NCBI GenBank assembly: GCA_013141385.1
Contig: JABFRB010000044.1
Coordinates: 1 to 46,041, forward strand
DNA length: 46,041 bases
Direction: 5' to 3'
Source: Bacteroidales bacterium
GTDB taxonomy: Bacteria > Bacteroidota > Bacteroidia > Bacteroidales > Tenuifilaceae
Both the position numbers and the translations under genes were made by a program. Under the pieces are notes generated by a model. It was not told the origin of the DNA, searched no databases, and was given only the letters and a program-made list of their open reading frames with translations. Below, piece after piece: positions 1 through 46,041 of this stretch. Within the stretch, counting starts at the first letter, position 1. Every line of letters begins with the position of its first letter.

Positions 1-74
1 TTCATAGTTTTCGTAGGCTTTCTCTGGGAGACCTATATTATACCCCTAATGTAATAAACATAACCTAAACTCTA

Positions 75-863
75 CTATTTCAAAGAACAATTTTTATCTT
101 TTTTTCTTAAGTCAACGACATTGATATTTGTATTATTAATTTCGTCCAAAACAAAATCTATTTTTTTAGCAGTTTGATTGTTAAAAGTATCAATTCTCAT
201 TTCAATTTTATTTAAATCCAATCTAATACTATCTATTTGCTCCTGCTTTATCTTAGTTTCCCCAGAGATAAAGTTTTTCAAATTTGCTACGGAACTGATG
301 ACTGACACCATAAGTGCGGAAAGTGCTATTATCCATTGTCTTCTATATCTTTGTTCTTCCCTTGCAATAAAACCTCGCTTGCAAAAACGTTTAAACTCAT
401 CTGTTGGAATAATATTCTTAATACAATATTTAAGCAATAAATCAATGTACCTCTCGTCTTCGATTTCACGTTTCATTCCACTTTCAGTTCCTTTTCCAAA
501 ACTAGTAATTTCAGTTACTACTTTTCTGCCGTCTTCAATTTTAAATAAACTACTTGTTTGATAGGTTAAGAGAAATCCTTCCTTTTCCAAAAGCTCTATA
601 AGGGATATTGTTGTAAATAATATATCTTCTATCTCAAATATCCATTCATTAATAGCCTTAATAACTGGAAGGTTAAAGTGAATTGTTACTTTTCTAGGAT
701 TAAAGCATACCGAAATGCATACTCCTTCGAGTTTATCTTCAATTAATTTTGTTAATGAAATATGCTGCCTATCAGCGGGCAGAGATGAGTTGCGGACATT
801 TTCATCTTTCTTAGTAAGAATTCTTTTACAAAGGCTTTTTTCGAATTTACTCAGTAACCTCAT
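75..863 (-). CDS. Hypothetical membrane protein with C-terminal coiled coil
   Basis: Unrecognised 262-aa protein. A soluble, charged N-terminal part (about residues 1-172) is followed by one clear membrane segment (about 177-197, starting after RYRRQW) and a polar tail (about 205-245) rich in I/L heptads (IDSIRLDLNKIEMRIDTF), probably a coiled coil. It has no signal peptide, so it is probably a tail-side inner-membrane protein. It lies about 190 bp downstream of the caspase-like gene on the same strand, in an accessory block with an R-M system and an IS element. The gap between the two is non-coding. A defence or stress role beside the caspase is inference only. Confidence 0.6.
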   Translation of the reverse strand: MRLLSKFEKSLCKRILTKKDENVRNSSLPADRQHISLTKLIEDKLEGVCISVCFNPRKVTIHFNLPVIKAINEWIFEIEDILFTTISLIELLEKEGFLLTYQTSSLFKIEDGRKVVTEITSFGKGTESGMKREIEDERYIDLLLKYCIKNIIPTDEFKRFCKRGFIAREEQRYRRQWIIALSALMVSVISSVANLKNFISGETKIKQEQIDSIRLDLNKIEMRIDTFNNQTAKKIDFVLDEINNTNINVVDLRKKDKNCSLK

Positions 864-906
864 TGTTCAGTAATTAATTATATTGTTCATTGTCCTCTGC
901 TTACCA

Positions 907-934
907 CTAACATTTCTGCGGCAAAAGCTGTTAG
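907..934. repeat. Short CTAACA/TGTTAG inverted repeat
   Basis: A 6-bp inverted repeat (CTAACA at 907-912, TGTTAG at 929-934) lies in the gap between the membrane-protein gene and the caspase gene. Similar CTAAC/GTTAG pairs occur at 5747-5780 and 7355-7402. Too short to be interpreted alone. Confidence 0.3.
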
Positions 935-1052
935 GGAATTAACTGCAACTTTTCATTCCACTGTAAACTTTTACTAAAGTACTAAAAACTTGCTTTTCTG
1001 TGCATCTGCCCCAATAGATTTTACCACGTGTTGGGTGCTGGCTTTTTTTTCT

Positions 1053-1979
1053 TCAATTCTTATTATCGTTAAGTAGAGAACCTATTAAAATACCTGCTAA
1101 TACAATCCCCGTGCTTACTAATATAACCTTTCCGATATCTTCATTTAAACTTTCTCTTACAAATTTTTTATAAGTCTTTAGTTGCTGTGGTTTATAATCT
1201 GGCTTAACTGCAAATGGCAAATTAATAGCCCTATCATCTGAAATGTAAATCTCTGGTCGCTGATTTGGTTCATTTTTTTGAGTATTAATCTGTGCTGTTT
1301 TGAAAACTTCAGCAACATTAAAAATTGGTTTATTCTCCCTTGATATTTTGTCTTTTACTACATGTAATAAACTTGAAGAAAACAAACCACCATAGTCATA
1401 ACCATAGTCCATTGAAGCGTTTCCTTCGGAGGTTGCAAATAACAAAACACGAGCCGTTTGAATTTTTGAGATATGTTCTTCATACATTGCTCTTGCTTTA
1501 ATTGGATTTGGATTTGGGAAGTTTATCCCTTCTAATAAAGGTACACCAGCAAATCCAATAAATTCGGGGTAACTTCTACAAGCGTCAATTATTGTTATTT
1601 GACGTTTTGCTCGCGTTGCTAAGTGTTTTTTTACTTCTGGTGCTTGATCTGAATTAAATATAACTCTTGGATTCTTATTTATGTCAGTATATCCATGACC
1701 CGAAAAATAAACAAATGCAAAATCAACATTTTCACAAGCACTTAAAGATGGTGAAACTTGTTCGAAAGTAGGGTTGAATGGAAAAGTTATAATTTCTTTT
1801 TCTGTCCAACCTCCACCAATAGATGATGTTAAAAAACCATATATATTTTCAATATCAGTTTTAACACCTGATAAATAATTACCAGCTTTGGGTGTTTTGG
1901 GGTCAGAGGGGCTTCCAATAAGCAATGCTAATCTTCTCATATACTTGTTTGTTTTTAACTTCTTTGTTGATTTTTCCAC
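1053..1979 (-). CDS. Caspase-like (peptidase C14) protease with C-terminal membrane anchor
   Basis: Cysteine protease of the caspase/metacaspase fold, 308 aa. The catalytic dyad is visible: His95 in YFSGHGY and Cys134 in IIDACRS, each after a hydrophobic beta strand. The downstream FATSEGNAS...YGGLFSSSL stretch (about 181-204) matches the usual substrate-loop region. A hydrophobic segment (about 284-303) near the C-terminus should anchor it in the membrane with the protease domain cytoplasmic. Met14 (1940) is an alternative start just before the first strand (RRLALLIG). Bacterial caspases often act as effectors of regulated cell death or in anti-phage systems; that role is inferred here from the R-M neighbourhood and the flanking membrane protein. 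The substrate is unknown. Confidence 0.85.
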   Translation of the reverse strand: MEKSTKKLKTNKYMRRLALLIGSPSDPKTPKAGNYLSGVKTDIENIYGFLTSSIGGGWTEKEIITFPFNPTFEQVSPSLSACENVDFAFVYFSGHGYTDINKNPRVIFNSDQAPEVKKHLATRAKRQITIIDACRSYPEFIGFAGVPLLEGINFPNPNPIKARAMYEEHISKIQTARVLLFATSEGNASMDYGYDYGGLFSSSLLHVVKDKISRENKPIFNVAEVFKTAQINTQKNEPNQRPEIYISDDRAINLPFAVKPDYKPQQLKTYKKFVRESLNEDIGKVILVSTGIVLAGILIGSLLNDNKN

Positions 1980-2043
1980 AGTAAACTCATTGTGAGAATC
2001 ATTCTAAACTTGCACACAATTCATTTACAGGTCATATTATACC

Positions 2044-2147
2044 AAACTTATCCACCCATTCTTGATGTATAACTTTAGTTCTTATTATCCTTCACAAAAT
2101 TAATCTTTTCCACCAATCATCAAACAAAACTTCTATTTTTTATAAAC
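2044..2147 (-). repeat. Imperfect ~104-bp direct repeat, copy A, with mini reading frame
   Basis: This stretch aligns with 7427-7529. The best-conserved part is 2082-2147 against 7464-7529. On the minus strand both copies read a peptide of the form K-x-E-V-x-F-D-D-W-W-x-R-L-x-L followed by a stop (copy A KIEVLFDDWWKRLIL), with base changes that mostly preserve the peptide. It may be the 3' remnant of a duplicated gene or a transposon end. The family is not recognised. Confidence 0.55.
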
Positions 2148-2153
2148 AAAAAA

Positions 2154-2184
2154 GAGTGTGTTTCAAAAGTTCGAAACACACCCT
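2154..2184 (-). terminator. Bidirectional intrinsic terminator after the DUF6261 gene
   Basis: GTGTGTTTC (2156-2164) pairs with GAAACACAC (2173-2181) across an 8-nt loop, with T runs on both sides. It lies about 90 bp beyond the stop of the DUF6261 gene. Confidence 0.7.
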
Positions 2185-2272
2185 TTTTATTTGTACTCCT
2201 TATTTGAGGAGATTTCTAAATATTCAAATCTCAGAGGCTAAACTTTTCTATTGATACAGCCCCTGCTTGGCA

Positions 2273-3037
2273 TTACGAGATGGTTACTGCATCGGAGGTG
2301 GAGTGTTTCTCATCGTTCTCCTTATCCTTACTCCTACCATTACGGGCAGCAATGGTGGTTTTGTAGTAGTTTATCATCTCGTTTACCTCACCAACAAATG
2401 TGGCAACGGTTGGTTTTGCTACGCCAAGAACTACAGAGGCATTTATCTTATCCACAATCCTATTGTATATTGGGTCAATAGCCTTGCGGGTTATCCGAAC
2501 ATCACCGTTATCGCGACCAGCATATTCGGTGTTACGCTCGTTGAATGCAGCCTGAAATTCATCGTTTTGCTTTTTCATCTCCGCAACCCATGATGTTATA
2601 CCAACTTTTTGCAAGTGGTTAGCGTTGGGCCTCTGCATAAGAGTGGTTAGCAGGTTAGTCATGGCAGTACTCTCCGCATTGTACGATAGGTTGCGGATAT
2701 CCCCGAAGTTGTCAATAATTCGCATTATTACCTCGGCGCTTGCAACCTCATCCGCAAAGGGGCTTAGAATGGTTGCCTTCACTTTTAGGTTAATGGCATT
2801 CCATGTTTTGTCGCGTACTAAATCCTGCTGCTCAATGCTTTTGGATTTACTACTGCCCATCTCCATTCGCATGGCGGTTTCCTGAACGCCTATGCTGGTA
2901 TTAAACTCCAAAACCTCGCTATCGATTCCTAATTCGGCAGCGGAGTGCTTTGTAATTAGAGCATTAAAATCGCTCATGTACTGATGATGTTCGTTATGAC
3001 GTAAACGAACCAAACTAATACCTTCAATTTTAATCAT
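2273..3037 (-). CDS. DUF6261 family protein
   Basis: 254-aa predicted all-alpha cytoplasmic protein of the Bacteroidota-restricted DUF6261 type, recognised from its overall pattern: an N-terminal I-x-x-I-x-L-x-x-L-R-H-N-E segment, a long helical middle, and a conserved FQAAFNERNTEYAGRD-like loop (about 164-179) followed by two more helices. The C-terminus is a charged low-complexity tail (RNGRSKDKENDEKHS). The function is unknown. A tandem ~82-bp repeat array lies directly upstream and a terminator downstream, so it looks like a stand-alone unit. Confidence 0.75.
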   Translation of the reverse strand: MIKIEGISLVRLRHNEHHQYMSDFNALITKHSAAELGIDSEVLEFNTSIGVQETAMRMEMGSSKSKSIEQQDLVRDKTWNAINLKVKATILSPFADEVASAEVIMRIIDNFGDIRNLSYNAESTAMTNLLTTLMQRPNANHLQKVGITSWVAEMKKQNDEFQAAFNERNTEYAGRDNGDVRITRKAIDPIYNRIVDKINASVVLGVAKPTVATFVGEVNEMINYYKTTIAARNGRSKDKENDEKHSTSDAVTIS

Positions 3038-3160
3038 AATTTTAAATGCTTTTTAATATTGTATTATAAAATTAAAAAGGATTATTTAATTGACCAATAG
3101 CCCTCCGTGGTTTTAAGAATAATTAGCTGTAGGTGCATGTTTCTTGCCTAAAACTGGGGT

Positions 3161-3463
3161 GAGTAAAAAACGGCGGTTTTTTCTTTGCCACAATCTCAGG
3201 CGAGTAAAAAACAGCTGTTGAAGCCTTGCCCTGAGTTTTAGAAGCAAAAAAACAACGGTTTTTTCCTTGCCAGAATCTCAGGCAAGCAAAAAACAGCTGT
3301 TGAAACCTTGCCTTGAATTTTAGAAGCCAAAAAACAACGGTTTTTCCTTTGCCAGAATCTCAGGCAAGCAAAAAACAGCTGTTGAAGCCTTGCCTTGAAT
3401 TTTAGAAGCCCAAAAAACAACAGTTTTTTCTTTGCCAGAATCTCAGACGAGTAAAAAACTACG
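3161..3463. repeat. Tandem array of ~82-bp repeats (each two ~41-bp half units)
   Basis: Three full copies and a partial one with spacings of 82, 82 and 83 bp (anchors at 3175, 3257, 3339 and 3422). Each unit has two related halves that begin AAAAAACA(A/G)C and contain CTTGCC. One half carries a CTTGCC/GGCAAG stem, the other a CAGCTG palindrome. Copies are nearly identical, suggesting recent expansion. The unit length is not a multiple of three, so the reading frame changes every copy and open frames through it are unlikely to be genes. Confidence 0.85.
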
Positions 3464-3559
3464 GGTTAAGCTATACCAAGAGTTTTGGTATAATCTCTTT
3501 CAATGAATCAATAGATCTTTGATTTTGTATTGGTGCGGTCTGAGATCGCTATTTAGTTA

Positions 3560-3614
3560 CGACGAAGTTATGGTTAACGCCTAAATTTTTACAAGCAGGG
3601 AGTTAACTTCGTCG
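3560..3614 (-). repeat. 11-bp inverted repeat downstream of the R-M operon
   Basis: CGACGAAGTTA (3560-3570) and TAACTTCGTCG (3604-3614) are perfect arms around a 33-bp spacer containing two GTTAAC sites. It starts about 20 bp after the endonuclease stop codon. It could terminate the R-M transcript or mark the edge of a mobile unit. There is no strong T run. Confidence 0.5.
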
Positions 3615-3636
3615 AATTCCCTGCGGTCGTTTGACT

Positions 3637-4695
3637 TTAGCTCCACAATTTGTCAAATAGTTTGTCATAACCACGCTGATTATAAAACTTTGTAAACTCT
3701 AAATTGTCAGATGCTGGAAATTCAATTTTGATTTCTTCTGAAAGGTTTTTCAAAACTTTGTCGCCAACTGATTTTGAAAACTTTCCTCTCAATGCTTTCT
3801 CATACCAAGTATGCAAATCACTTTCTGTTACGATGCTTTGTATTTTAGATTTCCAACCGATTTGATTTAGCAACGAAACAATAAGTTTCTGTTCGCTGTC
3901 TTTGCAAACAATTACAATTCTATCTGCCGAAACTGAAGTAACAATATTTTCTGCAAGTTCTTCAGTCAGGGATAAATGTTTAATTTGAATTACAAGTCCG
4001 AAGTTAGCCCACATATCAAGTCCTCTGTCTGCTGCATTTGTAACGCCAACACGATTTATTCTTGCTGGCACTTTCATTTTATTTTGTTTAGGAGTAAGAC
4101 GAATAACTTTTTGCGCAAAGTCCTCAAACTCTTTGAAAATGTCTTCCTTTGCAGGGTTCATACTTACTTCAACTGAAACTTCCAACGCTTCAACAAGTGC
4201 AGAGAAAAGAGAAAACACAATTATCTCATAAATTTTATCAATGCTTCTTCTTAACCCTGGCTCATTCCAAAACAGTGCAAGAAACTCATCAAGTTTGAAA
4301 TTGTTTTTATCGTGTGAATTGCAATAGTCATTTCCTGTTGACATTTGAGAAAACCTTTCTGAAAATCTGCGGTAGATATACGCCTCTACAATTCCTTTTT
4401 TATTACGATTTTCTTTCCCAAGCACAACTAATGTTGAGGGTGGAATAGCATTTTCATTAAAAATATCGTCTTGGTATCGTGCTGAAGAAGTGCTTGTTCT
4501 GCCCAAAAATTTGTTGCAAATAACATCTCTCCACCGCTTTGAAACATTGCGATAGGTTTGTAAATCAGAAAGAGTAATATCTTTTTCCGTTCTATCTCTG
4601 TGTAGAATTTCTGCAATTTGAATTGGCTTGTAAAGATGAACTCTTGCTTTAGAGATTACTTTATCAATGGACTGCTTGGCTTCTTTTATATTCAT
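3637..4695 (-). CDS. HaeII-type type II restriction endonuclease
   Basis: 352 aa, the length I recall for the HaeII endonuclease family, and I recognise its N-terminal pattern (KARVHLYKPIQIAEILHRDR, YRNVSKRWRD, STSSARYQDD). By family knowledge it should cleave double-stranded DNA at the degenerate RGCGCY site; the actual specificity is inferred. A plausible PD-(D/E)xK-like core is Asp227 (GLDMW) with IQIKH (residues 236-240). The start overlaps the 3' end of the methyltransferase gene by 32 bp, so the endonuclease is translated after, and probably coupled to, its protective methylase. No controller (C) protein is adjacent. Confidence 0.85.
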   Translation of the reverse strand: MNIKEAKQSIDKVISKARVHLYKPIQIAEILHRDRTEKDITLSDLQTYRNVSKRWRDVICNKFLGRTSTSSARYQDDIFNENAIPPSTLVVLGKENRNKKGIVEAYIYRRFSERFSQMSTGNDYCNSHDKNNFKLDEFLALFWNEPGLRRSIDKIYEIIVFSLFSALVEALEVSVEVSMNPAKEDIFKEFEDFAQKVIRLTPKQNKMKVPARINRVGVTNAADRGLDMWANFGLVIQIKHLSLTEELAENIVTSVSADRIVIVCKDSEQKLIVSLLNQIGWKSKIQSIVTESDLHTWYEKALRGKFSKSVGDKVLKNLSEEIKIEFPASDNLEFTKFYNQRGYDKLFDKLWS

Positions 4696-5659
4696 TTTGC
4701 GGTACTAATAATTTTAGTTGAACTGCTTCTTTTCTTGCTGTTTCTTGGTTTTTCAAAGCACTTATAATTTCGCCTGCAATGGCTTTAATAACTGGAACAG
4801 AAACCGAATTTCCTGCAACTTTTCTTGCTTGTGAATATGGAATATTTATTTTAAATGTGTCTGGAAAACCTTGTAAACGCAACATTTCTCTGTCTGTTAG
4901 TCGCCTTACGCCATTTACAACAAGGTAATTATAACTTCCTCCTGCTCTTAATGCACACGAATAAGGTAATGCAGAAATATTACCACCAATGTTTTCGTGC
5001 CAAACAGACGGATAGGGAGGAATGCCCTTAACCGCATTTAATCTTTTTTCTTTCAGTTGGTCTGATAGAAAATAACTTTTAGGAATGTCTTCGTCCTTTT
5101 GTAAAATAGTTGTCAATGGTTGATAATAACCAAGTGGTTTAGGAAACTTAAAATGAATAGGGTTGCGAAAACCTACTATGTAAATGCGTTCCCTTTTTTG
5201 TGGCACACCGAAGTCAAGTGAATTAAAAACTTTATGATAAACAGTATAACCAAGTCCTTTTAGTTTTTCTAAAATAGTAGCAAAAGTTAGTCCTTTGTCA
5301 TGTGTTGTCAAACGCTTTACATTTTCTAATAAAAACGCTTGCGGTTTTTTAGCTTCTAAAATTGCTTCAATGTTGAAGAATAAAGTTCCTCTTGTGTCTG
5401 CAAATCCAAGTCCTTTTCCAGCAATACTAAATGGTTGACAAGGAAAACCTGCCAATAAAATGTCATGGTCTGGAATGTCTTGTGGTGCAATTTCATTGAT
5501 GTCGCCAAAAGGCTTTTCGCCAAAATTTGCTTCATACATTGTCTGCGCTGACTTGTCCCATTCTGATGTAAAAACATTTTCACAACCGTATGCCTCAAAG
5601 CCAAGTCGTATGCCACCAATACCTGCAAAAAGGTCAATTGTTTTATATTTTTTTATCAT
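4664..5659 (-). CDS. DNA (cytosine-5) methyltransferase of the HaeII-type R-M system
   Basis: 331-aa C5-cytosine methylase that protects host sites from the partner nuclease. The ordered motifs are all visible: I DLFAGIGGIRLGF (9-21), IV GFPCQPFS with catalytic Cys74, VI ENV (112-114), VIII QKRERIYIVG (154-163), then a target-recognition region, IX RRLTDREMLRLQGFP and X GNSVSVPVI. It is the first gene of a two-gene operon and overlaps the endonuclease start by 32 bp. It is intact, so the system is probably active. The site (RGCGCY) is inferred from the partner. Confidence 0.92.
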   Translation of the reverse strand: MIKKYKTIDLFAGIGGIRLGFEAYGCENVFTSEWDKSAQTMYEANFGEKPFGDINEIAPQDIPDHDILLAGFPCQPFSIAGKGLGFADTRGTLFFNIEAILEAKKPQAFLLENVKRLTTHDKGLTFATILEKLKGLGYTVYHKVFNSLDFGVPQKRERIYIVGFRNPIHFKFPKPLGYYQPLTTILQKDEDIPKSYFLSDQLKEKRLNAVKGIPPYPSVWHENIGGNISALPYSCALRAGGSYNYLVVNGVRRLTDREMLRLQGFPDTFKINIPYSQARKVAGNSVSVPVIKAIAGEIISALKNQETARKEAVQLKLLVPQNEYKRSQAVH

Positions 5660-5746
5660 TCAGTTTTATCTTTTTCTATTCGTCCAAAAATAGTCATAAT
5701 ACTTGCTTGTTTTCTCGTTTTTGTTTATAAGTTATGAACGTTCAAT

Positions 5747-5780
5747 GTTAGCACGGGCTGTTTTTAGGGTTCTAACTAAC
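5747..5780. repeat. GTTAG/CTAAC pair between R-M operon and IS110
   Basis: GTTAG at 5747-5751 and CTAAC at 5772-5776, repeated at 5776-5780, lie in the gap between the methyltransferase start and the transposase stop. It may be host sequence next to the IS end or a trace of an older cassette boundary. Confidence 0.3.
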
Positions 5781-5801
5781 GTTTTTGTAAAATACTGCAA
5801 A

Positions 5802-7160
5802 TCATGTTGGTATAATTTTCAGATCATCTGCAGTTAAATCAAATTTAGCGATTTGCTTTTGAATTCTTTTCACAATACCAAGTTTTCTTTTTTGATCCAG
5901 AAACAGGTATCCTTCCGGATTGACGTACGGGGTACCTTTAACGACCATATTCCATATGATGACGGCAAGCTTTCTTGCAGTTGCGCTGATTGCAGAAACA
6001 CGCCCTTTCCTAAAGTTGATCCGTTGAAAAAAGTCTCTCAGGGGCGTTGATTCCTTCAGATTTCCTATAGCATTTGCTGCATTCCTTAGCGCTATTTTAA
6101 GCCTGTTGCTCCCTTTGGGAACTCTGCTCGAAAGCACTTTTCCTCCGCTAACCTTATTGTTTGGAGCTAACCTGAGCCAGGAGGTGAACTGTTTTGCTGT
6201 AGGGAATTTTCTGATGCCTTCAACGCCGACTTCGCTCATGATTGTCAGGGCTGTAGAATAGCTCATCCCTTCAATGGCAAGCAGATCGATGCCCTCAAAC
6301 ATCTGGTAGGACTTCAGGTTTAGGTCAATGTCCTTGGGGGTATTTTTATTGACCCTCTTGTAGGTTTTCGGTTCAATGAAGTGCTGCTTCTTGTTGTCAT
6401 CCTGCTCAATAATTTCATTGAGCGTCTCCGCTATCATTTGATCGCATTCCGATACCTTTTTTTGAAGATGGTCATACGTGTCAAGCTCCTGTTTGAGCGC
6501 AAACAGGTAGTCTTTTCTGCCATTGGTCTGAAGCGCTTTGGCAATTTCTGCTTCACTTCTTTTACAGTTCCCGTGGCGAAGGGAGGCTAATTTCTCGGGC
6601 CTGGTTTCTCCCCCGCAGATGGCGCGAATGATGCTTAATCCGGTCAACCCACACGTATCTTTTACCACAACGTCTAACCGGAGGTTTAGCAGGCGCAGGT
6701 ATTTTTGCATCTTCTTGGACGTGGAGGCTGCCGAATGCAGCAGATTTGCCCTTTGACGGCAGTAGGTGCGTAGCTGCTCCGTTTTACCATCGGGGAGAAA
6801 GCTGCTGGTGAGCAACCCTAGGCTGTGCAGCTTTTGTATCCACTGACAGTCCTTGATATCTGTTTTCTTGCCTTTGATGTTCTTGGTGAATTTACCATTG
6901 CACAGGATCACGTGAAAACCTTTTGAGATCAGAATGGCGTAGAGGTTTTGCCAGTAGGTTCCGGTGCTTTCCATGGCAATCGTTTTAATCTCGTTCTCGT
7001 TGAGCCATTCGGCCATTTCAAAAAGATCCTGATTAAAAACACCGAACTCCCTGATGTCCTGTTCCCGCTGCCCAACTGCCACCCAATGAGAGCGGCTTCC
7101 AATATCAACCCCCGCAGCATGAGGGTTGACTATTTCCATTGAAATCTCTTTTTCTTCCAT
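5802..7160 (-). CDS. IS110 family transposase (DEDD recombinase)
   Basis: 452-aa RNA-guided-type recombinase. The N-terminal RuvC-like DEDD domain has Asp19 (GVDIGSRSH), Glu64 (AMESTGTYW), Asp101 and Asp104 (KKTDIKDCQW). A helical middle region leads to the C-terminal transposase domain (SYSTALTIMSEVG, FTSWLRLAPNNKVSGGK, KIALRNAANAI) with the conserved Ser-containing SGGK region. It is longer than the ~330-400 aa typical of the family because of the C-terminal tail. It is intact, so the element may be active. The start ATG at 7160 follows the long leader; Met8 (MEIVNPHAAG) is an alternative start. Confidence 0.95.
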   Translation of the reverse strand: MEEKEISMEIVNPHAAGVDIGSRSHWVAVGQREQDIREFGVFNQDLFEMAEWLNENEIKTIAMESTGTYWQNLYAILISKGFHVILCNGKFTKNIKGKKTDIKDCQWIQKLHSLGLLTSSFLPDGKTEQLRTYCRQRANLLHSAASTSKKMQKYLRLLNLRLDVVVKDTCGLTGLSIIRAICGGETRPEKLASLRHGNCKRSEAEIAKALQTNGRKDYLFALKQELDTYDHLQKKVSECDQMIAETLNEIIEQDDNKKQHFIEPKTYKRVNKNTPKDIDLNLKSYQMFEGIDLLAIEGMSYSTALTIMSEVGVEGIRKFPTAKQFTSWLRLAPNNKVSGGKVLSSRVPKGSNRLKIALRNAANAIGNLKESTPLRDFFQRINFRKGRVSAISATARKLAVIIWNMVVKGTPYVNPEGYLFLDQKRKLGIVKRIQKQIAKFDLTADDLKIIPT

Positions 7161-7316
7161 CGTTTTTGGCTATAAAAAGCTCTTAGGAGATGTGCTTTGG
7201 GCAAAGTAATTATTCTAATCGGGGTTGTAAACCACCACTGAAGTCATCGCAAACATCTCAACCAGGATTGCGCCCGTGCTTTAATGCAACAGTTTAAAAA
7301 TCGGCCTTACAAAGAG
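7161..7316 (-). ncRNA. Candidate IS110 bridge RNA (transposase 5' leader)
   Basis: IS110-group elements encode a structured bridge RNA of about 150-200 nt between the left end and the transposase start; it carries target- and donor-binding loops. Here a -7 element at 7323-7330 would start transcription near 7316, giving a ~156-nt leader. Short stems are visible in it (GGTT-GTA-AACC near 7225-7235; CTTTG-CC-CAAAG near 7197-7208). The structure and loops were not computed. Confidence 0.55.
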
Positions 7317-7322
7317 CTGACA

Positions 7323-7330
7323 CAAAGATA
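7323..7330 (-). promoter_or_regulatory. -7 promoter element of the IS110 leader
   Basis: TATCTTTG on the minus strand matches the Bacteroidota -7 consensus TAnnTTTG, 163 bp upstream of the transposase start and inside the element end. Confidence 0.5.
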
Positions 7331-7354
7331 AAAAGTAGATGGTAATTTTCCCAC

Positions 7355-7402
7355 GTTAGCCTCGGAAGTCAATGGTGTGGTATAGGGTGGATTGCGCCTA
7401 AC
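7355..7402. repeat. GTTAG/CTAAC pair upstream of the IS110 element
   Basis: GTTAG at 7355-7359 and CTAAC at 7398-7402, both inside similar ACG-flanked contexts, just outside the probable left end of the IS. It resembles the pair at 5747-5780 on the other side of the element. Confidence 0.3.
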
Positions 7403-7426
7403 ACGTTTATATGTCTGTTTTTTTTC

Positions 7427-7529
7427 AAACCTCTACACCCATTTATATCTATAGGTCTGTTTTTTAATATCCTTTTACAAATTTAGTCTTTCCCACCAAT
7501 CGTCAAACATAACTTCTGTTTTTTATAAC
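7427..7529 (-). repeat. Imperfect ~104-bp direct repeat, copy B, with mini reading frame
   Basis: Partner of 2044-2147. On the minus strand it reads KTEVMFDDWWERLNL and a stop, matching copy A in the D-D-W-W core. The AT-rich sequence after the stop also aligns. The two copies bracket the DUF6261, R-M and IS110 genes. Confidence 0.55.
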
Positions 7530-7633
7530 TATAGGCAGTTACTACCGATTGGAAATATATTCATCATCGGCATAAACCAAATTTGAAGTTAAGGATTTTT
7601 GGGGTTATATCCTGCTTGTAATTGCTACACTGT

Positions 7634-7666
7634 AACCCCGTCAGGGTTTCGAACCCTGACGGGGTT
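7634..7666. repeat. Perfect 15-bp palindromic hairpin (REP-like)
   Basis: AACCCCGTCAGGGTT and its exact complement flank a 3-nt loop (TCG). It is GC-rich in AT-rich surroundings, about 60 bp past the stop of the S41 protease gene. It looks like a dispersed palindromic repeat; a terminator role is possible but there is no T run. Confidence 0.7.
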
Positions 7667-7724
7667 TGCGTTAAACCCAAGAGTTATATATAATTTTGGA
7701 GGATTACCTTCTTGCCAGCGTATG

Positions 7725-9218
7725 CTAAAAAGGTTTATCCAATTTGATATAGTTTATCAGCTTATCGTTGGAGTTTAGATATTCCGCTGAGCATGGGTTA
7801 CCGTACAATGCTCGTTCAAGGTAATTGTTAATACCCTCGTTAAATTGTATTTTACTATTTCCGGCTGGGTTGCTATTACCATTCTCAATATTCGATAAAT
7901 CAATTGTGAATGGCATCCTGAAAACAATACCCGAATTCTTCAACTTGAATATTAGGGGTGTTAGCCCTCTCCCTGCTATCCTGCTGGGAGGGTTTCCTAT
8001 CAGCTCCATCGATTTACTATTCGGGGTAAGTGATGTTAAACTGCTGGCAGCCGAGTATGTATCTTCGTCCTGAATTACGTATATCTTCCTAAATATTTTG
8101 GAATTATTCTGCAATGGCTTTATGGTATCGGTTGAAGCAGAAATCTCAATAAATTTATAGGATCCTATAGATACATTGGCTTCGGCGCTGTCTTTTATAT
8201 TATATAAATTCAAAACCCTCTTGGTTGGACTGTTATTTAAAGCACCTATACTGCTCCTCACAACAACAGGTTCGGCTAAAACGCTCTCCAGTATCTTTTG
8301 CCAAACAACATCCTGCCCTCCCCTATTGCTCCTAACATCTAGCACAACTTTCGTTATGCTATCGTTGAGCTTATCGTGAATTAATTTAAAGTAATACTCT
8401 TCGTTAAACATAAAGGGAATCCTAAGATATAGAATATCTTTACCAATAACCTCGGCAAAAGGTTTACTGCACATACTTTCGTGCTCCTTCAAAAGGATTT
8501 CGAGCGGCTGGGCAAGGTTAATTGTTACAGTGTTTTCGCCAATTGTTAGGGTGAATTTACGGATTCCCAATTCGGGCATCGCCAAAAAAAACATCTCCGA
8601 GTACCATTTCCTATGGCTCTCGTCCCACCTTAAATCGTAAAAATGATACTTATACTTTGAAACAAAAGAGTCGATGCTAATATCATTAATAGCCCTAACC
8701 TCAAGCCCCTCCTTAATCTTTGCTCCATTGTAATTGAAAGGACGGACATTGTAGTACTTTCCATCAATATATTTCACCCTTAAACCACACTTTATTTGTG
8801 AGTAGATGCTGTCGTAAACGAGTTTAAAGTATCTGTCGGCGTTGAGCGTATCGGCTAGGGATACATTGCCAAAACTGGCTAGGTTGCCAAAGCGTTTGGT
8901 GTATAGGATGATGGTTGATTTGTCGGCAAAAATCAGGTGACCATCGTTGAGCACGGCAAATGCCTGTTTCATTATAAACGCAAAGTCTTTGGCTGTTTTG
9001 GCGTTTGAAATTCCTTTCCCAATGCTGTTTAGCTCTTTGTTAGCTTCAATACCAGTTTTCTGCTCCAGCTGCGGGCGCAATGCGTAGTAATTGTTTACGA
9101 TGGTGGTGAACTGGTTGTAATCCTCCATCATCGCATTCTGCGATAATACTTGTGCTGTTGTTGCAAGTGGGTAAAGAAGGCTTAAGCCTATAAATAAAGA
9201 TTTAAGGATTCTGGACAT
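7725..9218 (-). CDS. Secreted S41 family peptidase of the RiPP locus
   Basis: 497 aa with a signal peptide (about 1-22, ending ATTAQ), so periplasmic or exported. S41 (C-terminal-processing/tricorn-like) features: LNDGHLIF (about 90-97; the DGH motif of S41B proteins, His94 a candidate catalytic residue), VVLDVRSNRGGQ (291-302) and the nucleophile region DTYSAASSL with Ser389. No lysine at the CtpA position was apparent, so a Ser-His type site is more likely. Its start overlaps the end of the radical SAM gene by 17 bp, implying translational coupling. It may trim or release the modified peptides after export; the substrate is inferred only from context. Confidence 0.85.
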   Translation of the reverse strand: MSRILKSLFIGLSLLYPLATTAQVLSQNAMMEDYNQFTTIVNNYYALRPQLEQKTGIEANKELNSIGKGISNAKTAKDFAFIMKQAFAVLNDGHLIFADKSTIILYTKRFGNLASFGNVSLADTLNADRYFKLVYDSIYSQIKCGLRVKYIDGKYYNVRPFNYNGAKIKEGLEVRAINDISIDSFVSKYKYHFYDLRWDESHRKWYSEMFFLAMPELGIRKFTLTIGENTVTINLAQPLEILLKEHESMCSKPFAEVIGKDILYLRIPFMFNEEYYFKLIHDKLNDSITKVVLDVRSNRGGQDVVWQKILESVLAEPVVVRSSIGALNNSPTKRVLNLYNIKDSAEANVSIGSYKFIEISASTDTIKPLQNNSKIFRKIYVIQDEDTYSAASSLTSLTPNSKSMELIGNPPSRIAGRGLTPLIFKLKNSGIVFRMPFTIDLSNIENGNSNPAGNSKIQFNEGINNYLERALYGNPCSAEYLNSNDKLINYIKLDKPF

Positions 9219-10494
9219 TATTCTTAATTCTATAGTGGTTGAAGAGGAAAGTATTAAGGTTGTTCTTTATATCTGCACACGTATTGGCCTGCTCGTTTCT
9301 ATGTACGCTTTCAATCCTAGCGTATGGGCATCCGCCATCGCAAATTGGGAAGTAGAAACATTCTTTGCACTCTTGGAGCGATAAGGGATCGGCCTCAACT
9401 AGGTATTCGATGTATAGATCCGATGCTTTTAGATTGAAGATATCGCCAATGGTTTTGTCCTCAACCCCAATATCGTTCCAGCATTTGTAGAGTTCACCTT
9501 TAGGGCCAACAACAAAGCTGTTGATATGACGGGCAGTACATTCGCCAAATCCCGATTTTGGGTAGAATGCCAACGGTATTTTATATTTATCGTACTGCTG
9601 CGCCATAAACTCCAGCTTGTCCTCCTTTTGGAAAAGGCACGATGAGTTACACTTGGTTGAGTAAATATCGGTAACATACCCAGGATGTACGGATAGATTA
9701 TTTGTGGGGATTATTTCTTTTAGGTGATAGTAGAGCTGGTGATATTCGTCCTGATTATTCTTGTCGACATTAACCCTAAGGGCTACCTTCATCTCGGGGA
9801 TAATTTCAAAAAGGGTGGTTAAGTTCTTTATAATGGTTTGGAAGCTGTTCTTGTGCTGCTTGTGGGGTCGCCGTATATTGTGGGTTTGTTCAAGCCCATC
9901 TAATGTAATCTGTAGCTGTGTTATCTGGAGAGATTTAAGATTAGATATTACATTTTTATCTAATAGATACCCGTTAGTAATCATTGCTGCTTGATAGTTG
10001 ATACCCAATTTTAGAATCTCTTCGGTAATTTTCTGTACCTTTTTATACGCGATCAATGGCTCACCGCCGTACCACGTTACACGCAAAAACTCAATGTTTT
10101 TATGGTTTTTAATGAAATTAATAATTCCATCAATAACCTCCTCGGACATTTGATGCTCCGATGTTAAGTGATCCTTTTCGTAGCAATACTCACATGCAAA
10201 ATTGCACGACATGGTGGGCGCAATGGTTAAAGTTAAGTACTTTTTCTCAAACCTTGAGAGTAATCTCTGTAGCTTGATTTTGTTGTATATAGCCGAGTCG
10301 TTCTCAACAAGGATATTTTCTGCCTTTAGCCTCTCAATACTCTCAGGGTCTAAATCCAGTTTGCCAGCAGCGCAATCCTTCATAACCTCGTAATCATCGG
10401 CATTTAGCTTTATAAAATTATTGGTATACGAGTTATACAAAAAATACTCTTTATTATCGGTTTCGAATAGGTAGTTATACTTTGACCATTTCAT
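9202..10494 (-). CDS. Radical SAM/SPASM peptide maturase
   Basis: 430-aa enzyme. An N-terminal region (about 1-75) that may serve peptide recognition is followed by the radical SAM core, with the [4Fe-4S] motif C97-x3-C101-x2-C104 (SCNFACEYCYE) and WYGGEPL. It has a C-terminal SPASM domain with clustered cysteines (GECTARH, LYKCWND, CKECFYFPICDGGCPY, TCADI) for auxiliary clusters. It should install a post-translational crosslink in the adjacent precursors; thioether or carbon-carbon bonds at Cys or aromatic residues are both possible. It lies about 100 bp downstream of precursor 1, across a hairpin likely to reduce its expression relative to the peptides. Confidence 0.9.
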   Translation of the reverse strand: MKWSKYNYLFETDNKEYFLYNSYTNNFIKLNADDYEVMKDCAAGKLDLDPESIERLKAENILVENDSAIYNKIKLQRLLSRFEKKYLTLTIAPTMSCNFACEYCYEKDHLTSEHQMSEEVIDGIINFIKNHKNIEFLRVTWYGGEPLIAYKKVQKITEEILKLGINYQAAMITNGYLLDKNVISNLKSLQITQLQITLDGLEQTHNIRRPHKQHKNSFQTIIKNLTTLFEIIPEMKVALRVNVDKNNQDEYHQLYYHLKEIIPTNNLSVHPGYVTDIYSTKCNSSCLFQKEDKLEFMAQQYDKYKIPLAFYPKSGFGECTARHINSFVVGPKGELYKCWNDIGVEDKTIGDIFNLKASDLYIEYLVEADPLSLQECKECFYFPICDGGCPYARIESVHRNEQANTCADIKNNLNTFLFNHYRIKNNVQNP

Positions 10495-10550
10495 ACAATT
10501 AAATTAAGCTTGATTAGAAAAGTAAACTTTAATAATAGTGCAAAACGTAA

Positions 10551-10586
10551 GGGCTGCCCTTAACAGCATTTGTGCAGCGACAGCCC
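10551..10586 (-). terminator. Attenuating hairpin between precursor 1 and the maturase
   Basis: GGGCTG (10551-10556) pairs with CAGCCC (10581-10586). It belongs to the same hairpin family found after precursors 2 and 3. Partial readthrough would give high precursor and lower maturase expression. Confidence 0.5.
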
Positions 10587-10594
10587 GAATAGGT

Positions 10595-10792
10595 TTAGCA
10601 TAAACTGCTTTTGCAGATACAATCTGGAGCACAATTCCAAGCATCACAACCCCACCATGGATCGCATTGGGTATCTACCTCAGCAAACATACCCCCTTTT
10701 AATTCGGACATTGCTAAATTCGACAATCGAGCATCAATCTCTTTTTGAGAATCTTTCTTTTCAACAAAGTTGAATTCCTTTAATGTTTTCAT
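10595..10792 (-). CDS. RiPP precursor peptide 1 (GG-leader, Cys/Trp-rich core)
   Basis: 65 aa. The leader is residues 1-34 (MKTLKEFNFVEK... NLAMSELKGG), ending in a double glycine. The core of 31 residues contains CDPWWGCDAWNCAPDC, then ICKSSLC: six Cys and three Trp. It resembles the GG-Bacteroidales family of radical-SAM-modified precursors. The ATG at 10792 is chosen because the same MKTLKEF start is conserved in all three paralogs; a TTG nine bases earlier is in frame but not needed. It is the precursor closest to the maturase gene. Confidence 0.88.
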   Translation of the reverse strand: MKTLKEFNFVEKKDSQKEIDARLSNLAMSELKGGMFAEVDTQCDPWWGCDAWNCAPDCICKSSLC

Positions 10793-10816
10793 AATAAACA
10801 ATATTTTGGTTTGTTG

Positions 10817-10844
10817 TGTAATAATAAAAATATATATCCAATAT
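10817..10844 (-). promoter_or_regulatory. Conserved promoter block of precursor 1
   Basis: 28 bp identical to 11183-11210 upstream of precursor 2, about 25 bp from the start codon, with TATATATTTTT in the place of a -7 element. Conservation of this block between paralogs suggests co-regulation. Confidence 0.5.
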
Positions 10845-10909
10845 TCTATATTTTAATACAATTTATTTGCGTATTTCAAAGGCAATAAACTAAGAAAACT
10901 GCAAAAAAG

Positions 10910-10949
10910 AAGGGCTGCCTTTAACAGCATTCGTTTTCGGGCAGCCCTT
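10910..10949 (-). terminator. Terminator of precursor 2
   Basis: AAGGGCTGCC (10910-10919) pairs with GGCAGCCCTT (10940-10949). On the minus strand it is followed by a TTCTTTTTTG tract, just after the stop of precursor 2. Confidence 0.75.
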
Positions 10950-10957
10950 GAATAGGT

Positions 10958-11158
10958 TTAGCACAAACTGCTCTTGCAAACACAGTCTGGAGCGCAATTC
11001 CAAGCATCGCAGCTTCTCCATGGATCGCATGGAAGAGCAACTTGCTCTGCCAATACACCTCCTTTTAACTCAGACATCGCTAAATTCGACAACCGAGCAT
11101 CAATCTCTTTTTGCGAATCTCTTTTTTCAACAAAGTTGAATTCCTTTAATGTTTTCAT
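10958..11158 (-). CDS. RiPP precursor peptide 2
   Basis: 66 aa. The leader is almost identical to that of precursor 1 and ends in MSELKGG. The 32-residue core contains CDPWRSCDAWNCAPDC and ends VCKSSLC. Differences from precursor 1 are concentrated right after the GG (VLAEQVALP) and at the variable pair after the first Trp (RS versus WG). Its own upstream block and downstream terminator make it a separate transcription unit or a strongly expressed part of the operon. It clearly arose by tandem duplication. Confidence 0.88.
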   Translation of the reverse strand: MKTLKEFNFVEKRDSQKEIDARLSNLAMSELKGGVLAEQVALPCDPWRSCDAWNCAPDCVCKSSLC

Positions 11159-11182
11159 AATAAACAATTATTTGGTTTGTCC

Positions 11183-11221
11183 TGTAATAATAAAAATATA
11201 TATCCAATATCCGATAATTTA
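11183..11221 (-). promoter_or_regulatory. Conserved promoter block of precursor 2
   Basis: Shares 28 bp exactly with the precursor 1 block. It also shares the adjoining CGATAATTTA with the precursor 3 block, so it links the three upstream regions. Confidence 0.5.
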
Positions 11222-11332
11222 ATTCACTTTATTGTGCAGGTTTCATAGGTTATAAACTTTAAAGCAAGCAATAAAAAAGTAAAAGGATATATTTTAGACA
11301 TTGTATTAGATTAGGCTGCTTTGAGTTTGATA

Positions 11333-11366
11333 AGAGTCCCGAACTTTTTAAAAAGTTCGGAACTCT
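11333..11366. repeat. Long inverted repeat in the precursor 2-3 gap
   Basis: AGAGT-C-CCGAACTTTTT meets AAAAAGTTCGG-A-ACTCT: 17-nt arms with one mismatch and almost no loop. It could form a cruciform or hairpin. The rest of the 11222-11525 gap shows nothing else. Confidence 0.6.
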
Positions 11367-11525
11367 AGGGTTTAACTTCTTTTCGAGGATTAAATTTTCT
11401 GAGTAAACTTTAGGTATAACAGTTGTTGCTTAATCTGTATAAAGTCTTTTGAATGACTCAACTAGAAATATTTCGCCAATTAATCGTGCTGTCATTGCAT
11501 ATAAACTTAAGAAAGGGGCAAAACA

Positions 11526-11561
11526 AAGGGCTGCCTTCAATATATATTTAAAGCAGCCCTT
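11526..11561 (-). terminator. Terminator of precursor 3
   Basis: AAGGGCTGC (11526-11534) pairs with GCAGCCCTT (11553-11561), about 25 bp past the stop of precursor 3. It has the same stem sequence as the hairpins after precursors 1 and 2. Confidence 0.7.
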
Positions 11562-11586
11562 AAAAGTTTACAATGAATCGATTTTA

Positions 11587-11838
11587 CTAATAAGGTTTTA
11601 AATCAATAGGTTGTGGAACAAAAGGCTGTGGATCGAAAGGTTTTGGATCAGCAATTGCTAGGTTACTCTTGCAAACACAGTCTGGATTGCAATTCCAAGC
11701 ATCGCAACTGCTCCATGGATCACATGTTCCTAATGCACCTCCTTTTAATTCTGACATTCCTAAATTCGACAATCGAGCATCAATCTCTTTTTGTGAATCT
11801 CTTTTCTCTACAAAATTGAATTCTTTTAATGTTTTCAT
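11587..11838 (-). CDS. RiPP precursor peptide 3 with proline-rich tail
   Basis: 83 aa. It has the same leader (MKTLKEFNFVEKRDSQKEID... MSELKGG, one A-to-G change). The core has CDPWSSCDAWNCNPDC followed by VCKSNL. Instead of ending there it continues with a tail of four related five-residue units (DPKPF, DPQPF, VPQPI, DLKPY). The last Cys of the other two peptides is missing, leaving five. The start at 11838 is set by leader homology; the open frame extends further upstream but that part is outside the homology. It is the first gene of the locus. Confidence 0.85.
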   Translation of the reverse strand: MKTLKEFNFVEKRDSQKEIDARLSNLGMSELKGGALGTCDPWSSCDAWNCNPDCVCKSNLAIADPKPFDPQPFVPQPIDLKPY

Positions 11839-11862
11839 AGTATATAATTTTTTAGATTGTAA

Positions 11863-11901
11863 TGTAATATTAAAAAATATATACTTAATATTCGATAATT
11901 T
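11863..11901 (-). promoter_or_regulatory. Conserved promoter block of precursor 3
   Basis: Diverged copy of the block upstream of precursors 1 and 2 (TGTAATATTAAAAAATATAT core, then CGATAATTTA), at the same distance from the start codon. Confidence 0.45.
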
Positions 11902-12086
11902 AGACCGATTTATTTTGCAGGAATGATTAATTGCAAATTGGAAAATAATCAGGCATAAAAAAGTTGCGAGATTATATATTGAATAGCGCAATTAGAGTTA
12001 ATTTGCTTATTAAATATTCTATTGCGAATAATAGAATTTTACCGAATTATTGTAGACAAAAAAATCAATATTTGATACCTTTAGAT

Positions 12087-12929
12087 ATGGACTACATCGA
12101 ACTTAAAATTACGGTAGAACCAACAAGTCAAGAAGTAAGCGAGATAGTTATTGCGCAGCTTGCCGAAATTGGTTTCGAAAGTTTTACCGAAAACAATAGT
12201 GGAATTAATGCTTACATAAGGATCTCCGATTTTACGGATGAAACTAAAGCCAAATTAAATGAACTTTTTCTCCCAGATAATATTAGAATATCCTACCAAA
12301 TAGAGCAAATTAAGGATCAGAATTGGAATGCACAATGGGAATCGAGTTTTGAGCCAATTAATGTAGATAATAGATGTTTAGTTCGTGCTTCGTTTCACAA
12401 GAATACCTCAGAACTGGAATACGATATTATTATCGATCCTAAAATGGCTTTTGGTACTGGACATCACCAAACCACATATTTGATGATTGAACAAATACTT
12501 AAGGCTGATCTAAAAGGAAAAACTGTACTTGATATGGGTTGTGGAACTGGAGTTCTTGCAATACTTGCAGAAATGAGAGGTGCAAAAGCCATTACTGCCA
12601 TTGATATTGATGAGTGGGCATATAAAAATACCGTTGAAAATATTCAAGTTAATAATTGCAGTAGAATAATACCCCAATGTGGAGATGTTCGCTTAATAGA
12701 AGGGAAGGAATTTAACGTTATTCTTGCCAATATAAATCGGAATATTCTCCTATCTGATATGAAGCATTACAATGATTCTTTATCTATAAACGGTGTGCTT
12801 ATCATTAGTGGAATACTCAAAACCGATATAGAGATAATTATGAGCAATGCAATTGACTTAGGATTAATCTATCAATCCACCTCAACACGTGATGAATGGG
12901 TAACAATGTCCTTTCTAAAATCTCACTAA
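12087..12929 (+). CDS. prmA: Ribosomal protein L11 methyltransferase
   Basis: 280-aa SAM-dependent enzyme that trimethylates ribosomal protein L11. The N-terminal substrate-binding domain begins MDYIELKITVEP. The catalytic domain shows DPKMAFGTGHHQTT, the SAM-binding VLDMGCGTGVLAI and NINRNIL. The start at 12087 is chosen because it gives the normal N-terminus; the frame stays open upstream without family similarity. It is the first gene after the RiPP block and divergent from it, and is followed after 10 bp by the 1548-aa gene. Confidence 0.95.
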   Translation: MDYIELKITVEPTSQEVSEIVIAQLAEIGFESFTENNSGINAYIRISDFTDETKAKLNELFLPDNIRISYQIEQIKDQNWNAQWESSFEPINVDNRCLVRASFHKNTSELEYDIIIDPKMAFGTGHHQTTYLMIEQILKADLKGKTVLDMGCGTGVLAILAEMRGAKAITAIDIDEWAYKNTVENIQVNNCSRIIPQCGDVRLIEGKEFNVILANINRNILLSDMKHYNDSLSINGVLIISGILKTDIEIIMSNAIDLGLIYQSTSTRDEWVTMSFLKSH

Positions 12930-12939
12930 AAAATAGAAT

Positions 12940-15900
12940 ATGGCTATAAACTTTTCCTCCATTAACCGAAGGTTACTTTCTTTCATTATAACCCTTGTTA
13001 TTATTTGTATAATAGCCATTAATGCTATAATAGCCTACTCTAGGGATGAGGGTAAATTTTCTGGCGATATTCAAAAGTTCCCTATTGAATTGAATAATAT
13101 CCTTAAACAGGATATAACCAAGGAAAACGATCAACTCCTTAAAGATTTTACCAAGTTTTGGACAGTCGATTCGATTCTAATTGATGAGCAGAAAAAAGAT
13201 ATAGTAACGGCATCTACCAAAATGCTTGAAAAAACAATTAATAGCAAGGATCATTTTTTTAAATACGTCCAGCTAATCATGTTTTGCGGTAAAGATGAAT
13301 ACGCAAAGAACCAATACACATCATGGGATAAAGGGTTTCAAAACATTGTAAACGATCCTAAAATTAGTATCGTTGAAATTGATGATTTTCTATCAATCTC
13401 ATTAAGTACAATTACAAAAGGAATTTTAAACGAAAAATCTGGCTATTTCTGGAAGGTAAATAAGAATAGCTATCGTTTTAATTCTGATAAAGAATTTACC
13501 ATTTCATATGACTCTATAAACCTAATCTGTTCAAACAGCAAGGATAGTATTTTTATAAAATCGACCGCTGGCTCATTTAATCCATTGACCAGAATTTGGA
13601 AGGGGAATAATGGTAAGGTTACATGGGCTCGGTCAAATTACCCTGAAAACGTAATCTTTGCAATCCTTTTAAAATATAAGATTAATCTTAATGAAAACAA
13701 CTATAAAGCTGATTCTGCAAAGTTTATAAACCACGATTATTTTACAAAACCAACCTTAGGTAAATTAACAGATTGGCTATTAAAAGACTATAGGCCTGAA
13801 TCCATACCTTACCCAGAATTCCAATCATACGATCAGTGGTTTCAAATCAAGGATCTCTTTAAAAATGTTGACTACGAGGGTGGTTTCACCATGCGTGGTT
13901 CAAAACTCATTGGAACTGGAGGCGCATCAAAACTTGCAACCATAATAATAAAACAAAACGATAAAGAATTCTTAAGAGTTGAAGGCAATATCCTTATTTT
14001 CCAACGGCAAATCATTAACTCCGAAAAGGCAAAAATTCGATTCAAATTCGATAAGGATTCACTATTTCATGTAGGCTTAAATTTTAATTACAACGACCAA
14101 AATAAAACGGTTGTTATATCTTCAACCGATAAATTGTTAACACAAAGTCCATTTAACAGTTCTTATCACAAACTCTCAATCTCATCAGGCCAGCTTAGCT
14201 GGAAAATAACGGATAATAAGATTTTTTTCGGAGCATCAACAGGTTCTGCAATAAATAGGGCAACCTTTGAATCAGGCAACTACTTTAATGAGGAAAAATT
14301 TGACCTAATGATGGGTCCTGACGAAAAACACCCGCTATTGGCTTTAGCCAACTATGCACGAAAGGTAAAAAGCAAATACTTCCTTGCAGAGGATATGGCC
14401 GGTTATCTCAGAAAATCCATAGAACAGGTTCGGATTGAAATGATGAAAATTGCAGTACAGGGTTATATTTATTATGATTTCAGTACCGATGAAATTCAGA
14501 TTACCCCCAAATTATACGATGCCATTAAAGCCCGAGGGCAACTCATCGATTATGATGTTATCAATTTTAACTCCCTAACTCAGGGTAGTCTGCCTAATGC
14601 AGAGCTTAATCTGAAAACAATGGAACTTGCCATTTATGGTATTGATAATATCTCTGTTAGCGATTCTCAAAATGTATACATCTATCCTTATAAGCATCAA
14701 ATTGTAATGCAAAAAAATAGAAACTTTTCTTTTGGGGGAAGCGTACGTTCGGGGTTATTCAAATTTGTTGGAAAAAAATTTCAATTTGATTATAGCAATT
14801 TTAAAATTGTTTTGGAAGATGTTGATTCATTAAAACTAGACTACAAGACAAGTCAGTATGATATGACTGGAAGGAATGTTCTTAAAACCATTAGCAGTAC
14901 CTTCGAAAAAATTACTGGAGATATTTTTATCGATAAGCCTGATAATAAATCAGGATTAAAGAAGAATAAAGGGTATCCTGTATTTAATAGCACCGCAACA
15001 TCATTCATTTACTATGATGATCCAGCAATTTTTGGCGGGGTGTATAAACGAGATAGTTTTTACTTTGAAGTTAAACCCTACAAATTCAACAATTTAAATA
15101 ACTTCGATCAACAAGACATTAATTTTATTGGAACCCTTTATTCATCAAATATATTTGCTCCAATAGAGGATACCTTGAAGTTACGCCCAGATAACTCCCT
15201 TGGATTTATTTGTATAACTCCCCCTGAAGGCATGGCTGTTTTCGATGGAAAGGGTAGAGTTTTTAATAAAATAGATTTAAGTAACAGTGGGCTAAGAGCC
15301 GATGGTCAATTAAAATATATTACATCTACCACCACTTCCAATGATTTTTACTTTTTCCCCGATTCACTAGCCACAAAATCAACCCAATTTACAATTGATC
15401 AACAACTCGCTGGAATACAATATCCAGAAACAAAGGGTAATAAACACCGTATCAAATGGTATCCCAAACGGGAAAAGTTTTTTGCCTATCGAGGGGAACA
15501 ACCCTTTGAGATGTATACTAACCAAGCCCGCCTTATGGGCAATCTCCTTCTCGAACCCCTTGGGTTAACTGGCAATGGAACCGTTAGGCTTGATAACGCA
15601 AAGCTAATTTCAAAAAAATATGAATTTGAGGCTAACGATTTTAATACCGATTCTACTAGCCTTGATTTATATGTTCCAAATTCCGATTCCGTATCATTTG
15701 AATCAACTAAGCTGAAAGCTAAAATTGATTTTCTAACTCGTCAGGGTATATTCAACAAAAAAGGGATAAGTATCTATGCCAAGATGCAGCCTCTTAGATA
15801 CGAAACCCACATGGATAGAATTATCTGGAATATGGGCAATAACGAGCTAACAATGTCAACAGGAGGTCGTCAGCAGGCGGTTGAAGCCGAGAAGTTTTAT

Positions 15901-17586
15901 GTTTCACGTATGGCCGATAAGGATAGTATTCCTATAGGATCAGTATTCTACTCAACAAGATTTAACGAGGATTCCCTTTACTTCTTCTCACCACAGGCTA
16001 CATACAATTTGAAAAATTCAAAATTAAATGCCGACTCAGTTAAATACCTTCTTGTGGCTGATGCGGTTGTTTATCCAATTGATAAAAAAATATCCGTTGA
16101 GCCTTCTCTTAGATTACTTCCGCTAAGTAAAGCAACAGTTATTGCCAGCATTCCTAAACGTTACCACAGAGTTTATAACTCAGATATTACGGTTTTAAGC
16201 AGAAAGAAATACTTCGGTAAAGGCTTCTATGATTATATTGATGAAAATGATTCTATTGAAACCATCGCATTAAACGAACTTGGCGTTAACGATAAAATTA
16301 TCACCTATGGGAATGGCAATATTACCCAAGCCGATAGTTTTAAACTCAGTCCCGAATTTGGTTTTGCTGGAAAGGTTTCGCTCAATTCATCAGAGAAATT
16401 TCTCTATTTCAATGGAGGCACAAGACCCATTTTCCATTGCAAAAAACTATACCCAAATCTAATTAAATTCGAAACAACCATTAATCCTGATAGTATTCTA
16501 ATACCCATATCTGATGATCCAATGAATACTGGTCAAGCGCGATTAATAAATGGCAGTATAATTACCGAAGATTCCATAAAACTTTATGGTTCCCTTCTTG
16601 GTATCAGAAAAACCTATAGCGATATACCCTTTGTTCAGGCCTCTGGTTATATGAATTTCAATAAAAACAATCGGAGGTTTACAATTGGGCCATCATATAA
16701 AATTTTTAATCCCGATACCTCGGGGAATACTGTCAGTCTTCAAAAAGATTTTTGTATGCTCTTCGGCGAGGGAAATATTACTTTGCCAATAAACCTGGGT
16801 CAGGTAAAGCTAAAGTTAAATGGAAGTTTAATACATAAACTTGAAGATAACTCGCTAACATTAGATACTTATCTTCAGATAAATTTCTTCTTCAATCAAC
16901 CGTCATTAATTGCAATGGCAACAGATTTAAATTCATTCCCATTACTTGACAAGGTTGATTTAGGTCGCAAAATTATTAAAAAAACATATTACGCCTTAGC
17001 AGAATCCAAAGAAGCCATAGATGCTATATCCCAAATAGGTCTCTTCGGAGCACCAACAATGGTTCCCAAAGGTCTAGAAAGCACTATAACTTTAGCAGAT
17101 CTCAAACTCAAATGGAATCCACGAACAAATTCCTTCATTTCCATTGGTAAAATTGGCATTGGCACAATTGGCAATGTACAGGTTAACAAAAAAGTAAAAG
17201 GCTATATCGAAATATATAAACGGCGAAGCGGTGACTTCATGACTCTTTACCTACATCTTGGAGAAGAAAAGTACTACGTATTTACCTATACCAAGGGAAC
17301 AATGCAGGTTTCATCCGATAATACTTTATTTACGGATCCAATTAAACTCATGAAATCGAGTGAGAGAAAAGTAAAAGTACCTCTAGGTCAACAAAAGTAT
17401 AACTTCCTAGTTGGTACAAGAAACGAACTTAATATTGCTCGTAAACGCTACAAACAACTTCTGGAAGGGGATGAAAACTTGGATGAAACTTCTGATAAAG
17501 ATAAAACATCAGTAGAATCTGAGGAGCAAGAAAAATCGAAGGAATCAACTACTGAAAATAATACTGAGACAAAACCTGTGGATTAA
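12940..17586 (+). CDS. Very large conserved hypothetical envelope protein
   Basis: 1548 aa, function not recognised. One membrane segment near the N-terminus (about 12-31) should anchor it or act as an uncleaved signal, with nearly all of the protein outside the inner membrane. The body is rich in alternating hydrophobic/polar stretches and repeated small-domain phrases (for example AKLISKKYEFEANDF, KGISIYAKMQPLRYE), consistent with long beta-structure. The C-terminus (about 1510-1548) is a low-complexity acidic tail (ESEEQEKSKESTTENN). A resemblance to OstA/LptD- or AsmA-like lipid transport scaffolds is only an impression. It lies 10 bp after prmA, so it is probably cotranscribed. Confidence 0.75.
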   Translation: MAINFSSINRRLLSFIITLVIICIIAINAIIAYSRDEGKFSGDIQKFPIELNNILKQDITKENDQLLKDFTKFWTVDSILIDEQKKDIVTASTKMLEKTINSKDHFFKYVQLIMFCGKDEYAKNQYTSWDKGFQNIVNDPKISIVEIDDFLSISLSTITKGILNEKSGYFWKVNKNSYRFNSDKEFTISYDSINLICSNSKDSIFIKSTAGSFNPLTRIWKGNNGKVTWARSNYPENVIFAILLKYKINLNENNYKADSAKFINHDYFTKPTLGKLTDWLLKDYRPESIPYPEFQSYDQWFQIKDLFKNVDYEGGFTMRGSKLIGTGGASKLATIIIKQNDKEFLRVEGNILIFQRQIINSEKAKIRFKFDKDSLFHVGLNFNYNDQNKTVVISSTDKLLTQSPFNSSYHKLSISSGQLSWKITDNKIFFGASTGSAINRATFESGNYFNEEKFDLMMGPDEKHPLLALANYARKVKSKYFLAEDMAGYLRKSIEQVRIEMMKIAVQGYIYYDFSTDEIQITPKLYDAIKARGQLIDYDVINFNSLTQGSLPNAELNLKTMELAIYGIDNISVSDSQNVYIYPYKHQIVMQKNRNFSFGGSVRSGLFKFVGKKFQFDYSNFKIVLEDVDSLKLDYKTSQYDMTGRNVLKTISSTFEKITGDIFIDKPDNKSGLKKNKGYPVFNSTATSFIYYDDPAIFGGVYKRDSFYFEVKPYKFNNLNNFDQQDINFIGTLYSSNIFAPIEDTLKLRPDNSLGFICITPPEGMAVFDGKGRVFNKIDLSNSGLRADGQLKYITSTTTSNDFYFFPDSLATKSTQFTIDQQLAGIQYPETKGNKHRIKWYPKREKFFAYRGEQPFEMYTNQARLMGNLLLEPLGLTGNGTVRLDNAKLISKKYEFEANDFNTDSTSLDLYVPNSDSVSFESTKLKAKIDFLTRQGIFNKKGISIYAKMQPLRYETHMDRIIWNMGNNELTMSTGGRQQAVEAEKFYVSRMADKDSIPIGSVFYSTRFNEDSLYFFSPQATYNLKNSKLNADSVKYLLVADAVVYPIDKKISVEPSLRLLPLSKATVIASIPKRYHRVYNSDITVLSRKKYFGKGFYDYIDENDSIETIALNELGVNDKIITYGNGNITQADSFKLSPEFGFAGKVSLNSSEKFLYFNGGTRPIFHCKKLYPNLIKFETTINPDSILIPISDDPMNTGQARLINGSIITEDSIKLYGSLLGIRKTYSDIPFVQASGYMNFNKNNRRFTIGPSYKIFNPDTSGNTVSLQKDFCMLFGEGNITLPINLGQVKLKLNGSLIHKLEDNSLTLDTYLQINFFFNQPSLIAMATDLNSFPLLDKVDLGRKIIKKTYYALAESKEAIDAISQIGLFGAPTMVPKGLESTITLADLKLKWNPRTNSFISIGKIGIGTIGNVQVNKKVKGYIEIYKRRSGDFMTLYLHLGEEKYYVFTYTKGTMQVSSDNTLFTDPIKLMKSSERKVKVPLGQQKYNFLVGTRNELNIARKRYKQLLEGDENLDETSDKDKTSVESEEQEKSKESTTENNTETKPVD

Positions 17587-17635
17587 TCTAAAAAACAAGG
17601 AGTTTATTGCTTGATACTGAAAATAAGAGTTCTAA

Positions 17636-18139
17636 TTATAAATGACCTTTTCTTGGGATTTCCAATACCTCAAGATCTTTGATATCAGAACCATCTATGG
17701 TAAACCTTAGTGCTGTTCGAAATTTATGAAAACCAAAAGTTCCTGCAGCACCCGGATTCATATAAAGAAACCCCATTTTCTTATCGTACATCACCTTAAG
17801 GATATGGGAATGTCCACATATAAATAGTTTTGGTGGGTTAGTTTCAATAATTGAGGATATTGTTGGTTCATATTTTCCGGGAATCCCACCGATATGAGTT
17901 ATAAATACATCAACTTCTTCGCATTTAAACCTCTGGATTTTAGGGTATACAACCCTCAATTTATGATCATCTATATTTCCGAATACTGCTCTAAAGTTTT
18001 TAAAACTCGCTAATTTATCTGCAATTTCTAAACTCCCTATATCCCCTGCATGCCATAGCTCATCACAGTTTTCAAAAAATGATGCTAGGCTATCGTCCCA
18101 ATAACCATGTGTATCTGAAAGTAACCCTATTCTTAACAT
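17636..18139 (-). CDS. MJ0936/YfcE-type metallophosphoesterase
   Basis: 167-aa calcineurin-like phosphodiesterase. The two-metal ligand motifs are in order: SDTHG (Asp9, His11), HAGDIG, FGNID, THIGG and GHSH, then NPGAAG. This short family hydrolyses phosphodiesters such as bis-pNPP or cyclic nucleotides in vitro; the physiological substrate is unknown. It is convergent with the 1548-aa gene and divergent from rsmE. No operon partner. Confidence 0.92.
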   Translation of the reverse strand: MLRIGLLSDTHGYWDDSLASFFENCDELWHAGDIGSLEIADKLASFKNFRAVFGNIDDHKLRVVYPKIQRFKCEEVDVFITHIGGIPGKYEPTISSIIETNPPKLFICGHSHILKVMYDKKMGFLYMNPGAAGTFGFHKFRTALRFTIDGSDIKDLEVLEIPRKGHL

Positions 18140-18186
18140 TTTGATTTTTTATAGAACGATAAAGGTAACAACACTTTCAAAATCGG

Positions 18187-18194
18187 TATATTTG
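18187..18194 (+). promoter_or_regulatory. -7 element of rsmE
   Basis: TATATTTG matches TAnnTTTG, about 60 bp upstream of the rsmE ATG. Confidence 0.5.
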
Positions 18195-18252
18195 AAACAA
18201 TAAAAAGATTCCAATTCGTTAATCCATTATTTAATTTTTGATTTCATCAACA

Positions 18253-18954
18253 ATGCAAATATTTTACGCTCCAGATATTTCTGATAATTTATACACCCTC
18301 AACGAGGAGGAATCAAAGCACTGTATTCGCGTTTTAAGGTTAGCTTTAGGCGATGAAATCACATTGGTTGATGGATTGGGTGGTCTATTCAAAACTCGTA
18401 TTGTAAAGCCCGAAGTTAAAAGATGTCAGGTAGAAGTTTTTGAAACCATTAAGGAATATGAGAAACGCAATTTCTATCTACACATTGCTATTGCTCCTAC
18501 AAAGAACATTGAACGCTATGAATGGTTTTTAGAGAAAGCAACCGAAATTGGTATCGATGAAATAACACCATTGCTTTGCGAACACTCGGAGCGTAAGGTT
18601 ATCAATAACGAAAGACTCGAAAAGATTATTGTTACAGCAATGAAACAATCCATTAAAGCATACATTCCAAAACTAAATCCCTTAACACCTTTCAAACAAT
18701 TCATTCAAGCACAGGCACCCGAAAGCACATATATTGCTCACTGCCAAAGGAAAGGATTAAATCATCTAAAAAACGAATTGAATTCAACCAAAAAAACCAC
18801 CATCCTAATTGGCCCTGAGGGTGATTTTAGTTCTGATGAAATTAGTAAAGCAACCCAATTAAATATTAAAGAAATAAGTCTAGGAAACTCTCGCCTAAGA
18901 ACTGAAACTGCTGGAGTTGTAGCATGTCATATCGTTAATCTAGCGAATAGCTAA
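18253..18954 (+). CDS. rsmE: 16S rRNA (uracil-1498-N3)-methyltransferase
   Basis: 233 aa. It methylates U1498 in the decoding centre of 16S rRNA using SAM. The N-terminal PUA-like part (SKHCIRVLRLALGDEITLVDG) is followed by a SPOUT-type knotted domain: KNIERYEWFLEKATEIG, LLCEHSERK, ILIGPEGDFSSDEI and LGNSRLRTETAGVVA. The ATG at 18253 fits the family N-terminus (MQIFYAPD). A TTG at 18238 is in frame but less likely. Confidence 0.95.
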   Translation: MQIFYAPDISDNLYTLNEEESKHCIRVLRLALGDEITLVDGLGGLFKTRIVKPEVKRCQVEVFETIKEYEKRNFYLHIAIAPTKNIERYEWFLEKATEIGIDEITPLLCEHSERKVINNERLEKIIVTAMKQSIKAYIPKLNPLTPFKQFIQAQAPESTYIAHCQRKGLNHLKNELNSTKKTTILIGPEGDFSSDEISKATQLNIKEISLGNSRLRTETAGVVACHIVNLANS

Positions 18955-18972
18955 TATTTATCGAAATAAATA

Positions 18973-19125
18973 GAGGTTGTCTAAAAAACTTGAAAAAGTT
19001 TCCCGCAAAACTCGCTGAGAGAAAACGCAAAGACCGCAAAGTGCTGATTTAATGAGTTATATTCTTTGTGATCTTTGCGAAAAACTTTGCGTTCTTAGCG
19101 TGAACCCTTCTCTTTAGACAATCTC
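18973..19125. repeat. 153-bp imperfect palindromic element (MITE- or REP-like)
   Basis: The outer 13-bp arms GAGGTTGTCTAAA and TTTAGACAATCTC differ at one position. Inner segments also pair (AACGCAAAG...CGCAAAG against CTTTGCG...CTTTGCGTT). It fills the gap between rsmE and the Zn-ribbon gene and may terminate both convergent units. A related CTTTGCG/CGCAAAG palindrome is at 28918-28975. Confidence 0.7.
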
Positions 19126-19129
19126 CATT

Positions 19130-19369
19130 CTATTTCCCTATCACAAAATCCAATACATTTTGGATATCCTTTTTGTGAGTTTTGAATAGTTCAGTATTAG
19201 TACACTTCAAACAGGTTACTGTACTAAATCTTTTAAACTCAAAATTGAGCATTTTGGCCAAAATACTCCCAGCCATGAAAACTTCGCCAATTTCAAATTC
19301 ATGGTTTCCGCACCTGGGGCATGAGTATTTAGTTCTTATTGTCATTTTATTCATGATTACTGGTTTCAT
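19130..19369 (-). CDS. Small zinc-ribbon protein
   Basis: Up to 79 aa. Two CxxC pairs (CPRCGN and CLKCTN, about 30 residues apart) form a zinc ribbon like that of the DUF2082 family of putative nucleic-acid-binding proteins; VTCLKC and a terminal hydrophobic helix fit too. Three in-frame Met codons (19369, 19354, 19345) are possible starts. The first two overlap the end of the upstream gene and the last follows its stop, so the start is uncertain. It is the last gene of the SPFH operon. Confidence 0.75.
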   Translation of the reverse strand: MKPVIMNKMTIRTKYSCPRCGNHEFEIGEVFMAGSILAKMLNFEFKRFSTVTCLKCTNTELFKTHKKDIQNVLDFVIGK

Positions 19370-19538
19370 CCGTTTCTTTAGCTGATTTCACCTTATATCG
19401 TCCCGCTTTTTTCAAAGCTTGATCTATTATCCATTCAAGCTGACCGTTGGTACTACGAAACTCGTCGGCTGCCCATTTTTCAACGGCTTCCAACTTTTCT
19501 GGAGCAATCCTAAGAACGAAAGATTTCTTATCAGCCAT
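19347..19538 (-). CDS. Arc-like small protein of the SPFH operon
   Basis: 63 aa. The FVLRIAPEKLEAVEKWAADE start and the following helices (NGQLEWIIDQALKKAG) resemble Arc/ribbon-helix-helix domains: one strand and two helices. It may bind DNA or mediate dimerisation. It starts 3 bp after the SPFH gene and overlaps the Zn-ribbon gene, so the three are cotranscribed. Confidence 0.7.
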   Translation of the reverse strand: MADKKSFVLRIAPEKLEAVEKWAADEFRSTNGQLEWIIDQALKKAGRYKVKSAKETDETSNHE

Positions 19539-19541
19539 AAA

Positions 19542-20390
19542 TTATTGATGGAGTGTTCCTGTGTTTACAACTGGACGAGCCGACTCGTCGGAGCATAACA
19601 CCACCATTAAATTACTTACCATAGCAGCTTTTTTCTCCTCATCTAAATGAACAATCTGTTTCTCCGACAGCTGCTCTAGTGCCATTTGAACCATTCCAAC
19701 CGCACCTTCAACAATTTTGCCACGTGCTGCTACAACAGCAGTTGCCTGCTGACGGCGTAGCATAGCTCCTGCAATCTCCTGAGCATATGCAATGTAGTTA
19801 ATCCTAGCCTCAATAACGTTTATACCAGCAATATTAAGTCTTTCTCTAAGTTCAGTTTCCAAACGATGATTAACCTCCTCACCTCCTGCCCTAAGGGTAA
19901 TATTAGCATCCTCAAGTTCAAAATTGTCATAAGGGAACATACCTGCAAGTTTACGAAGCGCAGCATCACTTTGCACTACAACAAAATGCTCGTACTGATC
20001 CACATCAAATGAGGCTTTAAAAGTATTCTCAGCCTTCCAAACAAGTACTAAGCCAATCATTATTGGGTTGCCGACCTTATCGTTTACTTTAATTGGTTGG
20101 CTATCGAAGTTTCGAGCCCTTAATGAAATACGCTTCTTTAAGTAAAAAGGATTTGTCCAGAAAAATCCATTTACCTTAATTGTTCCCACATACTTTCCAA
20201 AAAGAACAAGTACTGACGATTCATTTGGATTTACAATGAGAAATCCAGGTGCAATAAATGGAACTACAATCAAACCGATTGCGAACAAAGGGTTTTCTGT
20301 TAATACCAAAGCAGTAATTATACCTGCTAATAGAAGTATGAGTACCGAAAACATAAGGTACCCAGACTTAGGGTTGAAATTTTTTTCCAT
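19542..20390 (-). CDS. SPFH (band 7) domain membrane protein
   Basis: 282 aa. Two close N-terminal membrane segments (about 12-30 and 34-53) precede an SPFH domain beginning VNPNESSVLVLFGKYVGT and a helical C-terminal part rich in Ala/Glu (RRQQATAVVAARGKIVEG). Stomatin-like proteins of this kind scaffold membrane microdomains and often bind proteases. No NfeD partner is present; here it heads an operon with an Arc-like and a Zn-ribbon gene. A -7 element at 20417-20424 places the transcript start about 20 nt before the ATG. Confidence 0.9.
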   Translation of the reverse strand: MEKNFNPKSGYLMFSVLILLLAGIITALVLTENPLFAIGLIVVPFIAPGFLIVNPNESSVLVLFGKYVGTIKVNGFFWTNPFYLKKRISLRARNFDSQPIKVNDKVGNPIMIGLVLVWKAENTFKASFDVDQYEHFVVVQSDAALRKLAGMFPYDNFELEDANITLRAGGEEVNHRLETELRERLNIAGINVIEARINYIAYAQEIAGAMLRRQQATAVVAARGKIVEGAVGMVQMALEQLSEKQIVHLDEEKKAAMVSNLMVVLCSDESARPVVNTGTLHQ

Positions 20391-20416
20391 AGCATTATGA
20401 TATTATTTTGATATCA

Positions 20417-20424
20417 CAAATATA
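20417..20424 (-). promoter_or_regulatory. -7 element of the SPFH operon
   Basis: TATATTTG on the minus strand, 27 bp upstream of the SPFH start codon. Confidence 0.55.
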
Positions 20425-20452
20425 TCACTCAAAAAATCTAAAAGCAAGAAAA

Positions 20453-20474
20453 AAGCCGGAAAAATTTCCGGCTT
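20453..20474 (-). terminator. Terminator of the 65-aa gene
   Basis: AAGCCGGAAA pairs with TTTCCGGCTT around a minimal loop and is followed on the minus strand by TTTTTTCTTGC. Its stem overlaps the stop codon. Confidence 0.8.
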
Positions 20475-20670
20475 AGCAAACATTCGCTTTTTTCAATATC
20501 GTTTTTATAATCTCATCAGGTAGTTCAGGGGTACTCTCAATTAATTGATTAATCTTCCTTGATAACCAGAAATCATATTCAAAAGTAAGCTCTAAATTAG
20601 TAAACGAAGTATGTTCTCTACCTGCAAAATATGTATATTGAAAAAAATAGGGAGTAAATTTTTTATCCAT
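20473..20670 (-). CDS. Small hypothetical protein
   Basis: 65 aa, not recognised. It is aromatic-rich at the start (FTPYFFQYTYFAG) with an acidic/hydrophobic C-terminal half (WLSRKINQLIESTPELPDEIIKTILKKA), probably helical. No signal peptide or membrane segment. It is a monocistronic unit with its own terminator, about 175 bp after the sigma factor gene; it could be a target of that sigma factor, but nothing proves this. Confidence 0.6.
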   Translation of the reverse strand: MDKKFTPYFFQYTYFAGREHTSFTNLELTFEYDFWLSRKINQLIESTPELPDEIIKTILKKANVC

Positions 20671-20759
20671 AGGCTATCCGTTATATTTTTAGAATAAAAC
20701 GAATGCCATATAATATTATTATACTATTATTAAGAAATATTATTACTTTAAAACATAAA

Positions 20760-20838
20760 GTTTGGAGTGACTAGAATACTTAAAGTGCCTAGAGTTTACT
20801 ATTTCAAAACTTTAGGCACTCCAAACTCAAGGCACTTT
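20760..20838. repeat. Interleaved inverted repeats (A-B-A'-B')
   Basis: A (20760-20778) is complementary to A' (20808-20825), and B (20781-20796) to B' (20822-20838). Both share an AGTGCC/GGCACT core. The order allows alternative hairpins or a pseudoknot rather than one simple stem. It lies just downstream of the sigma-factor stop. Confidence 0.65.
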
Positions 20839-20845
20839 AAGAACT

Positions 20846-21433
20846 TTAACTGGTAAGAATCATTTTATTTTCCACCATAATCTTTCGCATATTGATAATA
20901 GCATACCTCATTCTTCCCAACGCAGTATTTATACTTACATTGGTTTGCTCTGCTATTTCCTTATAACTCAAATCCGAATAATGACGCAAAAGAATAACCT
21001 CACGTTGATCCTCTGGGAGTTGTTCAATTAATGCTCTAACATCCGTTAGAATCTGCTCAAATACAATTTCTTCTTCAACAGTTTTATCCGAATACCTTGG
21101 ATGGTTTAAAATATCAACCTCATAAGCATCTTTCGATAACATTTTTGACTGCTTCTCCCTCCTAAAATGGTCGATAATAAGATTATGTGCTATACGCATA
21201 GCCCATGATGAGAACCTATTGGTATCAATATACTTACCCTCTTTTAGGGATTTGATAACCCTAATAAATGTTTCCTGAAAAATGTCCTCGGCCACAACTT
21301 GCTTTTTGACAAGCAGAAATATATAACTATAAACTCTTTTCTGATGTCGTCGGATTAATACCTCAATTGAAGATTGTCTGCCATTTACAAACTCGACTAC
21401 GAGTTCATAATCGCTTGAATTGTTAGCATCCAC
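20846..21433 (-). CDS. ECF-type RNA polymerase sigma factor
   Basis: 195 aa. Region 2 (DIFQETFIRVIKSLKEG, RFSSWAMRIAHNLIIDHFRR) binds core polymerase and the -10; region 4 (LPEDQREVILLRHYSDLSYKEIAEQTNVSINTALGRMRYAI) is the -35-binding helix-turn-helix. The start is a GTG at 21433, supported by a strong AGGAGGT four bases before it, which is unusual in this phylum. No anti-sigma factor gene is adjacent, so its control and regulon are unknown. Confidence 0.93.
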   Translation of the reverse strand: MDANNSSDYELVVEFVNGRQSSIEVLIRRHQKRVYSYIFLLVKKQVVAEDIFQETFIRVIKSLKEGKYIDTNRFSSWAMRIAHNLIIDHFRREKQSKMLSKDAYEVDILNHPRYSDKTVEEEIVFEQILTDVRALIEQLPEDQREVILLRHYSDLSYKEIAEQTNVSINTALGRMRYAIINMRKIMVENKMILTS

Positions 21434-21715
21434 AACTACCTCCTAACTTTTTTGGTTAACGGGTAGAGATGTTCAATAGGCAGACAGTTTAGTTAAAGTT
21501 ATTGTTACGCAGTAATTATATGCAATTAAACAATTTTTTAGGAAAATTAAAAACTCTTTAAGCAAAAAATCTAAACTTTTGTTTAAAAAAGATTGTTCCT
21601 ATACTAATTAATTACTTTTACTTATGAAGTATCTATAAGGTTTCACTAATAGGGAGAATAATAGTAATGGGTAAACTCATTCCGGCAAATTTCTATATAA
21701 TTATTAATAAACTAA

Positions 21716-21723
21716 TACCTTTG
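21716..21723 (+). promoter_or_regulatory. -7 element of uvrA
   Basis: TACCTTTG, 16 bp before the uvrA ATG, predicts a leader of only about 10 nt. The rest of the 21434-21738 gap holds only the sigma-factor ribosome-binding site. Confidence 0.5.
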
Positions 21724-21738
21724 TAGGTCAATAAAAAA

Positions 21739-24564
21739 ATGATGCCGAATAAAGAATCAAAGAATATAATCGCCATAAGGGGTGCTAGGGTTCATAATCT
21801 TAAAAATATCAGCCTCGATATTCCAAGAAATAAGCTAATCGTTATTACTGGGCTCTCAGGATCAGGAAAATCATCACTGGCGTTTGATACTCTGTATGCA
21901 GAAGGTCAACGCCGCTACGTAGAGAGCCTATCATCTTATGCCAGACAATTCCTTGGAAGAGTATCAAAACCTGAAGTTGATCTTATTTCTGGAATTCCTC
22001 CAGCCATAGCTATAGAGCAACGTGTAAATTCACGCAATCCAAGATCAACCGTAGGTACATCAACAGAGATATATGATTACTTAAAACTCCTATTTGGTAG
22101 AATTGGAAAGACCTACTCCCCCATTTCAGGGAAACAGGTAAAAAGACATTCGGTTACTGATGTGGTTGAGCATATTACCTCCTTTGAGGATGAAACAAAA
22201 GTGATTCTTCTTGCACCCATAAACCTAAATGGGAATGGGATGATTAAAGAAAAATTAGCCGAACTTGCCAGAGAAGGTTTTACAAGGGTTGAGGTTGGAG
22301 ATCAGATTATAAGGATTGATGAAGAGAAGACCCGTGATTTGTTAAAAATATCCGAAGCATCTCTTAGATTGATAATTGATAGATTTGCAGTTTCTCACTC
22401 CGATGATTTTATTAGCCGATTGGGAGATTCAGTTCAAACTGCATTTGCAGAAGGCGATGGGAAATGCTTTCTAAAGATTTATAAAGGTGAAGAGTTGATT
22501 GAAGAGATCTTCACAAATCGCTTTGAAAGGGATGGAATTAATTTTGAAGAGCCCAATGAGCATTTATTTAGTTTCAATAATCCTTTAGGAGCTTGCCCTC
22601 GGTGCGAAGGGTATGGTAAAATCATTGGTATTGATGAGGATCTCGTAATTCCTAACAAAAGTTTATCGCTTTATGAAGAGGTTGTAGTCTGCTGGAAAGG
22701 TGAAACGATGAGCTGGTATAAGGATCAGGTAATTAAATTTGCTGATAAAAATGATTTCCCAATTCATAAACCCTACCATAAACTTAGTGAACAACAAAAG
22801 CATATTTTGTGGCATGGAACAAAAGATTTTGATGGGATTTATACGTTTTTCAAACATCTGGAGGAGAAAAAATATAAAATCCAATACCGGGTAATGCTTT
22901 CGAGGTATATGGGTAAAACCATTTGCCCTGAATGTAAAGGTGCTAGGTTAAAGAAAGAAGCATCGTATGTAAAGGTTAATGGCTATATAATTCAGGATCT
23001 AGTTAACAAACCCGTATCAGAACTCATTCAAATTTTCGATAATTTTAAAATAAGCGACCACGATTATAAAATTGCTAAAAGAATTCTCACAGAAATCAAA
23101 AATAGAATCAACTACCTTAATAATGTTGGTCTTGGATATTTAACCCTTAACCGTTTATCTACAACACTGTCTGGAGGAGAATCCCAAAGAATAAATCTAT
23201 CTACATCCTTGGGAAGTAGCCTTGTTGGTTCATTATACATTCTTGATGAACCAAGTATAGGACTTCACTCACGAGATACTCAATTATTAATAGGTGTATT
23301 AAAAGATTTACGCGATTTAGGTAACACCGTTGTAGTTGTTGAACACGATGAAGAAATAATAAGATCCGCAGATTATATAATAGATATAGGCCCTTTGGCA
23401 GGAAGGCATGGAGGTGAAATTGTTTTTCAAGGTACTAAGAATGAGATTGAAAAATCAAAGGATAGTCTTACCGCTAAATATTTAAATAAAACTGAAAACA
23501 TACCAATACCACATCCACGAAGAAAATGGTCAAATTATATAGAGGTTCAGGGAGCAAGAGAAAATAACTTAAAGAATATCAGCGTAAAGTTCCCGCTTAA
23601 TGTGATGACTGTGGTTACTGGTGTTAGCGGCTCAGGAAAATCATCTCTGGTAAAAGGTATTCTATACCCAGCAGCATCAAAACTACTTGTAGGAACGGGT
23701 GATCGCCCAGGACAACACGATCAAATAAAGGGTGATATACACCTTATAAAGGGTATTGAAATGGTTGACCAAAATCCAATTGGCCGATCATCTCGAAGCA
23801 ATCCAGTTACCTATATAAAAGCATGGGACGAGGTGCGTAAACTCTTATCGGATCAACCCTATGCGAAGCGAAGTGGTTACAAGCCCTCACATTTCTCCTT
23901 TAATGTTGAGGGTGGTAGATGCGAGGAGTGTCAAGGCGAAGGGGTAATCACTGTTGAAATGCAGTTCATGGCAGATGTAACATTAATCTGTGAAACTTGC
24001 GGAGGTAAACGTTTTAAGGAAGATGTACTTGAAGTAAAATACAAAGGAGCCAATGTTTTTGACATCCTTGAGATGACAGTTAGCCAAGCAATTGAATTTT
24101 TCGAAAGTGAGAAGTCATCCACAGAACGAAAGATTAATGAAAGGCTAAAGCCCCTCCAAGACGTTGGTTTAGGATACATCAAATTAGGTCAATCATCGAG
24201 TACACTTAGCGGAGGCGAAAGTCAAAGGGTGAAATTAGCCTCATTCCTTCAGAAAGATCAGGCAATTCAACCTCACCTTTTCATTTTCGATGAGCCTACA
24301 ACAGGATTACACTTCCATGATATTCGTAAACTTTTGGATGCATTTAATGCTCTCCTTCAAAAAGGGCACAGTCTAATTGTTATTGAACACAATATGGAGG
24401 TTATTAAGTGTGCCGACTGGGTAATTGATTTAGGTCCTGATGGTGGAGACAAGGGTGGAGATTTAGTATTTGAGGGCACTCCCGAGGAACTTTCTAAATC
24501 ATCCAATTCTATAACTGGATCATTTGTAAAAATCAAATTGGAAGAATTATTGGTAAAAAAATAG
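21739..24564 (+). CDS. uvrA: Excinuclease ABC subunit A
   Basis: 941-aa damage-recognition ATPase of nucleotide excision repair; it forms dimers that load UvrB. Both ABC modules are complete: Walker [15 protein letters not shown] and [13 protein letters not shown], signatures LSGGESQRI and [12 protein letters not shown], Walker B-type ILDEPSIGL and IFDEPTTGL. Zinc-module cysteines are present ([22 protein letters not shown]...CETCGG). Full family length. Expressed alone, with its own promoter and terminator. Confidence 0.98.
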
Positions 24565-24585
24565 TCGCATTAGTGCGACTATTTT
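24559..24585 (+). terminator. Terminator of uvrA
   Basis: AAATAGTCGCA pairs with TGCGACTATTT across TTAG and continues into TTTTTAATA. The stem overlaps the uvrA stop codon. Confidence 0.8.
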
Positions 24586-24606
24586 TAATAATATTTTAAT
24601 TCTGCT

Positions 24607-25044
24607 TTACTCTGTTTTCAAACCAAACATTATTGCAACACATCCACTTACAGGTATATCTGTATTCTTTTCATCGCTAGGAATCTTAACTACAATTATG
24701 AGCTGCTGTGTAGCCTCAACTTTAAAATCCCACGAAGTTGCATAGTTGTTATTGGCATTCGTATAAAGTAACTTTTTATCAACATCAAGAATTTTAAACT
24801 CAACCTTATGTAACGATTCCTCGCAGCAAATTGAGATTCTATACTCTTGTCCAGCATAGAATGTTTTAAAAAGTTCAGCATCCTCACCCTCAGTAAGAAT
24901 TGCAGCATTAAAGTTCCCATCATGTATATATGGAGCAAGCTCTTGCTTGCATATCTTCTTTGCAAAATTCTTACACTGTGCAACACCGGAGAATGATGCT
25001 CCCAGCAACAAACTGACAATAGCAATGTAAGCCAGTGATTTCAT
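24607..25044 (-). CDS. Secreted hypothetical protein
   Basis: 145 aa with a signal peptide (about 1-22, MKSLAYIAIVSLLLGASFSGVAQ). The mature part has four Cys (CKNF, KKIC, ISICCEE) plus one near the end (SGCVAIMF) and beta-rich segments, consistent with a small periplasmic domain. Not recognised. It starts 18 bp after the lipoprotein gene and is probably cotranscribed, so the two may work together in the envelope. Confidence 0.65.
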   Translation of the reverse strand: MKSLAYIAIVSLLLGASFSGVAQCKNFAKKICKQELAPYIHDGNFNAAILTEGEDAELFKTFYAGQEYRISICCEESLHKVEFKILDVDKKLLYTNANNNYATSWDFKVEATQQLIIVVKIPSDEKNTDIPVSGCVAIMFGLKTE

Positions 25045-25062
25045 ATTGAGATTTAAGTTATT

Positions 25063-25986
25063 TTATAAAATATATTTATTACGAATCTCAGAAACTTTGG
25101 ATTTGAGTTTCGAAAAAACTTCAGGGCTAACTGACGATACATTTTTTGATCTCAGAGTTGTAACCCCGCTTTTTTTATCTGGTATAGCCTCAACCCCCGA
25201 AACCGAAATCTGAACCTGTTCGTATATTAGTTTAATAGCATTGATATCCTCCATAACAGATTTAATATCTGGATTATCCTTGTTTTGATTAAGTAAATTT
25301 ACAACCGTATTCAATGATAATTTTTGATCAATAATTCTCTCAACTAACTCATTGTCTGTAGAATTAAAATTATCAACTAAGGTTGTTGCAATATAAAGAC
25401 CCTCTACCCAACCACCAACTAAAATAATCGAACCTATTGCTACTCTATCGTTTTCTTCTAGGTTTGAGTTAGTATTTAGCAAAGTTTCAGAAATTATATC
25501 AAGAATAACATCCCTATTATTCACATTCTCCTCCAATCTTTGAATAATGGAATTATCTATAGCATTAAGTATGCCAAGTCCTTCAGCCATCTTTTTTGAA
25601 GCAGTCATAAACTTAATTGATGCTTGTGTTTGATCGAAGAGGCTTGAGTAGCTTAGGTCTGTGCTATAAATACCCAAATTTAGAGCCATACTCTTATTTG
25701 TGCTATAGCGAGAAGTATTATCTACAGAGTTAAGAATCTCCTCATTATACTTGGCTCCAGCTCTTTTAAGAATCATAGCTGTTTCAAGCGGCGAAGGCAA
25801 GGAGTAAAAAATTTGTTTTGCAGCCTTAATTCCCTTAATGGCAACACTATCCTGAGAAGGAGAATTCATATCAACTTCCACTTTATCTCTCTTTTTACCA
25901 TCGGACGAGCAACTTATAATAAATAGCCCGAATACAATTAGATAACTAACCAATATTTCTGCACGTCCTGTTGACATTTTTACCAT
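25063..25986 (-). CDS. Putative lipoprotein of unknown function
   Basis: 307 aa. The N-terminal hydrophobic stretch ends in a lipobox (FIISC, about residues 22-26) followed by polar residues, so it is likely lipidated. The rest is mostly helical and soluble, with no recognised domain; VGGWVEGLYIATTL (about 191-204) is the most distinctive segment. It heads a two-gene unit with the secreted 145-aa protein. The 240-bp gap to the divergent gene at 26226 shows only the promoter noted there. Confidence 0.65.
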   Translation of the reverse strand: MVKMSTGRAEILVSYLIVFGLFIISCSSDGKKRDKVEVDMNSPSQDSVAIKGIKAAKQIFYSLPSPLETAMILKRAGAKYNEEILNSVDNTSRYSTNKSMALNLGIYSTDLSYSSLFDQTQASIKFMTASKKMAEGLGILNAIDNSIIQRLEENVNNRDVILDIISETLLNTNSNLEENDRVAIGSIILVGGWVEGLYIATTLVDNFNSTDNELVERIIDQKLSLNTVVNLLNQNKDNPDIKSVMEDINAIKLIYEQVQISVSGVEAIPDKKSGVTTLRSKNVSSVSPEVFSKLKSKVSEIRNKYIL

Positions 25987-26198
25987 ACACCTACACTTTT
26001 ATTTGGTAAATATCTTGAAAACATTCTATTCAACAAGTAAAAATAATACTTTTTTCAAATGATGACACTTAATTTTGCTTTAATCTCTGTTAATAAAAGC
26101 TTGTAAATCATTTTGTATCATCTTATCAGGTAAATAAAATACTGATAATATGATATTTAATATTTTATTATGCCTAATGGTTAAATTAAATGAATATT

Positions 26199-26206
26199 TA
26201 ACTTTG
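26199..26206 (+). promoter_or_regulatory. -7 element of the 181-aa gene
   Basis: TAACTTTG, 20 bp before the ATG at 26226. Confidence 0.5.
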
Positions 26207-26225
26207 CACAAATTTTTCAATCAAT

Positions 26226-26771
26226 ATGGACATTCCAAACTATCAATTTTCAGAAAAACAGCAAGTAGTTACTAAAAACCTAATTTCCATGAATGACGAA
26301 CAGGTTATTTCGTTAATTCAGGAATTTAGGGTAAATGGTGAACTTTTTATTGTTGAACCATTAATTGAAATGCTTTATTCTAATAGAGGTCAAGCGCTAA
26401 AAAACTCGATACTTGAGTTTATACGGGATATTAAAAACCAAGTTGCAGTGATAATAATCACCAAGTCTATTCAAAAACACATTACAGATAAGTATACTAC
26501 TGGTTTGGTTTCAGCATGTTGGCAAAGCAGTCTTGATTTTAGTGAAGAGTTACCCGTATTCTTTGATATTCTATTCAATGGAGATTATCAGACTGCGTTT
26601 GAAGCTTTTACTGTAATTGAAAATTCAATTGGGAATGTTAATCAGGACAATATTAATTTGTACATAGCGACAATTGAATCAAAGTTAAAAGTTACACCTT
26701 TGGAAAAGCAAACATTACTTACTGAAATGATGGCTATGCTTGAAAACTTTAAGAGAAATGGGAAAGATTAA
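26226..26771 (+). CDS. Conserved hypothetical protein, HEAT-like helical repeats
   Basis: 181 aa, no signal peptide. Successive helix pairs (VEPLIEMLYSNRGQALKNSILEF, VAVIIITKSIQKHI, LPVFFDILFNGDYQTAFEAF) suggest an alpha-helical repeat scaffold, as in HEAT/ARM proteins; this is inferred from pattern only. It is convergent with the YggS-type gene and expressed alone. No catalytic motif seen. Confidence 0.65.
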   Translation: MDIPNYQFSEKQQVVTKNLISMNDEQVISLIQEFRVNGELFIVEPLIEMLYSNRGQALKNSILEFIRDIKNQVAVIIITKSIQKHITDKYTTGLVSACWQSSLDFSEELPVFFDILFNGDYQTAFEAFTVIENSIGNVNQDNINLYIATIESKLKVTPLEKQTLLTEMMAMLENFKRNGKD

Positions 26772-26814
26772 CTCGTACGAATTATGGCAATGTAATAACT
26801 TGTTGAACTAAACG

Positions 26815-27495
26815 TTACTGTTTTACCGTATAGTTTCTATACCCAAAGATACTACTACCAATTCTCACCATTGTGCTTCCTTCTTCAATGGCGATTTCAT
26901 AATCGCCTGACATTCCCATAGAGATTTCTTTAAAATCTGGAATATCTATGAAACACAAATCCTTAATATGTTTAAATGTATTAGTTAAATAACGGAACTC
27001 TGATTTTACTTTCTCTATATTTTCAGTAAAAGAAGCCATACCCATTAATCCAACCACCCTAATATTTTTCATTTTCTGATACTCAGGAGATTTTAGAAGT
27101 TCCTCAAGCTCTTCGGATGAAAGTCCAAACTTTGTTTCTTCTGTGGCAATATACATCTGAAGCAAGCAATCAATTATCTTACCTTCTTTTTCAGCCTCCT
27201 TATTAATTACACCTAAAAGTTTTAAACTATCAATAGAGTGAATTAAACTAACAAATGGGACAATATATTTTACCTTGTTTGATTGTAAATGACCAACCAA
27301 GTGCCATTCAATATCTTTTGGCAAAACTTCGTATTTCGTAACCATCTCCTGAACCTTATTCTCACCAAAAATCCTTTGTCCAGCATTATATGCCTCCATT
27401 ACAACCTCTGCTGGATGGGTTTTTGAGATAGCTACAAGCTTTACATTAGCGGGCAAACTCGATTTAATTTTCTTAAGATTTGAATTAACGCTCAT
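26815..27495 (-). CDS. YggS/PROSC-type PLP homeostasis protein
   Basis: 226-aa single-domain alanine-racemase-fold protein that binds pyridoxal phosphate and keeps cellular PLP balanced, with no known enzymatic turnover. The PLP lysine is in LVAISKTHP (Lys24). IFGENKVQE, DIEWHLVGHLQSNKVK, LMGMASF and MGMSGDYEIAIEEGSTMVRIGSSIFG are the family signatures. Its own -7 element at 27512-27519 separates it from the DUF1015 gene upstream. Confidence 0.95.
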   Translation of the reverse strand: MSVNSNLKKIKSSLPANVKLVAISKTHPAEVVMEAYNAGQRIFGENKVQEMVTKYEVLPKDIEWHLVGHLQSNKVKYIVPFVSLIHSIDSLKLLGVINKEAEKEGKIIDCLLQMYIATEETKFGLSSEELEELLKSPEYQKMKNIRVVGLMGMASFTENIEKVKSEFRYLTNTFKHIKDLCFIDIPDFKEISMGMSGDYEIAIEEGSTMVRIGSSIFGYRNYTVKQ

Positions 27496-27511
27496 ACGTG
27501 AAGGTTTTATA

Positions 27512-27519
27512 CAAAAATA
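27512..27519 (-). promoter_or_regulatory. -7 element of the YggS-type gene
   Basis: TATTTTTG on the minus strand, 17 bp upstream of the ATG, so the leader is about 10 nt. Confidence 0.5.
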
Positions 27520-27611
27520 GTAATGATTAGTACAAGTAGCAAGAAAGATCTAAAACCCAAAAAGACAAAAAAAAACGAATAGTAATTCTACACCGAACCT
27601 GATAAAAATTA

Positions 27612-27636
27612 AGAAGCCCCAAAAATCGGGGCTTCT
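27612..27636 (-). terminator. Terminator of the serine-biosynthesis block
   Basis: AGAAGCCCC pairs with GGGGCTTCT across 7 nt, a few bases after the DUF1015 stop. The sequence beyond it is AT-rich. Confidence 0.75.
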
Positions 27637-27641
27637 ATTAT

Positions 27642-28883
27642 CTATTCAAGTTCGTGAATTACAAGTCCACTCCGTAACTTTGGTTCAAACCAAGTTGTTT
27701 TTGGAGGCATAATGTTACCAGTATCGGCTATATCAATTAGTTGTTTCATTGAAACGGGATAGAGAGCAAATGCGACCTTCATCTCACCGCTATCAACACG
27801 CTTACTTAATTCGCCTAAACCACGAATACCACCAACAAAATCGATACGCTTTGATGTTCTTAAGTCTTTAATATCAAATATGGGTTCAAGAACCATGTTT
27901 GATAGGATTGTTACATCAAGAATTCCAATAGGATCGTTATCGTTGTAAGTACCGGGTTTTGATGTTAATGAATACCACTTGCCTTCAAGGTACATGCTAA
28001 AGTTATGTAGTTTACTTGGAGAGTAGATTTCTTTACCCATCTCTTTAACATCAAAACTCTTATTTAATTTTTCGATTAGCTGAGCAGATGATAAGCCATT
28101 AAGATCTTTAATTACTCGATTGTAATCAATAATCCTTAACTGATCATCTGGGAAAATTACTGCTAAAAAGTAATTATACTCTTCCTTCCCAGTATGATTT
28201 GGATTAGCAGCCTTCTTTTCTTGTGCAACTCTTGCTGCTGCTGCAGTACGATGATGACCATCAGCAACGTATAAAGCGGGAACTTTTGCAAACAATTCAG
28301 TAATCTGCTTATTTACTGATGCATCATCTATTACCCAAAAGTGGTGACCAAAACCATCAGCAGCTACAAAATCGTAAATGGGTTTGTTATTCTTTACAAC
28401 GTTTTCAACAATTTGATCCATCTCTTTAACGGCAGGGTATGCAAAGAAAACAGGTTCAATATTAGCATTCTGGTTACGAACATGTATCATTCTATCCTCC
28501 TCCTTATCCGGACGAGTTAGCTCATGTTTCTTAATTTTACCCTCCATGTAATCCTCAAAATGGCAGCAAGCAACCAATCCATACTGAGTGCGACCTTCCA
28601 TTGTTTGAGCGTAAACGTAATATTTTTCCTCATTCTCTTTAACAAGCCATCCCTTCGCACGCCATTTCTTAAAATTCTCAACCGCTTTATCATAAGCTTG
28701 CTGAGTATGCTCATCGATAATGGGATCAAAATCGATTTCAGGTTTAATAATATGAAGAAGTGACTTCTCCCCTGCTTCTGCTTTAGCCTCAACCGAATTT
28801 AGCACATCATAAGGGCGTGATGCTACCTCTTTAGCAAATTCCTTGGGTGGGCGAATACCCTTAAAAGATTTTATTTTTACCAT
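27642..28883 (-). CDS. DUF1015 family protein
   Basis: 413 aa, full length for DUF1015 (distantly related to ParB-like HTH proteins by annotation). Signatures: GIRPPKEFAKEVASRPYDVLNS at the N-terminus and ALYVADGHHRTAAA in the middle. The biochemical role is not established; in Bacteroidota it sits consistently after serA, which suggests a link to serine or phosphoserine metabolism. It is the last gene of serC-serA-DUF1015. Confidence 0.9.
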   Translation of the reverse strand: MVKIKSFKGIRPPKEFAKEVASRPYDVLNSVEAKAEAGEKSLLHIIKPEIDFDPIIDEHTQQAYDKAVENFKKWRAKGWLVKENEEKYYVYAQTMEGRTQYGLVACCHFEDYMEGKIKKHELTRPDKEEDRMIHVRNQNANIEPVFFAYPAVKEMDQIVENVVKNNKPIYDFVAADGFGHHFWVIDDASVNKQITELFAKVPALYVADGHHRTAAAARVAQEKKAANPNHTGKEEYNYFLAVIFPDDQLRIIDYNRVIKDLNGLSSAQLIEKLNKSFDVKEMGKEIYSPSKLHNFSMYLEGKWYSLTSKPGTYNDNDPIGILDVTILSNMVLEPIFDIKDLRTSKRIDFVGGIRGLGELSKRVDSGEMKVAFALYPVSMKQLIDIADTGNIMPPKTTWFEPKLRSGLVIHELE

Positions 28884-28917
28884 TTCTTAAATTTGATTTA
28901 TTAATGCTACTAAAAAA

Positions 28918-28975
28918 CTTTGCGCCTTAGCGTCTTGGCATTTGATTTTAAACGCTAAGACAGAAAGACGCAAAG
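28918..28975. repeat. CTTTGCG/CGCAAAG palindromic element
   Basis: Imperfect inverted repeat (CTTTGCG at 28918, CGCAAAG ending at 28975, with nested CTTAGCGT/AACGCTAAG arms) in the serA-DUF1015 gap. Related in sequence to the inner arms of 18973-19125. Confidence 0.6.
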
Positions 28976-28995
28976 ATAAATCATAAAGAATTATT

Positions 28996-29919
28996 TTACT
29001 TATTTACCTGATATGTTTTATCGCCTTTCTTAATGAAGGCTACTATCTGACGAGCAGATGCAAGTCCTGCATTGATATTGGCTTCAGCAGTTTCAGCTCC
29101 CATTTTCTTTGGAGTTGAAAATACTCTACCTGGAAATTTTTCTACCAATTCTGCATTACAATCAGCCATAATATCTGTAGCATATTTCAGATCTGTACGT
29201 TCAGCAAAAGCCTTTTTTAAACCTTCCTCGTCAATAACCTCTTTACGAGCAGTATTGATAAGGGCAGCACCCTTTGGCATTTTGGTTAGTAAATCGTAAT
29301 TAATCGATTTTTTAGTTTTATCGTTTGCAGGTATGTGTAACGATACATAATCGCACTTACTGTATAATTCCTCAATAGTAGCAACTACTTTAACTCCATC
29401 TTTTTCCATTTCTTCCTTAGCAACAAATGGATCAAATGCGTAAACTTCCATTCCAAAACCTTTACCATACTTTGCAACAAGTTTACCTACATTACCATAA
29501 GCATGAATACCAAGTTTCTTACCCATAATTTCAGTTCCTGTACCGGGTTGGAAAAGGCCACGTGCCATGTATATCATCATGCCAATTGCCAATTCGGCAA
29601 CAGCATTTGAGTTCTGACCTGGAGTATTCATTGCAACAACTCCTTTTGCAGTACAAGCTGCTAAGTCTAAGTTATCGTAACCAGCACCAGCGCGTACAAC
29701 AATCTTTAAATTTCTTCCTGCTTCAACAACCTCTTTGGAAACTTTATCGCTACGAACGATAAGCGCATCAGCATCAACAACTGCTTTTACAAGGTCATTA
29801 GGATCTGTATATTTCTCAAGAAGAGCAAAGGTGAACCCAGCTTCTTCAACTATTTTTTTGATACCCTCAACTGCAACCTTTGCGAAAGGTTTCTCAGTTG
29901 CTACAAGTACTTTTGCCAT
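28996..29919 (-). CDS. serA: D-3-phosphoglycerate dehydrogenase (short, Lys-type)
   Basis: 307-aa NAD-dependent enzyme for the first step of serine synthesis. It lacks the C-terminal ACT/ASB domains, so no serine feedback site is visible. The dinucleotide loop reads LGIHAYGNVGK rather than GxGxxG. Where most family members have the catalytic His (PHIG), this protein has TPKKMGAETAEA, i.e. Lys; this matches the PGDH type described with lysine (type III-K, as in Entamoeba). TARKEVIDEE supplies the usual Arg region. It follows serC across an attenuator hairpin. Confidence 0.93.
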   Translation of the reverse strand: MAKVLVATEKPFAKVAVEGIKKIVEEAGFTFALLEKYTDPNDLVKAVVDADALIVRSDKVSKEVVEAGRNLKIVVRAGAGYDNLDLAACTAKGVVAMNTPGQNSNAVAELAIGMMIYMARGLFQPGTGTEIMGKKLGIHAYGNVGKLVAKYGKGFGMEVYAFDPFVAKEEMEKDGVKVVATIEELYSKCDYVSLHIPANDKTKKSINYDLLTKMPKGAALINTARKEVIDEEGLKKAFAERTDLKYATDIMADCNAELVEKFPGRVFSTPKKMGAETAEANINAGLASARQIVAFIKKGDKTYQVNK

Positions 29920-29962
29920 GTTGGTTATTGTTAAGTTAAATTAGGTTTTTAGGTGATATAAA

Positions 29963-29995
29963 AAAGGTTGAACAGCATTCAGCCATTCAACCTTT
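29963..29995 (-). terminator. Attenuating terminator between serC and serA
   Basis: AAAGGTTGAA and TTCAACCTTT form a 10-bp stem, followed on the minus strand by TTTTTTATA. Some readthrough is needed if serA depends on the serC promoter. Confidence 0.7.
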
Positions 29996-30013
29996 CTATT
30001 TTATCTATATTAA

Positions 30014-31096
30014 TTAAGCATTTTGCTTTTCAAATTCTTTCATACAATCAACTAAAGCCTGAACGCTCTCTATTGGACAAGCATTGTAAATAGAAGCGCG
30101 GAATCCACCAACTGAACGGTGTCCCTTAATTCCAACCATTCCTGCTTTCTTAGCAAAATCCATAAATGCAGCCTCTTTATCCTTATATTGCTCAGCCATA
30201 ACAAAACAAACATTCATGATTGAGCGATCTTCCTTAGCGGCAGTACCCATGAACATTTTGTTTCTATCAATTTCAGCATAAAGTAAATCGGCTTTTTGAT
30301 TATTGATTTTATGCATTGCAGCAACGCCACCTAAAGATTTAACCCATTTCAAAGTTTCGTACATAACATAAATTGAAATGACTGGAGGTGTGTTGTACAT
30401 CGAATTATCTTTAGCTTCTTCGCCAATATGGGTTTTGTAATCCACCATACTTGGAAGTTTTCTTTCTGCTTTTCCCAAAATATCTTTACGAACAATAACG
30501 AAAGTTACACCAGCAGGACCAACATTTTTCTGAGCTCCGCCGTAGATTAATGCATATTTCTTAATATCAACTGGACGACTCATGATATCAGAACTCATAT
30601 CAGCAACCAAATTAATAGGGCAATCGATATCAGTTTTTATTTCGGTACCATAAATGGTGTTGTTGGTTGTGATGTGGAAGTAATCAGCATCGGTAGGAAT
30701 TTTATAGCCTTTTGGTACATAGCTGAAATTCTTATCAGTAGATGAGGCAACAACTTCAACCTCTCCATAGAACTTAGCTTCTTTTATGGCTTTTTTAGCC
30801 CAAACACCAGTTTCTAAATAAGCTGCTTTTTTCTTAAGTAGATTTGCTGCTACTGCATAGAATTGTGTTGAAGCACCACCACCAAGAAACATTACCGCAT
30901 ATTCATTGGGAATGTTTAACAGATCTCTCCAAAGTTGCTCAGTTTCAGCCATTACTTTTTCCCAACCTGGGGTACGGTGAGAAATTTCTAACAAACCGAT
31001 TCCGGTATTGTCGAAATCGCGAATGGCATTGATTGTGGCTTCAATTGCTGGTTGTGGCAGTATACAAGGACCAGCGTTAAAATTATGTTTTTTCAT
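30014..31096 (-). CDS. serC: Phosphoserine aminotransferase
   Basis: 360-aa class V PLP aminotransferase converting 3-phosphohydroxypyruvate and glutamate to phosphoserine. The N-terminus [23 protein letters not shown], and the PLP lysine in [13 protein letters not shown] are clear; [15 protein letters not shown] is the C-terminal phosphate-binding motif. Full length. First gene of serC-serA-DUF1015, so two consecutive pathway steps are clustered. Confidence 0.97.
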
Positions 31097-31265
31097 GTTA
31101 TATATACTTTTAATTTGTAATTCAAATTTTATTGCAATGTCAAAATTCTTACTTATTTTTTAAAATTCCTAGTAATTAGGAATCAAAGTTTGCCAAAACC
31201 TACAAAAACTATAAGTTGTGTTCATAAAATAATAAAATTTAGAATTTCACAATAAAAAAATTCTA

Positions 31266-31979
31266 TCACTTAATTGGAATAATTCGGTCGCCATTTAAAA
31301 TAGGTACAATAGAGGTGGTATCTAAAGTCAAACAGTATCCGATCACATCATCTAATCCAAGTTTTTTAAGTCTATGTTTTTGTGCTGCCTTTTCTATATA
31401 AGTATTCAAATCATCCTTAGCTATTCTCCACATATCAATAGCGGTGTATACAGAATCGCACTTGGTTGTAAAATTTTTATTGTCAAGAAGGTTTTTAGAT
31501 AATAACCCTGCGAGTAATGAATCTTCGATACAAAATTTCCCCTTCCATCCTGAACAAAGGATAATTACATCTTTACCTTGACCTAAAAGATAATTCGTTA
31601 CTGCTGATATATTTAAAAACGATCCAATTATAACCTGATCAGCTTCTTTTCCAATGGTGATTGCATTTGTACCGTTTGTAGTACTATATACTATTGTTTT
31701 ACCACTTACAACTTCTTTGATAAAGTAAAATGGTGAGTTCCCAAAATCGGCAAAATCTAACTTTTTACCATCCCTTTCGGCAACAACCATAAAACCCTGT
31801 TCCTTGTATCTTTGAGCTTCGTCAACACTTCTAACGGGAATTATTTCCTTTACCCCATTATGAAACATGGTACAAATTACAGAAGTAGCCCTAAGGACAT
31901 CGACAACAACTACAATTTTGCCTTTACAATCGTAGTGTTTAAAAAGATCTGTTGAAAAACTTACCTCAATTAAATTCAT
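31266..31979 (-). CDS. ComB-like 2-phosphosulfolactate phosphatase family protein
   Basis: 237 aa. Family pattern: VVVDVLRATSVICTMFHNG, AERDGKKLDFADFGNSPF, VYSTTNGTNAI and LCSGWKGKFCIEDSLLAGLL. ComB is a Mg-dependent phosphatase in methanogen coenzyme M synthesis, but homologs are common in bacteria without coenzyme M, where the substrate is unknown. It has its own -7 element at 32004-32011 and is monocistronic. Confidence 0.88.
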   Translation of the reverse strand: MNLIEVSFSTDLFKHYDCKGKIVVVVDVLRATSVICTMFHNGVKEIIPVRSVDEAQRYKEQGFMVVAERDGKKLDFADFGNSPFYFIKEVVSGKTIVYSTTNGTNAITIGKEADQVIIGSFLNISAVTNYLLGQGKDVIILCSGWKGKFCIEDSLLAGLLSKNLLDNKNFTTKCDSVYTAIDMWRIAKDDLNTYIEKAAQKHRLKKLGLDDVIGYCLTLDTTSIVPILNGDRIIPIK

Positions 31980-32003
31980 GAATAATTGTTAATTAATTGC
32001 CCG

Positions 32004-32011
32004 CAAATGTA
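32004..32011 (-). promoter_or_regulatory. -7 element of the ComB-like gene
   Basis: TACATTTG on the minus strand, 25 bp upstream of the start codon. Confidence 0.55.
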
Positions 32012-32211
32012 GTAAATAAGACAAAAAGTTATCTTTTAGTAAAGAATAAAAAAACATTTTTATCTTCATGTAAAGTCTTCTTGTGGTTCTGAAATCTGAA
32101 CAATTTCCAATAAACCTTATCAAAAACTCAATTTACCTTAAATTAATGCATTCCAGAAGGATTCAATAGTAAACATCAAAATCCTGATTATTAAAATTTT
32201 CACTAATAAAC

Positions 32212-32282
32212 TACCTCGCAGCAGAGCTGTCGAGGTATTATTTGGAAGCCATTTATTCTATCGAAGCAGAGCTTCGAGGAAT
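32212..32282. repeat. Two tandem REP-like hairpins
   Basis: TACCTCG/CGAGGTA (32212-32237) and ATTCTATCGAAGC/GCTTCGAGGAAT (32255-32282) share a GCAGAGC core in or near the loop. They lie in the 31980-32311 gap, which otherwise holds only the ComB-like promoter. Confidence 0.6.
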
Positions 32283-32311
32283 TAACCTAAAGAGATTAAA
32301 TTATAGTAAAA

Positions 32312-32335
32312 AAGGGTTCCTAAATCGGAACCCTT
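32312..32335 (-). terminator. Terminator of gcvT
   Basis: AAGGGTTCC pairs with GGAACCCTT across 6 nt, about 20 bp past the gcvT stop; on the minus strand a TTTTTTAC tract follows. Confidence 0.75.
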
Positions 32336-32355
32336 CAAAAAATTATGAGGTTATA

Positions 32356-33462
32356 TTATTTAGCCAAATGAAATGGTGGTTTTACAACCTTTGCTTTAAG
32401 TTTCTTGTCTCTAATACCAATATAAATTTCAGTACCTTCTTTCCAGAATCCTTTTTTCAGGTATCCCATGCCTATGCCCTGTTTGCTCATTGGAGACATG
32501 GTACCCGAAGTTACATGGCCTATTTCATTCTCCTGAGCATCGAAAATAAGGTAATTATGGCGAGGAATACCTCGATCAATCATAATAAATCCTTTCAACA
32601 TTTTATCGGTGCCTTCTTTTTTATGTTTCTCCCAAATATCACGATTGATAAAATCTTTGCCATCAACAAATTTGGTTATCCAACCTAAACCAGCCTCAAT
32701 CGAAGAAACTGAATCATCCATATCGTTTCCATACAAACAAAAACCCATCTCCAAACGAAGGGTATCGCGAGCACCTAGACCAATTGGTTTAATACCAAAC
32801 TCCTTGCCTGCTTCAAAAACAGCCTTCCAAAGTTTTGGTGCATCCTCGTTAGCACAGTAAATCTCGCATCCACCAGCTCCGGTGTAACCTGTTGTAGCAA
32901 AAATCACCTCCTTAATACCAGCAAATGGAATCATTTTGAATGTATAATACTCCATATCAACAACATTGGCAGTAGTTAACTTTTGCATCGCCTTAAGTGC
33001 AAGAGGTCCTTGTATTGCTAATTGTGCGGTTTCATCAGAAGCATTGTAAAGATCTTTTCCAATTACTAAGCCAAATTTTTTACTGTTTTCACAAAGCCAA
33101 TTCCAATCCTTTTCCATATTAGAGGCATTCACTACTAATAGGTATGTTACGCTATCAACACGATAAACAAGGAGATCATCAACAATACCGCCCTTACCGT
33201 TGGGGAAGCAGCTGTATTGCACCTTGCCATCGAAAAGAACAGAGGCATCATTACTTGTAACATATTGAATAAAATCCATAGCTTTAGGTCCTTTCACCCA
33301 AATCTCACCCATATGGGTTACGTCAAAAACGCCTAGTTTTTCGCGTACAGTGATGTGTTCATCATTGATTCCCGAATATTCAATTGGCATGTTATAGCCA
33401 GCAAACTCAGCCATTTTTGCACCTAAATCGATGTGGTATTGTGTAAATGGAGTAGTTTTCAT
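32356..33462 (-). CDS. gcvT: Aminomethyltransferase (glycine cleavage T protein)
   Basis: 368 aa, full family length. It transfers the aminomethyl carbon to tetrahydrofolate and releases ammonia from the H-protein. Signatures: [31 protein letters not shown], folate-domain [13 protein letters not shown] and [21 protein letters not shown]-terminal [21 protein letters not shown]. No other gcv gene is in the window, so it is not part of a gcv operon here. The 390-bp gap upstream shows no gene. Confidence 0.97.
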
Positions 33463-33793
33463 GTGTTTAAATTTTTATAATTAGATGTTTGATAAACCTT
33501 AATTTATAGTTGTTTGCAAATTTTCACGTCAACTCACATGGAATACCCATACTTTAAATTATTGCATTTGGTAAGAAGTATTAAATGGGCATTTCATAAT
33601 AAATTTACAGTTGATTTTTTTTGAAATACAAAACTACATTTTTTTTAATAATCATCAACATCGTTTTTTTTACCTCTTAAAAACTAGGGATTGCATTAAT
33701 CAATGGTTGAAATGGTTTACTCTAATTTATCGAAATAATATGCCAAAAAACATTTTTTTTTCATTTTAATGCTTGAAAGATGAAAGGTTAATT

Positions 33794-33801
33794 TATTTTT
33801 G
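33794..33801 (+). promoter_or_regulatory. -7 element of the Hpt-STAS pair
   Basis: TATTTTTG, 53 bp before the Hpt ATG. Its position excludes the in-frame codon at 33773 as the start. Confidence 0.5.
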
Positions 33802-33853
33802 CATTAAGATAATAATCATCAATCAAAAAAATAATTGTACTTATAGATCTATA

Positions 33854-34210
33854 ATGGAGAATTTTAAACATATAAATCTTGAGTATTTGAAAGAAATATC
33901 AGATGGTAGTACGGATTTAGTTCGTGATTTAATAAGCATGTTTATTAATCAAGTCCCTACTTTTTCCGAGCAATTAGATAATTTTTACCAGAATGGCGAT
34001 TATATTTCACTTGGTAAACTTGCTCACAAAATTAAGAGTTCAGTTGCAATGATGGGAATTAGTGAATTAAGTGCAGATATGAAGGTTCTTGAGAATATTG
34101 CCAAGGAAGGTAAAAATGTCGATAATTATCCCGTATACATATCAAAGTTTAAAAGTATTTCTGGTGAGGCTATAATTGAACTAAATAATATACTAATCAA
34201 CTTAAAATAA
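33854..34210 (+). CDS. Stand-alone Hpt (histidine phosphotransfer) protein
   Basis: 118-aa four-helix protein with the phosphoacceptor His58 in LAHKIKSSVAMMGI. It should relay phosphate between a hybrid kinase and a response regulator. No kinase or regulator gene is adjacent. The start at 33854 fits the promoter position and domain boundary. It is followed after 12 bp by a STAS protein, so the pair is cotranscribed and may join phosphorelay and partner-switching signalling. Confidence 0.85.
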   Translation: MENFKHINLEYLKEISDGSTDLVRDLISMFINQVPTFSEQLDNFYQNGDYISLGKLAHKIKSSVAMMGISELSADMKVLENIAKEGKNVDNYPVYISKFKSISGEAIIELNNILINLK

Positions 34211-34222
34211 AACCAAAGCGCC

Positions 34223-34558
34223 ATGCTTAAATTAGATAATATTGGAAATGTAATGGTTGTATCCTTCAACCTGGACAATAAGATAAATGTTACTGTATCA
34301 CAAAAAATAAAAGTTGAGGTAACAAAACTTATCACTCCACATTCAAAACTAGTGATGAATCTTGAAGGAATCAACTATATTGATAGTACTGGATTTGGTA
34401 TGTTGTTATCCATTCTCCGAACATGTAAGACCAACCAAAGCCTACTTAAACTCTGCAACATCTCCCCAGAAGTAATGGAACTGGTTAAACTTTTACAGTT
34501 GCAAACTGTTTTTGATATTAGAAATAATTTAGATGATTGTCTGAAAAGTTTCGATTAA
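34223..34558 (+). CDS. STAS domain protein (anti-sigma factor antagonist type)
   Basis: 111-aa single STAS domain. The conserved loop INYIDSTGFGMLLS carries Ser55, the residue phosphorylated by partner-switching kinases in SpoIIAA/RsbV proteins. The expected kinase and phosphatase partners are not in the window. Cotranscribed with the Hpt gene. Confidence 0.88.
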   Translation: MLKLDNIGNVMVVSFNLDNKINVTVSQKIKVEVTKLITPHSKLVMNLEGINYIDSTGFGMLLSILRTCKTNQSLLKLCNISPEVMELVKLLQLQTVFDIRNNLDDCLKSFD

Positions 34559-34579
34559 TTTCGATCTGTAAATAAAAAA

Positions 34580-34606
34580 GCCGTCTCAAAAGTAAACTGA
34601 GGTGGC
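34580..34606. terminator. Shared terminator of the STAS and clpB units
   Basis: GCCGTCTCA and TGAGGTGGC pair (with GU pairs), flanked by A-rich and T-rich runs. It lies between convergent stops at 34558 and 34632 and could serve both. Confidence 0.7.
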
Positions 34607-34631
34607 TCTTTTAAGATCAATTGAATGTATT

Positions 34632-37220
34632 TTACCTAAATACTAACTCATTACTATCAAAGTAATCGATAGTAATAATTTTATCCTTATCCACTTTACC
34701 TGCAAGAATTTGCTTTGATAGTTCATTAAGTATATGCTTCTGCATCAACCGCTTTAAAGGGCGTGCTCCGTATAAAGGGTCGAATCCCTGATTAGCAATC
34801 CAATCGATAGCACTATCGGTAATTTCAACAGTTACATTATTCTGTGCAAGCATGTGTTTTACCCTCTCAAATTGCATTAGGACAATTTGACGAATCTCTT
34901 TGTGGCTTAAAGAGGTGAACATTATTATCTCATCCACACGATTCAAGAACTCTGGCCGGATAGTTTGTTTCAACAAGTCGAAAACCATTCTACGTGTACG
35001 TTCAAAGGCTTCTTCGCTATCCTTTGGTTTTACAGATGCAAGGTTCTCCTGAATAATATGTGAACCAATGTTTGAGGTCATAATGATGATTGTATTCTTA
35101 AAATCAATCGTTCGACCCTTATTATCCGTTAAACGACCATCATCTAATACTTGAAGTAGAATATTAAAAACATCAGGATGCGCTTTTTCGATTTCATCGA
35201 GAAGTATTACTGAGTAAGGTTTGTGCCTTACAGCCTCGGTGAGCTGACCACCCTCATCGTAACCAACGTAACCTGGAGGTGCTCCAATGAGTCGTGATAC
35301 GGAATGACGCTCCTGATACTCACTCATATCAATGCGGGTTATCAGATTCTCATCGTCAAATAGGAACTCGGCAAGAGCTTTAGCAAGCTCCGTTTTGCCA
35401 ACACCAGTAGTACCTAGAAATATGAACGAACCAATTGGTCGTTTTACATCTTGCAATCCTGCTCTACTCCTTCGAACCGCATCTGCAACTGCAGAAATCG
35501 CCTCATCCTGTCCTACAACTCGCTGGTGAAGTTCTTCCTCAAGTTTAAGCAATTTATCCTTTTCGCTTTGCAACATTCTGCTAACAGGAATACCTGTCCA
35601 ACGCGAAACCACCTCGGCAACATCCTCAGCATCTACCTCCTCTTTTATCAAAGCATAGTCCGATTGAATTGTTGTTAACTCCTTTTTAAGGTTTTCAATG
35701 CTATTTTCTGCCTCTTTGATTTTTCCATATCGCAGTTCAGCAACACGACCATAATCGCCTCGACGCTCTGACTCATCTGCTTCTAGTTTAAAACTTTCGA
35801 TATTCTGTTTATTTTTTTGAATAGAGTCGATGATATTCTTCTCGTTCTGCCATTTAGCACGAAGCCTAGTTCTTTCCTCGTTAAAATTGGCTATGTCTTT
35901 ACCAAGATCATCCAACTTCTCCTTATCCCCTTCGCGTTTAATAGCCTCTCGTTCAATCTCAAGTTGCTTAATCTTACGTTCAATTGCGTCAATATTCTCA
36001 GGTACTGAGTTCATCTCAAGACGAAGTTTTGAAGCAGCCTCGTCAATCAAATCAATTGCTTTATCGGGCAAAAAACGGTTAGTTACATAACGATTAGAAA
36101 GTTCAACAGCAGCAATGATCGCTTCATCCTTTATACGAATGGAATGATAACTTTCATAGCGTTCCTTTAGTCCTCTCAAAATTGATATTGCACTAAGTAT
36201 ATCAGGTTCATCAACCATAACGCTTTGAAAACGTCGCTCGAGTGCTTTATCCTTTTCAAAATACTTCTGATACTCATCGAGTGTAGTTGCGCCAATTGCA
36301 CGAAGTTCACCACGGGCAAGTGCTGGTTTAAGGATATTGGCTGCATCCATTGCTCCATCGCCTCTTCCTGCCCCAACAAGTGTATGAATTTCATCGATAA
36401 AAAGAACCACCTCACCATTCGATGAAACCACCTCTTTGATCACTGATTTTAAACGCTCCTCAAACTCTCCCTTGTACTTAGCACCAGCAATTAGGGCTCC
36501 CATGTCAAGAGAAAATATTAGTTTTGATTTTAAATTTTCAGGAACATCTCCGCTAACAATTCGATGAGCAATGCCCTCTGCTATAGCAGTTTTTCCTACA
36601 CCTGGCTCACCAATCAGAATAGGGTTATTCTTTGTACGTCGATTAAGAATTTGCAAAACCCTTCGGATTTCATCATCACGGCCAATTACAGGATCAAGTT
36701 TGCCAGAACGAGCCATTTCATTCAGGTTGATTGCAAATCGGTTAAGTGCATCGTAAGTCTCCTCAGCCGTTTGGCTATTAACTTTGGCACCTTTTCTAAG
36801 TTCTGCAATAGCCAATTTCAACTCTTTCTCAGTAATACCAGCATCCTTCATCATCTGTGATACTTGATCACCAGCAGTAAGAAGACCTTGAAAAATATGC
36901 TCAACAGAAACGAACTGATCTCCTAATTCCTTACTAAAATCAATAGATTTTTGAAGCACCCTATTTGCTGATGAACTTAAAAATTGATCGCCACCACTTA
37001 CTTTCGGGTAGGATTCGAGCATTTTAGTGAGCACTGCATCAAAGGTTGAAGGGTTTACCCCTAATTTTCTTAGGATGAAACCAACAATGCTCTCACTTTG
37101 ACTTATAATACCTTTAAGCAAATGTACAGGTTCAACTGCTTGATGGTTGTACCCTTGTGCAATTGAAAAGGCTTGTTGAATAGCTTCTTGAGATTTTATT
37201 GTAAAATTATTCAGGTTCAT
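34632..37220 (-). CDS. clpB: ClpB disaggregase
   Basis: 862-aa Hsp100 chaperone that resolves protein aggregates together with DnaK. The N-domain repeats (1-150) are followed by AAA-1 with Walker A GEPGVGKT (204-211), the coiled-coil middle domain that distinguishes ClpB from ClpA/C (about 400-520), and AAA-2 with [14 protein letters not shown] and [14 protein letters not shown]. The C-terminal [13 protein letters not shown] motif is present. Full length; transcribed alone from a -7 element at 37300-37307. Confidence 0.97.
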
Positions 37221-37299
37221 AACATATAGATTTAAACATACCTAGATATTCAAATCAATTGCCAAAGCAAAATAGAAGCCAAAAAGACAGTGGTACTAG

Positions 37300-37307
37300 C
37301 AAATGTA
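37300..37307 (-). promoter_or_regulatory. -7 element of clpB
   Basis: TACATTTG on the minus strand, with a TTG (rc of 37324-37326) about 16 bp upstream as a possible -33 element. It predicts an ~75-nt leader. No heat-shock inverted repeat was noticed. Confidence 0.5.
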
Positions 37308-37397
37308 AGCCATTTTGACGCATCAACTTTAAAGAGATAGGACAAAAAACGTGAAACTCAATTTATCCGCATCAGATAAAAATGAAAGAAACTGTAT

Positions 37398-38276
37398 TTA
37401 ACTACACATGAAGCATGTTCTTTGAGATGTTTGCTCAACTTGTATAGTACAATGGTTGATATTGAACGTTTTGCGTATGTAATCTGTGGTATTATGAATA
37501 AAACTATCATCAACACAACCTACAACAAGGTGAACAGTTAGTGCTGTTTCAGAAGTACTTAGAGCCCAAATATGTAAATCGTGGAAAGATTCTATTTTAT
37601 CATGATTTGCAAAGTAATCCTGTATTGAAACTATATCGATATTTTTTGGAACTGCATCCAATGCGAGGTTTATTGAGTCGATTAGCAGATTGTAAGTGCT
37701 ATAAAGGATAAAGGCTGCTATTATTAAGCTAACTAGCGGATCAATCCAACCCAGTCCAGTATAGGAAATAATAACTGCCGCCACAACAACCCCCAATGAA
37801 ACTAGCATATCGGCAATTAAGTGCAAAAAAGCACTTTTAATATTTAGATCGTGTTCTCTTCCTTTTGCGAAAAGCCATGCTGTAAATCCATTAACAATAA
37901 TACCGAGAGATGCAATTATCATTACTAAATAACTTTTCACCTCGATTACGGCGTTAAATCTTGTAATTGCCCCCCAAGCAATAAAACCAACTGTAACTAT
38001 TAATATTAGAGTATTTAAAATTGCAATAAGGATTGTTGATTTTCTCAATCCATAAGTATACCGCTCTGTAGGCTTACGTTGTGTTATAAGTATGGCAAAC
38101 CAAGAGAATATTAGAACCACCACATCGCTGAAGTTATGCCCAGCATCAGCAATTAGGGCCATAGAATTGGCAAAAAAACCGAATAATACTTCAACTACAA
38201 TAAATACTAGGTTTATAAAAATCCCTATTTTCAGTGATTTACTAATGCTATTATTATTTGTATGTTGATGAGTCAT
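37398..38276 (-). CDS. Cation diffusion facilitator (CzcD-type) transporter
   Basis: 292-aa inner-membrane metal/proton antiporter, probably for Zn/Co/Cd. Six membrane segments; the metal-site motifs DAGHNFSDV (TM2) and HLIADMLVS (TM5, HxxxD) are present. There is a His-containing N-terminus (MTHQHTNN) and a C-terminal cytoplasmic domain ending in CFMCS. It lies downstream of the RND genes on the same strand, so it joins a metal-efflux island. Confidence 0.93.
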   Translation of the reverse strand: MTHQHTNNNSISKSLKIGIFINLVFIVVEVLFGFFANSMALIADAGHNFSDVVVLIFSWFAILITQRKPTERYTYGLRKSTILIAILNTLILIVTVGFIAWGAITRFNAVIEVKSYLVMIIASLGIIVNGFTAWLFAKGREHDLNIKSAFLHLIADMLVSLGVVVAAVIISYTGLGWIDPLVSLIIAAFILYSTYNLLIDSINLALDAVPKNIDIVSIQDYFANHDKIESFHDLHIWALSTSETALTVHLVVGCVDDSFIHNTTDYIRKTFNINHCTIQVEQTSQRTCFMCS

Positions 38277-38324
38277 TGTTAATAGAATATATCTATAAAA
38301 ACGCTTTAAAGGGTATAAAGTTTA

Positions 38325-38378
38325 ATTCTCAGCATCACACTGTGAAATAAAACTATAACACAGTGTGACACTGAGAAT
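38325..38378. repeat. Strong 18-bp imperfect palindrome in the CDF-adaptor gap
   Basis: ATTCTCAG-ca-TCACACTGTG pairs with CACAGTGTGA-ca-CTGAGAAT around a 14-nt loop. It could attenuate transcription from the RND genes into the CDF gene, or be an operator or dispersed repeat. Confidence 0.65.
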
Positions 38379-38404
38379 AAACAAATAGGCACAGAGATAT
38401 TTAT

Positions 38405-39583
38405 TTACCCGCAACTCATCTCACCAGCATTCTTTTTAGCTGCCATAAGGTTATATGCGCCCTTAACTACAACCTTTATAATAGCAAGGTCAAACTCTTT
38501 TGGTAGAATAACCTCGGTATAACCTCCATCAGATAAGCCCTTCTTGACCTCTACCATTTTGAACTCGGTGAATGGTTTGCCGTTCTCCTCCTTATCCTTT
38601 TCAAAAACAAAGATGTACTCCTTTTCATCGAATTGGATAATTGCCTCTGTAGGCAAAGTAGCAAGAGAGTTTGAAGATGTTTCAATCCATGAATTCACAT
38701 ACATTCCAGGTAATATGCTAGCAGAATTTTCACCTATCGAAGCATAGACTTTAACTGTTTTATCAGCATCAATCGATCTACCAACATGTGTAATGCTTGC
38801 AGTATACTGGGTTTCTCCATCAAGCATCGAAAAGCGTAACTTTTGTCCAATATTAACCTTGTTAATGTCCTTTTCAAAAAGGGTTAACTCAATTGTAAGC
38901 CTATCGGTATTAACAATTTCGAAAATAACATCGGTTGGGGCTACAAATTTTCCAATGTTAACATTCACTACTTTCACATACCCACTAATTGGCGAAGGTA
39001 ATGAGACATTACGTGAGATATTATCCTCTTGTAATTTTGATGGATTAATTCCAACCATTTCAAGTTTTTGGGCAAGAGCATTCACCTGTGTTTTCAAACT
39101 TTTATAGTTTGATGTAACCTCTTGAAAATTTTGCGCAGAATAAACATCATCTTTAAAAAGTTCTTTATGACGATTGTATTCACCCTCAGCAAATTCAAGT
39201 TTACTTTTTGCTTCAAGATAGTTTTGTTGAAGTTCAATAAACTCAGGGTTTTCAATAATTGCCAATGTTTGACCCTTTCGAACGGGGCTTCCAACAACCA
39301 AATCCGTATTTCTGATAAATCCTCCGAGAGGTGCACAAATTGATGCTAAATTCTGAGGGGATACCGTAATTATTCCATTCGCTTTTACAGTATTACTCAA
39401 GGTTTTTTGTTCAATTGAACCATAAACAATGCCTGCAACTTTAAATTGATCAGCACTTAGTTCAACGATGTTTTCAGGTAACACCTCAACCTCTTTTGCT
39501 TCTGTTTCCTTTGGCTTACTGCCACATGATGTTAAGAGGATTACGCTAAATGCGAATGCGGTTAATATTTTAAATTTATTCAT
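38405..39583 (-). CDS. RND efflux periplasmic adaptor lipoprotein (CzcB/CusB-like)
   Basis: 392 aa. Lipoprotein signal with lipobox LLTSC (about 16-20). The membrane-fusion layout is: a beta/biotinyl half (ICAPLGGFIRNTDLVVGSPVRKGQTLAIIE), a helical hairpin, a second lipoyl half (LPSPISGYVKVVNVNIGKFV), then the beta-barrel and membrane-proximal domains. It links the inner-membrane pump to the outer-membrane channel. It starts 9 bp after the pump-channel fusion and is cotranscribed. Confidence 0.93.
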   Translation of the reverse strand: MNKFKILTAFAFSVILLTSCGSKPKETEAKEVEVLPENIVELSADQFKVAGIVYGSIEQKTLSNTVKANGIITVSPQNLASICAPLGGFIRNTDLVVGSPVRKGQTLAIIENPEFIELQQNYLEAKSKLEFAEGEYNRHKELFKDDVYSAQNFQEVTSNYKSLKTQVNALAQKLEMVGINPSKLQEDNISRNVSLPSPISGYVKVVNVNIGKFVAPTDVIFEIVNTDRLTIELTLFEKDINKVNIGQKLRFSMLDGETQYTASITHVGRSIDADKTVKVYASIGENSASILPGMYVNSWIETSSNSLATLPTEAIIQFDEKEYIFVFEKDKEENGKPFTEFKMVEVKKGLSDGGYTEVILPKEFDLAIIKVVVKGAYNLMAAKKNAGEMSCG

Positions 39584-39592
39584 TTTTTCAAA

Positions 39593-42500
39593 TTATTTAT
39601 TTTTACCTACTAAAAATTCAATAGCAATTACCGATTGATTATATAAATTGAGCGTTTCAAGATAGTTGTTCTTGATCAGCAAAGCCTGCGAAAGGCTCTG
39701 GATATATGCAAGATAATCCATTGCTCCAGCACGATAACTCTTAGTCGATTGATTGATAATCATATCCGCTTGAGGTAATGCTAATTTCTCGTAGTAATCA
39801 ATATTATTCTTGTACTTGCTGTATTCCTGCAATAGCGACTCAAATTCACCAGAGAGAGCAGTTTTAGAATATTCAGCGTTAGCCTTGGCAATGCTATGAT
39901 TAATCTTTGCCGCTTTAATTTTTGCTGCTTGTGGGTAGAACCAAAGAGGTATAGAAATACCTGCCTGAATACCAGTGAACCTATCAGATGATGTATAGTT
40001 ATGGGTTACCCCATTTATCTCCTGAGCACCAATAATTGACTGGCTAAAGTAGCCAATCTTAAAATCGGGAAGTATTTTAGATTTCTCAACCTTTGATTCG
40101 AGTCGAGCCACTTCTACCTTTTGCTCATAGCTGGCTAATGCAGGATTTGATACAAAAGAAATGCTATCCGCATTTATATTAATACTAAGCTTTGTCAAAA
40201 CTGTATCGATTATTGATATAGTTTGCCTAGTGTTTAGGAGTGTTTGAAGTCGTTTTTTATAAATCTCAACATCAGCCTTTGTTTGCATTAAAAGGTTGCG
40301 AACTTCAAGGCTTTGAGATTCAGCACTAATCTTCTCAAGCATGTTGGTTTCGCCTGTTTGTGCCCTTCTATTTGCAGCGTTGGTAAACCCAGTGTAAAGA
40401 CTATCCTGATACCTCAACAATCTTAGCTTAGAGTAGTAGTAGGTCAACTTCCACCAAGTTGTTTTCACGCCATTTACAATCTCGTTTTTAGTGATCGAAA
40501 ATTCTATTTCACTACTTTTAATATTTGCTTTTGCCAACTTATACTGTCCTGTATAAACAGTGGGAAAAGCAAATGATTGTGAGATAGTTATCCCGTTATC
40601 CTTATTTGTAGAATTAAACTGACCGTATTCAATATCAATATCGGTTTTGCCAATATCCCACGACGTACCTTTAAGTGCACGCTGCAATTCAACCTGATAG
40701 CCCGCTGACCGAATGTTCAGGTTACTATCAACAGCGATTGAAATAGCCTTCTCCAGAGTCAATATCTTTGGAGACATTTGCTGAGCATTTGCATTCTGAG
40801 TGAATAAAAGGTTAATTGATATGACCCCTAAAATCAGCATAATTGGATTTGCCATGTTAATTTTTCTTCGACTCTTCCTTTGCGAAAAAATTATATATAG
40901 AACTGGCAAAACGATTAACGTTAGAAGTGTTGCTGATATTAATCCGCCAATTACCACTGTTGCCAAAGGTTTTTGCACCTCTGCTCCTGCTGAAGTAGAT
41001 AATGCCATAGGCAAAAATCCGATTGATGCAACCGCAGCAGTCATTACAACAGGGCGAAGTCTGGTTTTCAAACCTTTAAGTACCCTTTCGTAGATATCAA
41101 TAATTCCTTCATCCTTCTCAAGTCGATTAAACTCGGCTATCAGCACAATGCCATTCAATACCGAGACACCGAATAGCGCAATAAAACCAACTCCTGCGGA
41201 GATGCTAAAATTCATATCCCTTAACCATAGTGCTAACACACCACCTATTGCAGATAGTGGGACTGCTGAATAAATGAGCAGCGTTTGCTTAAATGAATGG
41301 AAGGTGAAGAAAAGCAATACGAATATCAGCAACAAAGCAACTGGAACAGCCACGGCTAAACGATTCTTCGCAGCTACAAGATTTTCGAACTGGCCACCAT
41401 ACGTTACAAAGTATCCCGGAGGTAGTTTGATACTCTTCTCGATTTTTGTACGAACCTCTTTGATAATACTCTCAACATCACGACCCCGAACATTAAAACC
41501 TATGGTAATTCTACGTTTAGTATTCTCACGTGATATTTGTGCTGGACCAGCTTTTATCTGAACATCGGCAAGTTGATCGAGGTTGATTTGACCTCCTGAA
41601 GGCAAAGAGACGTAAAGGTTTTTGACATTTTCTAAATCCTGCCTAAACTCCTTTTCAAAACGAACAACCAAATCGAATCGTTTCTCCTCCTCAAATATTA
41701 CACCTGCAGAGCTACCTGCAAATGCAGTCCTAACAAGTTGATTTATATCAGAAATATTAAGTCCGTATTGTGCTATTTTATCACGATTATATTCAATCTG
41801 AATTTGTGGTAGACCTGTAACCTTTTCAACATTAATATCTTGTACACCTTGTATTGGTTGAATCAAACGCTCAACCTTTGATGCGTTTAGAGCAAGGGTT
41901 TCGAGATTATCACCAAATATTTTTATGGCAACATCTTGTCTAGAGCCAGTCATCAACTCATTAAAACGCATTTGAATGGGTTGTTGGAACTCGAACTTAA
42001 CACCGGGAAGAATAGATAAGGCTTTCTCCATCTTCTCAATTAATTCCTCACGTGTTTCGGCAGATGTCCATTCTTTTTCATCTTTTAGAGTAATAATATA
42101 ATCCCCAGTTTCCATAGGTGTTGGATCTGTTGGAATCTCGGCTGAACCAATTTTACAAACGGCTTGTTTAACCTCTGGAAAATTGGAAAGTAGAATCTTA
42201 TTAGCCTTTTCAACCGTTTCTACTGTATTTGTAAGCGAACTACCCTGAAGAGTCATAATCCCAGCGGCAAGGTCACCCTCGTTGAGTTGCGGAAGAAACT
42301 CTCCTCCCAATCGGTTAAAAAGCCACATACTACCGATAAACATTATTATTGAGATGATCACTACCCACTTTTTGCTTCTGAGCGCAATATTTATTATTGG
42401 AGTAAAACCTCGATGGATATAATCCATGATTTTATCAGAAATATTGGGTTTATGCACAGGATTTTTGCTTAGAAACATTGCAGATGCGACGGGTACATAA

Positions 42501-43993
42501 GTTAACGATAGGATTAATGCACCAAATATGGCAAAGCTAACTACCTCAGCCATTGGCCTAAACATTTTGCCCTCAATACCAACCAATGCAAGTATAGGTA
42601 GATATACAATTAGTATGATAATTTGACCAAAGGTTGCAGAGCTCATCATACGTTTAGATGATGATAATACTTCATCATCGATTTGCTGTTGGGTTAATCG
42701 AATAACGCCTTGATGGTGTGTTTTGCTCATATAAATTCGATGCACAACACTCTCCACAATGATTACGGCTCCATCTACAATCAACCCGAAGTCAATAGCA
42801 CCTAAACTCATGAGGTTGCCCGAAACACCAAAGAGGTTCATTAATGATATTGCGAATAGCATTGAAAGGGGAATTACAGAGGCCACAATTAGCCCTGCCC
42901 TGAGGTTTCCTAAAAGAAGAACTAGGACAAATACTACGATAAGGCCCCCTTCGATGAGGTTTTTTGAAACAGTGCCAATGGAACGACTAACCAAATTAGT
43001 TCTATCCAAGTAGGGTTGGATTGTTACCCCTTCGGGTAAACTCTTTTCAATTATAGTGATGCGATCTTTAACATTTTCAATGACTTGATGTGCATTCGCA
43101 CCTTTCAGCATCATCACAACACCCCCAACGGCTTCGCCAGATGTATCGGCAACAAATGCGCCATAGCGTGGGGCACTACCAAACAGAACAGTTGCCACAT
43201 CGCGAATAAGAACAGGTATTCCATGTTCTTTATTTTTTACAACAATCCGCTGAATATCCTCCAACGAGGTTGCTAAACCAATTCCTCGGATAAAGTAGGC
43301 ATTTGGTTTTTTATCGATATAAGCGCCTCCCGTATTTTCGTTGTTTTTTGATAAAGCATCTAAAATATCAGTTAATGTTAGGTTCATGCTACGAAGTTTC
43401 TCAGGATTGATAGATACCACGTACTGTTTCAGAAATCCGCCATAGCTGTTAACATCAGCTACACCAGGTGTTCCAAGCATCTCACGGCGAACAATCCAAT
43501 CCTGAACAGTTCTTAAATCCATAGCCGAATACTTTTTCTCATAGCCCGGCTGACGATGCAAGATGTACTGGAATATCTCCCCCAAACCCGTAGAAACAGG
43601 AGCCATCTCGGGTTTTGTCATGCCATTGGGGATTTGCTCCTCGGCCTCTTTTAATCGTTCACCTACAAGCATACGAGCTTTATAGATATCAACATGATCC
43701 TCGAAAACAATGGTAACCACAGAGAGACCCAGTCGTGAAATGGAGCGCAATTCCACCACATCGGGAATGTTAGCCATCGAAACCTCAATGGGAGTTGTAA
43801 TAAACCGTTCTACTTCCTGAACGGCTAGGGTTGGAGCAACCGAAATCACCTGAACCTGATTATTGGTGATATCGGGAACGGCATCAATGGGCAAACGAAC
43901 TAGCGAAAAAATTCCCCATGCAATCAGCGCAAGGGTGAATAGTCCAATAATTGCCTTATTCTTAAGAGAAAAATTAATTATTCTTTCAATCAT
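39593..43993 (-). CDS. CzcA/CusA-type RND metal pump fused to TolC-type outer-membrane channel
   Basis: 1466 aa. Residues 1 to about 1040 form a heavy-metal RND pump: PIDAVPDITNNQVQV near the start, GAIDFGLIVDGAVIIVES in TM4 with the proton-relay acidic residues, and a second TM set ending LPVLYIIFSQ. A second hydrophobic stretch, MANPIMLILGVISIN (from Met1047), ends in NANA-QQ like a cleaved signal peptide; residues after 1070 are a TolC-type channel (LTLEKAISIAVDSNLNIRSA, coiled helices). Signal peptidase may cut the fusion, or the channel may start at an internal ATG at 40855. First gene of the operon with the adaptor. Metal specificity is not readable. Confidence 0.93.
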   Translation of the reverse strand: MIERIINFSLKNKAIIGLFTLALIAWGIFSLVRLPIDAVPDITNNQVQVISVAPTLAVQEVERFITTPIEVSMANIPDVVELRSISRLGLSVVTIVFEDHVDIYKARMLVGERLKEAEEQIPNGMTKPEMAPVSTGLGEIFQYILHRQPGYEKKYSAMDLRTVQDWIVRREMLGTPGVADVNSYGGFLKQYVVSINPEKLRSMNLTLTDILDALSKNNENTGGAYIDKKPNAYFIRGIGLATSLEDIQRIVVKNKEHGIPVLIRDVATVLFGSAPRYGAFVADTSGEAVGGVVMMLKGANAHQVIENVKDRITIIEKSLPEGVTIQPYLDRTNLVSRSIGTVSKNLIEGGLIVVFVLVLLLGNLRAGLIVASVIPLSMLFAISLMNLFGVSGNLMSLGAIDFGLIVDGAVIIVESVVHRIYMSKTHHQGVIRLTQQQIDDEVLSSSKRMMSSATFGQIIILIVYLPILALVGIEGKMFRPMAEVVSFAIFGALILSLTYVPVASAMFLSKNPVHKPNISDKIMDYIHRGFTPIINIALRSKKWVVIISIIMFIGSMWLFNRLGGEFLPQLNEGDLAAGIMTLQGSSLTNTVETVEKANKILLSNFPEVKQAVCKIGSAEIPTDPTPMETGDYIITLKDEKEWTSAETREELIEKMEKALSILPGVKFEFQQPIQMRFNELMTGSRQDVAIKIFGDNLETLALNASKVERLIQPIQGVQDINVEKVTGLPQIQIEYNRDKIAQYGLNISDINQLVRTAFAGSSAGVIFEEEKRFDLVVRFEKEFRQDLENVKNLYVSLPSGGQINLDQLADVQIKAGPAQISRENTKRRITIGFNVRGRDVESIIKEVRTKIEKSIKLPPGYFVTYGGQFENLVAAKNRLAVAVPVALLLIFVLLFFTFHSFKQTLLIYSAVPLSAIGGVLALWLRDMNFSISAGVGFIALFGVSVLNGIVLIAEFNRLEKDEGIIDIYERVLKGLKTRLRPVVMTAAVASIGFLPMALSTSAGAEVQKPLATVVIGGLISATLLTLIVLPVLYIIFSQRKSRRKINMANPIMLILGVISINLLFTQNANAQQMSPKILTLEKAISIAVDSNLNIRSAGYQVELQRALKGTSWDIGKTDIDIEYGQFNSTNKDNGITISQSFAFPTVYTGQYKLAKANIKSSEIEFSITKNEIVNGVKTTWWKLTYYYSKLRLLRYQDSLYTGFTNAANRRAQTGETNMLEKISAESQSLEVRNLLMQTKADVEIYKKRLQTLLNTRQTISIIDTVLTKLSININADSISFVSNPALASYEQKVEVARLESKVEKSKILPDFKIGYFSQSIIGAQEINGVTHNYTSSDRFTGIQAGISIPLWFYPQAAKIKAAKINHSIAKANAEYSKTALSGEFESLLQEYSKYKNNIDYYEKLALPQADMIINQSTKSYRAGAMDYLAYIQSLSQALLIKNNYLETLNLYNQSVIAIEFLVGKNK

Positions 43994-44030
43994 CTTTTTT
44001 AAAAAATTAGGAGAATAGGTATTAGGTTGT

Positions 44031-44105
44031 TAGGCTGTTAGGTGATACATAATTATTCTCACACTAATAGTCTAATAGTCTAAAAGTCTATAGAAATAAT
44101 AGTAT
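44031..44105. repeat. Short AT-rich tandem repeats upstream of the RND operon
   Basis: Repeated TTAGG(T/C)TG units (about 44031-44042) and TAATAGTCTAATAGTCTAAAAGTC (44065-44095) lie in the 160-bp gap between the DUF6660 gene and the pump gene. They may bind a regulator; no -7 element was found. Confidence 0.35.
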
Positions 44106-44153
44106 AAAGTCAATAAATTATCCTTTACAGAATATTGACTGTAGAAAGGTTGA

Positions 44154-44468
44154 TTAGGAAATTTTAGGCGGTTGCCAAAAGGATTGAAAGAAATTTGAGA
44201 ATAATTCTTTTTGTATTGGTTCTATTATTGCTTGCAACTTCATATACGGAAGGCTATCAAAATGGATTAGTGAGATTACTACAACCACACCACAGCATGA
44301 GCAAACGCAGAATGGAGTACATGCATCGTGATCGTTATGATTGCAGGGGCTTCCTTGAGGAGAAGAATGTTCAATAACCGATTTACTTGCATAAACTATT
44401 TCATCCACACAGGGTACAGAAACCAAGTATACGATAAATATGCTGAATATAATAACAACAAACTTCAT
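44154..44468 (-). CDS. DUF6660 family small Cys/His-rich protein
   Basis: 104 aa. After a hydrophobic start (MKFVVIIFSIFIVYLVSVPC), which is a signal peptide or membrane anchor, there is a metal-ligand-rich stretch (CNHNDHDACTPFCVCSCCG, about 41-59). Genes of this family commonly accompany Bacteroidota heavy-metal efflux operons, so periplasmic metal binding is likely. Start 44468 is preferred over the in-frame codon at 44513 because a -7 element lies between them. It precedes the pump-channel gene on the same strand. Confidence 0.78.
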   Translation of the reverse strand: MKFVVIIFSIFIVYLVSVPCVDEIVYASKSVIEHSSPQGSPCNHNDHDACTPFCVCSCCGVVVVISLIHFDSLPYMKLQAIIEPIQKELFSNFFQSFWQPPKIS

Positions 44469-44474
44469 TGCTTG

Positions 44475-44482
44475 CAAAAGTA
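44475..44482 (-). promoter_or_regulatory. -7 element of the DUF6660 gene
   Basis: TACTTTTG on the minus strand, only 6 bp upstream of the ATG; the mRNA would be leaderless or nearly so. Confidence 0.5.
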
Positions 44483-44689
44483 ATTGTTTTAGATGAACTT
44501 TTCTAATGACCATTATGATTTAGTCAAAACTCCTATTTTTAACTTTCAAACATTAACTCCATTTATCTGTTTTGCTTTAATGTTATATTCTTTCACACAC
44601 TGATTTAGATATTTAAAGAAAAAATGGTTTAAACTTTGAGTTATATTTTATATCTATATTCTATAAACTGATTTCTGAAATCTAATAAA

Positions 44690-45328
44690 ATGGACAATAA
44701 TAAACTTCTAAGAATCGCATTGGTTTTAGCCATAATAACAATCGTTTACAACATTGTCGAGGGGTTATTCTCGGTTTTCTTTGGAGCAAGCGATGATACT
44801 CTTGCCCTTTTGGGCTTTGGAGTTGATAGTTTTGTTGAGGTAATATCAGGAATTGGGGTACTGCATATGGTTATTCGTATGCAACACTCAAAAACTGAAA
44901 CTTACGATAAATTTGAACGACAAGCACTTAAAATCACTGGAACGGCCTTTTATCTATTAACAATTGGGTTAATTGTAGGCTCATTGATTAATGTTTTCAA
45001 AGGAATAAAGCCAGAAACCACTATTGCTGGGATTATTATATCATCCATCTCAATAATCACCATGTATTTTTTGATGAAAGCCAAACTTAGAATTGGTCAC
45101 AAACTGAACTCCGATGCCATTATTGCCGATGCAAATTGCACAAAAACCTGTTTCTATCTATCGTTTATTCTGCTAGGTTCAAGTTTGCTTTTTGAACTTT
45201 TTGGAATCAGGTGGTTTGATATTATCGGTTCGCTCGGCATTGCTTGGTTTGCATTTGCTGAAGGACGTGAAGCGTTCGAAAAATCTAAGGCAGAGAAAAT
45301 GGGATGTTCTTGTGGGTGCCATAGTTAG
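44690..45328 (+). CDS. Cation-efflux-type membrane protein with Cys-rich tail
   Basis: 212 aa with about six membrane segments. GFGVDSFVEVISG (about 45-57) and DAIIADANCTKTCF (about 142-155) sit where CDF transporters carry their metal site, but with Asp/Glu and Cys instead of the HD pattern. The C-terminus is SKAEKMGCSCGCHS, a likely metal-binding tail. It lacks the C-terminal cytoplasmic domain of CDF proteins. It is divergent from the RND and DUF6660 genes, giving a metal-homeostasis cluster on both strands. Confidence 0.82.
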   Translation: MDNNKLLRIALVLAIITIVYNIVEGLFSVFFGASDDTLALLGFGVDSFVEVISGIGVLHMVIRMQHSKTETYDKFERQALKITGTAFYLLTIGLIVGSLINVFKGIKPETTIAGIIISSISIITMYFLMKAKLRIGHKLNSDAIIADANCTKTCFYLSFILLGSSLLFELFGIRWFDIIGSLGIAWFAFAEGREAFEKSKAEKMGCSCGCHS

Positions 45329-45457
45329 TTAGTGGGTTATTAGGTTATTGGTAATTGGTTGGAGTATAGGTTACAGGTGTAAAATATTAAATTTTCAATT
45401 TTCCCACTTTGATATAAACTATAAACAATGAATTTCTTAACTTGTCAACTCAATTAA

Positions 45458-45465
45458 TACATTTG
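45458..45465 (+). promoter_or_regulatory. -7 element of the 59-aa gene
   Basis: TACATTTG, 65 bp before the ATG at 45531. Confidence 0.5.
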
Positions 45466-45530
45466 AGTATTGACTCACTAACTGAATAACCCTGTAACTT
45501 AATACCTCACTAAACAAACAATTTAACGTC

Positions 45531-45710
45531 ATGGAAACTACTGATAAAGTACTTAAAACCTTAAAAGATGCCGGTAAGGCTATGAAGGCTGGCGAAATTG
45601 CAGATGCTGCAGGAATTGAAAAAAAGGATGTTGAAAAGGCAATTAAGAAATTGGTTGCCGAAAACAAACTTCACTCTCCTATTCGGTGCTTTTACGATAT
45701 TAAAAAGTAA
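45531..45710 (+). CDS. Small winged-helix protein (59 aa)
   Basis: Begins METTDKVLKTLKDAG and continues KAMKAGEIADAAGIEKKDVEKAI, a classic helix-turn-helix, followed by a wing-like IKKLVAENKLHSPIRCFYDI. It looks like a minimal DNA-binding winged-helix domain; DNA binding is inferred. It has its own promoter and a strong terminator, so it is a real short gene. Confidence 0.85.
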   Translation: METTDKVLKTLKDAGKAMKAGEIADAAGIEKKDVEKAIKKLVAENKLHSPIRCFYDIKK

Positions 45711-45714
45711 TGCC

Positions 45715-45738
45715 AACCCCGAGAAATCGGGGTTTTTT
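45715..45738 (+). terminator. Terminator of the 59-aa gene
   Basis: AACCCCG pairs with CGGGGTT across 6 nt, followed by TTTTTT, 5 bp past the stop codon. Confidence 0.88.
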
Positions 45739-45830
45739 AATTATTATACCAAAGTGATTAACAATTACGTGAGTTCAATGTAAACATAGCATATTGATTC
45801 TCAGCATAGAAATAGATTGTTGCTTTGTCA

Positions 45831-45927
45831 TGCTAAACGAAGTGAAGTATCTGTTTTATAAACTATTAGACCCTTCGCTTCGCTCAGGACCGAGCTTGCG
45901 AACCGAACGAAGTGAGTTCAGCATTCT
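45831..45927. repeat. Dispersed palindromic repeat (GAAGTGAAG type)
   Basis: TGCTAAACGAAGTGAAG and CTTCGCTTCGCTCAG are inverted arms (45831-45887), and a third copy (CGAAGTGAGTTCAGCAT) follows. It looks like the short dispersed repeats seen between genes in many Bacteroidota. Confidence 0.6.
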
Positions 45928-45955
45928 AAGACATATGCAAGTAAAATAGAATAAT

Positions 45956-45963
45956 TATTTTTG
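45956..45963 (+). promoter_or_regulatory. -7 element of the candidate small RNA
   Basis: TATTTTTG followed 50 bp later by an intrinsic terminator, with no reading frame between. Confidence 0.4.
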
Positions 45964-45969
45964 TGTTGC

Positions 45970-46041
45970 CAAATAACGACCGACGGCAAAAGTTAAGCCA
46001 AAGGTTATCTAGGGGTAGCTCAATTGCAGCTACCCTTTTTT
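45970..46041 (+). ncRNA. Candidate ~70-nt small RNA or attenuated leader
   Basis: Between a -7 element and the window end lie a TTGCC/GGCAA hairpin and a terminator-like GGGTAGCT/AGCTACCC stem (46013-46035) followed by TTTTTT. It could be a free sRNA or the attenuator of a gene just beyond the window. No known RNA family was recognised. Confidence 0.35.

Follow-up and report, generated by a model that had tools for sequence, protein, structure and literature searches.

The window analysed here, a 46,041-nucleotide stretch from a Bacteroidales bacterium, carries on its minus strand translated genes for three precursor peptides (65, 66, and 83 aa) and a 430-aa radical SAM/SPASM enzyme, together with an overlapping S41 gene. 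The first-pass annotation had read this as a RiPP locus composed of three precursors, a maturase, and a protease, and our analysis supports that reading. The upper end of the range it gave, 11901, precedes the first start codon by 63 bases. By translation and alignment, precursor p3 (11587..11838, minus strand, 83 aa) consists of a leader running to KGG, the core CDPWSSCDAWNCNPDCVCKSNLA, and a Pro-rich tail; p2 (10958..11158, minus strand, 66 aa) has the core CDPWRSCDAWNCAPDCVCKSSLC and p1 (10595..10792, minus strand, 65 aa) the core CDPWWGCDAWNCAPDCICKSSLC. The maturase gene (9202..10494, minus strand, 430 aa), assigned from profiles, a Cys alignment, and a structural model, encodes a protein with a predicted winged-helix-like (putatively RRE-like) N-terminal region. 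The S41 protease gene (7725..9218, minus strand, 497 aa), assigned from Pfam, alignments, and a model, overlaps the end of the maturase gene by 17 bp at its start and specifies a candidate catalytic pair, His94 and Ser389.

Several hairpins lie on the same strand. One, AAGGGCTGC..GCAGCCCTT, is located 3' of p3 (11526..11561, folding z -2.97). Another, 3' of p2 (10910..10949, z -2.54), is followed by CTTTTTT and resembles a terminator or attenuator; terminator-like sites overall, this one among them, numbered 2 versus a shuffle mean of 3.7, which is no excess. The hairpin between p1 and the maturase gene (10551..10586, z -1.59) is weak, with 17/200 shuffles equally good. A perfect 15-bp hairpin 3' of the S41 gene (7634..7666, z -5.48) is a possible operon end.

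The leader is closed by KGG and the scaffold CDPWxxCDAWNCxPDCxCKS is present in all three precursors, as had been claimed. The scaffold varies at WG/RS/SS, A/N, and I/V, and p1 holds one additional Trp, at a variable position. The claim that the final Cys is not fixed also stands, since p1 and p2 have this Cys (KSSLC) while p3 lacks it and has its Pro-rich tail instead. Because CxxWxxCxxWxC occurs 3 times in the six frames of the window and not once in 200 mononucleotide shuffles, the core motif is not a chance occurrence. Over the 34 leader codons, differences were mostly synonymous (7:1, 8:2, and 8:1 for the three precursor pairs), as is expected for maintained genes. None of the three precursors scored above the cut-off of a precursor family: for TIGR04149 (cut-off 25), p1 reached 9.7 bits and p2 and p3 were unmatched. 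PHROGs gave no family for p1 or p3.

The maturase and its relatives

The radical SAM domain PF04055 scored 61.6 bits in the maturase against a cut-off of 29.5. The CX3CX2C motif (Cys97/101/104) and seven further cysteines (319/338/376/379/385/389/406) were kept in 26/26 aligned maturases, a pattern that we take to be the mark of SPASM-domain radical SAM peptide maturases and by which the window enzyme belongs to this broad group. The SPASM maturase first proposed is thus borne out, its radical SAM part by Pfam and its SPASM part by the Cys pattern together with NCBIfam SPASM models, all of which scored below cut-off. Among the matches listed (25 of 75 matched), the enzyme was below the cut-off of each NCBIfam model. 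The two highest-scoring models, TIGR04334 (244.7 bits, cut-off 600) and TIGR04463 (238.6 bits, cut-off 525), aligned over nearly the full length yet at under half of their cut-offs, placing the enzyme in neither by score; the PapB model NF047865 (120.8 bits, cut-off 340) and the SCIFF model TIGR03974 (92.7 bits, cut-off 425) also failed to claim it. PHROGs returned only broad families. The earlier statement that no RiPP class could be named therefore holds at the family level, given that no precursor family was above cut-off and that the maturase lay below the cut-offs of those 25 listed models.

The nearest relative of the maturase (50% identical) is that of L005, a Bacteroidales MAG with the same scaffold and an S41 gene directly downstream. 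In the maturase tree, the window and L005 grouped together (98/93) and were then joined by L006 and L007 (93/87), the next enzyme clade, from Aminicenantes/Acidobacteriota MAGs. Precursors of that clade have a 23-residue core that begins with CD, ends with PxCxCKxNL, and lacks Trp. The L006b core aligned with that of p3 without gaps over 23 residues, sharing C1, D2, P14, C16, C18, and K-S-N-L-A. In shuffle tests, core similarity gave p values of 0.001 for p2 versus either L006b or L007b, 0.002 for p3 versus L006b, and 0.0045 for p3 versus L007b. L006a, the sister precursor of L006b, had no significant similarity to the four queries (p 0.09-0.74). When the L007 enzyme was searched against its order at 1e-80, 2/34 matched, L007 itself and a 95% copy. 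Since the contig of that copy equals that of L006 in length (4,384 bases) and bears its two precursors, L006 does not represent a second lineage, and we counted L006/L007 as one.

In the phylum sample, the exact scaffold pattern matched 1/395 genomes, that of the window, and none of the other 394; the maturase search of the class sample at E<=1e-75 likewise returned only the window's own genome (1/395). In the family of L005, the search at 1e-60 returned 1/25, L005 itself. A shorter scaffold pattern had no match in viral contigs, and the single scaffold match among 72,556 plasmid records, at E 0.3, was an annotated protein with no relation to the precursors.

The proposed pathway and the S41 protease

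We infer the ring chemistry, leader recognition, export partner, and S41 role, as well as any bioactivity, and for the pathway as a whole we hold the following reading to be slightly better than an even bet: a GG-leader RiPP in which the SPASM enzyme installs Cys thioethers, a C39 protein exports the peptide, and the S41 protease finishes it in the periplasm. The maturase would recognise the N-terminal F-x-F-V-E stretch of the leader through its own putatively RRE-like N-terminal region, for which the predicted model has strands at 7-11, 17-21, and 26-30 and helices at 32-42 and 50-58 (block pLDDT ~90; whole model 88.0). The substrate would be the 23-residue core, with its fixed frame C-D ... 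P-x-C-x-C-K-S-N/S-L, and thioether cross-links would be made from its cysteines, either of the ranthipeptide type, with sulfur attached to a carbon other than the alpha-carbon, or of the sactipeptide type, with sulfur attached to the alpha-carbon. Gly-Gly cleavage and export might then fall to a C39 peptidase-ABC transporter encoded elsewhere; the operon itself has no C39 transporter, and the genome has three C39 matches in frames of 718-733 residues. Finally, the S41 protease might trim or finish the peptide in the periplasm.

PF03572 scored 42.6 bits in the S41 protein against a gathering score of 24. Ser389 is present in 8/8 aligned rows and His94 in 7/8, the eighth row lacking that end, so that by domain score and candidate catalytic Ser the sequence qualifies as an S41 peptidase. 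The first-pass annotation had called it a secreted S41 protease; the domain is confirmed by Pfam, while "secreted" corresponds to a signal-peptide-like N-terminus judged by eye. The best fold matches of its model (pLDDT 70.5) were 4ghn and CPAF, and it is probably a CPAF-like Ser-His enzyme. PHROGs gave no family.

A strong S41 match (E<=1e-60) lies next to the maturase in 6/45 loci, and in three of these (window, L005, and L066) the two genes overlap. This recurrence and the gene overlaps argue against the protease having some other task, such as immunity via peptide degradation or housekeeping, with no part in maturation. That alternative nevertheless keeps a fair minority of the probability, because 39/45 maturase loci have no strong S41 within the fetched stretch. 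Likewise, an order-wide search gave four S41 matches beyond the window's own genome, and three of them had no maturase in the fetched stretch; the closest (36%, L101/L105), however, has a further GG precursor and radical SAM gene at a distance of ~2 kb. On the maturase tree the S41 label required 4 changes, and 31/500 shuffles were as low, so the clustering is non-significant. We rejected a role for S41 as a substitute for the C39 exporter, because two of the six loci, L076 and L078, carry both. Our literature search found no description of an S41 partner of radical SAM RiPPs; its text matches to "s41" were, in the portions visible, DOI strings rather than the protease.

Ring chemistry

Rings at Cys or at aromatic residues had both been considered plausible. 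The Cys part is favoured; the aromatic part is less so, because the cores of the next clade lack Trp, which favours Cys-based thioether rings over an obligatory Trp chemistry. The cores of other relatives are also mainly Cys-rich with CxC frequent, and 26/26 aligned maturases match models of Cys-rich-peptide maturases (TIGR04334, TIGR04463, CefB, PapB). Some observations run against thioethers, among them the Trp conservation described below. The cores of p3 and L005a have five Cys each, leaving one unpaired in any Cys-Cys scheme, and by query TM-score TigE (8vpo), presumably not a thioether synthase, stands at 0.68 versus 0.66-0.67 for CteB. By E-value, the top Foldseek match of the maturase was CteB (5why/5wgg), which is also the closest solved relative by sequence and which PMC8326336 presents as a ranthipeptide thioether synthase.

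Aromatic cross-links, in which Trp would take part in three-residue C-C cyclophanes as in triceptides and the Cys would form disulfides after export, seem unlikely to us. Trp4 and Trp10 are kept in 4/4 full-scaffold precursors, and Trp10, present in L005b as well, in 5/5. In L006b and L007b, position 10 of the ungapped alignment is Tyr followed by Asp or Asn, as judged by eye, and PMC11002830 describes such rings, made by SPASM-type enzymes, between a Trp and the second residue after it, which is Asn, Asp, or Arg. Set against this are the Trp-free cores of the nearest outside clade and the cyclophane maturase models, which were weaker on the window enzyme (YhhB 71.7 and AmcB 56.1 bits) than the top Cys-rich-peptide model at 244.7.

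We consider it improbable that the product is a metal-binding or redox peptide whose Cys stay free while the enzyme makes another change (e.g., epimerisation): CxC does recur among relatives and Asp adjoins Cys at three core places, but the top fold and sequence matches are to a thioether synthase, with the epimerase EpeE only at rank 20 of the Foldseek list. Fainter still is the prospect that the C-D-x-W unit, present twice (CDPW and CDAW), is itself the ring unit. The SPASM enzyme would then link each Cys to the third residue after it, a Trp, at the indole or the beta-carbon, a radical SAM route to a Cys-Trp (tryptathionine-like) staple; the C-x-C-K tail would be closed separately and the peptide released by periplasmic S41.

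Comparison with known systems

The locus probably encodes a GG-leader, SPASM-matured RiPP with thioether chemistry and a linked S41 protease. The term new system, for which the first-pass annotation saw its strongest candidate here, is too strong: precursors beside SPASM maturases are already established in Bacteroidetes (TIGR04139, TIGR04149), as PMC8939145 describes. The locus varies an established pathway by its recurrent S41 partner and forms no separate category. The clade that it marks out is small and open to testing: its maturases form a subfamily below existing family cut-offs, its 23-residue core frame is common to Bacteroidales and Aminicenantes/Acidobacteriota MAGs, and an S41 partner recurs. 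Three natural substrate variants beside one enzyme make substrate rules readily testable, and Cys chemistry could be told apart from Trp chemistry by comparing sister cores that have Trp with those that lack it.

With TIGR04149, the GG-leader radical SAM-modified RiPPs of Bacteroidetes, the locus shares a double-Gly leader beside a SPASM maturase, and precursors of relatives came nearer to that model but also scored below its cut-off of 25 (L032 20.7, L008 18.9, and L007 17.1 bits). It differs in that S41 follows here, whereas at several other loci the downstream genes encode an outer-membrane protein and a C39 exporter. The S41 protein resembles CPAF and the Bacteroides S41 proteases (4ghn) in fold, but identity in alignments is 12-15%, and here the gene overlaps that of a peptide maturase. 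The Clo7bot (TIGR04334) and TIGR04463 (Cys-rich target) SPASM maturases, for which our literature search found no paper, are the highest-scoring models at under half of their cut-offs. CteB (SCIFF) and PapB are alike in the radical SAM barrel, seven-Cys SPASM domain, putatively RRE-like N-terminus, and Cys-rich substrate; unlike theirs, the core encoded in the window has no CX3D array, and the family scores are below the cut-offs.

Operon layout and core peptides

The five genes of the locus lie on the minus strand and are ordered for transcription as precursor p3 (11838-11587, 83 aa), precursor p2 (11158-10958, 66 aa), precursor p1 (10792-10595, 65 aa), the radical SAM/SPASM maturase (10494-9202, 430 aa) and the S41 protease (9218-7725, 497 aa). 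The first 17 bp of the protease gene overlap the end of the maturase gene. Their GC content is 36.5-41.8%, compared with 35.9% for the window. The p1-p3 leaders differ by 1 or 2 residues per pair over 34, most of their codon differences being synonymous, and AT-rich sequence upstream is common to all three copies. Searched with p2, the organism's own genome gave four matches: the three window precursors and one at E 0.77.

The closest maturase locus (L005, 50% identity, from a Bacteroidales MAG) has precursors ...KGG...CNPWSDCDAWHCGPDCICKSNLA (L005a) and CKSKCYSWYCVSDC (L005b). Counting from the first Cys of the 23-residue core, C7, W10, C12, D15 and C16 are invariant in five aligned precursors. 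In the next clade, from Aminicenantes/Acidobacteriota MAGs, precursors L006b and L007b end in ...CDAVCLPPGYDYVPPCNCKSNLA and ...CDAVCLPPGYNYVPPCNCKDNLT. The cores of p3 and L006b align over 23 residues without a gap and share C1, D2, P14, C16, C18, K19, S20, N21, L22 and A23; position 10 is Tyr in L006b versus Trp in the window. Similarity was assessed with 2000 shuffles per pair for four queries (p2, p3, L005a and L005b; p1 was left out). Against L006b and L007b, respectively, p values were 0.001 and 0.001 for p2, 0.002 and 0.0045 for p3, and 0.001 and 0.0055 for L005a; L005b resembled neither (0.59 and 0.89), and L006a resembled none of the four (0.09-0.74). Among ten more distant cores, only L032c gave p < 0.05 (p3, 0.021; L005b, 0.034). 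The cores of distant relatives differ in kind, with CxC frequent (for example, CTCKKGNLAPCTC and CKCRKAPFHDCVC).

Within the first 16 residues, [FIVLMN][IVLM]E occurs in 26 of 29 leaders chosen by eye, versus a shuffled mean of 6.0 and maximum of 14 (n=2000). Because the motif was defined after inspection of the leaders, this count can do no more than hint that the leaders share a recognition site.

Hairpins and genomic setting

A hairpin around GGGCTG/CAGCCC follows each precursor (z versus shuffles: p1, -1.59; p2, -2.54; p3, -2.97). That of p1 is weak, being equalled by 17 of 200 shuffles; a terminator scan named two of the three. Attenuation between the precursors and the maturase is only a guess, since terminator-like sites in the region were not enriched (2 versus a shuffled mean of 3.7). 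A perfect 15-bp hairpin (z -5.48) lies behind the S41 gene. The p3-p2 gap also contains one (11330-11385, z -5.47), perhaps acting as a terminator or representing a small repeat.

The operon lacks a transporter gene; six C39 matches are present in the same genome, three on frames of 718-733 residues. In congeners G003 and G004, prmA is adjoined by a gene whose start resembles triosephosphate isomerase, as judged by eye, and in G002 four ORFs lie between these genes. In the window, that side of prmA is occupied by an IS110 transposase and a HaeII-type restriction pair as well as the operon. These differences are only a sign that the RiPP locus is accessory. The prmA-adjacent DNA of G002 matches the window at 7405-7528, beyond the operon, and also at 2042-2229; given this second copy, it may be a repeat.

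In the restriction pair (3637-5659, minus strand), the HaeII-type endonuclease gene (PF09554, 542 bits) overlaps a type II DNA methyltransferase gene, and the pair, near the RiPP locus, looks complete. A DUF6261 gene separates it from a gene for a caspase-like protein (1053-1979, minus strand; Peptidase_C14, 41.5 bits) with a hydrophobic C-terminal segment, as judged by eye. Elsewhere, one 1466-aa ORF on the minus strand (39593-43993) joins an AcrB-type RND pump to a C-terminal outer-membrane efflux (OEP) domain.

The S41 partner

We surveyed 45 maturase loci (the window and 44 fetched, including near-duplicates L006/L007 and L070/L071 and several ended by contig ends). An S41 gene at E<=1e-60, on the maturase strand, was found in six: the window, L005, L014 (two), L066, L076 and L078 (two). 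Their strong E-values arise by construction, because the eight proteins themselves went into the profile; an independent Pfam check found S41 in all seven non-window proteins, among 10 neighbours submitted. The other three were a DUF4932 protein and two outer-membrane or carboxypeptidase-regulatory-like proteins. Three more loci (L074, L091 and L094) gave weak S41 matches (E 1e-17 to 1e-21). In L005 the S41 gene is immediately downstream of the maturase, and the two genes overlap in the window, L005 and L066; L076 and L078 also have a C39-like exporter, identified by motif. On the maturase tree, loci with S41 do not group together significantly (4 changes versus a shuffled mean of 5.5; 31 of 500 as low). 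The genome of L005 also holds L066, where another maturase gene overlaps an S41 gene and the core is different but again Cys-rich (CICRKKHNGCIRIGC...).

Across the order, the window S41 had matches in 5 of 393 genomes at 1e-10, its own among them. Its closest outside match (L101, 36% identity) is flanked, in stretch L105, by another GG precursor and a radical SAM gene ~2 kb away; three matches at 26-28% identity had no maturase in the fetched stretch. L105 appears to be another RiPP-like locus near an S41: at 8810-13405 it reads S41 relative, GG precursor (...STIKGGYGEWGN...) and 383-aa radical SAM enzyme, and proteins nearby share the start MKIxQSYWSKPN.

The S41 model (8 sequences; pLDDT 70.5, pTM 0.74) is closest in fold to 4ghn, then CPAF. 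Ser389 is present in all eight aligned rows and His94 of D-x-H in seven, the remaining row lacking that end. The same alignment, inspected by eye, has no conserved Lys where that of the Ser-Lys Ctp proteases would be expected; this would fit a Ser-His enzyme.

Maturase family and proposed pathway

A genome-contig scan with the maturase gave 13 loci. Matches, own genome counted, occurred in 6 of 60 relative genomes (1e-30), 18 of 393 genomes of the order (1e-40) and 1 of 395 in the class sample (1e-75). Of four congeners (G001 being 67% complete), only G002 had matches (41% and 33% identity). The tree pairs the window with L005 (support 98/93), then joins L006/L007 (93/87, node not starred). 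The same genome encodes three more distant relatives on contigs C34, C19 and C16 (40, 32 and 31% identity); that on C34 is preceded by a KGG precursor with a different core.

The maturase matches Pfam radical SAM (61.6 bits). Across 26 aligned maturases, Cys97/101/104 and Cys319/338/376/379/385/389/406 are invariant, and the latter seven fit the seven-Cys SPASM pattern. It matched 75 NCBIfam families at E<=1 and, among the best 25, fell below every cut-off: TIGR04334 (Clo7bot), 244.7 bits against 600; TIGR04463, 238.6 against 525; CefB, 209.4 against 600; PapB, 120.8 against 340; and SCIFF, 92.7 against 425. All 26 members matched the Clo7bot, TIGR04463, CefB and PapB models; the best E-value of each (1e-76 to 1e-40) is close to that of the window maturase and implies a score under these cut-offs.

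In the pathway we propose, the precursor would be bound through its leader, the maturase would abstract a hydrogen by radical chemistry, and a Cys-derived thioether ring would close; cleavage at GG and export would follow, with S41 trimming in the periplasm. Judged by position in the sequence, Asp2, Asp8, Asp15 and Asn/Ser21 are candidate acceptors, none favoured. Since the scaffold group keeps Trp10 throughout, Trp chemistry may also be involved. In the CC-licensed papers searched, we found no description of an S41 protease together with a radical SAM or RiPP system; given this scope, it is weak evidence of absence.

Precursors next to SPASM maturases are already known in Bacteroidetes, according to excerpts of PMC8939145 (TIGR04139, TIGR04149), and PMC10352776 discusses Bacteroidales SPASM clusters, one likened to CteB. 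CteB and PapB, enzymes of the same build, form Cys-Thr and Cys-Asp thioethers, as stated in extracts of PMC8326336, PMC9413430 and PMC11002830; PMC9413430 also reports that PapB failed to process substrates in which the motif was transposed to D-x-x-x-C.

The AlphaFold2 model of the maturase (26 sequences; pLDDT 88.0, pTM 0.86) has a predicted RRE-like N-terminal unit of three strands and two helices. Its top PDB matches by E-value were CteB (5why/5wgg, TM-scores 0.66-0.69), then an anaerobic sulfatase maturase, followed by TigE (query TM 0.68) and SuiB. The closest solved chain by sequence was also CteB (E 3.4e-10).
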